From Chitinivorax sp. B (lineage in GTDB: Bacteria; Pseudomonadota; Gammaproteobacteria; Burkholderiales; SCOH01): a stretch of 64,000 bases of DNA. Numbering within the stretch: the stretch's first letter is position 1; every line of letters begins with the position of its first letter. Under the pieces are notes generated by a model. The model was not told where the DNA came from. It searched no databases and saw only the letters and a program-made list of their open reading frames with translations. Below, piece after piece: positions 1-64,000 of the stretch. The stretch covers positions 124,001-188,000 of the forward strand of contig NZ_SCOH01000004.1 in the NCBI RefSeq assembly GCF_005503445.1, written 5' to 3'. Made by a program: the position numbers and the translations under genes.

Positions 1-908
1 TGAGTGACCTACGCCTTTTCCAATTGAAAACCAACCAAGCCACCGAACTGCCCGGCACCGCTTCCGACCTGGAAAAGCCACTGCAAACGCTGATCGAGCG
101 CAATCTGGAAACGCTGCTGGGCATCCGCTTTGTGGCATCGGAGTACACCACGGGTAAAACCCATGGCGGGCGGATTGATACGCTGGGTTTGGATGAAAAC
201 CACTGCCCGGTGATCATCGAATACAAGCGCTCGCAGTCGGAAAATGTCATCAATCAGGGGCTGTTTTACCTGGATTGGCTGATGGACCACAAGGCCGAAT
301 TCAAACTGTTGGTGCTGGAGCGTTTTGGTAAAGAAACAGCCAATCTCATTGACTGGAACGGCCCGCGCCTGATCTGCATTGCAGCCAATTTCACCAAATA
401 CGATGCCCATGCGGTACAGCAGATCAACCGCCAGATCGAGCTGGTACGGTATCGGTTGTTTGGCGATGATCTGTTGTTGCTGGAGGCAGCTAATACGCCC
501 AACACACAGCCCAATAATCCGCCATCAAAACAGCCTACGAATGGCACTAAAACACACACTACGGACAAAAGCGTGGCAAAAACTCATGCTGAGTTGAGCC
601 CAAGCATGTTGACCCTAATGGATACCGTTGAGGCTTACATTTTCTCGCTGGGTGATGATGTGCAGCGTAAGGAACTCAAGCTTTACTACGCTTACCGCCG
701 CCTCAGAAACTTTGCCACCATTGCGCTGCAGAAAGGGCAACTGCTGATCTACCTGCATCTGAACCCTGAAGAAGTCGAGCTGCCATCCAACGGACGAAGT
801 GTAAAAGGGGTGGGACATTGGGGAACCGGTGATGTCGAGCTGCGGGTAACGAATAGCACAGAGCTCGACTTGGCCAAGCCACTTATTCTCAAGGCCTATG
901 AATGTTGA
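1..908 (+). CDS. PD-(D/E)XK nuclease-like protein with C-terminal DUF5655 domain (first base lies outside the window)
   Basis: The reading frame begins with TGAGTGACC at base 1, so the start is almost certainly an ATG whose A lies one base before the window (protein begins MSDLRLFQL, about 302 residues). Residues about 25-110 carry a nuclease-like core: GGRIDTLGL followed by VIIEYKR gives the spaced D and ExK of the PD-(D/E)XK fold, related to NucS/DUF91-type proteins. A variable Asn/Thr/Pro-rich linker follows, then a DUF5655 domain (about residues 200-302, with KELKLYYAYR and NPEEVELPSNGRSV), which is often annotated as a predicted transport protein. The nuclease activity is inferred from the motif alone; the target (DNA or RNA) is unknown. 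The following gene is on the same strand but 66 bases away and unrelated. Confidence 0.8.
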   Translation, partial: SDLRLFQLKTNQATELPGTASDLEKPLQTLIERNLETLLGIRFVASEYTTGKTHGGRIDTLGLDENHCPVIIEYKRSQSENVINQGLFYLDWLMDHKAEFKLLVLERFGKETANLIDWNGPRLICIAANFTKYDAHAVQQINRQIELVRYRLFGDDLLLLEAANTPNTQPNNPPSKQPTNGTKTHTTDKSVAKTHAELSPSMLTLMDTVEAYIFSLGDDVQRKELKLYYAYRRLRNFATIALQKGQLLIYLHLNPEEVELPSNGRSVKGVGHWGTGDVELRVTNSTELDLAKPLILKAYEC

Positions 909-974
909 CGAGATGTCAGCCATTGCTGGTAGAGACTGGATAGACACAGATAAATAAGTTGGTTTGTCCGACGT

Positions 975-1502
975 ATGGCCATGAATTCTGTTGATCATTT
1001 GACCTGCCCAATCCATCAGCAGTCTTTAAAAACAGGTCTGGCACTGATCCGGTACGGCTTGATCCGGTTCAGCGAGGCATACCGTACTGCGCGAGATGAG
1101 CAGTTCCAAAATTCCTGTTTTTACACAATGGGTGGCTGTGGATTAGGTACACGACTGGTTCAACAGGTGCAGTACTGTGACCAGTGCCGCAATGCGCATT
1201 TGATGTGGTGTCAAACCTATACAAGTAGTGAAGGACTACCACCTGCCCGTACCGCCATGCTCGGCATATTGCAACACGGCATGGGCATGCAACCAGAAAT
1301 TACCATTACGCCCCCCGATCTCCCTATATTACTAGCCAATGGTCAGCTAGTTGAAGCGGCCAAGCGCATTAGAGAAGCAAACCCTCATGTGGATTTTGGC
1401 ACGATTCTTATTCATCTCAATTTCCTGAACCGCCACACGGAATTGGATGAATTGATGGCACAGGTTGAGTCCGGCGTTTTAGTGACACTTAGCGATTCAT
1501 AG
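975..1502 (+). CDS. unknown Cys-rich cytoplasmic protein
   Basis: A 175-residue ORF that I do not recognise. It has no signal peptide or membrane segment. The first half holds seven cysteines, including CPIHQ, SCFYTMGGCG and a CDQC knuckle (YCDQCRNAHLMWC), which could bind a metal. The second half is helical and ends in leucine-rich stretches (GTILIHLNFLNRHTELDELM). An ATG at 981 is an alternative start; neither has a clear ribosome binding site. It is followed by a 470-base non-coding stretch. Composition matches its neighbours, so it is probably a real gene, but I assign no function. Confidence 0.55.
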   Translation: MAMNSVDHLTCPIHQQSLKTGLALIRYGLIRFSEAYRTARDEQFQNSCFYTMGGCGLGTRLVQQVQYCDQCRNAHLMWCQTYTSSEGLPPARTAMLGILQHGMGMQPEITITPPDLPILLANGQLVEAAKRIREANPHVDFGTILIHLNFLNRHTELDELMAQVESGVLVTLSDS

Positions 1503-1577
1503 CGCAAGTGCAACCCCGTCAATCCACCCTACCCTACCGCCACGCAGAACATTGATCACTAAAATAACATTACTTCC

Positions 1578-1605
1578 TTGACAATTCCGTACGTGCTACT
1601 ACGAT
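1578..1605 (+). promoter_or_regulatory. possible sigma70 promoter
   Basis: TTGACA (1578-1583), a 16-base spacer, and TACGAT (1600-1605). It is the best promoter-like match in the 1503-1975 gap and points toward the SGNH hydrolase operon, about 370 bases downstream. Only the -35 is a perfect match. Confidence 0.3.
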
Positions 1606-1834
1606 CAAGCAATACGGCTTGCGGTGGCTGGCTGCGCGCATTGATGTTCCTGTATTAAAAGGATGAAATGCTGTGGTGGTTGTTTGGCCAGTCACACGGA
1701 TAACAATATTCTTTACCGCCGTTTTCTGTATCTACATCCGTACCCAGCGCGCAAAAAATCCCAAATTGGGCCAGCAGAGCCCTTGTTGCGCTCGTTTTTC
1801 AGGCAGGGAGATGCATGACAACTAGACCGGTTTA

Positions 1835-1943
1835 GCGCCGCCAGCAAAACCCAGCAAAGTGGTTTGGGTTAGGTGTGCAAACAGGGCCGCATGAAGGGGT
1901 GGCCAGTTTGCGAACACCGCCAGCTGGGTTTTGTTAGCGGTGC
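1835..1943. repeat. family-1 inverted-repeat element, copy A
   Basis: A 109 bp intergenic element with imperfect terminal inverted repeats: GCGCCGCCAGCAAAACCCAG at the left, and CTGGGTTTTGTTAGCGGTGC at the right (18 of 21 positions pair). A second, inner inverted pair (GGTGTGCAAAC near 1872 and GTTTGCGAACACC near 1906) lies inside. The same end sequences recur at 34449, 42901 and 53306. No ORF is present, so it is MITE-like or a structured intergenic repeat. The rest of the 1503-1975 gap shows only the weak promoter noted above. Confidence 0.75.
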
Positions 1944-1975
1944 TTAAAACTGTGCATCAATAGAGGAGATAACAC

Positions 1976-3109
1976 ATGAAGTTAAGGAGCTTAGCTGCAG
2001 AAGGTGTTGTTCAGTCCAAACAAAAACGTAAGCCTAGGGGGTTTGCCACCACCCTGGTCCCAGCACTGGCTTTGCTGGTTGCCGGGGCTGACGTGGCGGC
2101 GAGCACATTGAACCAGAATGTGTCGTGGACGATTGATCGGGCTGGGACATCGACCAAGTATCGGATTGTGGCGTATGGCGATTCGATTTATGCGGGTTAT
2201 AACGGCTCGATCACCAGTGCTGCCAAATATTCCGCGCCGACGGTGGATGCGGAGTATCTATCAGCTTCCTGGAATGCCGATATCGAGAGTGTACGCCGTA
2301 CCAAGTCGGGTGCGGTGGCATCGGATGTCTACAACAACAAGATCGTGGCGGAACGGTCTTACATGCAGGCTGCGTCCACCCGTGTAGTGACGTTTGAGAT
2401 GTGCGGCAACGATGGCTTACAAGCTCGATCAGCCTTCAAAAGCCAAAGCGGCACGTGCGATTTCAGTGTGATGGATAACGCACTGAACAGTTGCAAGACC
2501 CATGTCGCTGCAGCCATGGATTTCATCAATGCCAATGCCTATTCTGGCGTGAAATTGAAGGTGGTCTCCAACCTGTACTACCCCGGTTATTCGGCCGACA
2601 ACAAGCAAAGTACATGCACCAGCCCCGGTACGGGCAAGACGGTGAACATGCGCGATACCTTCTTGCCGTACATGGCCAAGATGAATTACTGGATGTGTGA
2701 ATACGCGCGCCAGAAAGGCTTTAAGTGTACCGACAGCTTTGCCGAATACATGGGGGCCGATTACGACAGCAATAGCGACGGGAAGGTTGATACCGATGGG
2801 TTGCGCTATGTGGCAGGGGAAAGCGAGACCAGCTACGTGACGCGCATCACGTCGACCTTGAAATCGACCATTCGCGATGCCAACGCCAAGTTTGTATCGT
2901 CCGGCACCAGTTATGACTATATCCAGTCTGATGATACACACCCAACCTATAACGGCGGTTCGGTGACATCGGGTCTGTTTGGTGATACCACTGGGTCGGG
3001 GGCACCACGCTATACCTCGTTCTCCAACGGCAAAAACCCAATCTGGAATACGCTGGGTCATGAACGCATGGGCTGGGCTGTTTCAACGTCCAACCCGTTG
3101 GCACCTTGA
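1976..3109 (+). CDS. secreted SGNH/GDSL-family hydrolase
   Basis: 377 residues with a long basic N-terminus followed by a hydrophobic signal segment (TTLVPALALLVAGADVAAS, about residues 26-44), so probably exported. SGNH blocks are visible: AYGDS with catalytic Ser70 (block I), CGND with Asn145 (block III), and DDTHP with Asp319 and His322 (block V). A calcium-loop-like segment DSNSDGKVD lies at residues 264-272. The family contains esterases, lipases and carbohydrate deacetylases; the substrate cannot be told here. The start is supported by AGGAG at 1962-1966. It heads a three-gene set with a membrane-anchored unknown (22 bases downstream) and an Lnt-like acyltransferase, which suggests a cell-envelope or lipoprotein-related job. 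Confidence 0.85.
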   Translation: MKLRSLAAEGVVQSKQKRKPRGFATTLVPALALLVAGADVAASTLNQNVSWTIDRAGTSTKYRIVAYGDSIYAGYNGSITSAAKYSAPTVDAEYLSASWNADIESVRRTKSGAVASDVYNNKIVAERSYMQAASTRVVTFEMCGNDGLQARSAFKSQSGTCDFSVMDNALNSCKTHVAAAMDFINANAYSGVKLKVVSNLYYPGYSADNKQSTCTSPGTGKTVNMRDTFLPYMAKMNYWMCEYARQKGFKCTDSFAEYMGADYDSNSDGKVDTDGLRYVAGESETSYVTRITSTLKSTIRDANAKFVSSGTSYDYIQSDDTHPTYNGGSVTSGLFGDTTGSGAPRYTSFSNGKNPIWNTLGHERMGWAVSTSNPLAP

Positions 3110-3131
3110 TATCAGATAGATAGGTTGTCCC

Positions 3132-3818
3132 ATGGTGGCGCCACCTCATTCCAACAAACCGTCGACTCCGCCCGTCGCCGGCAAGGGGGCGTGGCGCCCC
3201 TCATTTGGCTATCTGGCAATTGCATTGGTACTTGCTTTATGTGGCCTGGGTTACTGGTGGATGTCTGATTCATCGTCCTCTTCGTCTGAAACTGCATCGA
3301 CCACAGCCCCCAAGGCTTCTTCTACCCCCACAAGCAGTACTGGGGGTTGGCCTGCGTTGGCAACGGCTCCCTCCTCCCAGCTGGCAACCGATACACAGGA
3401 AATCCGGGTAAGCCGCGATGGGGATCGTGATCCAACGCCTGATTTGTCGAATTTCATACCGCAGGGCCAAACGCCAACCATGAACGAGGTCATCAACCGT
3501 TTGCACCAAGCGGGTATTCATACAGGCCTGGGTGCGTTCAATCCGCCGGGTACCCGCCCGCCCAAAGTGGGGCTGGCTGTGCCGGAAGGCTACCCGCTAC
3601 CCGATGGGTATGTCCGCCACCACCAAGCGACTGACGATGGCCAGCGTATCGAGCCGATTCTGATGTTTGCACCTGATCGCCAGATTCTGGACGCCAACAA
3701 CCGCCCCATTCAGGTACCGCCGGATCGTGTCGTCACACCAGAGCTGGCGCCTCCCGGCTTTCCGATACGGCGCATTGTGATTCCCCCACCCATCGATTCG
3801 GGGCGAACCGGGCGCTGA
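3132..3818 (+). CDS. membrane-anchored periplasmic protein of unknown function
   Basis: 228 residues. A short cytoplasmic N-terminus is followed by one membrane segment (about residues 25-46, LAIALVLALCGLGYWWM), then a Ser/Thr-rich linker (about 47-80) and a Pro-rich periplasmic part. The C-terminal part contains TPDLSNFIPQGQTPTMNEV and several PPG/PPPI turns. I recognise no family. It lies between the SGNH hydrolase and the Lnt-like gene with short gaps (22 and 36 bases), so all three are probably co-transcribed. It may be a scaffold or substrate-presenting partner for one of its neighbours; that is inference only. Confidence 0.65.
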   Translation: MVAPPHSNKPSTPPVAGKGAWRPSFGYLAIALVLALCGLGYWWMSDSSSSSSETASTTAPKASSTPTSSTGGWPALATAPSSQLATDTQEIRVSRDGDRDPTPDLSNFIPQGQTPTMNEVINRLHQAGIHTGLGAFNPPGTRPPKVGLAVPEGYPLPDGYVRHHQATDDGQRIEPILMFAPDRQILDANNRPIQVPPDRVVTPELAPPGFPIRRIVIPPPIDSGRTGR

Positions 3819-3854
3819 TCCTTATCCACGCATTTCTTGCCCTAAGGTTGACGT

Positions 3855-6287
3855 ATGTTGATTGGCATCCTTGGCAGTTCGATTCTTTGTGGTCTTTATG
3901 CTTATGGCGGCATGGGCTGGGTTCTCGGCTTTGTGGCACTGGTACCCTGGCTACGATCGCTGAATGCATCTAAAACGCTGGGTGGCACACTGCTGAGCGC
4001 TTATCTGATGACGGTGGCCTACACCATTGCGGTGTTTGCCTGGTTTGGTGCCGCCATTGGCAACTACACCCAGGTTGGCGAGGCCACTGGGTTGTTAGTA
4101 CTGATCTTGATGGCACCCCTGTTTCAACCCCAGATCATCGCCTTTGCACTAACCCGGCATCTGCTGGCCCGCCGTTATGGACCTGTACTACAGGCCCTGG
4201 CTGGTGCCGCCGCTTGGGTGGCAACAGAGCGACTGATCCCCAAGCTGTTAAGCGACACGCTGGGCTATGGCCTTTACCCTGCTGTGCTGATTCGCCAGGC
4301 TGCAGATTTGATCGGCTCTGCTGGATTGACATACTTGCTGTTGCTATCCAACGAAGCATTGACTGCAGCCTGGGCACAGCGAGCATGCGGGATCAAGGCT
4401 GTGCTCAAACCCATCGCAGTATGCTTCACAATTCCTGCCTTATTGGCTGGCTATGGCTGGTCAACCTCCGCGGCCAGCACGGGGCGTGATGCCAAACCTG
4501 TACGTGTGGGCCTGATTCAATCCAATCTGGTGGCCTATGAACGTATGCGCAGTGAGCAAGGCACATTCGCTGTGGTCAGAGAAATCCTCGATACCCACTA
4601 TGCAATGAGCTATGACGCAGTCGAGCGACAACGTGCAGATGCTGTGTTGTGGTCTGAAACTGTCTATCCCACCACTTTTGGGCGCCCGAAAAACCAGGTT
4701 GGCGCTGTGCTGGATCAGGAGATTCTGGATATCGTACGATCGGCAGGTGTGCCCATTTTGTTCGGCACCTATGATCGGGATGATGCTGGCGAGTACAACG
4801 CCACTGCTTTTGTGACACCCAATCATGGGCTGCTGGGCATGTATCGCAAAAGCCGCCTTTTCCCACTGACAGAGTACGTGCCATCATGGCTTGATGGCCC
4901 GACATTCAGACGGCTGCTGCCTTGGACAGGTACCTGGAAACCGGGCTCTGGCGCACGCGTCTTCCCATTGCAACTTAAGGATGGGCGCGAAATTCCGGTA
5001 CTACCGTTGATTTGCCTGGATGATGTCGACACCAATTTGGCCATCAACGGCGCACGCCTGGGTGCACAGGCTATCATGAGCATGTCCAACGATTCCTGGT
5101 TTACTCAACACCCGCACGGCGCCTCTCTGCACCAAGCCGTCGCTGCTTTCCGCAGTATCGAAACACGCCTGCCACAGTTCCGTGTCACCACCAACGGCTA
5201 TAGCGCGGTGATCGACCCAAGTGGCAAGGTCATCGCCGGCTCGCTTATGGGCGAACGTACATTAGTCATCGGCGCTCTGCCGGTACAAGCCCCTCCACTT
5301 ACACTCATGGTCAGGTGGGGTGACTGGGTAGGGTTGGCCTGTGCGGCCTTCTTGGCCTTGCTGGCTGCCACTGCCTTGTTGCCCCAATGGCATCACCAAG
5401 TGGGTGGCGGCAACCAACCGGTCATCGATTGGTCAACCAATCATATCAACGTCACCGTGCTGCCCATGGCCGCACGTGTGGTTGCAGGATTGTTGCGGGC
5501 CTTTGCGCGATGCAGCTTGATCTGGATAGCCTTTGCCATGCTGATGGACGACAATCTGCGCGCACACACACTGGCACAAATCCGACTGTTCGGCAGCTTG
5601 TTCCTGCTGCCCGAAGCAGTTGCCTGGTTTGTGTTGTTGGCATTTACAGCCAAAGCCAATATCCAGAACGGACAACTTGTCTTAAGCCATGGCACGCGAC
5701 AGCTAGCCCTGCCATTGTCAGATATTGCTGCAGTAGCGCTCTGGTGGCTACCCTTGCCCGGCCCAGGCCTGACCTTACGACTGACATCAGGCGAACGGTG
5801 GCGTTACGGTTTGGCATTGCACAACCCTTCAATCTTGGCACAGGCTTTGGCCATGTCTGGCACCACTTTCCAACCATCCAAAGCACCTTCATTCCTGACC
5901 AGCTTCACCCGTGCCCGTGAAGCAGCCAAACCTGGGCGAATCGCCCATCCTACGGTGAAGTTCCTGCTTTTCCCGTTGCTGTTGGCATTGCCTGCATTCA
6001 ATCTGCACCAGCATATTGCCTACGGCAGCCTGTTGGGTGAGTACTACACCTTTGGCCCCAAAGCCTATTTGACTACACTGGCACTATGGTGGGTCACCTG
6101 GACCATCGGCATGGCTGCCACTGCCACCATCCTGCGGGTGGGGATTGAAGCGATCACTTTCATGGCAGCATTGCTGCGCCCACAACAAGCAACGGATACC
6201 CGATACCTGGTCGAACGCATGGGCTTGGTCACACTGTACCTGGGTATACCGATATGGCTGCTGGTCAGGATTACCGGTGCAAATTAG
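3855..6287 (+). CDS. apolipoprotein N-acyltransferase-like membrane protein with extra C-terminal membrane domain
   Basis: 810 residues. About six N-terminal membrane helices (1-215) precede a carbon-nitrogen hydrolase (nitrilase) domain (about 220-475), the arrangement of Lnt, which adds the third acyl chain to lipoproteins. The catalytic triad is present: Glu268 (VLWSETVYP), Lys332 (YRKSRLFP, followed by TEYVP) and Cys387 (LICLDDVD). Ordinary Lnt is about 510 residues and ends shortly after the next helix; this protein has roughly 300 additional residues with at least five more hydrophobic segments. The Cys-Leu-Asp-Asp context differs from the usual CYE of Lnt, so it may act on another acceptor. 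It is last in the SGNH operon. I infer a dedicated amidase or acyltransferase rather than the housekeeping Lnt. Confidence 0.75.
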   Translation: MLIGILGSSILCGLYAYGGMGWVLGFVALVPWLRSLNASKTLGGTLLSAYLMTVAYTIAVFAWFGAAIGNYTQVGEATGLLVLILMAPLFQPQIIAFALTRHLLARRYGPVLQALAGAAAWVATERLIPKLLSDTLGYGLYPAVLIRQAADLIGSAGLTYLLLLSNEALTAAWAQRACGIKAVLKPIAVCFTIPALLAGYGWSTSAASTGRDAKPVRVGLIQSNLVAYERMRSEQGTFAVVREILDTHYAMSYDAVERQRADAVLWSETVYPTTFGRPKNQVGAVLDQEILDIVRSAGVPILFGTYDRDDAGEYNATAFVTPNHGLLGMYRKSRLFPLTEYVPSWLDGPTFRRLLPWTGTWKPGSGARVFPLQLKDGREIPVLPLICLDDVDTNLAINGARLGAQAIMSMSNDSWFTQHPHGASLHQAVAAFRSIETRLPQFRVTTNGYSAVIDPSGKVIAGSLMGERTLVIGALPVQAPPLTLMVRWGDWVGLACAAFLALLAATALLPQWHHQVGGGNQPVIDWSTNHINVTVLPMAARVVAGLLRAFARCSLIWIAFAMLMDDNLRAHTLAQIRLFGSLFLLPEAVAWFVLLAFTAKANIQNGQLVLSHGTRQLALPLSDIAAVALWWLPLPGPGLTLRLTSGERWRYGLALHNPSILAQALAMSGTTFQPSKAPSFLTSFTRAREAAKPGRIAHPTVKFLLFPLLLALPAFNLHQHIAYGSLLGEYYTFGPKAYLTTLALWWVTWTIGMAATATILRVGIEAITFMAALLRPQQATDTRYLVERMGLVTLYLGIPIWLLVRITGAN

Positions 6288-6446
6288 TGTAGTGTTTCAC
6301 TTTTCTTGAGACATAAAAGTGCGTCTTTCACGCCGACTCATCGTTGCAAATCCTCGCCATAGCTCGCTATGGCAGTGGTTCGCGCCTCGATTCGTCGCGA
6401 CATCCATCACTTTTATACGTCGCAATCTACGTGAAACACTACACTA
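6285..6446. repeat. family-3 inverted-repeat element (162 bp)
   Basis: The element begins at the stop region of the Lnt-like gene and ends at 6446. Its 16-base ends are perfect inverted repeats (TAGTGTAGTGTTTCAC and its complement). An 18-base palindrome, GCCATAGCTCGCTATGGC, sits inside at 6356-6373, and CATAAAAGTG / CACTTTTATA form a further inner pair. No ORF is present. It could fold into a long cruciform or RNA hairpin and may act as a transcription end between the Lnt-like gene and the SWIM gene. MITE-like. Confidence 0.75.
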
Positions 6447-6519
6447 GCCTGAAAATGTCGTTTATGGCTTGAGGGCTTGCCTGTCCAGTATTCAGATGTG
6501 CTATCGTCGCGGCCAGTCC

Positions 6520-6531
6520 ATATCGCGATAT
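6520..6531. promoter_or_regulatory. 12-bp perfect palindrome just before the SWIM gene
   Basis: ATATCGCGATAT ends four bases before the ATG at 6536, where a ribosome binding site would normally be; no Shine-Dalgarno sequence is visible. It could be an operator for the six-gene operon, or chance. Confidence 0.3.
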
Positions 6532-6535
6532 CGAC

Positions 6536-7879
6536 ATGAACCTTTCGGAACAGCAGGTGTTGGCGCTGGCGCCAGATAGCGGCTCGGCCAAAAATGGCAA
6601 AAAGCTGGGGCAGGCAGCACATTGGGGCAATTTGGGGCAAAGCAGCCGCAGCCTGTGGGGCGAATGCCAGGGCAGTGGTTCGAAACCCTATCAGGTGCGG
6701 GTGGATCTGGCCGATTTTGCCAGCAAGTGCTCGTGCCCCAGTTTCAAATTCCCATGTAAACATGCATTGGGGTTGTTGGTGCTGACGGCCAATCAACCGG
6801 ATTTGATCGTCCCTCAGGATGAACCCGATTGGGTAACGGAGTGGCTGGATAAGCGTGGGCAGAAGGCCACCGAGAAAGAAACCAAGGCAAAGGCCAAAGC
6901 CGCCAAGGCCACTGAAGCCGCCCATGACCCAGCCCAACAGAAACGTGCCGAGCAACGCGAAAAGCGGGTGCAGGATGGGCTGGATGCCTGCCAGCTGTGG
7001 CTGGAAGACTTAATACGCAATGGCATGGCACGGTTAGCCAACGAGGGAATGGGTATTTGGGAACAACAATCCGCCCGATTGGTGGATGCTCAGGCGAGTG
7101 GCTTGGCGGCACGATTGCGACCCATTGGCGAATTAGTCGGTGCACACGAGGATTGGCCAAACCAGGTGCTGGGTCGCTTGGGCAAATTGGCCCTGGCGAT
7201 GCGTGCTTACCAACGATTGGACCAACTGCCACCTGCATTGCAACAAGACATACGACAGCTGATTGGCTTCACCGTGCGTGAAGATGAGGTACTGGCGACG
7301 GGCACCGTTCAACACGACCGCTGGCAGGTAATGGGTCAATGGGTGGATGAAGGCGACCGGGTACGGGTACAGCGAACGTGGTTGATTGGCGAAGGCAGCC
7401 GCCGATATGCGTTGATTCTGCAATTTTCACCAGGCACCCATGTGCCGTTCGGTGCCACTTGGGTGCCAGGCACCGCATTCGAGGGTGAACTGGCATTTTG
7501 GCCCAGCGCTTATCCGATTCGCGCCATGCTTAAAGGCAGCCCGTCACCGCTACCAGCCTTCCCAGCACTTTCGCATGCTGAACCGATTGCCGCCCTGCTG
7601 GATCGCATCGGCCATGCGCTGGCAGCGAACCCATGGCTGGAGCGACTGCCAGCCGTCATCTCAGGCGCCGTCCCCGTACAAGGGCCACAGGGCTGGCAGG
7701 TGGTGGATGCAGCCGGGGATGCCTTGCCACTGGCCGGCCAAGCACATTGGCCATGGTTAGCCCTGACAGGTGGCGTACCACATGATGTGGCAGTGGAATG
7801 GATGGGGGATGTCATTCTGCCCTTAGGTGTCATGGCCAATGGTCGCTATTACCCGCTGACAGGGGACGCAAATGCATAA
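6536..7879 (+). CDS. SWIM zinc-finger protein (first gene of MoxR/VWA cluster, YehQ-like)
   Basis: 447 residues. A SWIM motif is visible at Cys65, Cys67, Cys74 and His76 (CSCPSFKFPCKH), expected to bind zinc and typical of DNA- or protein-binding adaptors. A charged Lys/Ala/Glu-rich coiled stretch follows (about residues 105-140). The remainder is a large uncharacterised region rich in Trp. The stop overlaps the start of the DUF5691 gene by eight bases, showing translational coupling. SWIM proteins with this architecture occur beside MoxR and VWA genes in a conserved cluster (E. coli yehQ is the example I recall). Cellular role unknown. Confidence 0.85.
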   Translation: MNLSEQQVLALAPDSGSAKNGKKLGQAAHWGNLGQSSRSLWGECQGSGSKPYQVRVDLADFASKCSCPSFKFPCKHALGLLVLTANQPDLIVPQDEPDWVTEWLDKRGQKATEKETKAKAKAAKATEAAHDPAQQKRAEQREKRVQDGLDACQLWLEDLIRNGMARLANEGMGIWEQQSARLVDAQASGLAARLRPIGELVGAHEDWPNQVLGRLGKLALAMRAYQRLDQLPPALQQDIRQLIGFTVREDEVLATGTVQHDRWQVMGQWVDEGDRVRVQRTWLIGEGSRRYALILQFSPGTHVPFGATWVPGTAFEGELAFWPSAYPIRAMLKGSPSPLPAFPALSHAEPIAALLDRIGHALAANPWLERLPAVISGAVPVQGPQGWQVVDAAGDALPLAGQAHWPWLALTGGVPHDVAVEWMGDVILPLGVMANGRYYPLTGDANA

Positions 7880-9374
7880 CCTGACCAAACTGGCGCTGGT
7901 GGGTACCGCCAACAGCCCATTGCAAGCCAACACCCTGCCTGCCATTGACAATGCTTTGCCCGCTGCCAGTCGCGAAGCGCAGCTGCTTTGGCAAGCTGGC
8001 GCACACGCGCTATACCTGCAAGCTGGCCGCCTTGCTCAGGAAGGCCAACATCCGCCACCAGCACCAGCCGACAACTTGCCAACGGTATCTAGCGGCCTAT
8101 TTGGCATGCTGACCGAATTGTTGGCCGGCCAATGGGAGGAGCTGGAAACCTGGGCCACCCAACGCTTGCAGCAAGCCGGCTTGCGCTTGCCACCCAGTTT
8201 GCTGTTGCGCACCTTGGATATTACCAATCCCAATCGCCGTACCTTATGGCAACCATTATTCGGGCAACGCGGGCTGTGGCTCGCTGCCCAGAACCCGGAA
8301 TGGCACTGGGCCATTGCCAACACCACACAGCCAGCTGACGACAGCGTGTTGACCAGCATTTGGCAAGAGGGAACGTTGACAGCCCGCCGCCGCGCCCTGG
8401 CTGAACAACGCCGCCGTAATCCTGCCCTGGCCCGCGACTGGCTGGAAGCCGTATTACCACAAGAAAAGGCCGATGCCAGACTGACGCTAGTCGATGTATT
8501 GGCGCAAGGCACCACGGCAGATGATATTCCACTGCTGGAGCGGCTGATGAGCGACCGCAGTACAGGTGTGCGTCAATTCGCGGTGGGTCTGCTATGCCGA
8601 CAGCCGACAGCCGCCTTGGCACAACGCTGGGCCGAGCGCGCCCAGGCATGCCTGCAGTGGTCTGACAACCTGATAATCGATCCGCCGCAAGAATTACCCA
8701 AGGATTGGGAACGGGATGGCCTATTGGCCAACCCACCTGCAGGCGAAGGCAAACGTGCCTTCTGGCTACGCCAACTGGTTGCCTTGGTGCCGCCATCACT
8801 GTGGAAAAGTCACACCAAGCAATCGCCCGCCTACCTGATTGCGGCCCTGCCGGCCCAAGAATGGGGTGAGGCGGTGTTGCGCGGGTTGGCTGATGCCACC
8901 GCCCGTTTTGCCGATGCCGAATGGGCCGATGCATTGCTGCAAGCGGATGCCAGCTTGGGTAGGTTACTGGCTACAGATGCGCTGAACCCGCTTTGGCATG
9001 CCCTGCCCATGACCCAACGCACGGCCCATTGCCTGGCCCGCCTGCAGGTAGGTGAAGTGCCATTGGCGGCACTACGGGCCGTGCCTGCCCCGTGGCCAGC
9101 AGCAATCAGCCAGGCTGTTTTGGCCAAATTGGCAATCAGCCAATACAGCCTTGCCAATCCTGACGACTTCACCAACCCGCTGACAATGTTGCTGTTGGCC
9201 ATCTTGCACGGTGACGATACCACCCTACCCCAATTGAACGATTGTGCCCAGCAATGGTTGGCCAATCTCAGCCAGCGTGAAGGCTGGGCATTTTGGCAAC
9301 CCAAGCGGGATGTCGAGCGCTATATTGCGCTATCACAAGCCAAACAACATCTGATCAAGGAGACTCCGCTGTGA
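7872..9374 (+). CDS. DUF5691 family protein
   Basis: 500 residues, soluble, with many Ala/Leu-rich helices. The start MHNLTKLALVGTAN matches the usual N-terminus of DUF5691 proteins. A HEAT-like helix pair is visible around residues 225-260 (LLERLMSDRSTGVRQFAVGLL), so it may be a helical-repeat scaffold. It overlaps the SWIM gene at its start, and its stop overlaps the GTG start of the MoxR gene, so it is translated as part of the operon. No catalytic motif is apparent. I infer an adaptor between the SWIM protein and the ATPase. Confidence 0.8.
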   Translation: MHNLTKLALVGTANSPLQANTLPAIDNALPAASREAQLLWQAGAHALYLQAGRLAQEGQHPPPAPADNLPTVSSGLFGMLTELLAGQWEELETWATQRLQQAGLRLPPSLLLRTLDITNPNRRTLWQPLFGQRGLWLAAQNPEWHWAIANTTQPADDSVLTSIWQEGTLTARRRALAEQRRRNPALARDWLEAVLPQEKADARLTLVDVLAQGTTADDIPLLERLMSDRSTGVRQFAVGLLCRQPTAALAQRWAERAQACLQWSDNLIIDPPQELPKDWERDGLLANPPAGEGKRAFWLRQLVALVPPSLWKSHTKQSPAYLIAALPAQEWGEAVLRGLADATARFADAEWADALLQADASLGRLLATDALNPLWHALPMTQRTAHCLARLQVGEVPLAALRAVPAPWPAAISQAVLAKLAISQYSLANPDDFTNPLTMLLLAILHGDDTTLPQLNDCAQQWLANLSQREGWAFWQPKRDVERYIALSQAKQHLIKETPL

Positions 9375-10462
9375 GCAACAGCCTGAACACCGTGCTGCGT
9401 CAACACGCAGAGCAGCAATTCGCAGAAGAACTGGCCGAGTTGGCGAAACAGGATCGTCATCCGCGCCCACCCAAGTGGCAGCTATCCCCGTGGGCGGTGA
9501 AGACCTACCTGTTAGGTGGCAAGCTGGAAAACGGCTTCGAGGTCTCGCCCAAATACATCGGCAGTGGTCGGCTGATCGAAATTGCGGTGGCCACGCTGGC
9601 CACTGACCGAGCCTTACTGTTGTATGGAGTGCCCGGCACGGCCAAAAGCTGGGTATCCGAGCATTTGGCCGCAGCGATTTGCGGCGATTCCACCCTGTTG
9701 ATCCAAGGCACGGCGGGCACCGATGAATCTGCCCTGCGATACGGCTGGAACTATGCCCGCCTGCTGGCAGAAGGCCCTACCCCAGCCGCATTGGTGGAAA
9801 GCCCGATGCTGAAAGCCATGCGTGACGGAAAACTGGCACGCATCGAGGAATTGACCCGTGTCCCAGCCGAGGTACAAGACACGCTGATCACCTTGCTGTC
9901 GGAAAAAACCCTGCCCGTGCCTGAACTGGGTATGGAAGTACAAGCCAACAAGGGCTTCAACGTGATCGCCACGGCCAACAACCGTGACAAGGGCGTCAAC
10001 GAGATGTCCAGCGCCTTGATGCGCCGCTTCAATACCGTCATCCTGCCCACGCCCGATACCTTTGACGAAGAAGTCGATATCGTCACCCGCCGTGTTGCAG
10101 AACTGGGTCGGGCTCTGGCCCTGCCTGCTGAAAAGCCCGCTTTGGAGGAAGTACGCCGTGTGGTCGCCATCTTCCGCGAACTGCGCAATGGCCTGACTGA
10201 AGACGGTAAGACCAAGCTCAAGTCGCCATCCGGCACACTCTCCACGGCCGAAGCGATTTCGGTGATTGGCCATGGCATGGCCGTTGCTGGCTATTACGGC
10301 GATGGTGTCCCCCGTGCCGCAGACTTTGCGGCCAGCCTGACCGGGGCAATCGTCAAAGACCCGGTACAAGACAAGGTAGTCTGGCTGGAATACCTGAAAA
10401 CCATCGCTAAAGAACGTGACGGCTGGAAGGATTTGTATCGCGCATGTATGGAGGTGGTGTGA
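9371..10462 (+). CDS. MoxR-family AAA+ ATPase (YehL-like)
   Basis: The start is GTG at 9371, which overlaps the previous stop (GTGA) and is preceded by AAGGAG at 9357-9362; the product is then 363 residues. An upstream ATG at 9293 is in frame but buried inside DUF5691. Walker A is GVPGTAKS (residues 86-93, Lys92). The Walker B region ends in EE at 159-160 (ARIEELTRV). Sensor 1 is NVIATANN, and an arginine-finger segment follows (SSALMRRFN). MoxR ATPases are chaperone-like hexamers that work with VWA-domain partners, here the gene at 13587. The length is close to E. coli YehL. ATPase activity is confidently predicted; the client is unknown. Confidence 0.93.
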   Translation: MSNSLNTVLRQHAEQQFAEELAELAKQDRHPRPPKWQLSPWAVKTYLLGGKLENGFEVSPKYIGSGRLIEIAVATLATDRALLLYGVPGTAKSWVSEHLAAAICGDSTLLIQGTAGTDESALRYGWNYARLLAEGPTPAALVESPMLKAMRDGKLARIEELTRVPAEVQDTLITLLSEKTLPVPELGMEVQANKGFNVIATANNRDKGVNEMSSALMRRFNTVILPTPDTFDEEVDIVTRRVAELGRALALPAEKPALEEVRRVVAIFRELRNGLTEDGKTKLKSPSGTLSTAEAISVIGHGMAVAGYYGDGVPRAADFAASLTGAIVKDPVQDKVVWLEYLKTIAKERDGWKDLYRACMEVV

Positions 10463-10555
10463 CACGCCTTGCGTGGCCATCAGGTCCTGCATGGCCTGTC
10501 ACACCTCAAACATAGATACGGCACCGCAAGCGACAACGACATATAAAGGATGACC

Positions 10556-11281
10556 ATGACACTCCTCCCCATCCACGACGACCGCTGGAAGGCACTGGTC
10601 AACGATATCGCCGAGTGGCACTTTGCAGATGGCCAAGTACTGCGCTATCGGCTGTTTACCGTCAATTGTGGCGAGCTGTGGTTGAAAAGCGGCCGGCTGA
10701 TTGCCTGCGACCCGTTCGCCACACTACAGCCCCGCGACAACCCAGAAGTGGCTGTACCACCGGGGGTATACCCCGTCGTTGCCACCGTGGCGGATACCAG
10801 TGATGAACTGGATGGCTCACAACCGCGTGAGGCATATCTGTCGGTGATCCTGTCCGACAAACCTGCGGTAGGCTGGCGCTTTCTGTCGCCGATTCCACCA
10901 GGAATGGCGTTGCCGGAACTTGGCGACCATGAATTCATTGGCTTGTCAGTTGATGAAAACACCGTCGCCTTCGCCGATGCCGATGCCATTGAACGCCTGA
11001 TGCCCAACCCAGATGAGATCGACTGGGAGTTCGAACTGTTCGACAGTGGCGAGGATGACGCCTGGCAAGCCCGCCTGAATGACCCAGCCGAGCTGCGTGA
11101 AGGTTTGGTCAACATCGCCTTACCCAACGCCCAAGACAGTGAAAACATCATTCTCAGCTATGCGGGCTGGGGCGATGGCAGCTATGCAGTTGTGGGCACT
11201 TATGCCGACGATGGCACGCTGACCGGCGTACACATCGATTTGGCGGTGTTGCCACTGGCCCCGTTACCAGAATGGGACTGA
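10556..11281 (+). CDS. DUF4241 domain protein
   Basis: 241 residues from ATG 10556, chosen because AAAGGA (10545-10550) sits five bases upstream; an ATG at 10550 is in frame. The C-terminal GWGDGSYAVVGTYADDGT followed by a VHIDLAVL strand is typical of DUF4241, a family also found as immunity proteins in polymorphic toxin loci. The protein is acidic (DSGEDDAWQ, PNPDEIDWEFEL). It lies between the MoxR and DUF5682 genes, four bases from the latter, although I do not recall DUF4241 as a standard member of this cluster. No catalytic residues can be named. Confidence 0.8.
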   Translation: MTLLPIHDDRWKALVNDIAEWHFADGQVLRYRLFTVNCGELWLKSGRLIACDPFATLQPRDNPEVAVPPGVYPVVATVADTSDELDGSQPREAYLSVILSDKPAVGWRFLSPIPPGMALPELGDHEFIGLSVDENTVAFADADAIERLMPNPDEIDWEFELFDSGEDDAWQARLNDPAELREGLVNIALPNAQDSENIILSYAGWGDGSYAVVGTYADDGTLTGVHIDLAVLPLAPLPEWD

Positions 11282-11285
11282 TGCA

Positions 11286-13586
11286 ATGACCGTGCACTAC
11301 TTCGGCATCCGCCACCATGGACCAGGTTGTGCCCGTGCCCTGGAGGCCGCGCTGGATGCCCTGCAACCAGATATCGTATTGATGGAGGGCCCACCGGAAG
11401 CGGATACGCTGATCTCCTTGGCAACCGACCCCGCCATGAAACCGCCGGTAGCATTGTTGATCTACCCACAGGAATCGCCCAACCTGGGTGTGTTCTACCC
11501 ATTCGCCACATTTTCGCCGGAGTGGCGGGCGATTCAGCATGCAGTCGGGCGGTCAGTACCCTTGTGGTTCATTGATCTGCCACCCACTCATGGCTTTGCC
11601 GAAGAGATGGCCAAATCTGTCAATACAGAAACGGATAAGGCGGGCGAACAGCCCCACGAAGAAAGCATAGCCGCCAGCATCGATAACGACCGCCAGGTCA
11701 GCCACGATACCGAGCTTCATGATTGGCGCATGGACCCAATAGGCGAATTATCGCGCGCAGCGGGTTACGCTGACGAAGAACAGTGGTGGGAAGTACAGGT
11801 AGAACAACGCCGCGATGCCACTGATCTGTTCGCCGGCATTCAGGAGGCCATGACTGCCCTGCGCAAAGCGGCCCCAGCCCCCAATCTACGGGAAGCTCGT
11901 CGTGAAGCTCACATGCGCAGTCGTATTCGTGAAGCGCAAAAGATCGGCTATGCCAACATTGCGGTGGTCTGTGGCGCTTGGCATGTCCCTGCTTTGGCTG
12001 GCCGTGCCACAGCGAAGGATGACAATGCCTTGCTGAAAGGTCTACCCAGGACCAAAACTGCCGCCACCTGGGTACCGTGGAGTGACGACCGGCTGGCCAG
12101 TGAAAGCGGCTATGGTGCTGGCGTGACGTCACCCGGTTGGTATCGCCACCTGTGGCACAGCCCAGACCGCGCCGTGTTGCGCTGGATCACCACCGCCGCC
12201 CGCCTGATGCGGCAGCAGGGGTTGGATGCCTCGTCTGCCAGCGTGATTGAATCGATCCGACTGGCAGAAGCCCTGGCCGCCATGCGTGATTTGCCGATGC
12301 CCGGTTTGGCGGAAACCCGCGAAGCCATGGAGGCCGTACTGTGCCACGGCGACCCGGCACCGTTGGCATTGATCCGGCGCGAACTGGAGATAGGTCACCA
12401 CATCGGTGCCGTACCACCCAGTGCTGCGGCAGCACCCTTGCAACGCGATCTGGAGGTCGAACAGAAGCGGTTGCGGCTGAAGCCAACCAGCGAATCCAAA
12501 ACAATCGATCTCGACCTGCGCGAAGACGGTGGCCGTGCCCGCAGCCGCCTGCTACATCGGTTGACCATACTGGGTGTCAAATGGGGCGAACAGCAGCGGG
12601 ACAGCAACCGTACCGGTACTTTTCGCGAAAGCTGGACTCTACGCTGGCAGCCGGAGCTGGCTGTCGACCTGATCAGCGCCAGTCGTTATGGGAATACCAT
12701 TGAAGAAGCGGCCAGCCACAAACTGTGTGAGCAAGCCCGCAACGAGGCCACGTTACCAGCGCTGACTGCCATGCTGGATTGGGCCGTGCTGGCCCGTCTA
12801 CCCGTCGCCATCAGTGTATTGCTGGGCTGTGTGCAGAACCAGGCCGCACTGGCAGCGGATTTGGCCCACTTGATGGACGCACTGCCACCCTTGGCCCGTG
12901 TCGCCCGCTATGGCGACGTGCGGGGTACCCACAGTACCAGTATCGAGCCGATCATCATCGGGTTGGTGGACCGCATCACAGTGGGCCTGCAACCTGCTGC
13001 CAGCGGCATCGACGAACACGCTGCCATTGCGCTGCTGGATCAGATCGATGCGGTACAAGGCGCACTTGATCTGCTGGAAATGGCCGGATTGCGTGATGAT
13101 TGGTTCGATACCCTGCAACGCTTGGTGACTCAGGATGGTGTCGCCCCAACGGCACGTGGGTTTGCACTACGTTTGCTGTTTGATCGGCAACGCATCACGG
13201 AAGCCGAGCTGGCGCAACGGGCCAGACTGGCGCTGTCGCCCACCTTGCCACCAGCCGATGCCACCGGCTGGTTATCCGGCCTGCTGCGAGGCAGTGGGTT
13301 GCTACTGCTGCAGCATACTGAGCTATGGCTGGCATTGGATGGCTGGTTGCGCTCACTGCCACACGACGTGTTCATTGAGCGCTTGCCGCTATTGCGCCGT
13401 GCCTTTGCCGACTTTACCCCTGCAGAACGGCGCCAGATGGGGGATAAGGTTCGCCATCTGGGCCAGAGCGGCTCGGCACCGGTGGCAACCACATTGCCTG
13501 TCGACGAAACCCGTGCAGCACGCGTGTTGCCCGTGTTGCAAACCATACTGGGCCCGTCTGCGGCTCAGATGACTGAAACCGAATGA
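11286..13586 (+). CDS. DUF5682 family protein (YehM-like)
   Basis: 766 residues, soluble. The N-terminus YFGIRHHGPGCAR, then LMEGPPEAD and later VVCGAWHVPAL are the family signature. The paired His, Glu and Gly-x-x-His arrangement resembles the EreA/ChaN/TIKI-TraB superfamily of hydrolases, which supports an enzymatic role; this is inference from motifs. The C-terminal half is helical. The length is near that of E. coli YehM. It starts four bases after DUF4241, and its stop is directly followed by the GTG start of the VWA gene. I take it to be the effector or substrate-handling component of the cluster. Confidence 0.85.
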   Translation: MTVHYFGIRHHGPGCARALEAALDALQPDIVLMEGPPEADTLISLATDPAMKPPVALLIYPQESPNLGVFYPFATFSPEWRAIQHAVGRSVPLWFIDLPPTHGFAEEMAKSVNTETDKAGEQPHEESIAASIDNDRQVSHDTELHDWRMDPIGELSRAAGYADEEQWWEVQVEQRRDATDLFAGIQEAMTALRKAAPAPNLREARREAHMRSRIREAQKIGYANIAVVCGAWHVPALAGRATAKDDNALLKGLPRTKTAATWVPWSDDRLASESGYGAGVTSPGWYRHLWHSPDRAVLRWITTAARLMRQQGLDASSASVIESIRLAEALAAMRDLPMPGLAETREAMEAVLCHGDPAPLALIRRELEIGHHIGAVPPSAAAAPLQRDLEVEQKRLRLKPTSESKTIDLDLREDGGRARSRLLHRLTILGVKWGEQQRDSNRTGTFRESWTLRWQPELAVDLISASRYGNTIEEAASHKLCEQARNEATLPALTAMLDWAVLARLPVAISVLLGCVQNQAALAADLAHLMDALPPLARVARYGDVRGTHSTSIEPIIIGLVDRITVGLQPAASGIDEHAAIALLDQIDAVQGALDLLEMAGLRDDWFDTLQRLVTQDGVAPTARGFALRLLFDRQRITEAELAQRARLALSPTLPPADATGWLSGLLRGSGLLLLQHTELWLALDGWLRSLPHDVFIERLPLLRRAFADFTPAERRQMGDKVRHLGQSGSAPVATTLPVDETRAARVLPVLQTILGPSAAQMTETE

Positions 13587-14747
13587 GTGAGCTGGATGTC
13601 TACCACGCTTGAAACTGATCCCCAACAACGCTGGTGCCTGATTCTGGGCGAGCCAGCAAACGAGCCTGGCGCGCGTCTGCCACTTGATCTGCAGCGTATG
13701 GATGATGCCCTGGCCGCCTTGTACGATGCAGAGCGCAGCGGTGGTCTTGGGCCATCCTGCCCGAACATCGCGCGTTGGTTGGGCGATATTCGCGAGTATT
13801 TCCCTACCACCGTCGTGCAGGTCATGCAACAGGACGCACTGACCCGGCTGGATCTGCAACGTATGTTGCTGGAGCCAGAACTGTTGGAAAGCGTGGAGGC
13901 CGACGTGCATCTGGTGGCCAACCTGATGTCGCTGTCTCGTGTCATGCCCGCCAAAACCCGCGATACCGCCCGTCGTGTGGTGCGGAAAGTGGTCGAAGCA
14001 CTGGAAAAGCGTTTGAAGGAGCCCATGCGGCAGGCCATCACCGGCAGCCTTAACCGGGCCGAACGCAATCATCGCCCCAAATTGCAGGAGATCGATTGGC
14101 ATCGCACCATCCGTGCCAATCTTGGGAATTATCTACCAGATAAAAAGACGGTGATCGCCGAAAAGCTGATCGGCCATGGGCGCAAGCGTTCTGCCCTGCG
14201 TGATGTGGTGGTGTGTGTGGACCAAAGCGGCTCAATGGCCAGTTCGTTGGTTTATGCTGGTATTTTCTCGTCCGTGATGGCCTCACTGCGCGCCGTTCGT
14301 ACTCGCATGGTGGTATTCGACACCGCCGTAGCGGATTTGACAGCGGATATGCAGGACCCGGTTGACCTGCTATTTGGTGTGCAGTTGGGCGGTGGCACCG
14401 ACATCAACCTGGCGTTGGGATATTGCCAGCAGGTGATCGACAAGCCCGAAAAATCGATTCTGGTACTGATTACCGACCTATACGAAGGCGGCAATCAGGT
14501 CGAGATGCTGAAGCGCGCAGCCGCATTGAAGGCAGCAGGGGTGAACATGATCTGCCTGCTGGCCTTATCCGACGATGGTGCGCCAGGTTATGACCACCAG
14601 AATGCCGCTCGCTTTGCAGCGATGGGTATCCCGACTTTTGCCTGCACGCCGGATCATTTCCCTGAATTGATGGCCGCTGCCATCCAAAAACAGGATATCA
14701 ACCTGTGGGCGGCCAAGCAGGGGTATGTGACATCACGGGGTAGTTGA
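13587..14747 (+). CDS. VWA-domain protein (YehP-like)
   Basis: 386 residues if GTG 13587, directly after the DUF5682 stop, is used; ATG 13596 is the alternative. The N-terminal 200 residues are helical. The C-terminal von Willebrand factor A domain has a complete MIDAS: Asp212, Ser214, Ser216 (CVDQSGSM), Thr271 (GGGTDINLA) and Asp297 (LITDLYEGG), so it should bind a divalent metal and a protein ligand. VWA proteins pair with MoxR ATPases in several assembly or remodelling systems. It is the last gene of the operon and converges with the binding-protein gene three bases later. Confidence 0.9.
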   Translation: MSWMSTTLETDPQQRWCLILGEPANEPGARLPLDLQRMDDALAALYDAERSGGLGPSCPNIARWLGDIREYFPTTVVQVMQQDALTRLDLQRMLLEPELLESVEADVHLVANLMSLSRVMPAKTRDTARRVVRKVVEALEKRLKEPMRQAITGSLNRAERNHRPKLQEIDWHRTIRANLGNYLPDKKTVIAEKLIGHGRKRSALRDVVVCVDQSGSMASSLVYAGIFSSVMASLRAVRTRMVVFDTAVADLTADMQDPVDLLFGVQLGGGTDINLALGYCQQVIDKPEKSILVLITDLYEGGNQVEMLKRAAALKAAGVNMICLLALSDDGAPGYDHQNAARFAAMGIPTFACTPDHFPELMAAAIQKQDINLWAAKQGYVTSRGS

Positions 14748-14750
14748 TCA

Positions 14751-15494
14751 TCACGGGTCGACACTGACGGGTTCTTGCAGAAATTGCGTGACGATGCGCT
14801 CCACCGTGCCATCGCGCATCATTTCTGCCAGCGCCTGAGCCAGCTGTGCGCGCTGGGCCATATCAATTTGTGGACGAGCCCGCAGCACCCAAGTGGATTC
14901 ACTGACACGTAGAAACTGATTAGGGCTCGCAGTACCACCCATGCTACGTAGCTGGTACTGAATGGCTGGCAAAGTTGCCACTACCGCATCCAGTCGCCCC
15001 GCAACCAGCATACGCAAGCCGGATTCCAGGGTCGCAATATCGACTTTGCTAACACGGCTATCGCTGGACAACGGCTCATATTTCAATGCCCGCAATACCC
15101 CCACCCCCCGATTGGACGACTTCACAAAGTCTTCATAATTAGCCATCGGCTGCGTTGCCATCGCCACCAATACGACTGGGTAGGTTGCCACCCGCCCCAC
15201 CACGGCACCATCCTCGTCACTCAGGTTAGTAGCCAGTGACAAGCTGTAAGCATCCTGTCGCCCCTTGAATGCCGCCAGATGACGGGCGGTTGGTACCACA
15301 GTGGGAACCAGTGGCACACCACTGCGTTGTGACAGCGCCTTGATCAAACGAACATTGACCCCATCGATGCCATATTTGGCACTTTCAATGGCCCAGGGGG
15401 CCACATTGGACATGAGTACCGGCGCCGCGACTGCAGCAGTGCCCATCAACCAGCCGAATCCCAGCAGAAAACATTCCCACCGCATCTTCACCAC
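14751..15494 (-). CDS. periplasmic substrate-binding protein (amino-acid type, PBP2 fold)
   Basis: 247 residues with a signal peptide (FLLGFGWLMGTAAVAA). The mature part follows the family-3 solute-binding pattern: YGIDGVNVRLIKAL near the N-terminus, a DAYSLSLATN strand and a C-terminal VERIVTQFL helix. No permease or ATPase is adjacent, so it may be one of the orphan binding proteins common in betaproteobacteria. The ligand is unknown. ATG 15485 (MRWEC) is an alternative start. Confidence 0.75.
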   Translation of the reverse strand: MVKMRWECFLLGFGWLMGTAAVAAPVLMSNVAPWAIESAKYGIDGVNVRLIKALSQRSGVPLVPTVVPTARHLAAFKGRQDAYSLSLATNLSDEDGAVVGRVATYPVVLVAMATQPMANYEDFVKSSNRGVGVLRALKYEPLSSDSRVSKVDIATLESGLRMLVAGRLDAVVATLPAIQYQLRSMGGTASPNQFLRVSESTWVLRARPQIDMAQRAQLAQALAEMMRDGTVERIVTQFLQEPVSVDP

Positions 15495-15848
15495 ACATCG
15501 TCACAATAGGCACGGCACGCAGCCGTGGCGCCGGCAAATGCACTGGCGTAAGTCAGTATAGTGCAGGCCACACATGCTGCTATTCATGTCAGCCAGACCT
15601 TTCGGTTTCGCATATTCGCTTGATCAAAGGTCATGGCCATTGATCGGCTGTCACATTTGCAAATGCTGATTCGTCTGATATAGGTAATCGCTGCAAGTGC
15701 CGCCAGTACTGGCTTTCGCATCCAGTATTCGGAACAGACACACTACGGCACAATTCATCCTGGCCATGCTTCATCACCGCAGCACAGGCCTCGGCCCACC
15801 TTATATAGTGTGCCTGATGACAGGCTACTTTGACTGGAGAAATAAGCA
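15495..15848. other. 354-base intergenic region between divergent genes
   Basis: It separates the binding-protein gene (left) from RidA (right). A TATATAGT segment near 15802 could be the RidA -10 region, and TGGAGAA at about 15834 is the RidA ribosome binding site. No structured RNA or repeat was seen. Confidence 0.5.
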
Positions 15849-16283
15849 ATGCACGACTTATCCGTTTCCACTACAACCACTTCACTGACCATGCTCAACC
15901 CGGCTGGGCTTTACGACCCGTCAGCCAACGGATATTCCCACGTGGCCATGGTACCCCCTGGTACACGACTTGCCTTCATTGCTGGACAAGGTGGTGAAAC
16001 AGCTGATGGCACCCTGGTGGATGACTTTCAGCAACAGGTTCGTCAGGCATTTCTGAATCTGACAACAGCCGTGACTGCAGCAGGCGGTCGGATGGGCCAA
16101 GTGGCCAAACTGACCGTTTTGATTGTGGATCACAGTGAACAACGTCTGGCGGTGTTAAGTGACGAAGTGAAGCGGGTATGGGGGACAGCGCCCGCCCCCG
16201 CTTGCTCGTTGATCCCAGTCCCACGACTGGCGCTGGATGGAATGTTGTTCGAGGTAGATGCTGTTGTAGCCATTCCCGCTTGA
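15849..16283 (+). CDS. RidA (YjgF/YER057c/UK114) family protein
   Basis: 144 residues with the RidA fold pattern: LAFIAGQGGETADG, FLNLTTAVTAAGG, a LTVLIVDHSE strand and a C-terminal PAPACSLIPVPRLALDG. RidA proteins deaminate reactive enamine/imine intermediates formed by PLP enzymes. The usual catalytic Arg is within the R-x-x-C-type segment; here PACSLIPV precedes the site, so this may belong to a Rid subgroup with different chemistry. A GGAGAA ribosome binding site precedes the ATG. Monocistronic. Confidence 0.85.
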   Translation: MHDLSVSTTTTSLTMLNPAGLYDPSANGYSHVAMVPPGTRLAFIAGQGGETADGTLVDDFQQQVRQAFLNLTTAVTAAGGRMGQVAKLTVLIVDHSEQRLAVLSDEVKRVWGTAPAPACSLIPVPRLALDGMLFEVDAVVAIPA

Positions 16284-16361
16284 TATCGGGCTAGACTCCG
16301 CATCACGCCACGCAGCATGACATATACATCGATAGTCGAGATCAATCAGGCTTTCGGGAAA

Positions 16362-16838
16362 TTATTTGCAATCGGCACAGACGCCTTTGACGGTGACTTC
16401 CACTTCTTCAGTGGAATAGCCGTCAGGCAACTGCACCTTCACCGCTGGCGAGACATCTTCAAGGCAGAAGACACGGTGGCAGCGACCACATTTGAAATGG
16501 GCATGATGGTGTGACACGTCATCCGCACCAACCCGAAACCGCCAGACACGATCATCACTTGCAATCTTGTGGGCCAATTGACGGTCGATCAACCAATCCA
16601 ACACACGATACAAAGTGACTCGGTCAATGGGCTCAGTCACCGCCAAGGCTTCTTCGATTTCGGTATGGGAGAGTGCACGCTCGCCAGCCAGCAGCAAGCC
16701 CAGCACACGTCGCCGGGGTTCGGTGAGGCGATGGCCGGTTTCCCGAATCAGGCGTTCTGCTTTCGCATCCTGATCGGCTGAGGAAGGTCGGTAACTGGAA
16801 GACATGCTAATGGGCGCCGATGTTGCCATCGACGCCAA
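16362..16838 (-). CDS. Fur-family transcriptional regulator, Zur-like
   Basis: 158 residues. The winged helix spans about residues 25-95 (RLTEPRRRVLGLLLAGER, then DRVTLYRVLDWLIDRQL). The metal/dimerisation part has HHHAHFKCGRC and a C-terminal CADC, giving the two CxxC pairs of the structural zinc site. The His-rich HHHAH segment resembles Zur more than Fur. The start is uncertain: ATGs at 16838, 16829 and 16805 all lack a clear ribosome binding site. It is 12 bases downstream of dksA on the same strand and probably co-transcribed. Confidence 0.85.
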   Translation of the reverse strand: MASMATSAPISMSSSYRPSSADQDAKAERLIRETGHRLTEPRRRVLGLLLAGERALSHTEIEEALAVTEPIDRVTLYRVLDWLIDRQLAHKIASDDRVWRFRVGADDVSHHHAHFKCGRCHRVFCLEDVSPAVKVQLPDGYSTEEVEVTVKGVCADCK

Positions 16839-16850
16839 GTACCGCCTGGG

Positions 16851-17264
16851 TCAATCTGCGTACTGTTTTTTCAGTCTTTCGCGGCGCTCTTGCGCTTCGA
16901 TAGACAAAGTGGCAGTCGGACGGGCAATCAAACGGCCCAGACCGATTGGTTCACCAGTATCTTCGCAGTAACCATATTCGCCATTGTCAATACGATTGAT
17001 GGCCTGCTCGATTTTCTGCAGCAGCTTGCGTTCACGGTCCCGTGTCCGTAATTCCAACGCATACTCCTCTTCCAGCGTGGCGCGGTCTGCCGGGTCCGGT
17101 GTGGCTTCCTGCTCCTGCAAATGCTGGCTGGTCTGGGTTGCGTTGTTGATCAGCTCTTCCTTCATCTGCAATAACTTGCGTTTGAAGAAATCCAGGTGAT
17201 CAGGCGTCATGTACTCGCCGCTCGTATCTTTGAGGACGTCTTGTTCTGTCAGCATCTTAGCCAT
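16851..17264 (-). CDS. dksA: RNA polymerase-binding transcription factor DksA (zinc-finger-depleted form)
   Basis: 137 residues from ATG 17264 (MAKMLTEQDV, matching the usual N-terminus; ATG 17276 is an alternative). The coiled-coil tip region with DPADRATLEEEYALELRTRD is strongly conserved and places Asp residues in the RNA polymerase secondary channel, where DksA acts with ppGpp. The zinc finger is reduced: only the first Cys of the usual four is kept (GYCEDTGEPIG, then ARPTATLSIEAQERRE), with Thr/Ser/Ala at the others. Such forms work without zinc, as in Pseudomonas DksA2 and in Neisseria-type DksA. It sits just upstream of a Zur-like regulator. Confidence 0.93.
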   Translation of the reverse strand: MAKMLTEQDVLKDTSGEYMTPDHLDFFKRKLLQMKEELINNATQTSQHLQEQEATPDPADRATLEEEYALELRTRDRERKLLQKIEQAINRIDNGEYGYCEDTGEPIGLGRLIARPTATLSIEAQERRERLKKQYAD

Positions 17265-17485
17265 GGTCGTACGCATCCGTAAGTGTCTCAGTGGCGATGC
17301 CGGTCGATGTCGGTATCGCCGCCGGGGTTCGGCGGTCGCAAAGATTAGCCGATGAAACCAGCATGATGCAATAAGTATATGACAGATTTTGCAACAGTAA
17401 ATTCACATACTGTAATGAATCGACGGTCGGCCCTACCTGCCTGGTTACCCTTCCAGCCACATCATATGACACGGCTGTGCATGCA

Positions 17486-17809
17486 TCACTTGGTGGCCAA
17501 AATCCATTGCACCATTGTTTTTAGATCCGCGTCGGGCACGGTCGGGTTGGGTGGCATCGGAACGGGTCCCCACACCCCACCACCGCCCGCCTTCACCTTA
17601 GCGATCAGTTTCGCTTCGGCAGTCTTGTCCCCTTTGTATTTGGTAGCCACTTCTTTATATGAAGGGCCGACAACTTTTTTGTCTGCGGTATGACAGGACA
17701 AGCAGTTGTACTTTTGTACCAGCACCTTGGCATCTTTAGCATCTGCCGCCATCGCATGGCCAGAAACAAAACCAACCAACGCAGCCAGTATAGCGATTGC
17801 TGCTCTCAT
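17486..17809 (-). CDS. small periplasmic c-type cytochrome (class I)
   Basis: 107 residues from ATG 17809, chosen because AAGGAG (17815-17820) lies just upstream; an ORF extension to 17890 is non-coding. A signal peptide (AAIAILAALVGFVSGHAMA) is followed by one haem site CLSCH, and VPMPPN supplies the Met sixth ligand, as in cytochromes c551/c552. It carries electrons between respiratory complexes in the periplasm. Monocistronic. Confidence 0.92.
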   Translation of the reverse strand: MRAAIAILAALVGFVSGHAMAADAKDAKVLVQKYNCLSCHTADKKVVGPSYKEVATKYKGDKTAEAKLIAKVKAGGGGVWGPVPMPPNPTVPDADLKTMVQWILATK

Positions 17810-17958
17810 AGGTACTCCTTTTAGGTGTGAGGAAGCGATTCCGTGCATCATCTTAGCCAAGCTGACGCGGGTTGCAAATGATGGATTCACACAGCGCTGT
17901 AATTAGGGGCATGCTCACATCAATAATTCGCTGAGAAATCAGACTATACTGACAGATA

Positions 17959-20943
17959 ATGCCATTTGGGAGCGCGTGCCCGATGTCGTCTTCGCTTCCC
18001 ATGTCTGCCGTGCCGACAGCCATGTCCTCACTGGGGTTGAACACCTTTGCTGAACATTCGCATGACGGCATCTGGGCTATCGACAAAGATGGCATGATCA
18101 GCTATGTCAATCGCCGAATGTCGGACCTGCTTGGCTTTACCCCTCCTGAACTGGTTGGCCGTTCTTTTTTTTCCGTCGTTTCCCCTGCTGACCTTCCAAT
18201 TGCATTGCAAATGCTGGAAGCAAGCCATGCTCAGCCGGGCAGCTATTACGACTTGCGCTTGCTGCGCCGCGATGGCGACGTTATGTGGGTCATGACTTGC
18301 CTGACGCCGCTTCAGCACGCGGATACATTGTCCGGCCTGTTGCTGATGATGGCAGATATCACTGAACGCAAACGAACCGAACAGGCGCTGCGTGAAAAAT
18401 CCGCGCAGATCGAGGCCATCTACAACAGTTCCAGTACCGGTATCTTCCTCGCTGACAGCCAAGGTCAACTACAGCACGCCAACCCGATGTTCGAAACCCT
18501 CGCTGGGCGACTGAGTGCTGAAATGACCGGTGATGGCTGGCTTCACAGCGTGCACCCTGAAGACCGGGCAAGGGTCGCACTGGAATGGCGTATGGCCGTC
18601 AAGCAGCAATTGCCCTGCATGACCCAGTTCCGCATGCACTCACCTGGTGGCGAGATGGTCTGGGTACGTCTGATCAGCCGAGCCATGATCATCGACAGCC
18701 GCATGCATGGCTATGTCGCATCGGTTGAAAACATCACGCAACGCAAGCAAAGCGAACTAAGGGAAGCCGCAGAGCGGGAAGTATTGGAAATGCTGGTACA
18801 CCACCAGCCGTTACCCGAAATTCTCAGTCAGATCTGCTTGCAATACGAACGTCGCCGCCCAGGTGAATGGTGTGCGGTGTTCCTGATTGATGATGTGACC
18901 TTACAGTGTCGTGCCTGTATCGGCCCCAGTATTCCCCCACACTATGCCAACGCCCTGATTGGCATCACGGCCGACCCCAACGTCGGCTCGTGTGGGGCCG
19001 CCATCTGGCGCAAGCAACGGGTGATTTCCGCAGATATCGCGCAAGACCCGCTATGGAGCACCATTCGCGATGGAGCTTTAGCAGTTGGCTTTGCGGCCTG
19101 CTGGTCAACACCCGTCATCAATCGCGAAGGCAAGGTCATGGCAACCTTTGCAGTATACGTTGGGCAACCGCGGTCCCCCACCCCGGAATCCTTGATATCG
19201 ATCGATCACCAGGTCCCATTGGTATTGCTGGCAATCGAGCGGAAACAAGCCCAGTTGCAATTGGACAGCGCACTCGCCACCTTGAAATCGATCGCGGATG
19301 GCGTCATCACGGTGGACCGCCACTTCCGGGTCATCTCGCTCAACCCCCAAGCTGAACGCATGACGGGCTGGGCAGTGAAAGAAGCGCAAGGCCATATGCT
19401 GGATGAGATTTTCCACGCTGTGGACGAACAATCCGGCGAACCGTTGGTGGCCTGCCCTCCACCTACCGGGGATTGGATACAGCGGCAAAACCCCGTATTG
19501 ATTGATCGAAAAGGCTGGCGGGTACCTATGGAATACAACACCAGCCCGATTATCGATAGCCAGAAAGAATTGGAAGGGTGGGTTCTGGCGTTCCGTGATG
19601 TCAGCAACACCCGGCTGATGGCGCAAGAGCTTTCCCATCAGGCCAGCCACGACTACCTTACCGGTCTGCCCAACCGCATGCTGATGCAGGACCGGCTGGA
19701 TCAGGCCATTGCCAACGCCAGTCGCAATGGTGGCAAGTTGGGGTTGTTATTTCTGGACCTGGACCATTTCAAACATGTGAACGACACATTAGGGCATGCG
19801 ATTGGCGATTTGATGCTGAAGGAAGTGGCCAACCGGCTGATCCGCTGCGTACGTGAATCAGACACCGTCAGCCGGCAGGGGGGCGATGAATTCGTCGTCC
19901 TGCTGACCAATGTCGAATCCCCGGTCGACGTGGCTTCAGTCGCTCAAAAGATCCTATATACCATGGCCGAACCCATGATATTGGATGGCCACGTACTCAG
20001 CATGCAAACCAGCCTGGGCATCAGCCTTTTCCCAGACGATGCCATGGACAGCAGCTCATTGGCGCGCACCGCCGATGCGGCGCTGTATTTTGCCAAAGAA
20101 CATGGCCGCAACAACTATCAGTTTTTCACTTATGAGATGAGTATTCGCACTGCAGAACGGTTGGCTACCGAACAAGTCTTGCGTGCGGCCATGGAGCAAG
20201 CACAATTCGAGCTATGTTATCAGCCACAGATTTCCCTCAAGACTGGTGATGTCGCCAGTGTAGAAGCCTTGCTACGCTGGCGGCACCCTACGCGCGGGCT
20301 TTTACACCCTGCCGAGTTTCTCCCCGTAGCCGAAGATATCGGCATCATGGGTGATCTGGGCGACTGGATCTTGCGAGAAGCTTGTCTGCAGCACAAACAC
20401 TGGCAGGACTCAGGCCTACCCATTGTTCCCATCGCCATCAATATCTCGCCACGCCAGCTGCGTCGTTTTGATTTTGTTAGGAATATCAATGCCATCATGC
20501 AGGAAATTGGACTGAGCGAGCATTTGCTTCAATTTGAACTTGCCGAGAACACCATCATGGCGGATGGCGAACAGCGCACAGGCGTTATCGGTGCACTTGG
20601 GCAAACGAGCGGGGATATCGTGATTGATGATTTTGGTACCAGCTATTCCAACCTGGGCTTGTTACAACGAGTACCGATCTGCAAGTTGAAGGTCGACATC
20701 AGCCTGATTCGCGATATTGGCAACGATAGCGATAACGAAGCCGTTGTCAAAGCCATGATCAACCTGGGAAAAAGCCTTAAGCTGACCGTGGTGGCAGAAG
20801 GAGTGGAAACCGCCGAGCAATGGCGCTTTCTGCAAGAAAGCGGCTGCGACGCGGCCCAGGGCTATTTCTGCTGTGAACCTCTGCCCCCCCAAGCATTCGA
20901 GCACTGGTGGCGCCAACATCTGGCACGCCCACATGCCGCCTGA
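17959..20943 (+). CDS. PAS-PAS-GAF-PAS-GGDEF-EAL cyclic-di-GMP signalling protein
   Basis: 994 residues, apparently cytoplasmic. Order of domains: PAS (about 18-135), PAS (about 150-262), GAF (about 275-430), PAS (about 435-555), GGDEF (about 570-725) and EAL (about 740-985). The diguanylate cyclase site is intact (GGDEF at 641-645), with an inhibitory RxxD site (RESD) five residues upstream. The phosphodiesterase domain has EAL at 769-771 and DDFGTSYSNL. Both activities could therefore be real, with the PAS/GAF modules sensing redox, light or small molecules. ATG 17983 is an alternative start. Monocistronic. Confidence 0.95.
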   Translation: MPFGSACPMSSSLPMSAVPTAMSSLGLNTFAEHSHDGIWAIDKDGMISYVNRRMSDLLGFTPPELVGRSFFSVVSPADLPIALQMLEASHAQPGSYYDLRLLRRDGDVMWVMTCLTPLQHADTLSGLLLMMADITERKRTEQALREKSAQIEAIYNSSSTGIFLADSQGQLQHANPMFETLAGRLSAEMTGDGWLHSVHPEDRARVALEWRMAVKQQLPCMTQFRMHSPGGEMVWVRLISRAMIIDSRMHGYVASVENITQRKQSELREAAEREVLEMLVHHQPLPEILSQICLQYERRRPGEWCAVFLIDDVTLQCRACIGPSIPPHYANALIGITADPNVGSCGAAIWRKQRVISADIAQDPLWSTIRDGALAVGFAACWSTPVINREGKVMATFAVYVGQPRSPTPESLISIDHQVPLVLLAIERKQAQLQLDSALATLKSIADGVITVDRHFRVISLNPQAERMTGWAVKEAQGHMLDEIFHAVDEQSGEPLVACPPPTGDWIQRQNPVLIDRKGWRVPMEYNTSPIIDSQKELEGWVLAFRDVSNTRLMAQELSHQASHDYLTGLPNRMLMQDRLDQAIANASRNGGKLGLLFLDLDHFKHVNDTLGHAIGDLMLKEVANRLIRCVRESDTVSRQGGDEFVVLLTNVESPVDVASVAQKILYTMAEPMILDGHVLSMQTSLGISLFPDDAMDSSSLARTADAALYFAKEHGRNNYQFFTYEMSIRTAERLATEQVLRAAMEQAQFELCYQPQISLKTGDVASVEALLRWRHPTRGLLHPAEFLPVAEDIGIMGDLGDWILREACLQHKHWQDSGLPIVPIAINISPRQLRRFDFVRNINAIMQEIGLSEHLLQFELAENTIMADGEQRTGVIGALGQTSGDIVIDDFGTSYSNLGLLQRVPICKLKVDISLIRDIGNDSDNEAVVKAMINLGKSLKLTVVAEGVETAEQWRFLQESGCDAAQGYFCCEPLPPQAFEHWWRQHLARPHAA

Positions 20944-21094
20944 TCGACACCGTTGTACTGAATTGTTGTGCCTGTACAGTTCTGTGCCTATTCCTGACAA
21001 ATCAATGCGATTAGTCTAGTTTCCACGCTGAAACCCTGTGTCGACCACGACCGGTTGACCAACCCGGCCCATTACCCGTGGGCCTGATGACAAT

Positions 21095-22933
21095 ATGACC
21101 ACCACCGGAAACCCTATGGATACTGCCACATCTCCCAACATCGTGATCCACAAACGTATCACCAGCCTTCGATTGGTAATGGCACAGCATCGATTGGACG
21201 CCTACATCGTCCCCTCTGCTGACCCGCATTTGTCAGAATACCTGCCTGAACGCTGGCAAAGTCGCAAATGGTTGACAGGTTTCATGGGGTCGGTTGGCAC
21301 ACTGATTGTCACACCGACGTTTGCAGGTTTGTGGGTGGACAGCCGCTATTGGGTACAAGCTGAGGCCGAACTGACCGGCACAGGTATTGTGCTGATGAAG
21401 ATCCAGTCTGCCGCCAGCAATGGACATATCGACTGGTTGGCTGAGCATATTCCGGTAAATGGCTGTGTCGGCGTGGATGGGATGGTGCTGGGTTTAACGG
21501 CAGCCCGTGCCATCGAACAAGCCCTGACAATCAAGCAGGTACAGCTACGCAGCGATATTGACCTGCTACAGCAGATCTGGCTAGATCGCCCCAACCTGCC
21601 AACCAATGCAGTCTATGAACATGTCGCCCCCTATGCGACACAATCCCGTGCAGAGAAACTGGCCGCTCTACGCAAAACCATGCAGGAAAAAGGTGCCGAT
21701 TGGCATTTCGTTTCCACACTGGATGACATCGCATGGCTGTTCAACCTACGCGGCGCCGATGTCAGCTACAACCCCGTCTTCGTGGCTCATGCACTGATAG
21801 GGATGGAGCAGATCAGCCTGTTCCTCGCAGAGGGCAAAGTACCGGCGGATCTACAGTCCAAACTGGCCGCCGAGGGCATCGTCATTCGTCCCTATGTCGA
21901 AACCAGCACCGCGCTGTCGGCGCTGCCCATTGATACGACCTTGTTGATCGATCCGCGCCGCGTCACCCTGGGCTTGCGTCAAGCGGTACCAGTCGGCGTG
22001 AAGGTGCTTGAAGCCATCAATCCCAGCACCTTCTCCAAATCCCGCAAATCCGATGCTGAAGCAAGCCATGTACGACAGGCGATGGAGCAGGATGGTGCGG
22101 CACTGTGTGAATTCTTCAGTTGGCTGGAAAGCACATTAGGCAGGGAACGTATTACCGAAGTCACTATTGATGAACAGATCACCGCAGCCCGAGCCCGACG
22201 CCCCGGATTCGTCTGCCCCAGTTTTGCAACCATCGCCGGCTTCAACGCCAATGGTGCCATGCCGCATTACCGTGCTACCCCAGCTAGCCATGCGGTCATT
22301 GAAGGTAGTGGGCTATTGCTGATCGATTCAGGTGGACAATACCTGAATGGCACCACCGACATTACCCGTGTTGTTGCTATCGGCGAACCCTCTGCCGAAC
22401 AAAAACGTGATTTCACACTGGTGCTGAAAGGCACACTGGCATTGTCATGCGCGCAGTTTCCGCTTGGCCTGAAAGCGCCAATGCTGGATGCCATTGCCCG
22501 CGCCCCGATCTGGGCAGCGGGAATCGACTATGGTCATGGTACGGGCCATGGCGTAGGCTATTTCCTGAATGTGCATGAGGGGCCACAATCCATTTCAGTA
22601 TATGGCATGCCAGAACCACACACTGCCATGGAGGCCGGCATGATCACCTCGATCGAACCCGGTATCTATCGCGCTGGCAAATGGGGAGTTCGCATTGAAA
22701 ACCTCGTGCTGAACGTGCCAGCAATTAGCGGGGAATTCGGCGATTACCTACGCTTTGAAACATTGACTCTGTGTCCAATTGATACACGTTGCCTAGATCG
22801 CTCGATCCTGCGTGCAGATGAAATCGACTGGTTGAACCACTATCATGCAGAAGTTCGGCGCCGACTGCAGCCATTGGTCAGTGGTGACGCACTGGCATGG
22901 CTATTACGCCACACCGCGCCAGTCGAAATGTAA
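21095..22933 (+). CDS. pepP: Xaa-Pro aminopeptidase (M24B, long form)
   Basis: 612 residues, the three-domain long form of aminopeptidase P. Two creatinase-like N-terminal domains precede the pita-bread catalytic domain. Metal ligands are visible: Asp in LLIDSGGQY and in TTDITRVV, His in GHGTGHGVGYF, Glu in SIEPGIY and Glu in VRIENLV. It removes N-terminal residues next to proline. ATG 21116 (MDTATS) with GGAA upstream is an alternative start. A strong bidirectional terminator follows. Confidence 0.93.
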   Translation: MTTTGNPMDTATSPNIVIHKRITSLRLVMAQHRLDAYIVPSADPHLSEYLPERWQSRKWLTGFMGSVGTLIVTPTFAGLWVDSRYWVQAEAELTGTGIVLMKIQSAASNGHIDWLAEHIPVNGCVGVDGMVLGLTAARAIEQALTIKQVQLRSDIDLLQQIWLDRPNLPTNAVYEHVAPYATQSRAEKLAALRKTMQEKGADWHFVSTLDDIAWLFNLRGADVSYNPVFVAHALIGMEQISLFLAEGKVPADLQSKLAAEGIVIRPYVETSTALSALPIDTTLLIDPRRVTLGLRQAVPVGVKVLEAINPSTFSKSRKSDAEASHVRQAMEQDGAALCEFFSWLESTLGRERITEVTIDEQITAARARRPGFVCPSFATIAGFNANGAMPHYRATPASHAVIEGSGLLLIDSGGQYLNGTTDITRVVAIGEPSAEQKRDFTLVLKGTLALSCAQFPLGLKAPMLDAIARAPIWAAGIDYGHGTGHGVGYFLNVHEGPQSISVYGMPEPHTAMEAGMITSIEPGIYRAGKWGVRIENLVLNVPAISGEFGDYLRFETLTLCPIDTRCLDRSILRADEIDWLNHYHAEVRRRLQPLVSGDALAWLLRHTAPVEM

Positions 22934-22998
22934 TGTAATGACGCCGGCTACAGATGAAGTAATGGAGCTCACCCATTGCGTCACACTCTGCTACAGTC

Positions 22999-23032
22999 AA
23001 AAAAAAGCGCTTCAATACTGAAGCGCTTTTTT
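22999..23032. terminator. bidirectional intrinsic terminator
   Basis: AAAAAAGCGCTTCA, a four-base loop, and TGAAGCGCTTTTTT form a perfect stem with A and T tracts on both sides. It serves both pepP (+) and the convergent YqhA gene (-). Confidence 0.92.
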
Positions 23033-23047
23033 CATGCAGGAAACCAA

Positions 23048-23557
23048 TCAATGCTTGCCTGATAGTTTGTCCATCAACGCAAACAATACGCCAGACACCA
23101 GAAAGGTCATGTGAATACCGATCAGCCAGGCCAAGTCCTCATGACTGGTAGACTGGATATTCACAAAAGCCTTCAACAAATCGATAGCCGAGATCGCCAC
23201 AATCGAGCCAATCAGTTTCAGCTTCAGGTCTGCATAGGTCACCTTACCCATCCAGCTGGGCTTGTCAGGTGAATTGTGTGCCACATCCAGCTTGGAAATG
23301 AAGTTTTCATAACCGCTGAAAATCACGATCACCAGTAAGTTAGCAATCAGCGTGATGTCGACCAGGCTCAGGATTGACAACACTGCATTACCTTCACCCC
23401 CCATCAAAATACTGATTACGGTACCAAATTCCTTGATCAGCTTCACAAACAGCACCACGATGCCGCCGATCAGTGCCAGATAGAACGGTGCCAATAGCCA
23501 ACGGCTATGGAAAATCATCTGTTCCAGAAAGTTCTCTATCTTGTTGTTGTCATCCAT
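23048..23557 (-). CDS. yqhA: YqhA / UPF0114 family inner-membrane protein
   Basis: 169 residues from ATG 23557 (MDDNNKIENF), which has AGGAA eight bases upstream. Three to four membrane helices are visible (FYLALIGGIVVLFVKLI, LSLVDITLIANLLVIVIF, and a C-terminal IHMTFLVSGVLFALMDKL), with the conserved FSGYENFISKLD loop. The function of the family is not established. Monocistronic, ended by the shared terminator. Confidence 0.9.
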   Translation of the reverse strand: MDDNNKIENFLEQMIFHSRWLLAPFYLALIGGIVVLFVKLIKEFGTVISILMGGEGNAVLSILSLVDITLIANLLVIVIFSGYENFISKLDVAHNSPDKPSWMGKVTYADLKLKLIGSIVAISAIDLLKAFVNIQSTSHEDLAWLIGIHMTFLVSGVLFALMDKLSGKH

Positions 23558-23939
23558 ATACAAATTTCCTGCAAAGTTCTGCCAAGGGCCGGCAGTTTAA
23601 CGGTTGTTGATGCAAATTGTGTAATCACAGATACCAAGCCGCCAGGCAAGCTGGCAACTTGGTTTCATTCAAGCCAACCCACTGCCGCACGACACCACTT
23701 ATCAGAACCGCACAAATTGTCAATTAGCGTGTGTACGAAGCTGCTAACTTGCGACAATCGTTGACATGCCATTGCCATTTGACCAGATGCCTCCCTGGCC
23801 GGAAACAGCACTGCATTCCACCAACGATACCGATGAGGCCAATACCACTGGGCATCCGATGTGTCAGTTGGCCCGTTTCGATCAAATGCACAGCCGATGC
23901 ATATGTCGACCATCATAAAAATCAGGTTTGGAGACCTAC
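23558..23939. other. 382-base intergenic region between divergent yqhA and amylase genes
   Basis: It holds the promoters of both genes. GGAG (23930-23933) is the amylase ribosome binding site. No clear promoter, operator or repeat could be singled out by eye. Confidence 0.4.
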
Positions 23940-25550
23940 ATGACCCATCTCTCGTTACGTCATCTTTCTGCCGCCATCCTCACCGGTTTGGCCTGCCTTG
24001 CTCAACCCACCCAAGCTGCGACCGAACAGGAGAAGGCAAGTTCAGCCATTCTGCTGCAAGGTTTTCATTGGCACTCCTGGAATTACAACTACGGTTGGTA
24101 CAGCACACTGGCCAGTAAGGCCGCTGACATGCAGGACTTGGGTATTACCCATGTATGGTTCCCACCACCTTCCGATGCAGCCTCCAACGAAGGCTATCTA
24201 CCGCGCCAACTGAATGTGCTGGACAGCAAGTATGGTTCGGAAAGCGCCTTGCGTAACACGATCAGCACCCTTAATGGAAAAGGCATCAAATCGGTAGTCG
24301 ATGTTGTCATCAACCACCGGGTTGGCACCGCCAATTGGGCAGATTTCACCAATCCAGCCTGGGGCTGCAATGCTGTCAGTCGTGGTGACGAATGGAGTGG
24401 TGCATGTGGGAATAATGATTCAGGAGGGGGGTATGACGCCGCCCGAGATCTGGATCATTCACAAACCCAGGTCCAGAGCGATTTGAAAGCCTGGGTCGGC
24501 AACCGCCTGAAAAATATTGGCTTCAGCGGTATTCGGTATGACTACTCGAAAGGCTATGGCCCGCAATATGCCAAGCTGTACCACGATGCGATGGCGCCCA
24601 ATTTTTGTGTTGGTGAGATCTGGACTGACCTGAACTACGACGATGTGAATGCACACCGTAAGGTATTGATGAACTATGTGGATGGAACCGGCGGCACCTG
24701 CGGCGCCTTCGACTTCACTACCAAAGGCTTGCTGACCAAAGTCTTGCAAAATGGCGATTACTGGCGCCTGAAGGACAGCAGCGGCAAACCTGCAGGTGGT
24801 ATTGGTTGGTGGGGACAAAAAATGGTGACGTTCGTCGATAATCACGACACCGGGCCATCGGAAAACTGTGGCATCGGCCAGAATCACTGGGCCATCCCAT
24901 GTGGACAGGTCATGGAAGGTTATGCTTATGTTTTGACCCATCCTGGTATTCCCAGTGTGTATTACGCACACGTCTACGACTGGAACCTGCGCAACAATAT
25001 CAAAAGCCTGATCGATATTCGTAAAACTGCCGGCATCACATCAACATCCCCCATTGCCATTCAAGCAGCACAAAATGGTTTATACGCGGCTATTGTCAAC
25101 GGCAACAGCGGCCAAGTGGCAATGAAAATCGGCCCTGGCAGCTGGAGCCCAGGGACAGGTTGGAGTCTGGCCACATCCGGCCCCAACTATGCTGTCTGGA
25201 CCAAAGGTAATAGCGGTAGCAATTGCAGCGTCACCGCCAATTTCAGCATTGCAAATGCCAATACTGCCAATGGCCAAAGTGTTCATGTTGTCGGCAACCA
25301 GACTGCGCTCGGCGACTGGACACCTACAGACAGCTTCAAGCTGACAGCACAAGGTAGTGGCGCCAATGTCACTTGGAGTGGCAGCAAACCCCTGCCCTGC
25401 AATTCGGCCATTCAATACAAGTATGTCAAATACAATGGCAGTGCTGCCATTTGGGAAAGTAATCAGCTCAACAGCAGTGGAAATCGCGAATTCACAACCG
25501 GCAGCAGCGGTAGTGTCGTGAATCGTGCAGATGGCAATTTCAAATTCTGA
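23940..25550 (+). CDS. secreted alpha-amylase, GH13 with C-terminal CBM20
   Basis: 536 residues from ATG 23940 (GGAG at 23930-23933; a TTG at 23928 is in frame but unlikely). A signal peptide (AAILTGLACLAQPTQA) is followed by the GH13 barrel: DVVINHRV (region I), GIRYDYSKGY with nucleophile Asp201, VGEIW with acid/base Glu226, and FVDNHDTG with Asp303. The segment KIGPGSWSPGTGW at the C-terminal beta domain resembles the plant-type subfamily. The last about 100 residues form a CBM20 starch-binding domain (SVHVVGNQTALGDWTP). It degrades extracellular starch. No other starch genes are adjacent. Confidence 0.93.
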   Translation: MTHLSLRHLSAAILTGLACLAQPTQAATEQEKASSAILLQGFHWHSWNYNYGWYSTLASKAADMQDLGITHVWFPPPSDAASNEGYLPRQLNVLDSKYGSESALRNTISTLNGKGIKSVVDVVINHRVGTANWADFTNPAWGCNAVSRGDEWSGACGNNDSGGGYDAARDLDHSQTQVQSDLKAWVGNRLKNIGFSGIRYDYSKGYGPQYAKLYHDAMAPNFCVGEIWTDLNYDDVNAHRKVLMNYVDGTGGTCGAFDFTTKGLLTKVLQNGDYWRLKDSSGKPAGGIGWWGQKMVTFVDNHDTGPSENCGIGQNHWAIPCGQVMEGYAYVLTHPGIPSVYYAHVYDWNLRNNIKSLIDIRKTAGITSTSPIAIQAAQNGLYAAIVNGNSGQVAMKIGPGSWSPGTGWSLATSGPNYAVWTKGNSGSNCSVTANFSIANANTANGQSVHVVGNQTALGDWTPTDSFKLTAQGSGANVTWSGSKPLPCNSAIQYKYVKYNGSAAIWESNQLNSSGNREFTTGSSGSVVNRADGNFKF

Positions 25551-25565
25551 TTTCTCCGCTACCAA

Positions 25566-25609
25566 TCCAAACCGGCGCACACATTGCTGTTGCGCCTGTT
25601 TTTTGGATT
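25566..25609 (+). terminator. intrinsic terminator after the amylase
   Basis: GGCGCA (25574-25579) pairs with TGCGCC (25591-25596), followed by a T run. Flanking AATCCAAA and TTTTGGATT extend the pairing. Confidence 0.8.
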
Positions 25610-25801
25610 CTCAGAAAGCATCTATAGTTATTTCACACATCGACGCAAAACACACCTTGCGCCACCTGAATCAAGCCTGAACCAGCGTTTTGTGGTAGTC
25701 TCGCGCGCTTAAAACATCATGGTGTTTTCGTTGATGAATTCTCAACGGATGACGCCCCATCATGGTGCGTGTCTTTTAACTCCATTCTTAGTCAGAAAAC
25801 C

Positions 25802-27091
25802 ATGCTCGACGCCCTGTTCAAGCTCAAGGAGCACAATACTTCGGTGAAAACCGAGGTCATCGCCGGATTCACCACCTTCCTGACGATGGCGTACATCATC
25901 TTCGTCAATCCGGCCATTCTCTCGTCCACCGGCATGGATCACAATGCTGTGTTCGTCGCCACATGTGTCGCTGCTGCCCTGGGCTCTGCGGTCATGGGGC
26001 TGGTAGCCAACTATCCGATCGCCTTGGCACCTGGTATGGGCCTGAATGCCTATTTCACCTTCAGTGTGGTGAAAGGTATGGGTGTCAGCTGGGAAGTTGC
26101 ACTGGGTGCAGTCTTCCTCTCCGGGGTCATCTTCCTGTTCGTCAGCTTGTTCAAGCTGCGGGAAATGATCGTCAATGCCATTCCGCACTCTCTGAAACTG
26201 GCCATTTCTGCTGGGGTAGGCTTGTTCCTGGCCATCATTGCGCTGAAAAATGCTGGCGTTGTCGTTAGCCATCCGGTCACCCTGGTGACGCTGGGCAATG
26301 TACATGATCCCAAAGTCCTGCTGGCGGCCTTCGGCTTTCTGCTGATTGTTGCATTGGAATACCGCAAGGTTCCGGGCTCGGTGATCATTGGCATCATGAC
26401 AGTGACCATGTTGGCGGTGTGGCTGGGGCTGGAACAATTCAAGGGGGTATTCGCAGCCGTACCATCCATTGAGCCGACCTTCATGAAGATGGATATCCAA
26501 GGTGCGCTGAATGCTGGCTTGCTTGGTGTGGTATTCGTATTCTTCTTTGTCGATCTGTTCGATACCACCGGCACGCTGGTAGGCGTATCACACCGGGCTG
26601 GACTGCTTGATAGCCACGGCAAACTGCCACGCCTGAAGCGCGCATTGCTGGCCGACTCCACCGCCATTGTAGCTGGTGCTGGCCTAGGTACTTCCAGTTG
26701 TACAGCTTATATCGAATCAGCAGCAGGCACTGCCGTTGGTGGCCGGACGGGATTGACTGCTGTCGTAGTGGCGATTCTGTTCCTAGCTGCATTGTGGTTG
26801 TCGCCACTGGCCGGTACCGTACCAGCTTACGCCACAGCACCGGCACTGTGCTATATCGCTGTCCTGATGGCGCGTGGCCTAGCCGAGATCAACTGGGATG
26901 ATCTGACCGAATCTGCGCCGGCAGTGATCACCGCATTGGGTATGCCGTTCACCTTCTCGATCGCGGACGGTATCGCATTTGGGTTCATCAGCTATACCGC
27001 TATCAAGATCATGGCAGGTCGTTATAAGGAAATTGGATTACCCGTGCTGGCAATTGCGGCATTGTGGATCGTGAAATTTGCCTTATTCTGA
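25802..27091 (+). CDS. NCS2-family purine base permease (adenine/guanine/hypoxanthine type)
   Basis: 429 residues from ATG 25802 (MLDALFKLKEHN); a GTG at 25769 would add 11 residues. No good ribosome binding site decides. Twelve or more membrane segments. The N-terminal pattern TEVIAGFTTFLTMAYIIFVNP, LAPGMGLNAYF and DLFDTTGTLVGV are those of the AzgA-like purine permeases such as E. coli PurP/AdeP and GhxP. It imports a purine base by proton symport. apt lies 290 bases downstream on the same strand, so uptake and ribosylation of adenine may be linked. Two CATCATGGTG direct repeats lie upstream. Confidence 0.88.
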   Translation: MLDALFKLKEHNTSVKTEVIAGFTTFLTMAYIIFVNPAILSSTGMDHNAVFVATCVAAALGSAVMGLVANYPIALAPGMGLNAYFTFSVVKGMGVSWEVALGAVFLSGVIFLFVSLFKLREMIVNAIPHSLKLAISAGVGLFLAIIALKNAGVVVSHPVTLVTLGNVHDPKVLLAAFGFLLIVALEYRKVPGSVIIGIMTVTMLAVWLGLEQFKGVFAAVPSIEPTFMKMDIQGALNAGLLGVVFVFFFVDLFDTTGTLVGVSHRAGLLDSHGKLPRLKRALLADSTAIVAGAGLGTSSCTAYIESAAGTAVGGRTGLTAVVVAILFLAALWLSPLAGTVPAYATAPALCYIAVLMARGLAEINWDDLTESAPAVITALGMPFTFSIADGIAFGFISYTAIKIMAGRYKEIGLPVLAIAALWIVKFALF

Positions 27092-27129
27092 TCTGTCTGC
27101 TTAAATGGGTAGTGAGACTCCCAACGATT

Positions 27130-27157
27130 GTGCCGGCGCAAGCCGGCACTCTTTTTT
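27130..27157 (+). terminator. intrinsic terminator after the NCS2 permease
   Basis: GTGCCGGC, a four-base loop, GCCGGCAC and a run of T (TCTTTTTT). Confidence 0.92.
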
Positions 27158-27306
27158 GCTTCTGGCATATGTAGTGGGCATCAAGCACAAGCTGGTGCAT
27201 ACTTTTCAATCCAGCGCATCCCAATCCGACATTTATCCATCCAACAAATCAACCTGATCGCTGCCGCACAGCCCGCAGTGGGATGATTGCGCCTTGGGTG
27301 GAAGGT

Positions 27307-27367
27307 GCCAGACAGACCCGGAGAGCCTGTCTGGCAAACGTGATGCACCGCGGTGCCAACTTTTTAT
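27307..27367 (+). promoter_or_regulatory. apt leader with two consecutive hairpins (possible attenuator)
   Basis: Hairpin 1: GCCAGACAG (27307-27315) with CTGTCTGGC (27327-27335). Hairpin 2: GCACC and GGTGC near 27345-27356, followed by CAACTTTTTATTT, which looks like a terminator 15-25 bases before the apt start. A GGTGC at 27305 could also pair with the GCACC of hairpin 2, so alternative folds are possible. Confidence 0.4.
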
Positions 27368-27380
27368 TTGAGTCATCAAC

Positions 27381-27923
27381 ATGTTCCTCGATCCCCTATA
27401 CATCCGTGACCGTATTCGTACGGTGCCAGACTGGCCTCAACCTGGTGTTCAGTTCCGCGATATCACGCCCTTGTTGCAAGACCCTAAAACCTTCCGTGTA
27501 TTGGTCGACATGTTTGTCCATCGCTACATGGATCAAGATCTAGACATGGTTGCCGGTGTCGACGCACGCGGCTTTATCCTAGGTTCCGTTGTGGCCTATG
27601 AGCTGAATCTGGGTTTTGTGCCGATTCGCAAGAAGGGCAAGTTGCCATTCATGACGGTGAGTGAAGAGTACGAATTGGAATATGGTAGTGCTACAGTCGA
27701 AATCCACACCGATGCCTGTCGTGCGGGTGATCGTGTGTTGCTGATCGATGATCTGATTGCTACCGGTGGCACCATGATTGCCGCAGCCAAGTTACTTGCC
27801 CGGATTGGTGCCAATGTGGTGGAAGCCGCCGCGATTGTCGATCTACCGGAGTTGGGAGGGTCCAACCTGATCCGCGCTCAGGGTATCCCACTGTATACCG
27901 TGTGTGAGTTCGAAGGCGAGTAA
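27381..27923 (+). CDS. apt: adenine phosphoribosyltransferase
   Basis: 180 residues, full length. It converts adenine and PRPP to AMP. The PRPP-binding loop is [15 protein letters not shown], and the N-terminal [17 protein letters not shown] and [11 protein letters not shown] are typical of bacterial Apt. It is a cytosolic salvage enzyme. It follows a purine permease but has a terminator in between, so it probably has its own promoter and the hairpin leader described above. Confidence 0.97.
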
Positions 27924-28574
27924 CACCCGCGTCAGGTGGAAGTGGCCATCAGGGTAGGTTTCATTTGATTGAAAGCACTGCAAGCCATCCGCACCAGTTT
28001 TGCAGAGCAATACCATTTCCACCACGCAGTCCGTACAGGGTCGGCTATCATCAATCGACTGGGTTAGCCGGAGCAAGTGAGGGAAAAGTAATCATTCCTT
28101 ATATGCACAATTAATTAAATATTTTCTTAATATCCTGTGAATTGACACAATTTGTACCAATCCGACAAACGGCAAACCGCTGTAACAAAGTACTGACAAG
28201 CCTTCCAATCAATTATTATTCTTATGCAATTACAAGGCGTTGATCGGTCTATCGCAATGCGTTAGATTGAAGACGTCTCTGTTTCAGGATGCAGATAACA
28301 CGCTGCAGAACTATCCCACCTGTCGCCATGATGCACTGCTGGGCTTCTGACCTCTAGCCAGTAAAATCGGTCATTCCATCCGTCCAGCACACACATTTCG
28401 TGTGATCAGCGCTACTTTCTTTGATGCGACACATCCCGCCCAAGTTGCCTTGGGCCAGAGGCACGTTTTGCACGCTTTTTGGTGCCAATGACAATCCTTG
28501 CCAAATCCGGGCGCCTTTACCGCCACCCAATCCGGTGCCCGCCAATTCACCTTATCGTGTAGCAGGAGAAAACC
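27924..28574. other. 651-base intergenic region
   Basis: No convincing gene. The middle (about 28090-28260) is AT-rich (AATTAATTAAATATTTTC) and could hold promoters. GCCCAAG / CTTGGGC forms a short hairpin near 28438. AGGAG at 28563-28567 is the ribosome binding site of the next gene. Confidence 0.45.
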
Positions 28575-29252
28575 ATGCGTTCTCGTCAAAGGCAACTGAA
28601 TAAAATCGCAATCTCACTGATTCTGGGCGCAAGCGGGATGTCGCTAGGCGGATTCGCCTATGCTGGGCCTGCTTGTGGGCCAGAAGTAAAAGAAGAAATC
28701 GTGAAGATCATGATCAATTCCGGCGCAGACAAATTACCTGACGACCAGCGTTTACGTCTGGAAGCCGAGCTTTATCAAAAATACCAGTCTTGTGGCGTAC
28801 CCGACACGGCCGCCACCTTATCACCTGAAGCAGCCAACTGCGGCAAAACTGCTTATCGTGGCAGTCTATGGTGGGAAGAAATATCGTGTTGCGGGTATGA
28901 TCCGCAACGTCGCATGTTCGGCTGCCCGGTCACCGTCAAACAAAGTTACGGTTATGGCCCCAATCCCCTCCCAGGTAGTCGGGAATATGTATTGAACTGT
29001 GTCTGGAATGGTGCTGCTTACGTGCCTGTTGCGAACGACAGTGTGCATCTGGCCAATTCCCCAGGCCAGAACCCACCGTGGCAGTTTGCCGTACTGGCCA
29101 TGGCCAATACCAACATCAATCTGGTACAACCGATGAATGGCATCACCCGGTTGGCACGTTCCATCCTGTCTTGGCAGTTACAGCCAACCAACTGCAACTA
29201 TCGGCCAATATGGGGTAACGTAATCGACTACCGGATCCGCCTGGACCAATAA
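28575..29252 (+). CDS. secreted cysteine-rich protein of unknown function
   Basis: 225 residues with a probable signal peptide (SLILGASGMSLGGFAYA, cleaved before GPACGPEV). The mature protein has nine cysteines including an adjacent pair (EISCCGYDP) and FGCPVTV, consistent with disulfide bonds in the periplasm or outside the cell. Tyr/Gly/Pro-rich segments (QSYGYGPNPLPG) suggest a beta-structured surface protein. No family recognised. AGGAG precedes the ATG. It is monocistronic with its own terminator. Confidence 0.65.
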   Translation: MRSRQRQLNKIAISLILGASGMSLGGFAYAGPACGPEVKEEIVKIMINSGADKLPDDQRLRLEAELYQKYQSCGVPDTAATLSPEAANCGKTAYRGSLWWEEISCCGYDPQRRMFGCPVTVKQSYGYGPNPLPGSREYVLNCVWNGAAYVPVANDSVHLANSPGQNPPWQFAVLAMANTNINLVQPMNGITRLARSILSWQLQPTNCNYRPIWGNVIDYRIRLDQ

Positions 29253-29268
29253 CACTGCACCACAAACT

Positions 29269-29303
29269 GATGGCTTGTCTGGTACGCCAGGCAAGCCATC
29301 TTT
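29269..29303. terminator. intrinsic terminator between convergent genes
   Basis: GATGGCTTG-T-CTGG pairs with CCAG-G-CAAGCCATC, then TTTCATC. It lies between the secreted protein (+) and the GDT1-type gene (-). Confidence 0.75.
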
Positions 29304-29325
29304 CATCCGCCGCAACACCGCTCGG

Positions 29326-29907
29326 TCAGGAAAGCCATTTGACCATATCACCGCCCAACAGCACCAATATACCCAACACTGCAAAAATTGCTGCAGCAAC
29401 AGCATGAACCAGCCGTACCGGGAGTTTTTTCGCCGCTACTTCACCCAACAGCACCGCAGGTACATTCGCCAGCATCATACCCAGCGTGGTGCCCAGTACA
29501 ACCGGCACCAGCTCATTGAACTTCGCTGCCAACGCTACCGTGGCAATCTGAGTTTTGTCCCCCATCTCCGCGAGAAAGAAGGCGACAATCGTTGCCCCCA
29601 ATACCCCCAGGCTGTCTGCAACCTTGGCATCGTCATCGTCCAACTTGTCTGGAATCAGCATCCAACCTGCCATAGCCAGAAAGGAGACACCCAAAATCCA
29701 GCGCATGGCATCTGGCCCCAACCATTGGGTGATCAAAGTACCGGCCCAGCCAGCCAACAAGTGATTAATCACCGTCGCCACAAAAATACCGGTAATGATT
29801 GGCCAGGGTTTACGAAATTTGGCAGCAAGCAATAGCGAGAGCAGTTGAGTTTTGTCACCGATTTCTGCAAGCGCAACAATACCGGTGGAGATCAGAAGAG
29901 CTTCCAA
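29326..29907 (-). CDS. TMEM165/GDT1-family transporter, probable Mn2+ exporter
   Basis: 193 residues from a TTG start at 29907 (MEALLISTGIVALAEIGDKTQ, the usual family N-terminus), with GAGGA seven bases upstream. Extending the frame further upstream would translate the riboswitch. Six membrane segments carry two copies of the signature E-x-G-D-K-T (ALAEIGDKTQLL and FLAEMGDKTQIA), which bind the cation. Bacterial members (MneA, MnX) export manganese. The leader contains a yybP-ykoY element, which fits a role in Mn2+ homeostasis. It is last in a same-strand run with the TudS-type, GNAT and upp genes. Confidence 0.9.
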   Translation of the reverse strand: MEALLISTGIVALAEIGDKTQLLSLLLAAKFRKPWPIITGIFVATVINHLLAGWAGTLITQWLGPDAMRWILGVSFLAMAGWMLIPDKLDDDDAKVADSLGVLGATIVAFFLAEMGDKTQIATVALAAKFNELVPVVLGTTLGMMLANVPAVLLGEVAAKKLPVRLVHAVAAAIFAVLGILVLLGGDMVKWLS

Positions 29908-29983
29908 TGGAGATTCCTCGGGGCTGGACCAAAACCTCAACCCGACACCACCCCAGCCCCATGCTGGCAGGTATCGAGTCGAA

Positions 29984-30100
29984 GGTCTTGCCAAGTCTTA
30001 TCAGCAGGGATGCTGATAATTACCGCTCGCGCCATGGCCTGATGGCCAAGTATGTTGACGCGGGCTTCCGTCGCATTCGCGGAACGGCTACTCCCCTAGG
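29984..30100 (-). promoter_or_regulatory. yybP-ykoY manganese riboswitch
   Basis: Read on the minus strand, the hallmark pieces occur in order: CCTAGGGGAGTAGCC (30100 down), GTCAACATACTTGG, a TGGCGCGAGCGG segment, and GCAAGACC (near 29991-29984). Between the aptamer and the GDT1 start, GGGGCTGG (29960-29953) can pair with CCAGCCCC (29927-29920), which abuts the GAGGA ribosome binding site and is a likely expression platform. The class senses Mn2+ and usually turns on exporters such as MntP or GDT1-type proteins. Confidence 0.85.
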
Positions 30101-30115
30101 ACGGGGCGAACTCTA

Positions 30116-30637
30116 TCACGATGAACTGATCTCGGGCAATGAAACCGAACAGCCAGTAGCTTGATCGAATGCCAATGCCTCCTCCAATTGTTCTTCACTG
30201 AATACTGTGATGCCATGCTCGGTAAGCAAGGCAGCCGTGACACCCACTCCTGGAATTCGACGGCTGGCAAAATGGCCATCGTAGATTTCCTCATTTCCAC
30301 AGGATGGGCTGCGCGCTTTCAGAATGGCCATCTTGACGCCATGCTCGCATGCTAGATGTAACGCCAGTTGCGCCCCATCAATGAAGGCTTGGCTGACGTT
30401 GTCACCCATAGCCGTCCGCACCTGTGATTTACCCAGCAACATAGCACGTCCATCCCCACCAACCAGCTCAGCCGGTAGGCGCGGAATGGGCAAACCGCCA
30501 GCCACTTCAGGACAAATTGGCACAAGCCGTCCAGCGGACTGCCATTGCAGCAAAATACTAGCAATGTCAGGCAAGGGTTCTGCGTTGTAACGGACATTCG
30601 AACCTAACAAACAAGCACTTACCAAAATCTTGTCCAT
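30116..30637 (-). CDS. DUF523 / TudS-type thiouracil desulfurase
   Basis: 173 residues. Three conserved cysteines expected to hold a [4Fe-4S] cluster are present: SACLLGSNVRY, CPEVAGGLP and SPSCGNEEIYDG. DUF523 members characterised as TudS remove sulfur from 2-thiouracil to give uracil. It lies in a same-strand run with upp (uracil phosphoribosyltransferase), separated by one GNAT gene, which would put thiouracil conversion and uracil salvage together. The riboswitch of the next gene starts 16 bases after its stop. Confidence 0.82.
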   Translation of the reverse strand: MDKILVSACLLGSNVRYNAEPLPDIASILLQWQSAGRLVPICPEVAGGLPIPRLPAELVGGDGRAMLLGKSQVRTAMGDNVSQAFIDGAQLALHLACEHGVKMAILKARSPSCGNEEIYDGHFASRRIPGVGVTAALLTEHGITVFSEEQLEEALAFDQATGCSVSLPEISSS

Positions 30638-30639
30638 CG

Positions 30640-31266
30640 TTAGTGGGTATCCAGAGAGGGTTTTGCGCCAAGAAATGGCGCATTGCGTATTTCACCACTC
30701 TGCATGAACACATCAGCCGGCACCAATGAATACAATGCGGCATCAATTGGCTGGCCATGCAATTGCAGACGATTACGAGCATTTGCCTCAAATGCGGCCC
30801 CTGCATTGTGCGCCGCTTTACGGGCTGCCATGTTGTCGGTTTTGATGGCAAGCTCAACCCGTGACAAACCTAATACGTCAAAACCAAACGCAGCAACCAG
30901 CTTCAATGCAACCGATGCCGCACCTTGCCCGCTGGCATCCGTTCGTACCCAGAAATTCATGCTGGCGTAGCGATGTGTGGAACTGACGGTATTCAAACCG
31001 ACATTACCCAACAACATATTGTCCTCAACCCGCTCCACTGCAAAATCAAATGCCGTGGCATGCTGCCATGCGCCGATACGCGATACGACCCAGATTCGCG
31101 CATCATCCAGCGTATAACCCGGCTTGAACCAGTTGGTCCACTCCGTCAATGCCTGGCGAGATGCCATCACAGCCCAGAAGTACGGGGTGGCGTCATCCAG
31201 CGTATAAGGCCGAATACGGAAGCCATTACGCTGTGCAAAATACGGTGGAACGGGTTGGTTGGCCAT
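30640..31266 (-). CDS. GNAT-family N-acetyltransferase (RimJ/RimL-like)
   Basis: 208 residues. The pattern FRIRPYTLDDATPYF, GNVGLNTV, MNFWVRTDASGQGAAS (acetyl-CoA loop, with G-Q-G) and GLSRVELAIKTDNMAARKA is that of RimJ/RimL-type acetyltransferases. The substrate may be a protein N-terminus or a small molecule. The gene ends two bases before the TudS-type start and begins nine bases after upp, so it is part of that operon. Confidence 0.85.
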   Translation of the reverse strand: MANQPVPPYFAQRNGFRIRPYTLDDATPYFWAVMASRQALTEWTNWFKPGYTLDDARIWVVSRIGAWQHATAFDFAVERVEDNMLLGNVGLNTVSSTHRYASMNFWVRTDASGQGAASVALKLVAAFGFDVLGLSRVELAIKTDNMAARKAAHNAGAAFEANARNRLQLHGQPIDAALYSLVPADVFMQSGEIRNAPFLGAKPSLDTH

Positions 31267-31275
31267 GATCGCCCC

Positions 31276-31911
31276 TTAGTCGTGAGTATCAGTACCGAAA
31301 ATCTTGTCTCCAGCATCGCCTAGGCCAGGCAAAATGTAACCGTGCTCATTCAAGCGAGTATCGACAGCCGCTGTAAACAGTGGCACGTCAGGGTGAAGCT
31401 CGTTGACATGACGAATGCCTTCAGGCGCACTCACCAATGTCAACGCACACATCCTCGTACAGCCAGCACTCTTCAACGCTTCAATGGTGGCACACAGTGA
31501 ACCACCCGTCGCCAGCATCGGATCAAGAATCAATGCCAATCGCTGATCGATTTTAGAGGCCAAGTTCAAATAGTAAGCTTGGGGTAGCAAGGTACGCTCG
31601 TCACGCTTGATACCGACCATACTCACCGGCGCTTCGGGCAACATGGCCTGCACACCTTCCAACATACCCAGGCCGGCCCGCAATATAGGTACCAGGGTCG
31701 GCGCCAGAGTTGGCAAACGTGGCACTGTCAACATACCGCTCCAGCATTCAATTTGTGCCGTATCCAGTTCCACATCCCGCGTTGCCTCAACAGCAATCAA
31801 TCTGGAGACTTCGGCCACCAGTGCCCGAAATGCTGCGGGGCTAATACCCGCTTCACGCATCAAACCAACCTTATGTCGGACCAGCGGATGTGCGACTTCA
31901 ACAATCTTCAT
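31276..31911 (-). CDS. upp: uracil phosphoribosyltransferase
   Basis: 211 residues. It makes UMP from uracil and PRPP. HPLVRHKVGLMRE, PILRAGLGM and LILDPMLATGGSLCATIEAL (PRPP loop) are diagnostic, and the C-terminal YILPGLGDAGDKIFGT is the uracil-binding end. AAGGAG lies five bases before the ATG on the minus strand. First gene of the upp-GNAT-TudS-GDT1 run. Confidence 0.97.
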   Translation of the reverse strand: MKIVEVAHPLVRHKVGLMREAGISPAAFRALVAEVSRLIAVEATRDVELDTAQIECWSGMLTVPRLPTLAPTLVPILRAGLGMLEGVQAMLPEAPVSMVGIKRDERTLLPQAYYLNLASKIDQRLALILDPMLATGGSLCATIEALKSAGCTRMCALTLVSAPEGIRHVNELHPDVPLFTAAVDTRLNEHGYILPGLGDAGDKIFGTDTHD

Positions 31912-32492
31912 TGCTTCTCCTTATTATTATGGAATCCCTTGACCAACATTGCGAACGTGACGCATGCAACGCGCCACACAATCGGTGCCATGCGTCCGCG
32001 AGATTCCTGAAAATGGGGTTCGTTGTTGTGGGGCAGAAAAAGGCCCGATACCAGCCGGTGGCATGTATGTCATCCGTGCTTCAGCACCAGGGATACACCA
32101 CCACCCACTGTGCAATCATTGTCGTGAAAGCTCAGATCAAGCAGCCAGATCGCTCGCCGAATCGAGTCGGTGCTGCCCTATGCGCTATTTTAAGCAATAT
32201 TCCACTCTTTCCCTTGAAAATCCGACAAATTGGCATGGCTCACCCTTCCAGACACTTCTACTGAAAACGCTTTCCAATCCATATAAAATCAAATATATCA
32301 TCGGCTTACATAGTTAAACCAGTTAACATCACCACCACACGTATCCCTTATAATGAACAGATCCCAAAATGGTCGTATCAGCCCAATTCTTATCCAAGTC
32401 GCTGATATCGCAATGCAAAACAAGTAGTTTGCACACTTGCCAAAATTCACCAAAGTGATAGCCTTGCGCCTTTTTTGTGAAAGACTCGAGAC
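31912..32492. other. 581-base intergenic region between divergent upp and hpt
   Basis: It contains the upp ribosome binding site (31915-31922). A TATAAT (32349-32354) points toward hpt but lacks a well-placed -35. An AT-rich segment lies at 32260-32330. No gene or structured RNA was recognised. Confidence 0.4.
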
Positions 32493-33050
32493 ATGTCGAC
32501 GAACCTGGACGAAATCAAACGCGCCTACGCTGAAGCCGACTGCCTGGTATCACCGGCGGAAATCGAAGCAGCCCTCGACGATATGGCCGAGGCCATTACC
32601 GCCAAGCTGGCCGATGCCAACCCGTTGGTTTACTGCGTGATGAATGGTGGCCTGATCATCGCCGGCCGTTTGATCTCGAAGCTGAATTTCCCGCTGGAAG
32701 TTGCATACCTACATGCCACTCGTTATGGCCATGAAATCAATGGCAATTACCTCGATTGGCGTGTTCGCCCCACGCAGGACATGCGTGGCCGTACTGTGCT
32801 GGTCATCGACGACATCCTGGATGTCGGTACGACACTGGCCGCGGTCATGGACCACTGCTTTGAGGAAGGTGCAAAGGAAGTGATGTCCGCCGTACTCGTC
32901 AACAAAGTACATGACCGCAAGGCGCGCCCTGGTATGAAAGCTGATTTTGTTGGTGTTGAAGTGGAAGACCGTTTTCTGTTTGGCTGTGGCATGGACTACA
33001 AAGGCTACTGGCGCAATGCTCCGGGGATATACGCGCTCAAAGGCCACTGA
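32493..33050 (+). CDS. hpt: hypoxanthine-guanine phosphoribosyltransferase
   Basis: 185 residues of the Neisseria/Pseudomonas type (HPRT-like, sometimes called hypoxanthine-guanine PRTase Hpt). VYCVMNGGLIIAGRL, YLHATRYGHE and the PRPP loop VLVIDDILDVGTTL are visible. It makes IMP/GMP from hypoxanthine/guanine. It adds to the salvage genes already listed. A strong GC hairpin follows at 33144. Confidence 0.95.
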   Translation: MSTNLDEIKRAYAEADCLVSPAEIEAALDDMAEAITAKLADANPLVYCVMNGGLIIAGRLISKLNFPLEVAYLHATRYGHEINGNYLDWRVRPTQDMRGRTVLVIDDILDVGTTLAAVMDHCFEEGAKEVMSAVLVNKVHDRKARPGMKADFVGVEVEDRFLFGCGMDYKGYWRNAPGIYALKGH

Positions 33051-33143
33051 TACTATTCCGCTTTCCTGAAGCTTGGCCGTACCGAGTGCGGCCCGCAATC
33101 GTGCGGAATACTGCCCTTCAAATCAAACGGACGGCTAAGCTCT

Positions 33144-33166
33144 GGGCGCGAATGTACTTCGCGCCC
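33144..33166. terminator. GC-rich hairpin after hpt
   Basis: GGGCGCGAA, five-base loop, TTCGCGCCC. A nine-bp perfect stem without a proper T run, so either a weak terminator or an mRNA-stabilising structure. Confidence 0.5.
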
Positions 33167-33201
33167 TGATTATGTTCGTCCCATGAGGAGAGGAGAGCAC
33201 T

Positions 33202-34086
33202 TTGCGCAAGCATATTCTAAGTGGCCTGTTGGCCACATTAATGGCGATGCCAGCCTGGGCCGACAAGGCTCCGTCTGTCCAGATCAATCTATCTGTTCGC
33301 GACACTACCCCAAAATTCGTTGCCTTCTATGACACTACCGTCAAGGAGGCCCCCTCCAATGCCGATCGCCGCTGGGTAGTGTGGCGCTTCTTTTATGACT
33401 ACGCCACACCATCCAACACCAAGCCACAAGATCGACTGGAAACAGTCTATCCACGTTATGCAGGCGTAATCGACTCGATCCGTGGCGGCTTCAATGGTTT
33501 GCAGCCCAGCCCGCAAAACGTGTTTAGTTCGGTTGTTCAAAACCTGTATCTGGATAAACCCGTCACCTTTGAATTCGTGACCTATGTGGGCATGTTCGAA
33601 GGTGGGGTCTGGTCGAACACGGATGGCAAGGCAATCCAGCTTTACTTGCCACTGGAACAACCTGCAGATGAACGAACCATCCAATTACCACGTGAAATCT
33701 CGCGGACACTGTATCAACACATGAAGGGGATGCTGCCAAACGGCCCACAAACCGTCGTTGATAGTATGTTGCTGGAAGGCATTGCAGCTCATGTCACCAA
33801 AGCTGCCGTACCCAACCTGAGTGATGCCGCCAGCCTGGGGTTGACCGATGCTGAATTGAAAACGTTGGAAGCCAAGAAAAGCGACATCATCAAGGCGGTG
33901 AAAAGCTCGTTGAAGGCAAAATCCGTCACGGTAGAAGGTGTCAGCAAACCCACGGTCTATGCCGGATGGCTGCTGGTGGCTGACTTGATGAAACGCAACA
34001 ACGTCAAGGCAGGTGATATTGCCCGCAAACCACTGGCTGAGATTATGCCGAACATTGAAGAATCACTGGGTAAATTGGCCAAGTAG
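33202..34086 (+). CDS. secreted protein of unknown function, possibly a degenerate peptidase
   Basis: 294 residues from a TTG start preceded by GAGGAGAGGAGAGC. A short signal peptide ends at AMPAWA. The region PREISRTLYQHMKG followed by DSMLLEGIAAHVTKA resembles the HExxH helix and the downstream E-G-x-A helix of DUF2268-like zinc proteases, but the His-Glu-x-x-His is not present, so activity is doubtful. The C-terminal part is helical (KSDIIKAVKSSLKAKS). No close functional neighbour; it has its own terminator. Confidence 0.65.
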   Translation: MRKHILSGLLATLMAMPAWADKAPSVQINLSVRDTTPKFVAFYDTTVKEAPSNADRRWVVWRFFYDYATPSNTKPQDRLETVYPRYAGVIDSIRGGFNGLQPSPQNVFSSVVQNLYLDKPVTFEFVTYVGMFEGGVWSNTDGKAIQLYLPLEQPADERTIQLPREISRTLYQHMKGMLPNGPQTVVDSMLLEGIAAHVTKAAVPNLSDAASLGLTDAELKTLEAKKSDIIKAVKSSLKAKSVTVEGVSKPTVYAGWLLVADLMKRNNVKAGDIARKPLAEIMPNIEESLGKLAK

Positions 34087-34124
34087 ATTGGCCATACGCC
34101 AACAACACGGCGAATTGTTTGAGT

Positions 34125-34157
34125 CAACAGGACGCGATGATGCGTCCTGTTGTTTTT
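34125..34157 (+). terminator. intrinsic terminator
   Basis: CAACAGGACGC, six-base loop, GCGTCCTGTTG and TTTTT. It ends the 33202 gene. Confidence 0.93.
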
Positions 34158-34366
34158 CTGGAACACCTGATTTCACACCGATGACAGTTTGCTCCTGGCG
34201 TAACCACATATCCCCCTGTCGCCTTGATATCACAGGCTATAGCCACCACCCTTCCACATCAGCCTACATTGATTAACATCGTTAAGATGTTAAAAATCGC
34301 ATAATCCACTTTGAAATCTCACTATAAATATCAGCTTAACACTATGAAAAGTCTAAACAAAACGTC

Positions 34367-34396
34367 TTGCACAATAGATTCGATTTAAAGTATGCT
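34367..34396 (+). promoter_or_regulatory. probable sigma70 promoter of the loiP-like gene
   Basis: TTGCAC (34367-34372), an 18-base spacer and TATGCT (34391-34396). It would give a 5' leader of about 250 bases that contains the hairpin repeat at 34449. Confidence 0.55.
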
Positions 34397-34448
34397 ATTG
34401 GGCTTTCGAACTTTCAGTATGTCGGATCGGCATGCTTCAAGGGTTGGG

Positions 34449-34520
34449 GCAGCTAACAAAACCACCTTGCCGAATGTGTTACTGGCAACCATGCTTCAGT
34501 CAGTTGGTTTTGTTAGCTGC
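34449..34520. repeat. family-1 inverted-repeat element, copy D (short form)
   Basis: 72 bp with 16-base perfect inverted ends, GCAGCTAACAAAACCA and its complement TGGTTTTGTTAGCTGC. The ends match those of copies A-C, but the interior is shorter and unlike them. It lies in the leader of the loiP-like gene and would form a long stem in the mRNA. Confidence 0.7.
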
Positions 34521-34655
34521 TCGTATTTTCACGATGGGTCTTCGATAGAGGTTCAGCGGCGTCTTTTACTGTTACGGCGTTTTCTATCTCATCGACAGCC
34601 AAGTTGGTTCCCATTGATTCCAAATCGTTTGTTTGCAAATTTGCAGGAGTACTAC

Positions 34656-35484
34656 ATGTTCAAATCCCCACTACTTGCAGCCATGGTGGCAATCGCTTTG
34701 ACTGGTTGCGCAACCGATGGCAGCCAAGGTACAGGTAATTCTTCCGGATCCGTTGCAGGTGCACTCAGCTCGCTGGGTGGTACCGGCGCAGGTAAAGGTG
34801 AAAACCGTGTAAGCGCGGCAGGCGATCTGCTAAATGCAGCGACCGTCTCGGATGCTGAACTGAAGAGCGTATCCGCCCAGCAAATGGCTTATTCGGACAA
34901 ACAGGCACAGGTTGCCCCCCCCGAAAAACAAATATGCCAAGCGTCTTGCCCGCTTGATTGCCAAGCATCAAAACGAAGATGGCATGAAGCTGAATTTCAA
35001 GGTCTACCTGACCAAGGAAGTCAACGCCTTTGCAGCGCCTGATGGCAGCATCCGCGTTTATGCAGGTTTGATGGATCTGATGACTGATGACGAGCTGTTG
35101 AGCGTCATTGGCCACGAAATCGGCCACGTCAAGCATGGTCATAGCCTGAATGCACTGCGTACCGCCTATGTTGCCTCGGCAGGCCGCAAAGCAGCCTCCA
35201 GTGCCGGTGGGGTGGTTGGTAATCTGGCTGATTCGCAATTAGGTGCGCTGACTGAAGCACTGGTAAACAATCAGTTCTCCCAGAGCCAGGAGACGCAAGC
35301 CGACGATTACGGCCTCGAATTTATGAAGAAATATAAATATAAAGCAGCGGCCATGGAAACTGCTTTCCGCAAATTGGCCAAGATGGGGGGTAATTCCTCC
35401 TTCTTTGACAAAATGATGTCAAGCCATCCGGATGCTGCCGGCCGCGCAGACCGTGTCAAGGACAAGCTCGGTAAAGCAGGTTGA
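34656..35484 (+). pseudogene. loiP: M48-family lipoprotein metallopeptidase (LoiP/YggG-like), split by a +1 frameshift
   Basis: The gene starts at ATG 34656 (AGGAG at 34645-34649) with a lipoprotein signal ending in LTGC. The frame is open until a run of eight C (34915-34922); the peptidase then continues in the next frame (NKYAKRLARL onward) to 35484. Seven C would restore one ORF of about 275 residues. The second part has the zinc site GHEIGHVKHGHS and QETQADDYG, and the same order as E. coli LoiP, an outer-membrane-associated protease. Either the homopolymer is a true switch or mutation, or it is a sequencing error. A terminator follows. Confidence 0.85.
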
Positions 35485-35542
35485 TGTCATCGAAGGCAGT
35501 CTCTTGCTGAATCAACTACCACGGTAGCTATTCAGCCAATAG

Positions 35543-35574
35543 CGGGCTCTCAGAAATGAGAGCCCGTTTGTTTT
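35543..35574 (+). terminator. intrinsic terminator after the loiP-like gene
   Basis: CGGGCTCTCA, GAAA loop, TGAGAGCCCG, then TTTGTTTT. Confidence 0.92.
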
Positions 35575-35926
35575 GTGATACGACTTGAGCATCAGCTTGG
35601 CACTGACTCGAACGTCAACCCTACCGTCAGAACAGCAATACTCCCATTAGCCCCTATCACCACTTAGCCGAAGCCATCACGGAAAAACCACATCCAATCT
35701 GAAAGATAATGTCACCACTGGCGACTAACGCTAGTCAGATTGACACAATCCTGACTCACTGCCACAAGACTATTCCGTAGCAGATAACAAATCGGTGCCG
35801 ATGGGTATTTTTCATGTTTTGCGTTGTCTTACTGACAAGCCAGAGCACATCGCGACACGGCAATTGAACTGACATTATCCGACTGTTACCAATTAACATC
35901 ATGCAGCATTCTGGCCGCTGGTAAAA
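35575..35926. other. 352-base intergenic region upstream of msrQ
   Basis: No gene found. In particular there is no msrP, the usual partner upstream of msrQ. No clear promoter or repeat. Confidence 0.45.
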
Positions 35927-36589
35927 ATGAGGTTGTATACGATGCTACCTGTGCAACTTTCCACAATGAGCTTGCGCATCACCAAGGTGATGCTGTTTCT
36001 GATTTGCCTGATACCACTTGGGCGACTGGTGATACTGGCATTCATCGATGGCTTGGGAGTCAACCCCATTGAATTCATTACCCGCTCAACCGGTACCTGG
36101 ACTTTGGTCGCCATACTGACGACCTTGAGCGTAACCCCATTACGACGTCTGACAGGCATGAACTGGCTGCTAAGGCTGCGACGCATGCTCGGGCTGTTTG
36201 CATTCTTTTATGCAAGCCTGCATTTGACAACGTATCTATGGCTGGATCAGTTTTTCGATCCAGCCGCTATCATAAAAGATATCGTCAAACGCCCTTTCAT
36301 TACGGTCGGCATTACCGCCTGGCTGCTGTTGCTGCCATTGGCCATTACCTCGACCAACGGCATGATGAAACGCCTGGGTCGACAATGGGGACGACTACAC
36401 AAGGCGGTTTACTTGATTGGGATACTGGGGGTATTACATTACTGGTGGTTGGTAAAACTGGATGTGACCGAACCCACTATCTATGCAACGGTGTTGGCAG
36501 TGTTGCTGGGTGTCCGCATTTGGCACACTTGGCGGGAAAGATCAGCCAAAGCCCGTGCCACGGTCAAGTTACAACGCACAGTACAATAA
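35927..36589 (+). CDS. msrQ: MsrQ, haem-binding membrane subunit of the MsrPQ methionine-sulfoxide reductase
   Basis: 220 residues with about six membrane helices. The ferric-reductase-like pattern LRRMLGLFAFFYASLHLTTY and LHKAVYLIGILGVLHYWW supplies the histidines for haem b. MsrQ passes electrons from the inner membrane to periplasmic MsrP, which repairs oxidised methionines. msrP is normally directly upstream but is not in this window next to it. ATG 35942 is an alternative start. Ended by a terminator that overlaps the stop. Confidence 0.9.
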   Translation: MRLYTMLPVQLSTMSLRITKVMLFLICLIPLGRLVILAFIDGLGVNPIEFITRSTGTWTLVAILTTLSVTPLRRLTGMNWLLRLRRMLGLFAFFYASLHLTTYLWLDQFFDPAAIIKDIVKRPFITVGITAWLLLLPLAITSTNGMMKRLGRQWGRLHKAVYLIGILGVLHYWWLVKLDVTEPTIYATVLAVLLGVRIWHTWRERSAKARATVKLQRTVQ

Positions 36590-36620
36590 AAACGCGATGC
36601 GGCATGTCCGCATCGCGTTT
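36590..36620. terminator. intrinsic terminator after msrQ
   Basis: AAACGCGATGCGG, five-base loop, CCGCATCGCGTTT. Confidence 0.85.
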
Positions 36621-36696
36621 CTGTTTCATGGTCTTAGATAGCGTTGAGCAACAACAGCATGCTCAAGCAAGCCATCGCCCCCGAGCAGGTATGAAA

Positions 36697-38778
36697 TTAC
36701 TTCAGCTCACCCAACAGGAAGGTATAGGTCAACGCCCACATCTTGGCTTGCTGTGCGGTATTGGCAGCACCACCATGCCCACCTTCGGTATTTTCCCAGT
36801 ACAACACATCATGGCCCTGCTCCATCATTCTAGCCACCATCTTACGGGCATGGCCCGGGTGTACTCGGTCATCACGTGTCGAGGTGGTAAACAATGTGCG
36901 AGGGTATTTCATACCAGCCTTGACGTTTTGATAAGGGGAATACTTGGAGATGAAATCCCACTGCTTGGCGTCGTCGGGGTCACCATATTCACCCATCCAT
37001 GATGCACCCGCCAACAGCTTGTTGAAGCGAAGCATATCCAGCAATGGCACTTGACACACTACTGCCTTGAACAGGTCTGGACGCTGTACCATCACGGCGC
37101 CAACCAGCAGACCACCATTACTGCCCCCCATGATGCCCAGGTGGGCTGGGGACGTAATCTTGCTTGCAATCAGGTCCTCTGCCACCGAAATAAAGTCGTC
37201 ATAGGCTTTCTGACGGCTCTCCTTCAACGCAGCTTGATGCCAGCTTGGTCCGAATTCGCCACCACCACGAATATTGGCCAGCACATAAACCCCACCTTTT
37301 GTCAACCAGCTTGCGCCCATATTGGCTGCATAACTGGGTTTCAATGACACCTCAAATCCGCCATAACCATACAGAATGGTCGGATTAGTGCCATCCAGCT
37401 TGGTACCTTCACGCATCACTAGAAAGTACGGTACTTTGGTTCCGTCCTTCGACGTTGCTTCCTGCTGGGCAACTTTGACACCCTGTGCGTCAAAGAAAGC
37501 AGGCAATTGCTTCAGCTGTTCTCGCTCATTGCTGCCAACACGGCCCAAGTACAATGTGGTCGGTGTGGTGAAGTCTGTGAGGCTGACCAGGTATTCATCT
37601 GATTTGACTGAATCAATCGGACTAATGCCGATCGCACCAAAGGCTGGTAAATCAACAGCACGACGCTGCCATTTACCAGCAACATGCTTCAGCTCATATA
37701 CGCGATTTCTGACGTTATCCAGCTCATTGATCAGCAAGGCCGTCTTGGTTGGGCTATAGCCATCAAGTGATTTACGTGGCCCCGGCTCGAACAGAATCTC
37801 GAATTTCCGCTCTCCTTTCAGAAAGCGGGTGAAATTCATGGCAATCAGCGCCCCCTGCGGATAGGTTTGCCCGCCCACGTTCCACGCCGAACGAAGCTCA
37901 ATCAGAATCTGATCACGCATTGGTGTTGCTGTGGCATCGTCTGGTTTATCCAGCTTGATCAACTTACCATTCTTGCCACGCAAGTATTGTTCGTTGGTAT
38001 AGAAGGTAACAGCACGGGTAATCAGCTCACGCTCATAACCTGGGGTGAAATCCTTCCCTGCACCGACCGACATATCGTCTTGTTTGGCCTCATAGAGCAT
38101 CGTAGCTTGGGTTAGTGGCTTGCCACGCTGCCACAGCTTCACCATACGGGGATAGCCTGAATCGGTCAGACTACCTTCACCGAAATCACGTGAGACAAAC
38201 AATGTATTCTGATCAACCCAGGTTGCCGAGCCTTTCGATTCTGGCAGGGTAAAGCCATCCTTCAAGAAAGTCTTGCTGACAGTATCAAACTCACGGACCA
38301 CATCCGCATCGGCCCCCCCTCTGGACAGGGCAATCAGACAACGTTGCCCCTTGGGTTGCAGACAATCTGCACCGTGCCATACCCAATTTTCACCCTCGGT
38401 TTTGGCAACGGCATCCAGATCCAGTACCGTTTCCCACTTTGGTTCAGCTTTTTTGTATTCTGCTAGCGAAGTACGTCTCCACAAGCCGCGCGAATGCTGT
38501 TCATCGCGCCACAGGTTATAAAGATGATCACCGATCTTCTGCACTGCAGGAATACGTGCCTTCGAATTCAGAATGGACAACAGTTTGTCATTCAAAGGGG
38601 CATACTCGGGTTTTCCAGTCAACTCCTTCAATGAGGTAGCATTACGATCCTCGACCCATTTCAGGGCTTTTTCACCCGTGACCTCCTCCAGCCACAGGTT
38701 GGGATCATCCGCCGCCCGAGTAACAGCAGGCAGCAGACATACAGCAAGCAAAGCAGGCTTAAAAAGCGAGCGGATCAT
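36697..38778 (-). CDS. prolyl oligopeptidase family serine peptidase (S9A), exported
   Basis: 693 residues with a signal peptide (ALLAVCLLPAVTRA). An N-terminal beta-propeller (about 80-430) covers a C-terminal alpha/beta hydrolase. The catalytic triad is visible: Ser553 in GGSNGG, Asp in STRDDRVHPGH and His in EGGHGG. YGYGGFEVS and NIRGGGEFG are family signatures. It cleaves short peptides after proline, here probably in the periplasm. Divergent from metX. Confidence 0.94.
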   Translation of the reverse strand: MIRSLFKPALLAVCLLPAVTRAADDPNLWLEEVTGEKALKWVEDRNATSLKELTGKPEYAPLNDKLLSILNSKARIPAVQKIGDHLYNLWRDEQHSRGLWRRTSLAEYKKAEPKWETVLDLDAVAKTEGENWVWHGADCLQPKGQRCLIALSRGGADADVVREFDTVSKTFLKDGFTLPESKGSATWVDQNTLFVSRDFGEGSLTDSGYPRMVKLWQRGKPLTQATMLYEAKQDDMSVGAGKDFTPGYERELITRAVTFYTNEQYLRGKNGKLIKLDKPDDATATPMRDQILIELRSAWNVGGQTYPQGALIAMNFTRFLKGERKFEILFEPGPRKSLDGYSPTKTALLINELDNVRNRVYELKHVAGKWQRRAVDLPAFGAIGISPIDSVKSDEYLVSLTDFTTPTTLYLGRVGSNEREQLKQLPAFFDAQGVKVAQQEATSKDGTKVPYFLVMREGTKLDGTNPTILYGYGGFEVSLKPSYAANMGASWLTKGGVYVLANIRGGGEFGPSWHQAALKESRQKAYDDFISVAEDLIASKITSPAHLGIMGGSNGGLLVGAVMVQRPDLFKAVVCQVPLLDMLRFNKLLAGASWMGEYGDPDDAKQWDFISKYSPYQNVKAGMKYPRTLFTTSTRDDRVHPGHARKMVARMMEQGHDVLYWENTEGGHGGAANTAQQAKMWALTYTFLLGELK

Positions 38779-38874
38779 CTGGTTACCATTTCACAAGAAA
38801 GTTGGAACAGCGTTATTTGATCCGGATGTAGCCGCTATGGCAAGCACCTAGCCACATTCCCTGCAAAATCACTA

Positions 38875-38880
38875 TATAAT
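38875..38880 (+). promoter_or_regulatory. -10 element of metX
   Basis: TATAAT, 38 bases before the metX ATG. No good -35 match at the right distance. The leader would be only about 30 bases, which leaves no room for a SAM riboswitch. Confidence 0.5.
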
Positions 38881-38918
38881 TTCGCGACCCACCCTTTCAT
38901 CATCCAGCCCAATACAAT

Positions 38919-40058
38919 ATGGCCGAACCCAATTCTGTCGGTATCGTCACTGCTCAGCAGGCGCATTTCGATCAACCGCTGACCTTGATGAGCGGTGCCA
39001 CCCTACCGGCTTATGATCTGGTCTATGAGACCTATGGCCGCCTGAATGCGGACAAAAGCAATGCCATCCTGATTTGCCACGCCCTATCCGGTACCCATCA
39101 CGTGGCGGGCCGTTACAAGTTGGATGATAAGTATCCAGGTTGGTGGGACAACATGATCGGTCCCGGCAAACCAATCGATACGAACCACTTTTTCGTGGTG
39201 GGGGTGAACAATCTGGGAGGATGCCATGGCTCCACTGGGCCGTCGTCTACCAATCCGGAAACTGGTCAACCTTACGGTGCGACATTCCCATTGATCCTGG
39301 TGGCAGATTGGGTCAACGCACAGGCACGCTTGGCGGATTATCTGGGCATTCAGCAATGGGCCGCGATAATCGGTGGCAGTCTGGGCGGCATGCAGGCGCT
39401 ACGCTGGAGTATCAGTTTCCCCGATCGGATCCGGCACAGCATTGTGATTGCATCGGCACCCAAGTTGACCGCGCAGAACATCGCTTTCAATGATGTAGCA
39501 CGCCAAGCGATTCTGACCGACCCAGACTTCCACGGCGGAAATTTCTACGAACACAACACTGTTCCCAAGCGCGGCCTGCGGCTGGCACGTATGTTGGGGC
39601 ATATTACGTATCTATCAGATGATGGCATGGGCGAAAAATTCGGCCGTATGCTGCGTTCAGGTGAATACAAATACGGCTTTGATGTCGAATTTGAAATCGA
39701 AAGTTATCTACGCTTTCAAGGGGATCGTTTCTCCGGCACTTTCGACGCCAATACCTACCTGATCATGACCAAAGCGTTGGATTACTTCGACCCGGCACGC
39801 CACTATGGCCATAGTCTGACCAAAGCACTGGAGCACGCTGTTGCCAAGTTTCTGGTGATTTCCTTCACCAGTGACTGGCGCTTCTCACCCGCCCGCTCCA
39901 AAGAAATCGTTAAAGCCTTGCTGGATGCGAAAAAGCACGTCAGTTACGCGGAGATCGAATCTGCCCATGGCCATGATGCATTCCTGATGGACGACAAGCC
40001 TTATCACGATCTGATGCGCGCCTACATGACCAAAATCGCCAAGGAGTGTGCCGCATGA
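38919..40058 (+). CDS. metX: homoserine O-acyltransferase MetX
   Basis: 379 residues, alpha/beta hydrolase fold. Signatures: [24 protein letters not shown], nucleophile elbow [12 protein letters not shown] and the His in [10 protein letters not shown]. It activates homoserine in methionine synthesis. Proteobacterial enzymes next to metW are often succinyltransferases despite the acetyltransferase name, so the acyl donor is left open. The stop overlaps metW (ATGA). Confidence 0.95.
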
Positions 40059-40657
40059 GACGACAGGCCTCCAACAAGTTACGCCCCGACCTATTGCGTA
40101 TTGCCAACTGGATCAAACCTGATACTCGCGTACTGGATTTGGGTTGTGGTGATGGTGCCTTGCTGGCTCATTTACGCGATACCAAGCAGGTCAGCGGTTA
40201 CGGTGTGGAAATCGATGTCGCCAACGTCATTGCCTGCGTAGCCAACAACGTAGATGTGATTCAGAATGATCTGGACAGTGGCCTGGCCGGCTTCGAATCA
40301 GACTCCTTCGACTTTGTGGTGTTATCGCTGACACTACAATCAATGCGCCATGTCGAACAGGTGGTGGAAGAAATGCTACGCGTCGGTCACGAAGCCATCG
40401 TCACGTTCCCCAATTTCGGCTATTGGAAGAACCGCTTACAGATTTTCCAGGGCCACATGCCAGTATCGGAAACCATCCCTTACGAGTGGTACAACACCCC
40501 CAATATTCACTTATGCACCATTCGGGACTTCGAGTTCTTCTGTGAGGCACGTGGTATTCATCTACTGGATCGGGTCGTGCTGCACAATGGTGTCGATGTG
40601 GACATCATGCCCAACCTGTTCGGTAGCTTGGCCATCTATCGCATTCGTAGGCCCTGA
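40055..40657 (+). CDS. metW: MetW, methionine biosynthesis methyltransferase-like protein
   Basis: 200 residues from ATG 40055, which overlaps the metX stop. SAM-binding motif [15 protein letters not shown] at the N-terminus and the MetW-specific [17 protein letters not shown]. MetW is required with MetX for homoserine acylation in several proteobacteria; a methyltransferase reaction has not been settled. Translational coupling with metX supports joint action. Confidence 0.95.
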
Positions 40658-40665
40658 CCACCCTT

Positions 40666-40734
40666 GGCGACTTCACGGTGAAGTCACCCGTTTATTTTCG
40701 TTGCCCCGCATTTATTTTGCGGGGCAGCTCGTTT
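40666..40734 (+). terminator. two tandem hairpins after metW
   Basis: Hairpin 1: GGCGACTTCA (40666-40675) with TGAAGTCACC (40679-40688), then CGTTTATTTT. Hairpin 2: TGCCCCGC (40702-40709) with GCGGGGCA (40719-40726), then GCTCGTTTATT. Both are followed by CGTTTATT, as if duplicated in style. Confidence 0.8.
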
Positions 40735-40745
40735 ATTGTTAGCCC

Positions 40746-41423
40746 ATGTACCCCATCAAAACGATTCTGATCGTCGGCGCCAGCGGCCTGACCGGCCGCG
40801 CCTTACTTGATCTTGCCCTGGAAGACCCGGTAATCGAGCGGGTAATCGTCTGGGTGCGCCAGCCGTTAGGCATTCAGCACCCGAAACTGTCCGAACTCAC
40901 GATTGATTTCAACGAGCTGGAGCACTACCGAAGCCAACTGCATGCCGACGCAGTGTTGTGTTGCTTGGGCACCACCATCAAGCAAGCAGGCAGCGAAGCC
41001 CGTTTCAAGACCGTGGATTATTTTTATCCGTTGCAACTTGCCATGATGGCCAAGATGAATGGCATCCACCGGTTTGCAGTGATCTCGTCACTGGGGGCCA
41101 ACGCTCAATCGCCGAATTTCTACCTGCGTACAAAAGGCCAGTTGGAGAAAGCTCTGGTTGCCTTGGCCTTTGACCGCCTAGTCGTGGTGCGGCCGTCATT
41201 GCTTGCCGGTGCTCGGCACGAGTTTCGCCTAGGCGAACGGATTGGGCTGGTATTGGGCAAATTGCTGTCAGGCTTGCTGCGCGGCAGCCTGGCTCGTTAT
41301 CGGCCGATTCCTGTACAAGCCGTCGCCTGGAACCTGCTTGAAGCTATCAAGGAAGACAATGGGCAGACCATCACACTGGAGTCAGAAATCCTTGCGGCCA
41401 AATTCGCCGCCGCCCAGTCATGA
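40746..41423 (+). CDS. NAD(P)-binding Rossmann oxidoreductase (HTATIP2/YbjT-like)
   Basis: 225 residues. Nucleotide-binding motif ILIVGASGLTGRALLDLAL at the N-terminus, CCLGTTIKQAGSEARF and the short-chain-dehydrogenase-like FYLRTKGQLEKAL with Tyr and Lys. It belongs to the atypical SDR group with HTATIP2-like proteins; the substrate is unknown. The stop overlaps the start of the next gene by four bases (ATGA), so the two are coupled. Confidence 0.82.
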   Translation: MYPIKTILIVGASGLTGRALLDLALEDPVIERVIVWVRQPLGIQHPKLSELTIDFNELEHYRSQLHADAVLCCLGTTIKQAGSEARFKTVDYFYPLQLAMMAKMNGIHRFAVISSLGANAQSPNFYLRTKGQLEKALVALAFDRLVVVRPSLLAGARHEFRLGERIGLVLGKLLSGLLRGSLARYRPIPVQAVAWNLLEAIKEDNGQTITLESEILAAKFAAAQS

Positions 41424-42307
41424 CCCAACCCGTTCTCAACATCATAGGTGCAGGGCGGGCAGGCCGAGTCATAGCCCGATTGTTGCTGCAACATCAGTTG
41501 GTGACACTAGGTGGCGTGTACAACCGTACCCTCGCGTCCACCCAGGCAGCAATCAACTGGCTGGGTTCTGGGTTGGCGGTTGAGCACATTGCCCAATTAC
41601 CCCCTGCTGATTATTGGTTGATTGCTACGCCTGATGACCAACTCGGCAATACGGCCAGCCAGCTGGCCCATGTTGCCCGAGTGCGGCCAGGTAATACGAT
41701 CCTTCATCTGTCCGGTTCACAAGCATCGGACAGGTTGTCTGCCCCATGGGTAGACAACGTCAAGCTGGCCAGCTTGCACCCACTCATGAGCTTTGCCGAA
41801 CCTGACAGCGCACTGGCGCGGTTTCCTGGCACCTACTGTGCCATAGAGGGAGATGCTGTAGCAGTTTCCACCTTGACTCAATGGATCACTGCAGTGGGTG
41901 GTCATCCCTTCACCTTGCTCGCGGCACAAAAGACGCTGTACCACGCAGCAGCTGTCCAAGGCTGTAACAATCTGGTGGCCTTGCTGGAAACCAGCTTGCA
42001 ATGTTTCGAACGGGCCGGTTTGCCACGTGCGGCGGCGATGACTGCGCTGTTACCACTATTGCAAGGCACATTGAGCAATATGCAGCAACTTGGTACCGTC
42101 AAAGGGCTGACTGGGCCCATCGCAAGAGGTGATACGACGGTGATTGTGGCGCACCTTGCAGTACTTGATCAGCAACTTCCCAAGGTTGCCGCAATCTATC
42201 GTCTGCTCGGACAAGTCGCCTGTGACCTGTCTGCCAAACAAGGCACTGCGTCATCTGGGCAACTGGCAACCATCCGAGCATTGCTGGATAAGCCAAACAC
42301 AGGTTAA
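41420..42307 (+). CDS. Rossmann-like / DUF2520 protein
   Basis: 295 residues. An N-terminal nucleotide-binding domain (NIIGAGRAGRVIARLLL; YWLIATPDDQLG) and a C-terminal helical DUF2520 domain (YHAAAVQGCNNLVALLE; RGDTTVIVAHLAVL) resembling ketopantoate reductase or proline reductase architecture. The actual reaction is not established. It overlaps the preceding NAD(P)-binding gene by four bases. Its 3' end overlaps the STAS gene on the other strand by four bases. Confidence 0.85.
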   Translation: MTQPVLNIIGAGRAGRVIARLLLQHQLVTLGGVYNRTLASTQAAINWLGSGLAVEHIAQLPPADYWLIATPDDQLGNTASQLAHVARVRPGNTILHLSGSQASDRLSAPWVDNVKLASLHPLMSFAEPDSALARFPGTYCAIEGDAVAVSTLTQWITAVGGHPFTLLAAQKTLYHAAAVQGCNNLVALLETSLQCFERAGLPRAAAMTALLPLLQGTLSNMQQLGTVKGLTGPIARGDTTVIVAHLAVLDQQLPKVAAIYRLLGQVACDLSAKQGTASSGQLATIRALLDKPNTG

Positions 42308-42603
42308 CGCATGGTGAAAAGATGATGGAAATTAGCGACCTCCAACACCTGTTTTACGGTCCCCTTCGCATTCGACAGCACTACCGTCTTGTCATGCAAG
42401 CGTTCACGCAGCAGCAACAGCATGCCCAACGCCGAGCTATCCAGATACTCCACATGCCCGAGATCGATTTCCAACTCGGTAAAATCGTCGTTATCCACTA
42501 GTGGGGTGTACTGACTCTTGAACTCGCGGTATGCATCAAATGTAAAGTGCCCAGCAAGGATCATCCGAATCCTGCTGTCGAATCTTTCAGTCCGAATAAG
42601 CAT
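42304..42603 (-). CDS. STAS-domain anti-sigma-factor antagonist
   Basis: 99 residues, a single STAS domain. LEIDLGHVEYLDSSALGMLLLL holds the conserved Ser for phosphorylation by an anti-sigma/HPt-type kinase. Such proteins act in partner switching. No cognate kinase or phosphatase is in the window. Convergent with the DUF2520 gene. Confidence 0.9.
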   Translation of the reverse strand: MLIRTERFDSRIRMILAGHFTFDAYREFKSQYTPLVDNDDFTELEIDLGHVEYLDSSALGMLLLLRERLHDKTVVLSNAKGTVKQVLEVANFHHLFTMR

Positions 42604-42900
42604 GGCTTCTCCAATCGAGTGTTCAGGTCAAGTCGGTTCATTATAGACAGCGATTTTGTGAATATTGGCAACCAATCCCAATTCATTAAACATCCGTACA
42701 TGCGGCATCAGACCTTGATCTTGAGCTTATCCTCAGACCTGCTGACTTATCTGGCAGTGGCAATATCGTTACATCTATTGAAAATTTACCGAAACATTTC
42801 ATAACGCCCTGTGTCACACCGCATGGTTGCGGCCCGGCAAGATAAACCGGTATGCTGCATCCGCCAATGGCATGGCAGTCTTTACACTTCAATACTTAGT

Positions 42901-43008
42901 GCCGCTAGCAAATCCCAGCAAAGCGCTTCTGGTAAGCAGTGCAAACAAAGACAGTACGTACAAAGGTATGACCCGATTGCACAACAAAAGAAGGGTTTCA
43001 TTAGCGGC
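42901..43008. repeat. family-1 inverted-repeat element, copy B
   Basis: 108 bp with ends GCCGCTAGCAAATCCC and GGGTTTCATTAGCGGC (imperfect inverted repeat), and an inner pair GTGCAAAC / ATTGCAC. It lies 52 bases before the ampG start in the 42604-43059 gap. The long ampG frame reads through it by chance; no other features were seen in the gap. Confidence 0.75.
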
Positions 43009-43059
43009 TTTTACCATGCCATCCAGCCGTCAACCGCCTACCCCACTGAATTCACCACC

Positions 43060-44637
43060 ATGACGTCAGCCCATATCGCCTCTTTCCATCGTATGTTGAT
43101 CATCTTTGCGCTCGGTTTTGCCTCTGGATTGCCGATTGCGCTAACGGGACAAGCGATGCAGGCCTGGTTGACGGTGGATGGCATCGATATCGCTACCATC
43201 GGCTTTCTGAGCCTGGTAGGTCTGCCTTACACCTTCAAGTTTCTATGGGCTCCTTTGATGGACCGCTTTGAGCCGCCACTTCTCGGTCGGCGCCGAGGCT
43301 GGCTGGTGATTACGCAATTGGCGTTGGCAGGTGCGTTGGCGCTCTTGTCCGCCCACCCACCCAAAGCAGATACCACTTTGTTTGCGTTGATTGCGGTAGG
43401 CGTCGCATTTTTGTCGGCATCGCAAGACGTGGTAATCGATGCCTATCGCACCGATGTTCTGAAACCTAATGAACGCGGCTTTGGATCATCGTTGTCTGTA
43501 TTTGGCTATCGGTTGGCAATGATTCTTTCAGGCGGCATCTCATTGATCTGGGTAGATGCGGCGCAAGGCTTTGGTTGGAGCTGGCCACAGGTGTATAGCC
43601 TGATGTCTGGCATCATGCTTGCCGCTGCTGCAGTGTCTTTACTGGCTTTACCTTCTGTGCCGGACTCAGCCACACCACCGCGTACCATCGCCCATCACGA
43701 CGTAATCGGATTTCTTGCAGTTCTGTTGGCAGTAGTGGCAGGTTATCAACTCACCAGTCATATCGGGCCCGTGCTCGCCAAACAGCTCCTGTCCAGTTTG
43801 GTTACACCGGACCCCGCCACCAATGGTTTACCTGCCAATGCCAAGAAGTGGGCCGATCTGATCAGCCTGATGTTCGGAATCGCCATCACGCTACCGCTAG
43901 GCTGGATGGCCGCCAAGCTGGCCCGCTTCGAAACACTGAACCAATCGCTGGCCAGCTACTTTTCGCAACCCGGTGCGGCAGCGTTCTTGCTATTCATCAT
44001 CCTTTACAAGCTTGGCGACGCCTTCGCCGGCTCACTCACTACACCTTTCCTGATCAAAGGCATGGGCTTTTCCACTGCAGAGGTAGGTGTGGTCAACAAA
44101 GTTATCGGCATCTGGCTGACCATTATTGGCGCACTGATCGGCGGTTTATTGATGACTTGGCTGGGCTTGTTCCGCTCATTAATGCTGTTTGGAGTGCTGC
44201 AACTAGTATCGAATTTTGGTTTCTATCTGGTTGCCGTGCTCGGCAAAGGGGCCTGGGGCAGCTTTGAATTACCGCCATTCGACTGGGTAATCGTATCACT
44301 GAAACAGGCGTCAGAGGTCGATTACTTGCTGCTGTCAGCTGTTGCCGTCGAGAACATTACCGGAGGCATGGGTACCAGTGCATTCGTCGCCTTCTTGATG
44401 GCACTATGTAATCAGCGTTTTACCGCTACCCAGTATGCCTTGCTCTCCGCATTTGCTGCGGTAGGTCGAGTGTGGGTAGGCCCACTATCCGGTGTCTTGT
44501 CGGAATCCATCGGTTGGCCGAATTTCTTCGTACTGTCAGTTGTGCTGGCGGTACCTGGCCTGGTGATGTTGGTGTGGCTTCGCCAAGAGGTCAATCGGTT
44601 GGATACGCCCATACCAGGCCCACTGGCCGATGATTGA
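43060..44637 (+). CDS. ampG: AmpG-family muropeptide MFS transporter
   Basis: 525 residues from ATG 43060 (MTSAHIASFHRM); the frame is open further upstream but runs through a repeat element. About 14 hydrophobic segments. The pattern LGFASGLPIALTGQAMQAWL, FLWAPLMDRFEPP, GRRRGWLV and SQDVVIDAYRTDVL is typical of AmpG, which imports anhydromuropeptides for cell-wall recycling. No good ribosome binding site; ATG 43093 is a weaker alternative. Confidence 0.9.
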   Translation: MTSAHIASFHRMLIIFALGFASGLPIALTGQAMQAWLTVDGIDIATIGFLSLVGLPYTFKFLWAPLMDRFEPPLLGRRRGWLVITQLALAGALALLSAHPPKADTTLFALIAVGVAFLSASQDVVIDAYRTDVLKPNERGFGSSLSVFGYRLAMILSGGISLIWVDAAQGFGWSWPQVYSLMSGIMLAAAAVSLLALPSVPDSATPPRTIAHHDVIGFLAVLLAVVAGYQLTSHIGPVLAKQLLSSLVTPDPATNGLPANAKKWADLISLMFGIAITLPLGWMAAKLARFETLNQSLASYFSQPGAAAFLLFIILYKLGDAFAGSLTTPFLIKGMGFSTAEVGVVNKVIGIWLTIIGALIGGLLMTWLGLFRSLMLFGVLQLVSNFGFYLVAVLGKGAWGSFELPPFDWVIVSLKQASEVDYLLLSAVAVENITGGMGTSAFVAFLMALCNQRFTATQYALLSAFAAVGRVWVGPLSGVLSESIGWPNFFVLSVVLAVPGLVMLVWLRQEVNRLDTPIPGPLADD

Positions 44638-44672
44638 ACAGGGTGCAAAAACATTTCACACCCTTGCCTATG

Positions 44673-45446
44673 TCAGAACGGATAGTCGTAATCGACGATC
44701 AGCGGCGCATGATCGGAGAACTTTACCTCCTTGTAGATGGAACCTGACTTTGCCTTTGTCGCCAGCGCCTTGGTAGCAATCTGGTAATCGATGCGCCAGC
44801 CCACATCCTTGGCATAGGCTTGGCCACGGTTTGACCACCAAGTATAACCTGGCGCCTCAGGATATAATGTGCGCCACACATCTACCCAGCCCAGTTCGTC
44901 GAATACCTGTGTGATCCATGCTCGTTCTTCCGGCAGAAAGCCTGAGTTCTTCAGATTACCCTTCCAGTTCTTCAGATCGATTTCTTTGTGGGCAATATTC
45001 CAGTCACCGCACAAGACTATGTCCCGTCCCTGCACAATCAGCTCCTGCAAGTGAGGATAGAAACGCTCCATAAAACTAAATTTGATCTGCTGGCGCTCTT
45101 CCGAGCTTGAGCCGGATGGCAGGTACAGTGAAATCACCGTCAAGTTGCCAAAGTCCGCACGCAGGTAACGGCCTTCCACATCAATATCGACAATACCCAG
45201 GCCCTCAATCACTTGATCCGGCTCACGTCGTGCATAGATACCCACCCCGCTATAGCCTTTCTTCTCGGCACAGTGGAAAAAACCTTTCATACCGTGTGGC
45301 TGCTGCATCAATTCAGTCAGGTCGGCATCTTGCGCCTTCAATTCCTGCAAGCAAATGACATCGGCAGCCAGAGCAGGCAGCCAGTCGAAAAATCCCTTAT
45401 TGGCAGCGGAACGGATACCATTCAAATTAGCGGAAACGATACGCAT
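44673..45446 (-). CDS. xthA: exodeoxyribonuclease III / AP endonuclease
   Basis: 257 residues. Mg2+-dependent exonuclease III family: SANLNGIRSA, CLQELKAQ (Glu), LYLPSGSSSEER, CGDWNIAHKEIDL, and the C-terminal SDHAPLIVD. It cuts at abasic sites and trims 3' ends in base excision repair. Divergent from pyrE, a common arrangement in betaproteobacteria. Confidence 0.96.
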   Translation of the reverse strand: MRIVSANLNGIRSAANKGFFDWLPALAADVICLQELKAQDADLTELMQQPHGMKGFFHCAEKKGYSGVGIYARREPDQVIEGLGIVDIDVEGRYLRADFGNLTVISLYLPSGSSSEERQQIKFSFMERFYPHLQELIVQGRDIVLCGDWNIAHKEIDLKNWKGNLKNSGFLPEERAWITQVFDELGWVDVWRTLYPEAPGYTWWSNRGQAYAKDVGWRIDYQIATKALATKAKSGSIYKEVKFSDHAPLIVDYDYPF

Positions 45447-45551
45447 CGATCATCCTGCATTCATGTGAAAAGGCGAGTGTAAAGCATGTATGGTCGATTG
45501 CGCGCCCTATGCTATGCTATTTCATAGAATACTAATTATCAGAGTCTTGCC

Positions 45552-46193
45552 ATGAGCGATTTTCGTACCGATTTCATCCAGTTCGCCATCGAACAACAGG
45601 TGTTGCTATTTGGCGAATACAAAACCAAAGCGGGTCGGCTATCTCCTTATTTCTTCAATGCTGGTTTGTTTCATGACGGTTTGTCGCTGGCCAGATTGAC
45701 GCGGTTCTATGCTGATGCCATCCGGGCTTCCGAAGTTCAGTTCGATGTGCTGTTTGGACCAGCCTATAAAGGCATCTCTCTCGCAGCAGGTACCGCCATT
45801 GCATTGGCGGATCGTGGCCAGAATGTTCCATTTGCCTATAATCGAAAAGAGGCAAAGGATCACGGTGAAGGCGGCACATTGGTTGGCGCCCCATTGAAAG
45901 GTAATGTCTTGATCATTGATGATGTGATTTCGGCCGGTACCTCGGTGCGTGAATCCGTCAACATGATCGAAGATGCAGGCGCCAAACCTGCCGGTGTGGT
46001 GATTGCACTGGATCGCATGGAGCGCGGCAAAGGCCAGTTGTCTGCAGTACAAGAGGTTGAATTGGAGTATGGCATTCCAGTCATCAGTATTGCCTCGCTG
46101 GATGATCTGGTCGGCTTCCTGGAAACCCAGCCCGCCATGAAAAGCCACCTTGACGCGGTAGCCCGCTACCGTGCGGAATACGGAGTCCATTGA
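45552..46193 (+). CDS. pyrE: orotate phosphoribosyltransferase
   Basis: 213 residues, full length. [34 protein letters not shown] and the PRPP loop [14 protein letters not shown] identify PyrE, which makes OMP in pyrimidine synthesis. Its stop overlaps the next ATG by one base (TGATG). Confidence 0.97.
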
Positions 46194-46795
46194 TGCGTCA
46201 GTTTCTCGTTGCCGGTTTGATATCGGCGCTGCTCGTGCCCACCGTTACGGCCGGCACCACCTATAAATGGGTGGATGAGAAGGGTAAAGTACACTATAGC
46301 GACAAGCCCCCACTACCACAGGAAGCCAAAACGGCCCCATCAGAATTGAACCGTGGTGGTGTCGTAGTCAAAAACCCCGAAGTCCTGAAAGCCGAGCAGG
46401 AAGCCAAAGCCGCTCAACGCAGCGAGGAACAGAAACTGCTTGAACAACGACGCCGTGACAATGCGCTATTGAAAACCTATACCAAGCCCGAAGAGGTTGA
46501 CTTGGTACGTGACCGTGCGCTTGAAGGGATCGATGCCGAAATCAAGTCCTCCCAGCTGCGTCGCAAAACGGTCGAACAGCATATTGTCGAGGCCAACAAG
46601 CAGATTGGCCGGTTGGAGAAGCTGAAGCGCCCAGTGCCACAAGATATTCTGGACGATATCAAACGTGATCAGTCTGAACTGACCCGAATCGACGCACTGA
46701 TCAAAGCGCGTGAACAGGACAAGGTTGAGGTCAAGCAAAAAGCGGAAGGCGATAAACGTCGGTTGATTGAACTTCAGGCGGCTACCAAGCGGTAA
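46193..46795 (+). CDS. DUF4124 periplasmic protein with coiled coil
   Basis: 200 residues. A signal peptide (LVAGLISALLVPTVTAG) is followed by a DUF4124 domain (TYKWVDEKGKVHYSDKPP), then a long charged coiled coil (about residues 70-200) with many Glu, Lys and Gln. Function unknown; DUF4124 proteins are usually small periplasmic or membrane-associated. Coupled to pyrE by a one-base overlap and ended by a terminator. Confidence 0.88.
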   Translation: MRQFLVAGLISALLVPTVTAGTTYKWVDEKGKVHYSDKPPLPQEAKTAPSELNRGGVVVKNPEVLKAEQEAKAAQRSEEQKLLEQRRRDNALLKTYTKPEEVDLVRDRALEGIDAEIKSSQLRRKTVEQHIVEANKQIGRLEKLKRPVPQDILDDIKRDQSELTRIDALIKAREQDKVEVKQKAEGDKRRLIELQAATKR

Positions 46796-46812
46796 CAACC
46801 TGACAGTATTAC

Positions 46813-46838
46813 ACAGGCCGCATTGTCGGCCTGTTTTT
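46813..46838 (+). terminator. intrinsic terminator
   Basis: ACAGGCCG, six-base loop, CGGCCTGT and TTTTT. It ends the pyrE operon. Confidence 0.93.
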
Positions 46839-46849
46839 CATTCGAAGCC

Positions 46850-47416
46850 ATGCGCACAATTTTAGATACCCCAGTGCTGGGCACCGCTTTTGGCGCAATG
46901 GCCAGGACGATCTTGAAGCTGACCGGTTGGCACCTGGAAGGCCAGGTGCCCGTCACGCCCAAATATGTACTGATCGTCGCTCCACATACCAGCAATTGGG
47001 ATTTTGTCGTCGGCTTGCTGTTTGTGATGGCCTTTCGCATCCAGGTGCGATGGATGGGTAAGCACACATTATTCCGTTTTCCGTTTGGCGGCTTGATGCG
47101 ATGGCTGGGGGGCATTCCAGTCAACCGCAGCCAACCTGGGCAATTGGTACGACGCACGGTCCATGCGTTCAGTGAACACGACCACTTTGCCATTGCCCTG
47201 GCACCTGAAGGTACTCGCAAGCATGTTGCGCAGTGGAAAACTGGTTTCTACTGGATCGCCCATCAAGCCAAGGTGCCGATTGTACCCGCCTATATTGATT
47301 TCCCTCGCAAGACGGCCGGTATCTCTCCCCCCTTTGAGCCCACAGGCAATGTTGATGTTGACCTGCCGAAATTGCAGGCGGTCTATGCCAATGTGCATGG
47401 CAAACGTGCCCGCTGA
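46850..47416 (+). CDS. lysophospholipid/1-acylglycerol-3-phosphate acyltransferase family protein
   Basis: 188 residues from ATG 46850; the frame extends back into the terminator. PlsC-like motifs: HTSNWDF (H-x4-D) near residue 47, then GGIPVNRS and APEGTRKH. It acylates a glycerolipid or related acceptor at the inner membrane face. The C-terminus is shorter than in housekeeping PlsC, similar to the YihG/ybaB-side family. Its terminator is not obvious; the RNA-repair promoter begins 25 bases after its stop. Confidence 0.87.
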   Translation: MRTILDTPVLGTAFGAMARTILKLTGWHLEGQVPVTPKYVLIVAPHTSNWDFVVGLLFVMAFRIQVRWMGKHTLFRFPFGGLMRWLGGIPVNRSQPGQLVRRTVHAFSEHDHFAIALAPEGTRKHVAQWKTGFYWIAHQAKVPIVPAYIDFPRKTAGISPPFEPTGNVDVDLPKLQAVYANVHGKRAR

Positions 47417-47441
47417 TTTTTAGCTGCCATCATTCATGTCG

Positions 47442-47471
47442 TTGACATGGTCTGTGCAAGCTGATTAAACT
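47442..47471 (+). promoter_or_regulatory. sigma70-like promoter of the RNA-repair operon
   Basis: TTGACA (perfect, 47442-47447), an 18-base spacer and TAAACT (47466-47471). Transcription from about 47478 would give a 237-base leader before the RNA ligase. Confidence 0.65.
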
Positions 47472-47502
47472 GCCCAGCCTGTTTTCAACTGAAATATCTC
47501 TC

Positions 47503-47714
47503 AAAGGAGACCCAAAGTGCCCCGTATCGTCGCCATCCCCCATTGATAGCCGACGACACCTGCATTGCAGAGTCGTATGGCGCGCTCGCGCATCTCTGTC
47601 ATGCAGTGGACACTTTGAACATTCAAGCTCCATTTCACGCATCCGCATTCGAACCAGCCCGCGCGGGCGCGCCGTTGTCGTCGGCTCCGAATTTATTCAA
47701 CTCGGAGCAAGACC
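47503..47714 (+). promoter_or_regulatory. structured leader of the RNA ligase gene with mutually exclusive pairings
   Basis: An 11-bp stem joins AGCCGACGACA (47548-47558) to TGTCGTCGGCT (47676-47686). Directly inside is a 47-base hairpin (47560-47606): CTGCAT/ATGCAG, CAGAG/CTCTG and ATG(G)CGC/GCGCAT. A further palindrome, GCCCGCGCGGGC, lies at 47657-47668. Downstream, GCTCCGA (47684-47690) pairs with TCGGAGC (47702-47708), masking the ligase ribosome binding site GGAG (47704-47707). The first three bases of this hairpin are also the last three of the 11-bp stem, so both cannot form fully at once. A leader ORF ends just before the stem. Confidence 0.6.
47517..47546 (+). CDS. nine-codon leader ORF
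   Basis: GTG CCC CGT ATC GTC GCC ATC CCC CAT TGA, giving MPRIVAIPH. AAAGGAG (47503-47509) is seven bases upstream, one of the strongest ribosome binding sites in the window. The stop ends one base before the 5' arm of the 11-bp leader stem, so a ribosome here would cover that arm. It may be a regulatory leader peptide or the stump of a lost gene; a 63-codon open frame follows in another phase without its own start. Confidence 0.4.
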   Translation: MPRIVAIPH

Positions 47715-48602
47715 ATGAAACCCAATTCTCTTGAAATCATCAACCTTGAGCTATTGAAATACCCCCGCACCACCCATCTGGAAGGCTCGCGCCTGCAGGC
47801 CGGTGACGAAGGCGACAACCAACTGCCTTATACCAGTCTGGCCGGTCGCTATATCGTGGTAGAGGAAAAACTAGATGGCGGTAACGCCGGACTGAGCTTC
47901 TCCGCCGGCGGCGAATTGCTGCTGCAAAGTCGGGGACATTATTTGACTGGAGGAGGCCGGGAACGCCAGTTCAATCTGTACAAGCAATGGGCAGTGGCCC
48001 ATGAGCACCGACTGATCAATGTACTGGATGACCGCTATGTGATGTTTGGTGAGTGGATGCACAAAAAGCACGCCATGTTCTACAACACGTTGCCGCATTA
48101 CTTTCTGGAATTCGATATCTGGGACCGGGCGAAGCAGTGCTTCCTGTCCACACCCGCGCGCCAGCAGTTGCTGTATGGCTTACCAGTACTGGCGGTACCT
48201 GTACTCTATGCTGGTATTGCACCGCACAAGTTGTCTGACCTGATCGCGTTGTTGCAGCCATCCTTGGCTCGACACACAGGCTGGCAGCAGGTATTCGAAC
48301 AGCAAGTACAACGAGAACGACTTGAACTGGCCAAAGCGTGGCAGCAGACAGATCGTTCTGAACTGGCCGAAGGCCTGTACATCAAAGTGGAAGAAGCTGG
48401 TCAGACGGTTGCCCGTTACAAATGGGTACGGCCGGATTTTGTTCAGGCGATTCTGGAATCTGCTGTGCACCATGCAGAACAACCCTTCATCGCCAACCAG
48501 CTGGCCACAGGAGTGGATCTGTTTGCCCCCAGCCTGACCCACGCTTGGCCCACCACCAGCCAGGTTACGATACCTGTCAAACCAGCCGGGAGGACATCAT
48601 GA
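47715..48602 (+). CDS. ATP-dependent RNA ligase
   Basis: 295 residues. Nucleotidyltransferase motifs in order: motif I EKLDGGN with adenylated Lys52, motif III YVMFGEWM, motif IV AEGLYIKVEEAG and motif V ARYKWVR. The Lys-x-Asp-Gly-Gly form is that of RNA ligases. It seals 3'-OH/5'-phosphate RNA (or DNA) ends. The start is ATG with GGAG seven bases upstream, inside a hairpin. It overlaps the HD-Pnk gene by four bases. Together they would heal and seal broken RNA. The natural substrate is unknown; tRNAs cut by toxins are the usual idea. Confidence 0.9.
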   Translation: MKPNSLEIINLELLKYPRTTHLEGSRLQAGDEGDNQLPYTSLAGRYIVVEEKLDGGNAGLSFSAGGELLLQSRGHYLTGGGRERQFNLYKQWAVAHEHRLINVLDDRYVMFGEWMHKKHAMFYNTLPHYFLEFDIWDRAKQCFLSTPARQQLLYGLPVLAVPVLYAGIAPHKLSDLIALLQPSLARHTGWQQVFEQQVQRERLELAKAWQQTDRSELAEGLYIKVEEAGQTVARYKWVRPDFVQAILESAVHHAEQPFIANQLATGVDLFAPSLTHAWPTTSQVTIPVKPAGRTS

Positions 48603-49819
48603 GTCACGATTTGTCCGCCATGTTGACCGATGCGCACTTGGCCAGTCTGAAAACACCGCAACGATTGATCTGTGCACCCTATTCCATACTGCAACAGTTG
48701 GTACCAACCGGCGTCAGCTCGCCAGACTGGCCTCAGCTGCTGGAAGTCATTCCGCCACTGAAGCGGCTGGCGACGACGCCGCAAGACCCGCGTTACCACG
48801 CGGAAGGGAACGTATGGACGCATACGCAAATGGTACTGGAAGCCTTGTTGGCTCATGCCGAATATCAATCGACCACGCCGGAACGGCAATTTGTATTGTT
48901 CTATGCCGCCCTGCTACATGATGTCGCCAAACCGGCCACCACCACTGTGGACCGGCTCACCGGTGCCATTGGTCAGCCAGGCCACTCCAGCCGTGGTGCA
49001 GTCGATACCCGCATCCTGCTCTGGCGCAGCGGAGTACCCTTTGCGTTGCGGGAAGCCATCTGCCGATTGATTGCCGTGCACCAGATTCCGTTTTACGCAC
49101 TAAAGGGAAGCCGCAGCGGACACTCGCCGGAGTTTCTGGTGCGCAAGTTATCCCACGAATTGATGATCAGCGAACTGGCTTTACTGGCTGAAGCCGACAT
49201 GCGTGGCCGCATCTGCACGGATCAAGCGGAGACGCTGGTCAATATCGAACTGTTCCGGGAACTGGCCCGTGAGGAACAATGCTACGACCAACCACGTGCC
49301 TTTGCCGATGTCTGGACACGTCAACGTTACTTCAACGGTGGCGACGTACACCCCGATTATGTGTACCACCGTGATGCGGGTTCACAAGTTATCGTGCTGT
49401 GTGGCCTGCCGGCTTCCGGCAAGGATAGTTGGGTACGCAAGTATTACCCGGATTTGCCAGTCGTCAGCTTCGATGACGCGCGTACCTCGCTGGGTCTCAA
49501 GCACGGAGAAAACGACGGCCAGGCCGCACATTGGGCTACCGATCTGGCCAAAACACACCTGCGGACACAACGACCCTTTGTCTGGAACGCCACACACCTG
49601 TCCCGGCAAATGCGTGCCAAGACGCTGGATTTGCTGTTTGCCTATGGGGCGACCGTCAAGGTGGTGTATCTGGAACAACCACCGGCCGTGCTGTTCGAGC
49701 GCAATCGCAAACGCGATACCAGCTTGTCCAACGCTGGGATTGAACGGATGCTGTACCGCTGGGAAGTCGTGCTGCCGACCGAGGCGCATGAGGTGCGGTA
49801 CGATGTAAGCAGCATGTAA
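48599..49819 (+). CDS. HD-Pnk: HD phosphohydrolase fused to 5'-OH polynucleotide kinase
   Basis: 406 residues from ATG 48599 (GGGAGG upstream), overlapping the ligase stop. The N-terminal HD domain has WTHTQMVLEAL and LLHDVAKP with His107-Asp108. The C-terminal P-loop kinase has CGLPASGKDSW (Gly269 to Lys275) and a lid-like ERNRKRDTSL. The known member, from Runella, removes 2',3' phosphates and phosphorylates 5'-OH ends. With the neighbouring ligase this gives a complete end-healing and sealing pathway. The catalytic residues look intact. Not part of the T4-type Pnkp, whose domain order is different. Confidence 0.9.
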   Translation: MSHDLSAMLTDAHLASLKTPQRLICAPYSILQQLVPTGVSSPDWPQLLEVIPPLKRLATTPQDPRYHAEGNVWTHTQMVLEALLAHAEYQSTTPERQFVLFYAALLHDVAKPATTTVDRLTGAIGQPGHSSRGAVDTRILLWRSGVPFALREAICRLIAVHQIPFYALKGSRSGHSPEFLVRKLSHELMISELALLAEADMRGRICTDQAETLVNIELFRELAREEQCYDQPRAFADVWTRQRYFNGGDVHPDYVYHRDAGSQVIVLCGLPASGKDSWVRKYYPDLPVVSFDDARTSLGLKHGENDGQAAHWATDLAKTHLRTQRPFVWNATHLSRQMRAKTLDLLFAYGATVKVVYLEQPPAVLFERNRKRDTSLSNAGIERMLYRWEVVLPTEAHEVRYDVSSM

Positions 49820-49946
49820 CCACGGGCAATGAAGTTGGCTGTGGAGCCGCGGCCATCGCCGATCACCAACGTAATCGTGCCGGGCCGTCACGTAGGCACG
49901 ACCAACACCCCTGCGAGCAATTGTTGGGGGCTGTCGCTATTTGATG

Positions 49947-50046
49947 GGTTCAACCTAGAAACGGTAGTTGGACATCCTCGAAACGACGCACGGCAGCTTC
50001 ATTGGCCAAGCGCGCAAGCGGTCAACTGCCGTTTCTAGGTTGAACC
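49947..50046. repeat. family-2 inverted-repeat element (100 bp)
   Basis: The 24-base ends are inverted repeats with one mismatch: GGTTCAACCTAGAAACGG and onward at the left, CCGTTTCTAGGTTGAACC at the right end. The interior has no ORF. MITE-like. The rest of the 49820-50221 gap holds no other feature I can support. Confidence 0.78.
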
Positions 50047-50221
50047 AAAAAGACTGGCCAGGTACAGAGAAAGATACCCAGGTCGCTCAAGTATTCGAAT
50101 ACATTTTCGAAGAGACAACACTTCTGGCGTGATTACCGTGGTTTGGAAATGAGATAGTGCAGACCGACTGCACCGCATCACTGCCAGCATGGGATATCCA
50201 TTCATTTAGAGGCTAAACAGC

Positions 50222-50992
50222 ATGTACCGTTTCCCACCCAAACAGACGTTGACAGCCAATGGTGAAGTCATCGAATACGTAGTAGCTGGCACAGGAGTCG
50301 CCACCGTGGTGTTAGTCAACGGCGCAGGTGGGCCAATTGAGGGTTGGCACAAGGTGTTTGGGGACATCGCCGGATTTGCCAGGATATTCGCCTATAACCG
50401 GCCCGGTATTGGCGGCAGTGCAAAACCGCAGCTTCCGCAAACCGGCCTGCAAATGGTCGACACGTTACGAGCGACTCTGCAGGCGGCACGTCTGCCTCCG
50501 CCATACCTTCTGGTGGGTCATTCGCTAGGCGGGTTGATCGTGAATCTTTTTGCCCGATTACACCCGGAAGAGATCGCCGCTGTAGTACTGATCGAAGCCA
50601 CAGCACCCGATGACGTTGCCGACCTTGCCCTGCACGAGCATGCGATTCAGCGATGGGTCCGTACGCTGCTAAACAGAATTGCGCCTATTGACCCTCATGC
50701 GGAAACCCAGCAGGTACAAACGACCGTATCAGCCTTGGCACACGCACCATCCTTTCCTGCCATCCCGCTGATTGTGCTAACCGGTGGTAAACCTGCCATG
50801 GCTTGGGCGACCACCAATGATGCACTCGCAGCCCGAACGAAACATCAGCAGTCCTTGGTCAAACTATCACCACAAGGCAAACAGTGGATGGCCATGCGGA
50901 GTGGTCACTTCCCCCAGTTCACCGAAGCGGGGCTGGTGGTTGCCGCCATCAGGGATGCAACTTTAGCTGCGTCCGCATCGGACATGGATTGA
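50222..50992 (+). CDS. alpha/beta hydrolase
   Basis: 256 residues. VVLVNGAGGPIEGWHKV (oxyanion region), AYNRPGIGGS, the nucleophile elbow GHSLGG and a C-terminal SGHFPQ (His) are visible. Substrate unknown. It stands alone on the + strand after a MITE-like element; its neighbours differ in function, so it is part of an accessory stretch. Confidence 0.88.
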   Translation: MYRFPPKQTLTANGEVIEYVVAGTGVATVVLVNGAGGPIEGWHKVFGDIAGFARIFAYNRPGIGGSAKPQLPQTGLQMVDTLRATLQAARLPPPYLLVGHSLGGLIVNLFARLHPEEIAAVVLIEATAPDDVADLALHEHAIQRWVRTLLNRIAPIDPHAETQQVQTTVSALAHAPSFPAIPLIVLTGGKPAMAWATTNDALAARTKHQQSLVKLSPQGKQWMAMRSGHFPQFTEAGLVVAAIRDATLAASASDMD

Positions 50993-51679
50993 AGTACTGG
51001 TGATCACACGTGATAATCACCCACTCCACCTGTGCAATGACAACCTAAGCGGGCTCCCATATCCTGAACACCCATGAGGCGCCCAACCTGCATGATTGTA
51101 TTCAGGCGCTGGAACAGCACTGCGAGGCGACGTTTGACAAACCGCCTGGTCACGCGCCACCGCGATCACCCAATCGAACAAGACCCAATATGCACCGCTT
51201 GCCTATTCCCTGCTTGTCAGGCCGTTCCGATATGGAAAACACTGACACTCTCTGCGAGATGGTTGTGCAATTTCACATGTAAATGGATTTTTATGTGTTG
51301 GCGTAATGATTAAATCAATGTTCTGGTGTCAGTTTCCTATTACGACCATGTACAAATAATCTATCGAACCTGATGAAATATTACATTCAAATATTCACAA
51401 TAAATTATATTTAATTTATTCAGGTTGACTCATCATTCATTAATCGCCATGATTGACATCAAAAAAACAAAATCGTGACCGATTGATACCCATATTGTTA
51501 CAGTGCATTCAATACAATATTTACTACGGCATTCCAGTCAATGCTTTTGAGTTTGCAGCACAGGACAGATAGGCTACCCCATGCCACCTCCTTGCAGTAC
51601 TTGATCGCTGGCTGACATGGAAATATAAGACCGGCTGCCGCATTTTTATCACCCAAACAAGATATTCAGGACTAAATTG
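50993..51679. other. 687-base non-coding, partly AT-rich region
   Basis: The interval 51240-51500 is strongly AT-rich, unlike its surroundings. AATAAATTA (51399-51407) and TAATTTATT (51412-51420) form a perfect nine-bp hairpin. A 79-codon ORF at 51074 lacks coding features. No gene seen. Confidence 0.5.
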
Positions 51680-51895
51680 ATGACAACATTAGAAAAAATC
51701 AAAGGACCAGCCTCATACTTTCCTTCCATAGAAAAGAAGTATGGAAAGCCGATAGACCACTGGCTTGGCCTGATAAATCAATTTAAAGACATAAAACACA
51801 TGGAAATGGTGAATTGGTTGAAAACCGAACATAACATGGGTCATGGTCACGCCAACGCCATCGTTGCACATTATTTCGCCACTGCGAAAAAATAA
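51680..51895 (+). CDS. DUF4287 domain protein
   Basis: 71 residues from ATG 51680 (a TTG precedes it). SYFPSIEKKYGKPIDHWLGLI and NWLKTEHNMGHGHANAIVAHY are the DUF4287 signature. This domain is often fused to DUF5655, the domain found at the other end of the window; here it stands alone. Function unknown. Likely monocistronic. Confidence 0.85.
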   Translation: MTTLEKIKGPASYFPSIEKKYGKPIDHWLGLINQFKDIKHMEMVNWLKTEHNMGHGHANAIVAHYFATAKK

Positions 51896-51962
51896 CGGCG
51901 AAGCAACAGCAATTGATTCGGCCTATTTGTGAGGCCCGTATCTCGACAATCAAGGAGACAGC

Positions 51963-52613
51963 ATGTCCCGGCTTCGTGTTGAGAGTTTCACCGTTTCACT
52001 CGATGGCTACGGTGCAGGGCCAGATCAAAGTATCGATAACCCGCTGGGTATAGGAGGAACTGCCCTCCACCAATGGGCCTTCACGACTCAGACATTTCAG
52101 CAGCGCGTGCTCGGCAGTGAAGGTGGAACAACTGGTATCGACAATGATTTCGCCATCCGCGGGTTTCACAATATTGGTGCCTGGATACTAGGTCGCAATA
52201 TGTTCGGCCCCATCCGCGGGCCATGGCTGGACGATGACTGGCGTGGCTGGTGGGGCGACAATCCACCGTATCATGTGCCAGTCTTTGTGTTGACACACTA
52301 TCCACGCGCGCCCATTACCATGGATGGCGGTACCATATTCTATTTTGTGACCGATGGTATCCATGCCGCACTGGAGCAAGCCAAACAGGCTGCAAACGGC
52401 TTGGATGTACGCCTTGGCGGCGGTATCGCTACCATTCAGCAGTATCTGCGTGCACGCTTGGTTGACGAAATGCACCTCGCCATTGCACCTGTACTGCTTG
52501 GCCGTGGGGAAAACCTATTTGGCGACATTGACATACCATCGCTTGGGTATCGGTGTATTGAACACGTTGCCACACCACATACCACGCATATCCTCATTGG
52601 TAGAGCCCTGTAG
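51963..52613 (+). CDS. dihydrofolate reductase family protein (RibD C-terminal-like)
   Basis: 216 residues. VESFTVSLDGYGAG at the N-terminus, AWILGRNMFGPIRG, PVFVLTHYPR and LGGGIATIQQYL are the RibD-C/DHFR-fold pattern. These stand-alone proteins bind NADPH; the substrate is generally unknown and includes non-folate reductions. AAGGAGA lies upstream of the ATG. Separate from riboflavin genes. Confidence 0.88.
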   Translation: MSRLRVESFTVSLDGYGAGPDQSIDNPLGIGGTALHQWAFTTQTFQQRVLGSEGGTTGIDNDFAIRGFHNIGAWILGRNMFGPIRGPWLDDDWRGWWGDNPPYHVPVFVLTHYPRAPITMDGGTIFYFVTDGIHAALEQAKQAANGLDVRLGGGIATIQQYLRARLVDEMHLAIAPVLLGRGENLFGDIDIPSLGYRCIEHVATPHTTHILIGRAL

Positions 52614-52720
52614 CAATCTGTCACCCAGCGGGCTGTTTCATCAAATCTGTTGAATCGCTGGTTCATCATCAAGCCAGTAGCACAGTCAGCGACTATGACA
52701 CATGAAAAGGAGAAGAAATC

Positions 52721-53167
52721 ATGGCTTCAACCACCATTCGGCTTCATCGTGTACTTCGCGCCCCGCCAGAGCGCGTCTATCGTGCCTTCCTTGATGCCGA
52801 AGCAATGGTCAAATGGCTGCCACCCAACGGCTTTACTGGCAAGATCCATCATCTGGATGCCAAAGTAGGCGGCACTTACAAGATGTCATTTACCAACTTC
52901 ACTACTGGTCAATGTCACTCTTTCGGCGGCACTTATCTTGAATTGGTTCCTGGTGAACTCATCCGCTATTCCGATCAATTCGACGACCCTAATTTACCCG
53001 GCCAGATGCACGCGATGATTTCCTTGAAAAAGGTGTCTTGCGGCACCGAACTGAGCATCGTGCAGGAAGGGGTTCCCGACATCATCCCGGCGGAATCGTG
53101 TTACGTTGGCTGGCAGGAATCGCTCACACTGCTTGCCAAGCTGGTCGAGGCTGAAATTCACGAGTAA
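52721..53167 (+). CDS. SRPBCC / AHSA1 domain protein
   Basis: 148 residues. RVLRAPPERVYRAFLDAEAM, WLPPNGFTGKI and GWQESLTLLAKLVEAE are typical of the AHSA1-like SRPBCC fold, which binds hydrophobic ligands in a deep pocket. Function unknown. It may be co-transcribed with the preceding RibD-like gene (107-base gap). Confidence 0.9.
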   Translation: MASTTIRLHRVLRAPPERVYRAFLDAEAMVKWLPPNGFTGKIHHLDAKVGGTYKMSFTNFTTGQCHSFGGTYLELVPGELIRYSDQFDDPNLPGQMHAMISLKKVSCGTELSIVQEGVPDIIPAESCYVGWQESLTLLAKLVEAEIHE

Positions 53168-53305
53168 AAGTTAGACCTAGGCACTGTTGGCCTCAGCGAC
53201 AACCCAGTGAATAGACAAGGCCAGGCAGACATGACCACGACCCATTGCCCTGTTTGCCCTGACATCGCCTCAACAGTACCTAGCGCAACCAATCAATATG
53301 CATTA

Positions 53306-53418
53306 AGAGCCGCTAACAAAAACCAGCGAAGTGGTTCTGGTTAGGCGTGCAAATGAAGGCAGTACGAGAGTACGACAAGTTTGCACAACAACCACAGAAG
53401 GGTTTTGTTAGCGGCTCT
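53306..53418. repeat. family-1 inverted-repeat element, copy C
   Basis: 113 bp with nearly perfect ends, AGAGCCGCTAACAAAAACC and GGTTTTGTTAGCGGCTCT. The inner pair is GCGTGCAAA / TTTGCAC, and AGTACGAGAGTACGA sits at the centre. It is the best-preserved copy and lies directly upstream of the next gene. An ORF track start at 53381 lies inside it and is rejected. Confidence 0.8.
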
Positions 53419-53446
53419 AAGCAACCACCAACCCGGGGAGTCCACG

Positions 53447-54163
53447 ATGAAGCTGACTGTCAGTCGACGCAACGTGCAGATAGCAGGTATCTCACTGTTA
53501 GTCTCCGCTTTACCCGCTCACGCCTATGACATCCCGCCCCCGCCACCGGCAATGTATCAGGGTCTGATCCTGCCGCTGTTCCCGAACGGTAATACTATTC
53601 CGTTTTCAGGGCAGTCAGGCTCAAGCGAAAGGCGCAGTAAGAGTAGTGTTGACAACATCACCCGCGCCAATGGCAAAACACAGGCGGAAGCCAATGCACG
53701 TGAGTTGGCCATGGCGTTACCCGTTTCGCAGCGTGAGCAGATGAAACAAGTCTACCTTCAAGCCTTCGACAGCTATCGACAACTTGAACGAAAGCTGGGG
53801 CTACCCGCCAACGATGTTGCCGGTGCGACTGCAGCCTTCATCGCGGGTAACTACATGGCATTTCGCAATGTGGAAGTACCCGACGCGAGTTTTCACCAAA
53901 TGGTCACGCAGTTGCGTGGCGCACTCACGCAAAGCCAGGGTTATATCAACCTGTCCGCTACAAACAAGCGCCAACTCTACGAGCAATCTGCCATGGTGGG
54001 CACGTTCATGGCCGTGGCACGCTTGTCGTTACAGCAAAAACCCAATCCGACCTTGGAACAGAACTTTCGCGAAACTGCGCGAACCAATCTTGAAGCTGCA
54101 TTGAAAGTGCCAGCAGAACATGTCCGCATTGATGAGAAAGGACTACATCTGGGTCAAAATTGA
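53447..54163 (+). CDS. secreted protein, DUF6683-like, unknown function
   Basis: 238 residues from ATG 53447, supported by GGGGAG at 53435-53440. A signal peptide (IAGISLLVSALPAHA) precedes a Pro-rich segment (DIPPPPPAMY) and a helical domain with AAFIAGNYMAFRN and KRQLYEQSAMVGTFMAVA. I associate this pattern with DUF6683, with moderate certainty. No function known. It converges with the MocR-type regulator. Confidence 0.72.
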   Translation: MKLTVSRRNVQIAGISLLVSALPAHAYDIPPPPPAMYQGLILPLFPNGNTIPFSGQSGSSERRSKSSVDNITRANGKTQAEANARELAMALPVSQREQMKQVYLQAFDSYRQLERKLGLPANDVAGATAAFIAGNYMAFRNVEVPDASFHQMVTQLRGALTQSQGYINLSATNKRQLYEQSAMVGTFMAVARLSLQQKPNPTLEQNFRETARTNLEAALKVPAEHVRIDEKGLHLGQN

Positions 54164-54284
54164 CGGTAAAGGTGACACCTATCACTTTTTTAAATCCGGA
54201 TTTGGCCGGGATACCGTTATTCGCCCGCATTCCCAGCTGACAAGCTTTGTAACCCGTCATGGTACATCGGCTCAGTACGCATAG
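54132..54284 (+). CDS. possible 50-residue small ORF
   Basis: ATG 54132 to TAG 54284, overlapping the end of the DUF6683-like gene in another frame and the last codons of the MocR-type gene on the other strand. The translation (MRKDYIWVKIDGKGD and later FKSGFGRDTV) has a protein-like balance but no ribosome binding site. It could be chance or a fragment. No family recognised. Confidence 0.2.
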   Translation: MRKDYIWVKIDGKGDTYHFFKSGFGRDTVIRPHSQLTSFVTRHGTSAQYA

Positions 54285-55606
54285 TCGCCAACGACTTGTC
54301 TGACTTTGTGAAGGGCCATCCGCAACACCTCCTGCGGTACGGAGCCCAGCGCCAAGCGAATCGCATGGGGAACGTGGTCAGATATGGCAAATGGCTCTGC
54401 CGTGGAAACAGCAACATTTGCGCGAAGCAGTGCTGCAACAACCTGATCCGCACGTACCTCGTCAGGTAGTGGAAGCCACAGAAAATAAGATGATGGATGG
54501 CCAACATACTGCAACCCGTTGAGGACATCTCTGGCCATGGATTGCCTGGTGGCGGCATCCCGGCGTTTCTCTGACTCAAGCCTGGTTACCGTACCATCAT
54601 CCAGCCAGCCACAGACGATCGAAGTCATCAGAGTTGGGGTGTTCCAAGTGGTTACCCGGATTGTTCGTTCAACAAGCGGCACCCATTGCACTGGTACCGC
54701 AACAAACCCTACACGCAACCCAGTCGCCACGCTTTTGGAAAAACCAGACACGTACACGGTTAGCTCTGGCGCCAACGCAGTCAGTGGCGGCGGCGGATTG
54801 TCTGCAAGAAATGCATACGCTGCGTCCTCGATGATCAGCAGCTCGTTTCGTCGGGCAATTGCAACCAGCCGCTCACGCTGCGACATGCTCATCACCCATC
54901 CAATTGGATTGTGCAACGTAGGCATGGTGTAGATCGCCCGCACTCGCCGACGACGGCACAATTTTCCCAGCGCATCCAGATCAGGCCCTTGATCTGTGAT
55001 CGGGATAGCGGCCAGCTCAAGTCGCTGAGCCTCGGCCAGCACCTTGAAACCTGAATAGGTCAGCGCATCCGCCGCCACGACATCGCCAGGCCTCAACAGC
55101 GACATCACGCTTGCAGCCAACCCATGCTGAGCACCACTCACGATTAGCACCTGTTCTGCTTCAAAGGATATCCCCTTGCCACCAAGGTAACGTGCAATAG
55201 CGGCACGCTCATGCAGACGCCCAGCGTGAGGCTGATAACGCAGCAGCACCTCCAGATCACCAGTAGCGGCAAGCTGACGCAGTGCAATCCTCAGCAACTC
55301 TGTCTGTTCCGGCAGTGCAGGATAATTGAAGTTAAGGTCCACCACGCCCGCCGCCGTTGCTTGCTGATCAATACCATGGCCAGGCGGGATCGCCGTCTCC
55401 CGGACAAATGTTCCCCTACCAATTTCTCCACTGATCAACCCCATCGATTCCAGCTCTGCATAAACCCTTGATGCAGTCACCAAGGCAATGCCTTCCTTGG
55501 TGGCAAGCTGTCGGTGCGTAGGCAGGCGAGTGCCCGGAGCTAGAACACCTGTACGGATATCGGCAGCCAATCTATCAACCAGTTGTTTATATCGGGCGCG
55601 CGCCAT
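54272..55606 (-). CDS. MocR-family (GntR-HTH plus aminotransferase) regulator
   Basis: 444 residues from ATG 55606 (MARARYKQLVDRL). The GntR winged helix is at about 1-70 (GTRLPTHRQLATKEGI, VTASRVYAELESMG). The aminotransferase-like part binds PLP through Lys in YVSGFSKSVATGLR. Such regulators sense vitamin B6 or an amino-acid-related ligand. It is divergent from the DJ-1/PfpI gene 91 bases away, which is the likely target. Confidence 0.92.
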   Translation of the reverse strand: MARARYKQLVDRLAADIRTGVLAPGTRLPTHRQLATKEGIALVTASRVYAELESMGLISGEIGRGTFVRETAIPPGHGIDQQATAAGVVDLNFNYPALPEQTELLRIALRQLAATGDLEVLLRYQPHAGRLHERAAIARYLGGKGISFEAEQVLIVSGAQHGLAASVMSLLRPGDVVAADALTYSGFKVLAEAQRLELAAIPITDQGPDLDALGKLCRRRRVRAIYTMPTLHNPIGWVMSMSQRERLVAIARRNELLIIEDAAYAFLADNPPPPLTALAPELTVYVSGFSKSVATGLRVGFVAVPVQWVPLVERTIRVTTWNTPTLMTSIVCGWLDDGTVTRLESEKRRDAATRQSMARDVLNGLQYVGHPSSYFLWLPLPDEVRADQVVAALLRANVAVSTAEPFAISDHVPHAIRLALGSVPQEVLRMALHKVRQVVGDYAY

Positions 55607-55697
55607 ACAGCAATGTATCCATGACAATAATTTGATTGTACTGATTTTCAACCATAGGATGTGTCATCGCAACCGCAATTGAATATGGAGGTAGCCC

Positions 55698-56315
55698 ATG
55701 CACATCACAATCCTGACCTTTGATGGTTTCAATGAACTCGACTCGCTCATCGCGTTCAGCATCCTGAACCGCATCAAACAGCCAGACTGGCACGTATCGA
55801 TCGCCAGCCCCACCGCCCATGTCCAGTCAATGAATGGGGTAGTACTGGAACGCCAGGTTTCTCTAAGCGACGCATGTTCCGCAGACGCTGTCATCATCGG
55901 CAGCGGAATGAAAACGCGCGATGTCGTAGCAGATGCCGCATTGATGGCACAACTGCGGCTTGATCCGTCACGCCAATTGCTTGCTGCACAATGTTCCGGC
56001 ACATTGGTGTTAGCTAAACTGGGCCTACTGGAGGGTGTGCCAGCCTGTACCGATCTGACGACGAAGCCTTGGGTGCAGGAAGCCGGCATTGACGTACTCA
56101 ACCAGCCATTCTTCGCCAAGGGTAATGTCGCGACTGCTGGTGGCTGCTTGGCGTCGATCTATCTCGCCACCTGGATGATTGCTCGCCTGGCAGGCATGGA
56201 GACCGCACAAAGTGCTCTGCATTACGTCGCCCCTGTTGGTGAAAAAGAAGCCTATGTCGCGCGTGCCATGCAACATGTCTTGCCTTTTCTGCCTGCTGCA
56301 GCCGTCACTAACTAA
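55698..56315 (+). CDS. DJ-1/PfpI family protein
   Basis: 205 residues. ILTFDGFNELDSLIAFSIL at the N-terminus, VIIGSGMKTRDVV, and the nucleophile elbow AAQCSGTLVLAKLG with the reactive Cys are family features. Members include amidases, glyoxalases and isonitrile hydratases. GGAGG lies upstream of the ATG. Probably controlled by the divergent MocR-type regulator. Confidence 0.9.
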   Translation: MHITILTFDGFNELDSLIAFSILNRIKQPDWHVSIASPTAHVQSMNGVVLERQVSLSDACSADAVIIGSGMKTRDVVADAALMAQLRLDPSRQLLAAQCSGTLVLAKLGLLEGVPACTDLTTKPWVQEAGIDVLNQPFFAKGNVATAGGCLASIYLATWMIARLAGMETAQSALHYVAPVGEKEAYVARAMQHVLPFLPAAAVTN

Positions 56316-56586
56316 AAAGAAGCACTGGCTTGGAATCGGTTCAAGATCTGTGATGAGCGACCGCCAGCGGGGTGAAGAACCATTTGGGTCAAACACTGGT
56401 ATTTCATGACTTAACCGCCCCGCGTCATATTTCATCGTCCTGCTCTGATCAACATAATGCCAATACCTTCAATATGTCAGACAAAGGTCATACCTGCGAC
56501 CGCACATTTTTATCGTACTTTTCGGCCCCGCTATACACCAAACAACCTATACCGTCTCCCCAATCCATAGCCATTCCGGCCAATAT

Positions 56587-56601
56587 TTAATGAGAATGCT
56601 T
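56587..56601 (+). promoter_or_regulatory. candidate Fur box upstream of ftrABCD
   Basis: TTAATGAGAATGCTT matches 11 of 15 positions of the core of the Fur consensus (GATAATGATAATCATTATC). It lies 54 bases before ftrA. No other feature is supported in the 56316-56654 gap. Confidence 0.5.
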
Positions 56602-56654
56602 CGCAGTAAAATCCTGACAGATTGATATTGTTATGTCTCTGCAAGGAACCACAC

Positions 56655-57197
56655 ATGTCTGGCCTCCGTTTTACGTTCCCACTGCTTGCCGCCGTTTTAT
56701 TGGTCCCAAACGCCTTTGCACGCGAATACCCAATCGGGAAACCACAACAGAAGTACGGCCTGGAAGTTGCGGCAGTATATCTACAGCCTGTGAAGATGGA
56801 GCCGGATGGCATGATGCGAAAGGCCGAAGAGTCGGATATCCACCTGGAAGCCGATATCAAGGCATTGGAGAACAACCCGAACGGGTTTCAGGAAGGCAGC
56901 TGGGTACCATATTTGAACATTAAGTATGAAGTGACCAAGGCCGGCAGCAAAGACAAGATTGCGGGGGATTTCATGCCGATGGTGGCCAGCGATGGCCCGC
57001 ACTATGGCGACAATGTGAAGCTGATGGGGCCAGGCAAGTACAAGTTGAAACTAACTGTGTCCGCACCGGATGCCAACCCGCATAGCCATTTTGGGCGCCA
57101 CACCGACAAGGAAACTGGTGTGGGGGCATGGTTCAAGCCATTTCAGCTGGAATATGACTTTGCCTATGCCGGCATTGGCAAAAAAGGTGGCTATTAA
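56655..57197 (+). CDS. ftrA: FtrA: periplasmic iron-binding protein (P19/Tp34 family)
   Basis: 180 residues from ATG 56655 (AAGGAA upstream), with a signal peptide ending AFA. The pattern REYPIGKPQQKYGLEVAAVYLQ, MMRKAEESDIHLEADI, DGPHYGDNV and SHFGRHTDKETG gives the His and Met copper/iron ligands of the P19 family. It binds Fe2+ (and Cu2+) in the periplasm for oxidation and hand-over to the permease. First gene of ftrABCD. Confidence 0.9.
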   Translation: MSGLRFTFPLLAAVLLVPNAFAREYPIGKPQQKYGLEVAAVYLQPVKMEPDGMMRKAEESDIHLEADIKALENNPNGFQEGSWVPYLNIKYEVTKAGSKDKIAGDFMPMVASDGPHYGDNVKLMGPGKYKLKLTVSAPDANPHSHFGRHTDKETGVGAWFKPFQLEYDFAYAGIGKKGGY

Positions 57198-57215
57198 GCT
57201 GACGGACCCGCCAAC

Positions 57216-57548
57216 ATGACCCACCCCACCATACTGATTGCTTTGTTGAGCATGTTGGCGCTGCCCATAGTCCAGGCCGAGTCCTTGCTGACGTTCAAGC
57301 TGATTGCCCGTAATGGCAAGCTGGAGCCCAGCACGCTGAATGTGCCGGCAGGCCAACGCTTCAAGATCGAAATCGACAACCAGAACACGGGTGCCATCGA
57401 GTTCGAGAGCCTGCCGTTACGGCAGGAAAAAGTGTTGGGGCCTGGGGCGAAGTCATTTGTGGTCATCCACCCACTGAAACCGGGCAGTTATAAGTATTTT
57501 GACGATTACCACCAGGCAACCAGTCAGGGGCAGATCGTCGCCAAGTAA
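57216..57548 (+). CDS. ftrB: FtrB: cupredoxin-like protein
   Basis: 110 residues with a signal peptide (LLSMLALPIVQA). A short cupredoxin domain (LEPSTLNVPAGQRFKIEI; FESLPLRQEKVLGPG). In FtrABCD systems this protein is thought to oxidise Fe2+. The typical Cys-His-Met copper cluster is not complete, as in other FtrB proteins. 18 bases after ftrA. Confidence 0.88.
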   Translation: MTHPTILIALLSMLALPIVQAESLLTFKLIARNGKLEPSTLNVPAGQRFKIEIDNQNTGAIEFESLPLRQEKVLGPGAKSFVVIHPLKPGSYKYFDDYHQATSQGQIVAK

Positions 57549-57568
57549 TACCCATCAAGGACCATCGC

Positions 57569-58372
57569 ATGGGAAATGCACTGTTCATTATCTGGCGTGA
57601 ATCTGCCGAGGCCATGCTGGTCGTCGGCATTCTGTATGCTTGGTTGAAACGCCAGCCAGATGCTGCGTATGGCATGCGCTACCTGTGGGGTGGGGTCGCT
57701 GCGGGTATCGGTCTGGCGCTGATCCTGGCTGGCTTGATGCTGGGAATCATGCGATGGCTACCAGACGATGGCCTGGAATACTTCCAGCTCGGCATGATCA
57801 GTGTGGCGGCCATACTGATCGTGCAAATGGTGTGCTGGATGCGGCGTCACGGCCGCACCTTGAAGCGAGATCTGGAACGCAGGCTGCAACGCAATCTGGA
57901 ATCCGCCAACTGGTGGGGGCTACTGATTGTCGTGGCACTGGCAGTTGGCCGCGAGAGCGCAGAAACCGTCGTGTTCCTGTATGGCGTGGGGTTGGAGCAG
58001 CACAGCCTGCTTTATACCCTGCTGATCATGGTGGCGGGAGTCGTCTTGGCAGGTGCCACCTTCTGGTTGCTGCAACGAGGTGGGCGCTGGTTATCATGGC
58101 GAGTGTTCTTCACGTTGTCGGAAATTCTGCTGCTGGTACTGGCAGGTGGCTTGCTGGTGAACGCCGTCGAGAAAATGCTGAATCTGGGTTGGCTGCCACC
58201 ACTGATCGACCCGGTGTGGGATAGCTCGGCCCTGCTGGACGATGGCAGCACCACAGGCAGCTTTATCGCGACATTGACAGGTTATCGTGCCCACCCGGCA
58301 TTGTTGTTGCTGATCGCGTATGCCACTTATTGGCTAACGATGTGGGGATTGTTACGCCGGACCAATCGTTGA
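57569..58372 (+). CDS. ftrC: FtrC: FTR1-family iron permease
   Basis: 267 residues, about seven membrane segments. Two RExxE iron-binding motifs are present (WRESAEAML and GRESAETVVF), as in yeast Ftr1 and bacterial EfeU. It transports iron across the inner membrane using FtrA/FtrB as periplasmic partners. 20 bases after ftrB. Confidence 0.93.
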   Translation: MGNALFIIWRESAEAMLVVGILYAWLKRQPDAAYGMRYLWGGVAAGIGLALILAGLMLGIMRWLPDDGLEYFQLGMISVAAILIVQMVCWMRRHGRTLKRDLERRLQRNLESANWWGLLIVVALAVGRESAETVVFLYGVGLEQHSLLYTLLIMVAGVVLAGATFWLLQRGGRWLSWRVFFTLSEILLLVLAGGLLVNAVEKMLNLGWLPPLIDPVWDSSALLDDGSTTGSFIATLTGYRAHPALLLLIAYATYWLTMWGLLRRTNR

Positions 58373-58462
58373 CCATCATGATGGTTCAACGTGGCATCGC
58401 TGTGCCACAAGCCACTACAAAGTATCTTTGCCTTACCTTCACTCGGCCAGCCGAGGTGACTG

Positions 58463-59854
58463 ATGTCTGATTGTTCGCATATCCAATCTCCTCCTCCCTC
58501 CACCTCCATTGCTGTATGGGGCCACTGGATGCGTGACCACGGTAGCGCGATCCGCTGCATTCAATGGGTGGTCGTGGTGGTCTACCTGTTCTTGATCATT
58601 GTACCGGTCTGTCTGCCATTACCCGATGATCAGGCGCGGATTCTCAATAACCTCACACTGTTCGCGCAATTTTTGTTCTGGGGGATTTGGTGGCCATTCG
58701 TGCTGGTATCAATGTTGTTGATAGGCCGCAGTTGGTGTGGGGTGTTCTGCCCTGAAGGCGCGCTGAGCGAATGGGCCAGCCAGCATGGGCGTGGTGGTGC
58801 TATACCGCGTTGGGCCAAATGGAATGGCTGGCCATTTGTAGCCTTTTGTCTCACGACCATTTATGGCCAGCTGGTCAGCGTCTATCAATACCCGAAAGCA
58901 GCGCTGCTGGTGCTGGGCGGATCAACACTGGTCGCTATGGCGATTGGTCTGATGTACGGCAAGGGCAAACGAGTCTGGTGTCGACATTTATGCCCCGTCA
59001 GCGGCGTATTCAGGCTGTTATCGAGATTGTCACCGGTCTATATGGAAGTCGATCGCAGCCAATGGCAGGCTCACGGCAAGCAGCGGGTCATTCCCATCAA
59101 CTGCGCACCACTGGTGGATATCCGGCGCATGCAGAGGCCGTCGGATTGCCATCTTTGCGGGCGATGTGCCGGGCACCGCAATGCGGTCGAGCTGGCTTGG
59201 CGACATCCCAATGCAGAAATCACATCCCCGCAAACAGAGTCACACAGTGTCTGGGATCTGATCTTGTTAGTGTATGGTTTGCTGGGTGTGGCGATCGGGG
59301 CATTTCAGTGGACAGCCAGCCCCTGGTTCATCATGGCCAAGCAAACCATGGCAGAGTGGCTGATCGACCATGACATCTTATGGCCGCTGGATGATAATGC
59401 GCCGTGGTGGATACTCACCCACTATCCAGAGCATAACGACACCTTTACCTGGCTGGATGGCGGCATGATCGTGGTTTACATCCTGACCATGGCAGTCGTC
59501 TTGGGTAGCTGGGTCATACTGTGGCTGGCGGCAGCGGCCCGCACCCACATTGGCACATGGGGTCATCAGCTGCACCGGATGGCCAATACGTTGATCCCAT
59601 TGGCTGCCTGTGGCGTATTTCTGGGTTTGTCGGCATTGACCGCCAGTCTGTTGAAGACTGAAGGTCTGCCCATGTTATGGCTGAACCCAACACGCGCAAC
59701 CTTGCTGGTATTGGCTACCCTTTGGTCCGCCTGGTTACTGTGGCAGCAAGGCAAAGCGCAGGGGCTACTACGTCGTGGTGCTGCCATACTGCTGCTGATG
59801 CCCGCGTGGGCTGGCATCATCGGTAGCTGGGTATTGCTGTTCTGGATCTGGTGA
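58463..59854 (+). CDS. ftrD: FtrD: membrane polyferredoxin
   Basis: 463 residues with about six membrane segments. Cys motifs CGVFCPEGAL, CRHLCPVSG and DCHLCGRCAGH bind Fe-S or redox centres, like NapH/CcoG-type proteins. It probably passes electrons to or from FtrB to drive iron handling. 90 bases after ftrC; last gene of the operon. Converges with the RND adaptor 16 bases later. Confidence 0.9.
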   Translation: MSDCSHIQSPPPSTSIAVWGHWMRDHGSAIRCIQWVVVVVYLFLIIVPVCLPLPDDQARILNNLTLFAQFLFWGIWWPFVLVSMLLIGRSWCGVFCPEGALSEWASQHGRGGAIPRWAKWNGWPFVAFCLTTIYGQLVSVYQYPKAALLVLGGSTLVAMAIGLMYGKGKRVWCRHLCPVSGVFRLLSRLSPVYMEVDRSQWQAHGKQRVIPINCAPLVDIRRMQRPSDCHLCGRCAGHRNAVELAWRHPNAEITSPQTESHSVWDLILLVYGLLGVAIGAFQWTASPWFIMAKQTMAEWLIDHDILWPLDDNAPWWILTHYPEHNDTFTWLDGGMIVVYILTMAVVLGSWVILWLAAAARTHIGTWGHQLHRMANTLIPLAACGVFLGLSALTASLLKTEGLPMLWLNPTRATLLVLATLWSAWLLWQQGKAQGLLRRGAAILLLMPAWAGIIGSWVLLFWIW

Positions 59855-59870
59855 CACGGCTGGCCGATTT

Positions 59871-61025
59871 TTATTTTAAGTTGGCAGTGGCTTCGTTCTT
59901 TTGAGCTGTGGTGGTCTTGACCTTATCTCCTGGCTTCAGGTTCTGCCCACCTGAAATCACCACTGCTTGACCCACCGCCAGTCCATCGACGATGGCGCGA
60001 TCCTCATTGATCGATACCAATGTCAACGGTACGGCCTTTACGGTTTGATCTGGTTGCAGCACATAGGCAAAGCGATGTTCCGGCCCGGTCTGCACACCGG
60101 TAACCGGGATGATCAAAGCATCAGCGCGCTTACCCAACGACAATTTCACTTTGGCATAAGCACCTGGCCAAAGCTGGGTATCTCGATTATCGAATTCAGC
60201 TTTGGCGCGAATGGTGCCGCTACGCGTATCGACAATATTGTCGATAAACACCAGTTTACCCATTGCAACTGGCTTATCCTGCCCCGATAAATAGGCCTCC
60301 ACTGGCAATGTACCATGTACTTGTGCAGCCCTGACTGACGACAGGCCACTTTCCGGTAGGGTAAAGCTGATAGTCACGGGTGTCATCTGTACCAGCGTCA
60401 CCATCGCAGTGGCCATGCCCGGTTGCACAACCGTCCCTGGGAAGGCACCAACACTGCCAGCCCGGCCAGGAATCGCAGCACGAATCGTTTTGCGATCCAG
60501 TTCAATCTGAGCAGATTCAATTGCTGCCCGGTCAGCCGTAATTGCGGCGCGCAGGCCATCTACCGTACTTTGCGCCGTATCCACCGCACTGGGTGATAAA
60601 AAACCGTCACGCGACAAGGATCGATTGCGCTCCAGCGTGCGGTCAGCATCCGCCAGTTGGGCTTGATCGCGTGCCAGCTGGGCTTTGGCACGGTTAAGCG
60701 CAGCGCGCTCAGCATCATCTTCCAACAGAAACAGCACATCACCGGCCCCAACATTCTGGCCTTCCTTAACCAGTACCTTCTTCACCACGCCAGCCGTTTG
60801 TGGCTTGATATCGACACTTTGCAATGGTGTCACTGTGCCGGTTGCTTCTAATTGTAATGGTATATCCGCCTGCTGGGCCAAGGCGACGATCACTGTGGCA
60901 TCCACCTTGCCACCACGCTGACCTTTACCTGGGGCATCGGCTTGCTGGCCGCTCTGACGAAACGCCATGGCGCTGGCAAAACCGATGACCAACAAGGCAA
61001 TAATAAGTAGGGTTCTTGTTTTCAT
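59871..61025 (-). CDS. RND/HlyD-type efflux periplasmic adaptor
   Basis: 384 residues from ATG 61025 (MKTRTLL); an upstream GTG/ATG at 61040 is weaker. One N-terminal membrane anchor, then the lipoyl half (VDIKPQTAGVVKKVLVKEGQNV), a coiled-coil hairpin (about 100-175), the second lipoyl half and beta barrel. It links an inner-membrane pump to an outer-membrane channel. No RND pump or TolC-like gene is adjacent. It is divergent from the ABC exporter. Confidence 0.88.
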   Translation of the reverse strand: MKTRTLLIIALLVIGFASAMAFRQSGQQADAPGKGQRGGKVDATVIVALAQQADIPLQLEATGTVTPLQSVDIKPQTAGVVKKVLVKEGQNVGAGDVLFLLEDDAERAALNRAKAQLARDQAQLADADRTLERNRSLSRDGFLSPSAVDTAQSTVDGLRAAITADRAAIESAQIELDRKTIRAAIPGRAGSVGAFPGTVVQPGMATAMVTLVQMTPVTISFTLPESGLSSVRAAQVHGTLPVEAYLSGQDKPVAMGKLVFIDNIVDTRSGTIRAKAEFDNRDTQLWPGAYAKVKLSLGKRADALIIPVTGVQTGPEHRFAYVLQPDQTVKAVPLTLVSINEDRAIVDGLAVGQAVVISGGQNLKPGDKVKTTTAQKNEATANLK

Positions 61026-61248
61026 GACTGCTCGACACAATATACGCGGGTAATGAATTGCTCAGATTCGACTGATCACAGGCACATCAACATCCCACAT
61101 TCAGCGGGGCTGCATCAGGCTTGTGCATGTAGGTTGAACATTGTGAGTGAACAACCTCTATTTTGTTCGCACGTATTCGCGGATCGTGATCTTATTTGCA
61201 ATTTTTTACCAATCCGCCACCACACCATTTCCCAGCAAGGATACTGCC

Positions 61249-63018
61249 ATGACCGCCACACCGCCTGCTCAGGGCAAGTTTACGCCGTTGTTGGGCCTGC
61301 TGCCGTTTCTCAAGCCCTATGCAATTCGCTGGATATGGGCAGCCCTGGCACTGGTGGTGGCTGCGGGTGCCACGCTCAGTTTACCGGTGGCATTCAAGTA
61401 TTTGATTGATCTCGGCTTTGCTGCAGCCAACCGCGGCCATATCGATCGCTATTTCCTGGCCTTGTTTCTGGTATCGGTGGTACTGGCGGGCGCCACCGCG
61501 TTGCGCTTCTATTTTGTGTCCTGGTTGGGCGAACGGGTAACGGCCGATGTACGAAGGGCGGTCTATGACCATGTGTTGGACATGAGTCCGCAGTTTTTTG
61601 AAACCACGCAAACTGGCGAGGTGTTATCCAGGCTGACCGCAGATACCACGCTGATTCAGACTGTCGTCGGGACCAGTCTGTCGATGGGTTTACGCAACCT
61701 GCTGTTGCTGATCGGCGGGTTGGTCATGCTGACCGTTACCAGCCCGGTGCTGTCTGCTTACATTCTGATCACGCTGTTGGTGGTCATTCTGCCCATTCTG
61801 ATTTTTGGCCGGCGCGTCAGGCGTTTATCGAAAGACAGTCAGGACCGTATTGCCGATGCCAGCGCACTGGCTGGCGAAATCCTCAATGCTATGCCAACAG
61901 TACAAGCCTTCACCCAGGAACCCAACGAACGAACCCGCTTTGGCCAGTCGGTCGAGACAGCCTTCAATACGGCCTTGACCAGAGTGAAGGCCCGGGCCTG
62001 GCTGACGGTAGTGGTAATCGTGCTAGTGTTTGCGGCCATTGTGTTTGTACTTTGGCTGGGTGCCCAATCGGTGCTGGCTGGCCAGATGACAGCGGGCGAA
62101 TTGTCACAATTCATCCTGTATGCCGTGGTAACCGCTGGCGCCATCGGCGCCATTGCAGAAGTATGGGGTGACCTGCAGCGGGCGGCAGGCGCGACAGAGC
62201 GGCTATTGCAGTTGCTGGCCGTTGTACCGCCCGTGCAACAGCCAGCACAGCCTCAAGCATTGCCTGCACAAGGTGATGGTCTGATATTCGATCATATTGG
62301 CTTTGCCTACCCCTCCCGCCCCAACACACCCGCCTTGCAGCAATTTTCGCTACACATCCGGCCTGGTGAGCACGTAGCACTCGTAGGCCCATCCGGTGCA
62401 GGTAAAACCACCTTGTTCCAACTACTGTTGCGATTCTATGACCCACAGCAAGGTGAAATCCGCGTCAATGGCATACCCAACCAATCCCTTGCACTTGCCG
62501 ATCTACGCCAGCATATCGGTATTGTCTTGCAGGACACGGTCATCTTTGCTGGCAGTGTATTTGACAATATCCGCTATGGCCGCGCCGATGCAACATTGGA
62601 AGAAGTGCAACGTGCAGCAGAGCTGGCTGCAGCTGCCGAGTTCATTGAAGCACTGCCAGAGGGTTACCACAGCTTTCTAGGGGAACGTGGCGTTCGACTA
62701 TCGGGTGGACAACGCCAGCGTATTGCCATTGCACGCGCCATCTTGAAAAACCCACCAGTATTGTTGCTGGACGAAGCCACCAGCGCACTGGATGCCGCCA
62801 GTGAGCGCCAGGTACAGCAAGCACTCGACAATGCAGCCAGGGAGCGCACTACGTTGGTGATCGCCCATCGACTGGCCACCGTACAACAGGCTGATCGCAT
62901 TGTGGTGATGGATGCGGGTCGAATTGTTGCGGAAGGTACCCATCAGTCATTACTGAAAGACTCTCCGCTGTATGCGGAGCTGGCTGCACTACAGTTTGCC
63001 GACGCCAAAGGGGGATAA
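61249..63018 (+). CDS. ABC exporter, fused membrane and ATPase domains (MsbA-like)
   Basis: 589 residues from ATG 61249 (AAGGA at 61238-61242); the upstream frame is open but lacks a start with a ribosome binding site. Six membrane helices (about 1-320), then the ATPase: Walker A GPSGAGKTT, signature LSGGQRQRIA and Walker B VLLLDEATSALD. Exports lipid or drug. The half-transporter likely works as a homodimer. Substrate unknown. Confidence 0.93.
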   Translation: MTATPPAQGKFTPLLGLLPFLKPYAIRWIWAALALVVAAGATLSLPVAFKYLIDLGFAAANRGHIDRYFLALFLVSVVLAGATALRFYFVSWLGERVTADVRRAVYDHVLDMSPQFFETTQTGEVLSRLTADTTLIQTVVGTSLSMGLRNLLLLIGGLVMLTVTSPVLSAYILITLLVVILPILIFGRRVRRLSKDSQDRIADASALAGEILNAMPTVQAFTQEPNERTRFGQSVETAFNTALTRVKARAWLTVVVIVLVFAAIVFVLWLGAQSVLAGQMTAGELSQFILYAVVTAGAIGAIAEVWGDLQRAAGATERLLQLLAVVPPVQQPAQPQALPAQGDGLIFDHIGFAYPSRPNTPALQQFSLHIRPGEHVALVGPSGAGKTTLFQLLLRFYDPQQGEIRVNGIPNQSLALADLRQHIGIVLQDTVIFAGSVFDNIRYGRADATLEEVQRAAELAAAAEFIEALPEGYHSFLGERGVRLSGGQRQRIAIARAILKNPPVLLLDEATSALDAASERQVQQALDNAARERTTLVIAHRLATVQQADRIVVMDAGRIVAEGTHQSLLKDSPLYAELAALQFADAKGG

Positions 63019-63317
63019 CTACCCAGCTGTATTTGACGGTAATTCATTCAAAAATCAGCAACATATACCGAGCTCGCACCTACCGTTGCACTAATACTGA
63101 AAAATGGCTAGACAATACACTGGACAGCCATATATCAGCGATTGATAATACTAACCTTGTCAGTATTACCATACCTTACTGGCAGGTTTCACAGCCTACA
63201 CAATCAAACATTCTGAACAATTGCCCCTGATAGCCTGCTTCATCGGCCCAATTGGTGGGCGGTATCCAGGATAGCGCCAAACAAGATTGCACAAGTCGGC
63301 ACAAATCACATACGCAG

Positions 63318-63548
63318 ATGAAAATCAACGATTCCGCTGTTTACAACAGCGAAGGCCTATCCGGTATTGAAGTTAGCAAAATCGGAGCCGCCAGTTGGCG
63401 AATTACCTACCGCGGTCGTGAAGCTAAGGTAGAAGCGGTCCGCTTCAACAACAGTCGGCCGGAGGAGTTTTTGGTCTATCGAACTGGCCGTGCTGTTTCC
63501 GTGGCTCGCACCTTTCACACGGCTGTCATCATTGCTGCTTCAACCTAG
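63318..63548 (+). CDS. small protein of unknown function
   Basis: 76 residues from ATG 63318; the ribosome binding site is weak. SKIGAASWRITYRGREAKVEAV looks like a compact beta-rich domain. No family recognised. Preceded by 300 bases with two weak hairpins near 63144 and 63246 and no other gene. Confidence 0.4.
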   Translation: MKINDSAVYNSEGLSGIEVSKIGAASWRITYRGREAKVEAVRFNNSRPEEFLVYRTGRAVSVARTFHTAVIIAAST

Positions 63549-63568
63549 GTTCCGTTGATTTGGTCTGA

Positions 63569-64000
63569 TCAGGTGGTGGGAGCGCTCAACTTGCGATTGC
63601 GCCAGATACCCTCTCCGCTGAAAATCAATAACGCCAGCCAGATCAGCCCAAAACCCAGCAATCGGTCCCGATTGAACGGTTCGTGATACACAAATACACC
63701 GATCAGAAACTGCAAGGTTGGCGCGATGTACTGCATCACGCCCATCGTGGTCAATGTCAGACGCCGAGCACCCGCACCAAACAATAATAGCGGCACCGCT
63801 GTCACTACCCCAGCTCCTACCAACATCGCGTTGGTGAAACCATCCACATGGCCAAAACTGGCGTGACCCTGCCATTCCTGCCAAAGCAGAAAGCCCAATG
63901 CAGGTCCGCCAATCAGCATGGTTTCCAATGACAAACCTTCCAGCGAACCCAGTGACGCCGTCTTGCGCAACAGGCCGTACACACCAAATGAAACAGCCAG
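63569..64000 (-). CDS. rarD: RarD-type EamA family transporter (partial; N-terminal part beyond the window)
   Basis: Only the C-terminal about 143 codons are in the window; translation continues past base 64000. FGVYGLLRKTASLGSLEGL, LLFGAGARRLTLTTMGVMQYI and FVYHEPFNRDRLLGFGLIW are RarD signatures, giving the last five membrane segments. RarD proteins are drug/metabolite transporters. Convergent with the 63318 gene, whose stop is 20 bases away. Confidence 0.88.
   Translation of the reverse strand: MAVSFGVYGLLRKTASLGSLEGLSLETMLIGGPALGFLLWQEWQGHASFGHVDGFTNAMLVGAGVVTAVPLLLFGAGARRLTLTTMGVMQYIAPTLQFLIGVFVYHEPFNRDRLLGFGLIWLALLIFSGEGIWRNRKLSAPTT

Follow-up and report, generated by a model that had tools for sequence, protein, structure and literature searches.

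The trp and his leaders contain four segments whose 1:2, 2:3 and 3:4 pairings are read by the ribosome on the leader. In the translational attenuation of ermC and ermB, it is the position of the ribosome on a short leader ORF that decides, by way of alternative hairpins and the Shine-Dalgarno (SD) sequence (PMC5118997). Inducing signals of bacterial RNA-repair systems are rarely known, and the sensing of tRNA fragments by RtcR is the worked example that we found. The rtcBA RNA-repair operons are induced by damage to the translation apparatus, and tRNA 5' halves ending in cyclic phosphate bind RtcR, a transcriptional activator acting on tRNA fragments (PMC7790460). The Deinococcus protein DRB0098 combines HD phosphatase-family and kinase domains and is encoded in an operon, studied as DNA repair, with a ligase-like nucleotidyltransferase and a third, macro-like protein (PMC1997131).

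Here we analyse the leader of an RNA ligase operon in a stretch of 64,000 nucleotides from Chitinivorax sp. B (contig NZ_SCOH01000004.1, positions 124,001 to 188,000), which we call the window. We consider it fairly probable that this leader controls an RNA heal-and-seal operon by translational attenuation, reporting whether ribosomes finish a very short ORF. Its four-segment logic resembles that of the trp and his attenuators, whereas the window leader has neither an intrinsic terminator nor a regulatory codon run and its predicted output is translation initiation. Features in common with the erm attenuators are a short leader ORF preceded by an SD, hairpins that can form alternatively, masking of the downstream SD and, in our folding model, a decisive ribosome position. 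It departs from erm in having an RNA-repair operon as its target, in the drift of its peptide sequence and in showing no evident drug or arrest peptide; moreover, any hold on codons 1–6 is predicted to give the open state, and the competing arms stand a long way (117 nt) from each other. As with RtcR and rtcBA, an RNA-repair operon would be induced by translation damage, but the sensor would consist of the mRNA leader together with the ribosome, and repair would fall to a PF09414 ligase and an HD-kinase. The adjacency of a ligase gene and a gene for an HD and polynucleotide kinase protein is reminiscent of DRB0098, although the part of that report considered here describes no leader ORF for the Deinococcus operon (PMC1997131).

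RNA ligase and HD-kinase gene pair

Both domains of the operon, PF09414 RNA ligase and HD-kinase, are detected by Pfam in adjacent genes (Table 1), and the start ATG of the HD-kinase gene overlaps the ligase stop. The HD-kinase adjoins the ligase in all relatives with at least 40% ligase identity. Judged from their domains, the two proteins resemble a pair that heals and seals RNA ends, with the HD-kinase as the presumed end-healing partner of the ligase.

A protein search with the ligase returned relatives at 56–73% identity in beta- and gammaproteobacteria, on chromosomes and on plasmids. A ligase match was absent from the one same-genus and the three same-family genomes sampled, and the distribution of the operon in this sample is patchy. 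No relative of the ligase was present in IMG/VR, relatives in phages are only remote, and E. coli gave no DNA match. Two Pseudomonas aeruginosa plasmids (L017, L022) carry the operon together with the leader, and IS21 elements flank one copy, which suggests mobility of the operon. On a Variovorax megaplasmid (L016), ligase and kinase are separated by an extra hypothetical gene (3442–3786), and a leader ORF is not apparent.

Table 1. Features of the leader and operon (window coordinates) and leader peptides at related loci.
Feature	Position	Strand	Evidence and remarks
Predicted sigma-70-like promoter, TTGACA-18-TAAACT	47442..47471	+	10/12 consensus matches; 0.4 expected in shuffles
SD of leader ORF, AAAGGAG	about 47503..47509	+	Sequence; perfect; 7 nt before GTG
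Leader ORF, 9 codons	47517..47546	+	GTG 47517-47519 to TGA 47544-47546; codons ~3-7 = segment 1
Segment 2, 5' arm, AGCCGACGACA	47548..47558	+	Folding, pairing
Interior domain between arms	47559..47675	+	Structured; variable outside four betaproteobacterial loci
Segment 3, 3' arm, TGTCGTCGGCT	47676..47686	+	Predicted to pair with segment 2 or segment 4
Segment 4 and its hairpin	47684..47717	+	GCTCCGA...TCGGAGC, predicted to mask ligase SD GGAG 47704-47707
ATP-dependent RNA ligase (PF09414)	47715..48602	+	Pfam E=2.5e-33; ATG at 47715
HD domain and P-loop polynucleotide kinase	48599..49819	+	PF13671 and PF01966; Pnkp and CCA-enzyme HD similarity
Leader peptide, L013 (Uliginosibacterium)			MPRTFAITL
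Leader peptide, L021			MPRTFAITA
Leader peptide, L003/L004			MPRTSNIIA
Leader peptide, L017/L022 (Pseudomonas aeruginosa plasmids)			MPCTSQLA
Leader peptide, L014/L015 (Frischella and Gilliamella)			MPVTYFLS
Leader peptide, L005			MPRRTASC
Leader peptide, L023/L026			MSRRTRSC
Leader peptide, L028			MHRAIRSC
Leader peptide, L024			MFRSIAAL
Leader peptide, L025			MSCLIAAL
Leader peptide, L027			MSRCIAAL
Leader peptide, L029			MSRAIVTA
Leader peptide, L032			MPFTSAPL
Leader peptide, L033			MPCTSAPH

Architecture of the leader

The predicted promoter would start the transcript just upstream of the leader ORF, placing leader ORF and ligase on one transcript; no intrinsic terminator is found in 47380–47760. 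The leader ORF, which is presumably translated, reads GTG-CCC-CGT-ATC-GTC-GCC-ATC-CCC-CAT-TGA and encodes VPRIVAIPH, or MPRIVAIPH with the initial Val read as fMet. That this ORF ends one base before the 5' arm of an 11-bp stem, as the initial annotation had claimed, is confirmed base for base, the single intervening base being T47547. The two arms are perfectly complementary over 11 nt, and the pairing extends to 16 nt at 88%. The hairpin said to hide the ligase start is likewise recovered by folding, with 47684–47693 pairing to 47699–47708 over the ligase SD and outer GTC/GAC pairs extending it toward the ligase ATG. In the window without a ribosome, each base of the ligase SD is predicted to be unpaired with a probability of 0–0.05, and this predicted probability is low at the other loci too, single bases of L017/L022 excepted.

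In the arrangement that we propose, segment 1 would be the leader codons, segment 2 the arm after the leader stop, segment 3 the distal arm and segment 4 the ligase SD and start. Segment 3 would pair with either 2 or 4, and segment 2 also with 1 in the beta group. The notion that the closing stem and the SD hairpin barely compete, sharing 1–3 nt, was dropped: in the fold, pairing of the 3' arm reaches beyond the SD and includes bases of the start region.

Recurrence of the layout at 17 loci

A DNA similarity search with the leader among 60 relatives matched only the leader itself, and relatives were therefore sought through the ligase protein. At 17 distinct loci with a related ligase (the window included; the near-identical pairs L004 with L003 and L022 with L017 counted once), the same layout of mini-ORF, abutting 5' arm and distal 3' arm is present. 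The leader ORFs have 8 or 9 codons, a GTG or ATG start and a TGA or TAA stop, never TAG; the frame is kept while the length varies by whole codons and GTG/ATG and TGA/TAA are swapped. The leader stop lies at most 2 nt from the 5' arm at 17/17 loci, and in the L005/L023/L026/L028 group and in L029 the arm starts inside the stop codon. Nearly all relatives have a GGAG/GAGG-like SD ahead of the leader, the weakest being that of L017/L022 (GTGGTG), and a TARAMT-like box is located 45–52 nt before the leader start in 9 of the 17 loci. Conservation of the leader ORF, which had been named as a check on the initial annotation, is thereby found for position, SD and length at 17 loci but not for codons.

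Across these loci, the peptides (Table 1) have no common motif beyond a frequent Pro2/Arg3 and no visible arrest motif, and no codon beyond the start codon is invariant at the 17 loci; the loci thus yield no specific stalling signal. The idea of a conserved hungry codon for a single tRNA is rejected, since only the start codon is invariant. As the peptide changes almost freely, the conserved element would be the sites where ribosomes start and stop rather than the product. An in-frame fusion of leader and ligase was also considered; reading on from the leader stop, the frame stays open in L013 but not in L017, so that the open frame is coincidental.

Chance as the source of the layout is excluded by its recurrence at the 17 distinct loci. 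Viral contigs served as a negative control: among 30 places in them that match the arm sequence GCCGACGACACCTGCA exactly, none (0/30) is preceded by such an ORF.

Three close ligase relatives (L006, L016 and L030) have no recognisable leader. In L006, a transposase-like ORF recognised by eye (about 900–1140) lies directly upstream; the leader is missing while ligase and kinase are kept, and L006 is a natural case of leader loss. The interior is partly conserved in the window (47559–47675), L013, L021 and L003, with ACACCTGCA...GCAGAG...ATGGCG and GGCGC/GCGCC within the closing stem, and not elsewhere.

Co-variation of the pairings

For helix 2:3, 2 of 500 shuffles attain the observed covariation score, and sliding the register lowers it. 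Changes on both sides occur at 4 pairs of this helix (ten arm pairs, 12 distinct sequences), in an arm alignment that was made by eye for this count and leans toward the structure. We also applied an alignment-free swap test, in which the pairing of each segment with its own partner is compared with its pairing to the partners of other loci. At 14 loci, cognate pairing exceeds non-cognate pairing for 2:3 (p=0.0018) and for 3:4 (p=0.0002), with marginal support for 1:2 (p=0.058). With one representative for each of 11 groups, the median p for 2:3 is 0.006, and the 3' arm gives a median p of 0.0075 against the start-codon region and p=0.04 against the wider start; the anti-SD part alone is not significant in this set. 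Because the pairing 2:3 and the pairing of the 3' arm with the start both co-vary between loci, segment 3 appears, on comparative grounds, to be constrained to remain complementary to two competing partners, namely the segment 2 arm and the ligase start.

Folding model of ribosome position

For the model, a ribosome was represented by a run of about 30 bases kept unpaired. When it sits at codon 3 of the window leader, P(2:3) is 0.98 and P(3:4) is 0.25; at the last codon the two values become 0.00 and 1.00. The ribosome-free window RNA has P(1:2)=0.80 and P(3:4)=0.86. The claim that a late ribosome covers the 5' arm, frees the 3' arm and favours the ligase-start hairpin is thus supported by the window model. 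The opening cost of the ligase start, in energies that ignore tertiary structure of the interior and co-transcriptional kinetics, is 7.2–7.6 kcal/mol for codons 1–6, 12–13 for codons 7–9 and 8.5 without a ribosome. Shifting the ribosome from codon 3 to the last codon takes it from 7.3 to 12–13. This step was unchanged at footprints of +12 to +18 and at 25–37 C. Changing four bases of the 5' arm in silico abolishes the low-cost open state at every ribosome position.

We define the jump as the opening cost of the ligase start with a late ribosome minus that with an early one. It is +5.2 kcal/mol in the window, +5.6 in L003, +7.6 in L017, +6.1 in L014 and +5.0 in L015. Out of 100 shuffles, no more than one attains the jump at any of these loci, and one does so for the window. 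Since jump and footprint were settled on once the first loci were known, the shuffles are supportive rather than a pre-registered test. In real-sequence controls drawn from the window, a jump of at least +5 occurs at 1 of 220 random places and at 1 of 91 ORF starts, the latter being by its value the ligase start itself.

Besides these five strong cases, the modelled switch is moderate or weak at six of the 17 loci, near zero at three and absent or reversed at three. The weaker group comprises L026 (+3.4), L029 (+3.2), L023 (+2.4), L028 (+1.5), L021 (+2.3) and L013 (+1.2), the values of the last two each being met by 5 of 100 shuffles. The jump is near zero in L005 (0.0), L025 and L027 (both about +0.9), and absent or reversed in L033 (-1.0), L024 (-1.2) and L032 (-1.8). 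The geometry of translational attenuation that the initial annotation had read from the DNA therefore stands quantitatively in the window model, where ribosome position selects between mutually exclusive helices, but this selection is weak or absent in several relatives and falls to near zero or disappears in L005, L024, L025, L027, L032 and L033. L032 and L033, both lacking the modelled switch, carry CCCTCTTTTTT(T) after the 3' arm and then a long stretch up to the ligase ATG; these two may represent a transcriptional variant.

Proposed mechanism

The switching direction of the leader is taken from the folding model. A ribosome at the last two or three leader codons or at the stop would cover segment 2, leaving segment 3 to pair with 4 and close the ligase start. 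If the ribosome were instead held on codons 1–6, segment 2 would stay uncovered and 1:2, where present, would be broken, allowing 2:3 to form and the ligase start to become more open. Ribosomes that start but do not finish the leader would consequently raise expression of ligase and kinase. Damaged tRNAs or ribosomes would be the expected cause of such unfinished translation, and damage to translation is the presumed signal. Since the arms are so far apart in the window, a quickly terminating ribosome may leave before segment 3 is made, and repeated loading or slow termination on the leader must therefore be assumed.

The lack of a conserved codon or peptide argues against sensing of one starved tRNA or one drug and in favour of a general readout of initiation and early elongation. 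Such a readout would fit an operon that repairs broken tRNA or rRNA.

Alternative explanations

The leader could instead be a riboswitch or a protein-binding leader, with the interior as an aptamer or a binding site for ligase or kinase, a ligand stabilising 2:3 and the mini-ORF only keeping the RNA translated or stable. Such a leader would agree with the stability of the window leader region, which exceeds that of shuffles (z=-3.1), with the partial conservation of the interior in the four betaproteobacterial loci and with the resemblance of stem 2:3 to a riboswitch P1. However, interior length and sequence differ between groups (117 nt in the window; 115–291 nt from leader stop to ligase ATG across all loci) while ORF and arms persist, Rfam gives no covariance-model match up to E=5, and the pinning of the ORF stop to the arm is left unexplained. 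We regard this explanation as unlikely.

In termination-reinitiation, helix 2:3 would fold out the interior and bring the leader stop near the ligase SD, where a 30S subunit reinitiates; the leader would then activate rather than repress. Helix 2:3 indeed has the leader stop at its base, and in 11 of the 17 loci the end of the distal arm is 25–31 nt upstream of the ligase ATG. Yet a terminating ribosome would occlude the very 5' arm needed for the pairing, and this route does not explain why 3' arm and ligase start co-vary, which makes it quite improbable.

We think it very improbable that the main role of the leader ORF is to stabilise the mRNA or shield it from Rho, no specific switch being involved. 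For ermB, mRNA stability is reported to depend on the leader (PMC5118997), and a strong SD with a non-conserved peptide would suit such a role, but neither the precise spacing between stop and arm nor the two co-varying, mutually exclusive helices would be expected.

A remnant of a deleted gene, which the initial annotation had offered as its alternative, or a chance ORF is scarcely credible despite the mere 9 codons and the non-conserved peptide, because the same mini-ORF, SD and stop position are kept with diverged codons at 17 loci that are not near-identical copies, against none of the 30 chance matches.

Implications

Our literature search, in which subscription journals were thinly covered, returned no earlier account of leader-peptide or attenuation control of RNA ligases. 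Returning to the translational attenuator, we tentatively suggest that it may represent a new class of leader sensor, in which a codon-agnostic ORF of 8–9 codons gauges the completion of short translation and induces ligase and kinase when tRNA or ribosomes are broken. If true, RNA repair would be induced by failure of the process that it repairs, without a protein regulator, and damage would be coupled directly to repair by a leader through which the ribosome signals that it has failed. An annotation rule would follow, namely an 8–9-codon ORF ending at CCGACGAC upstream of such PF09414 ligases, and the leader would give a simple handle on when PF09414 ligase/HD-kinase operons are used.
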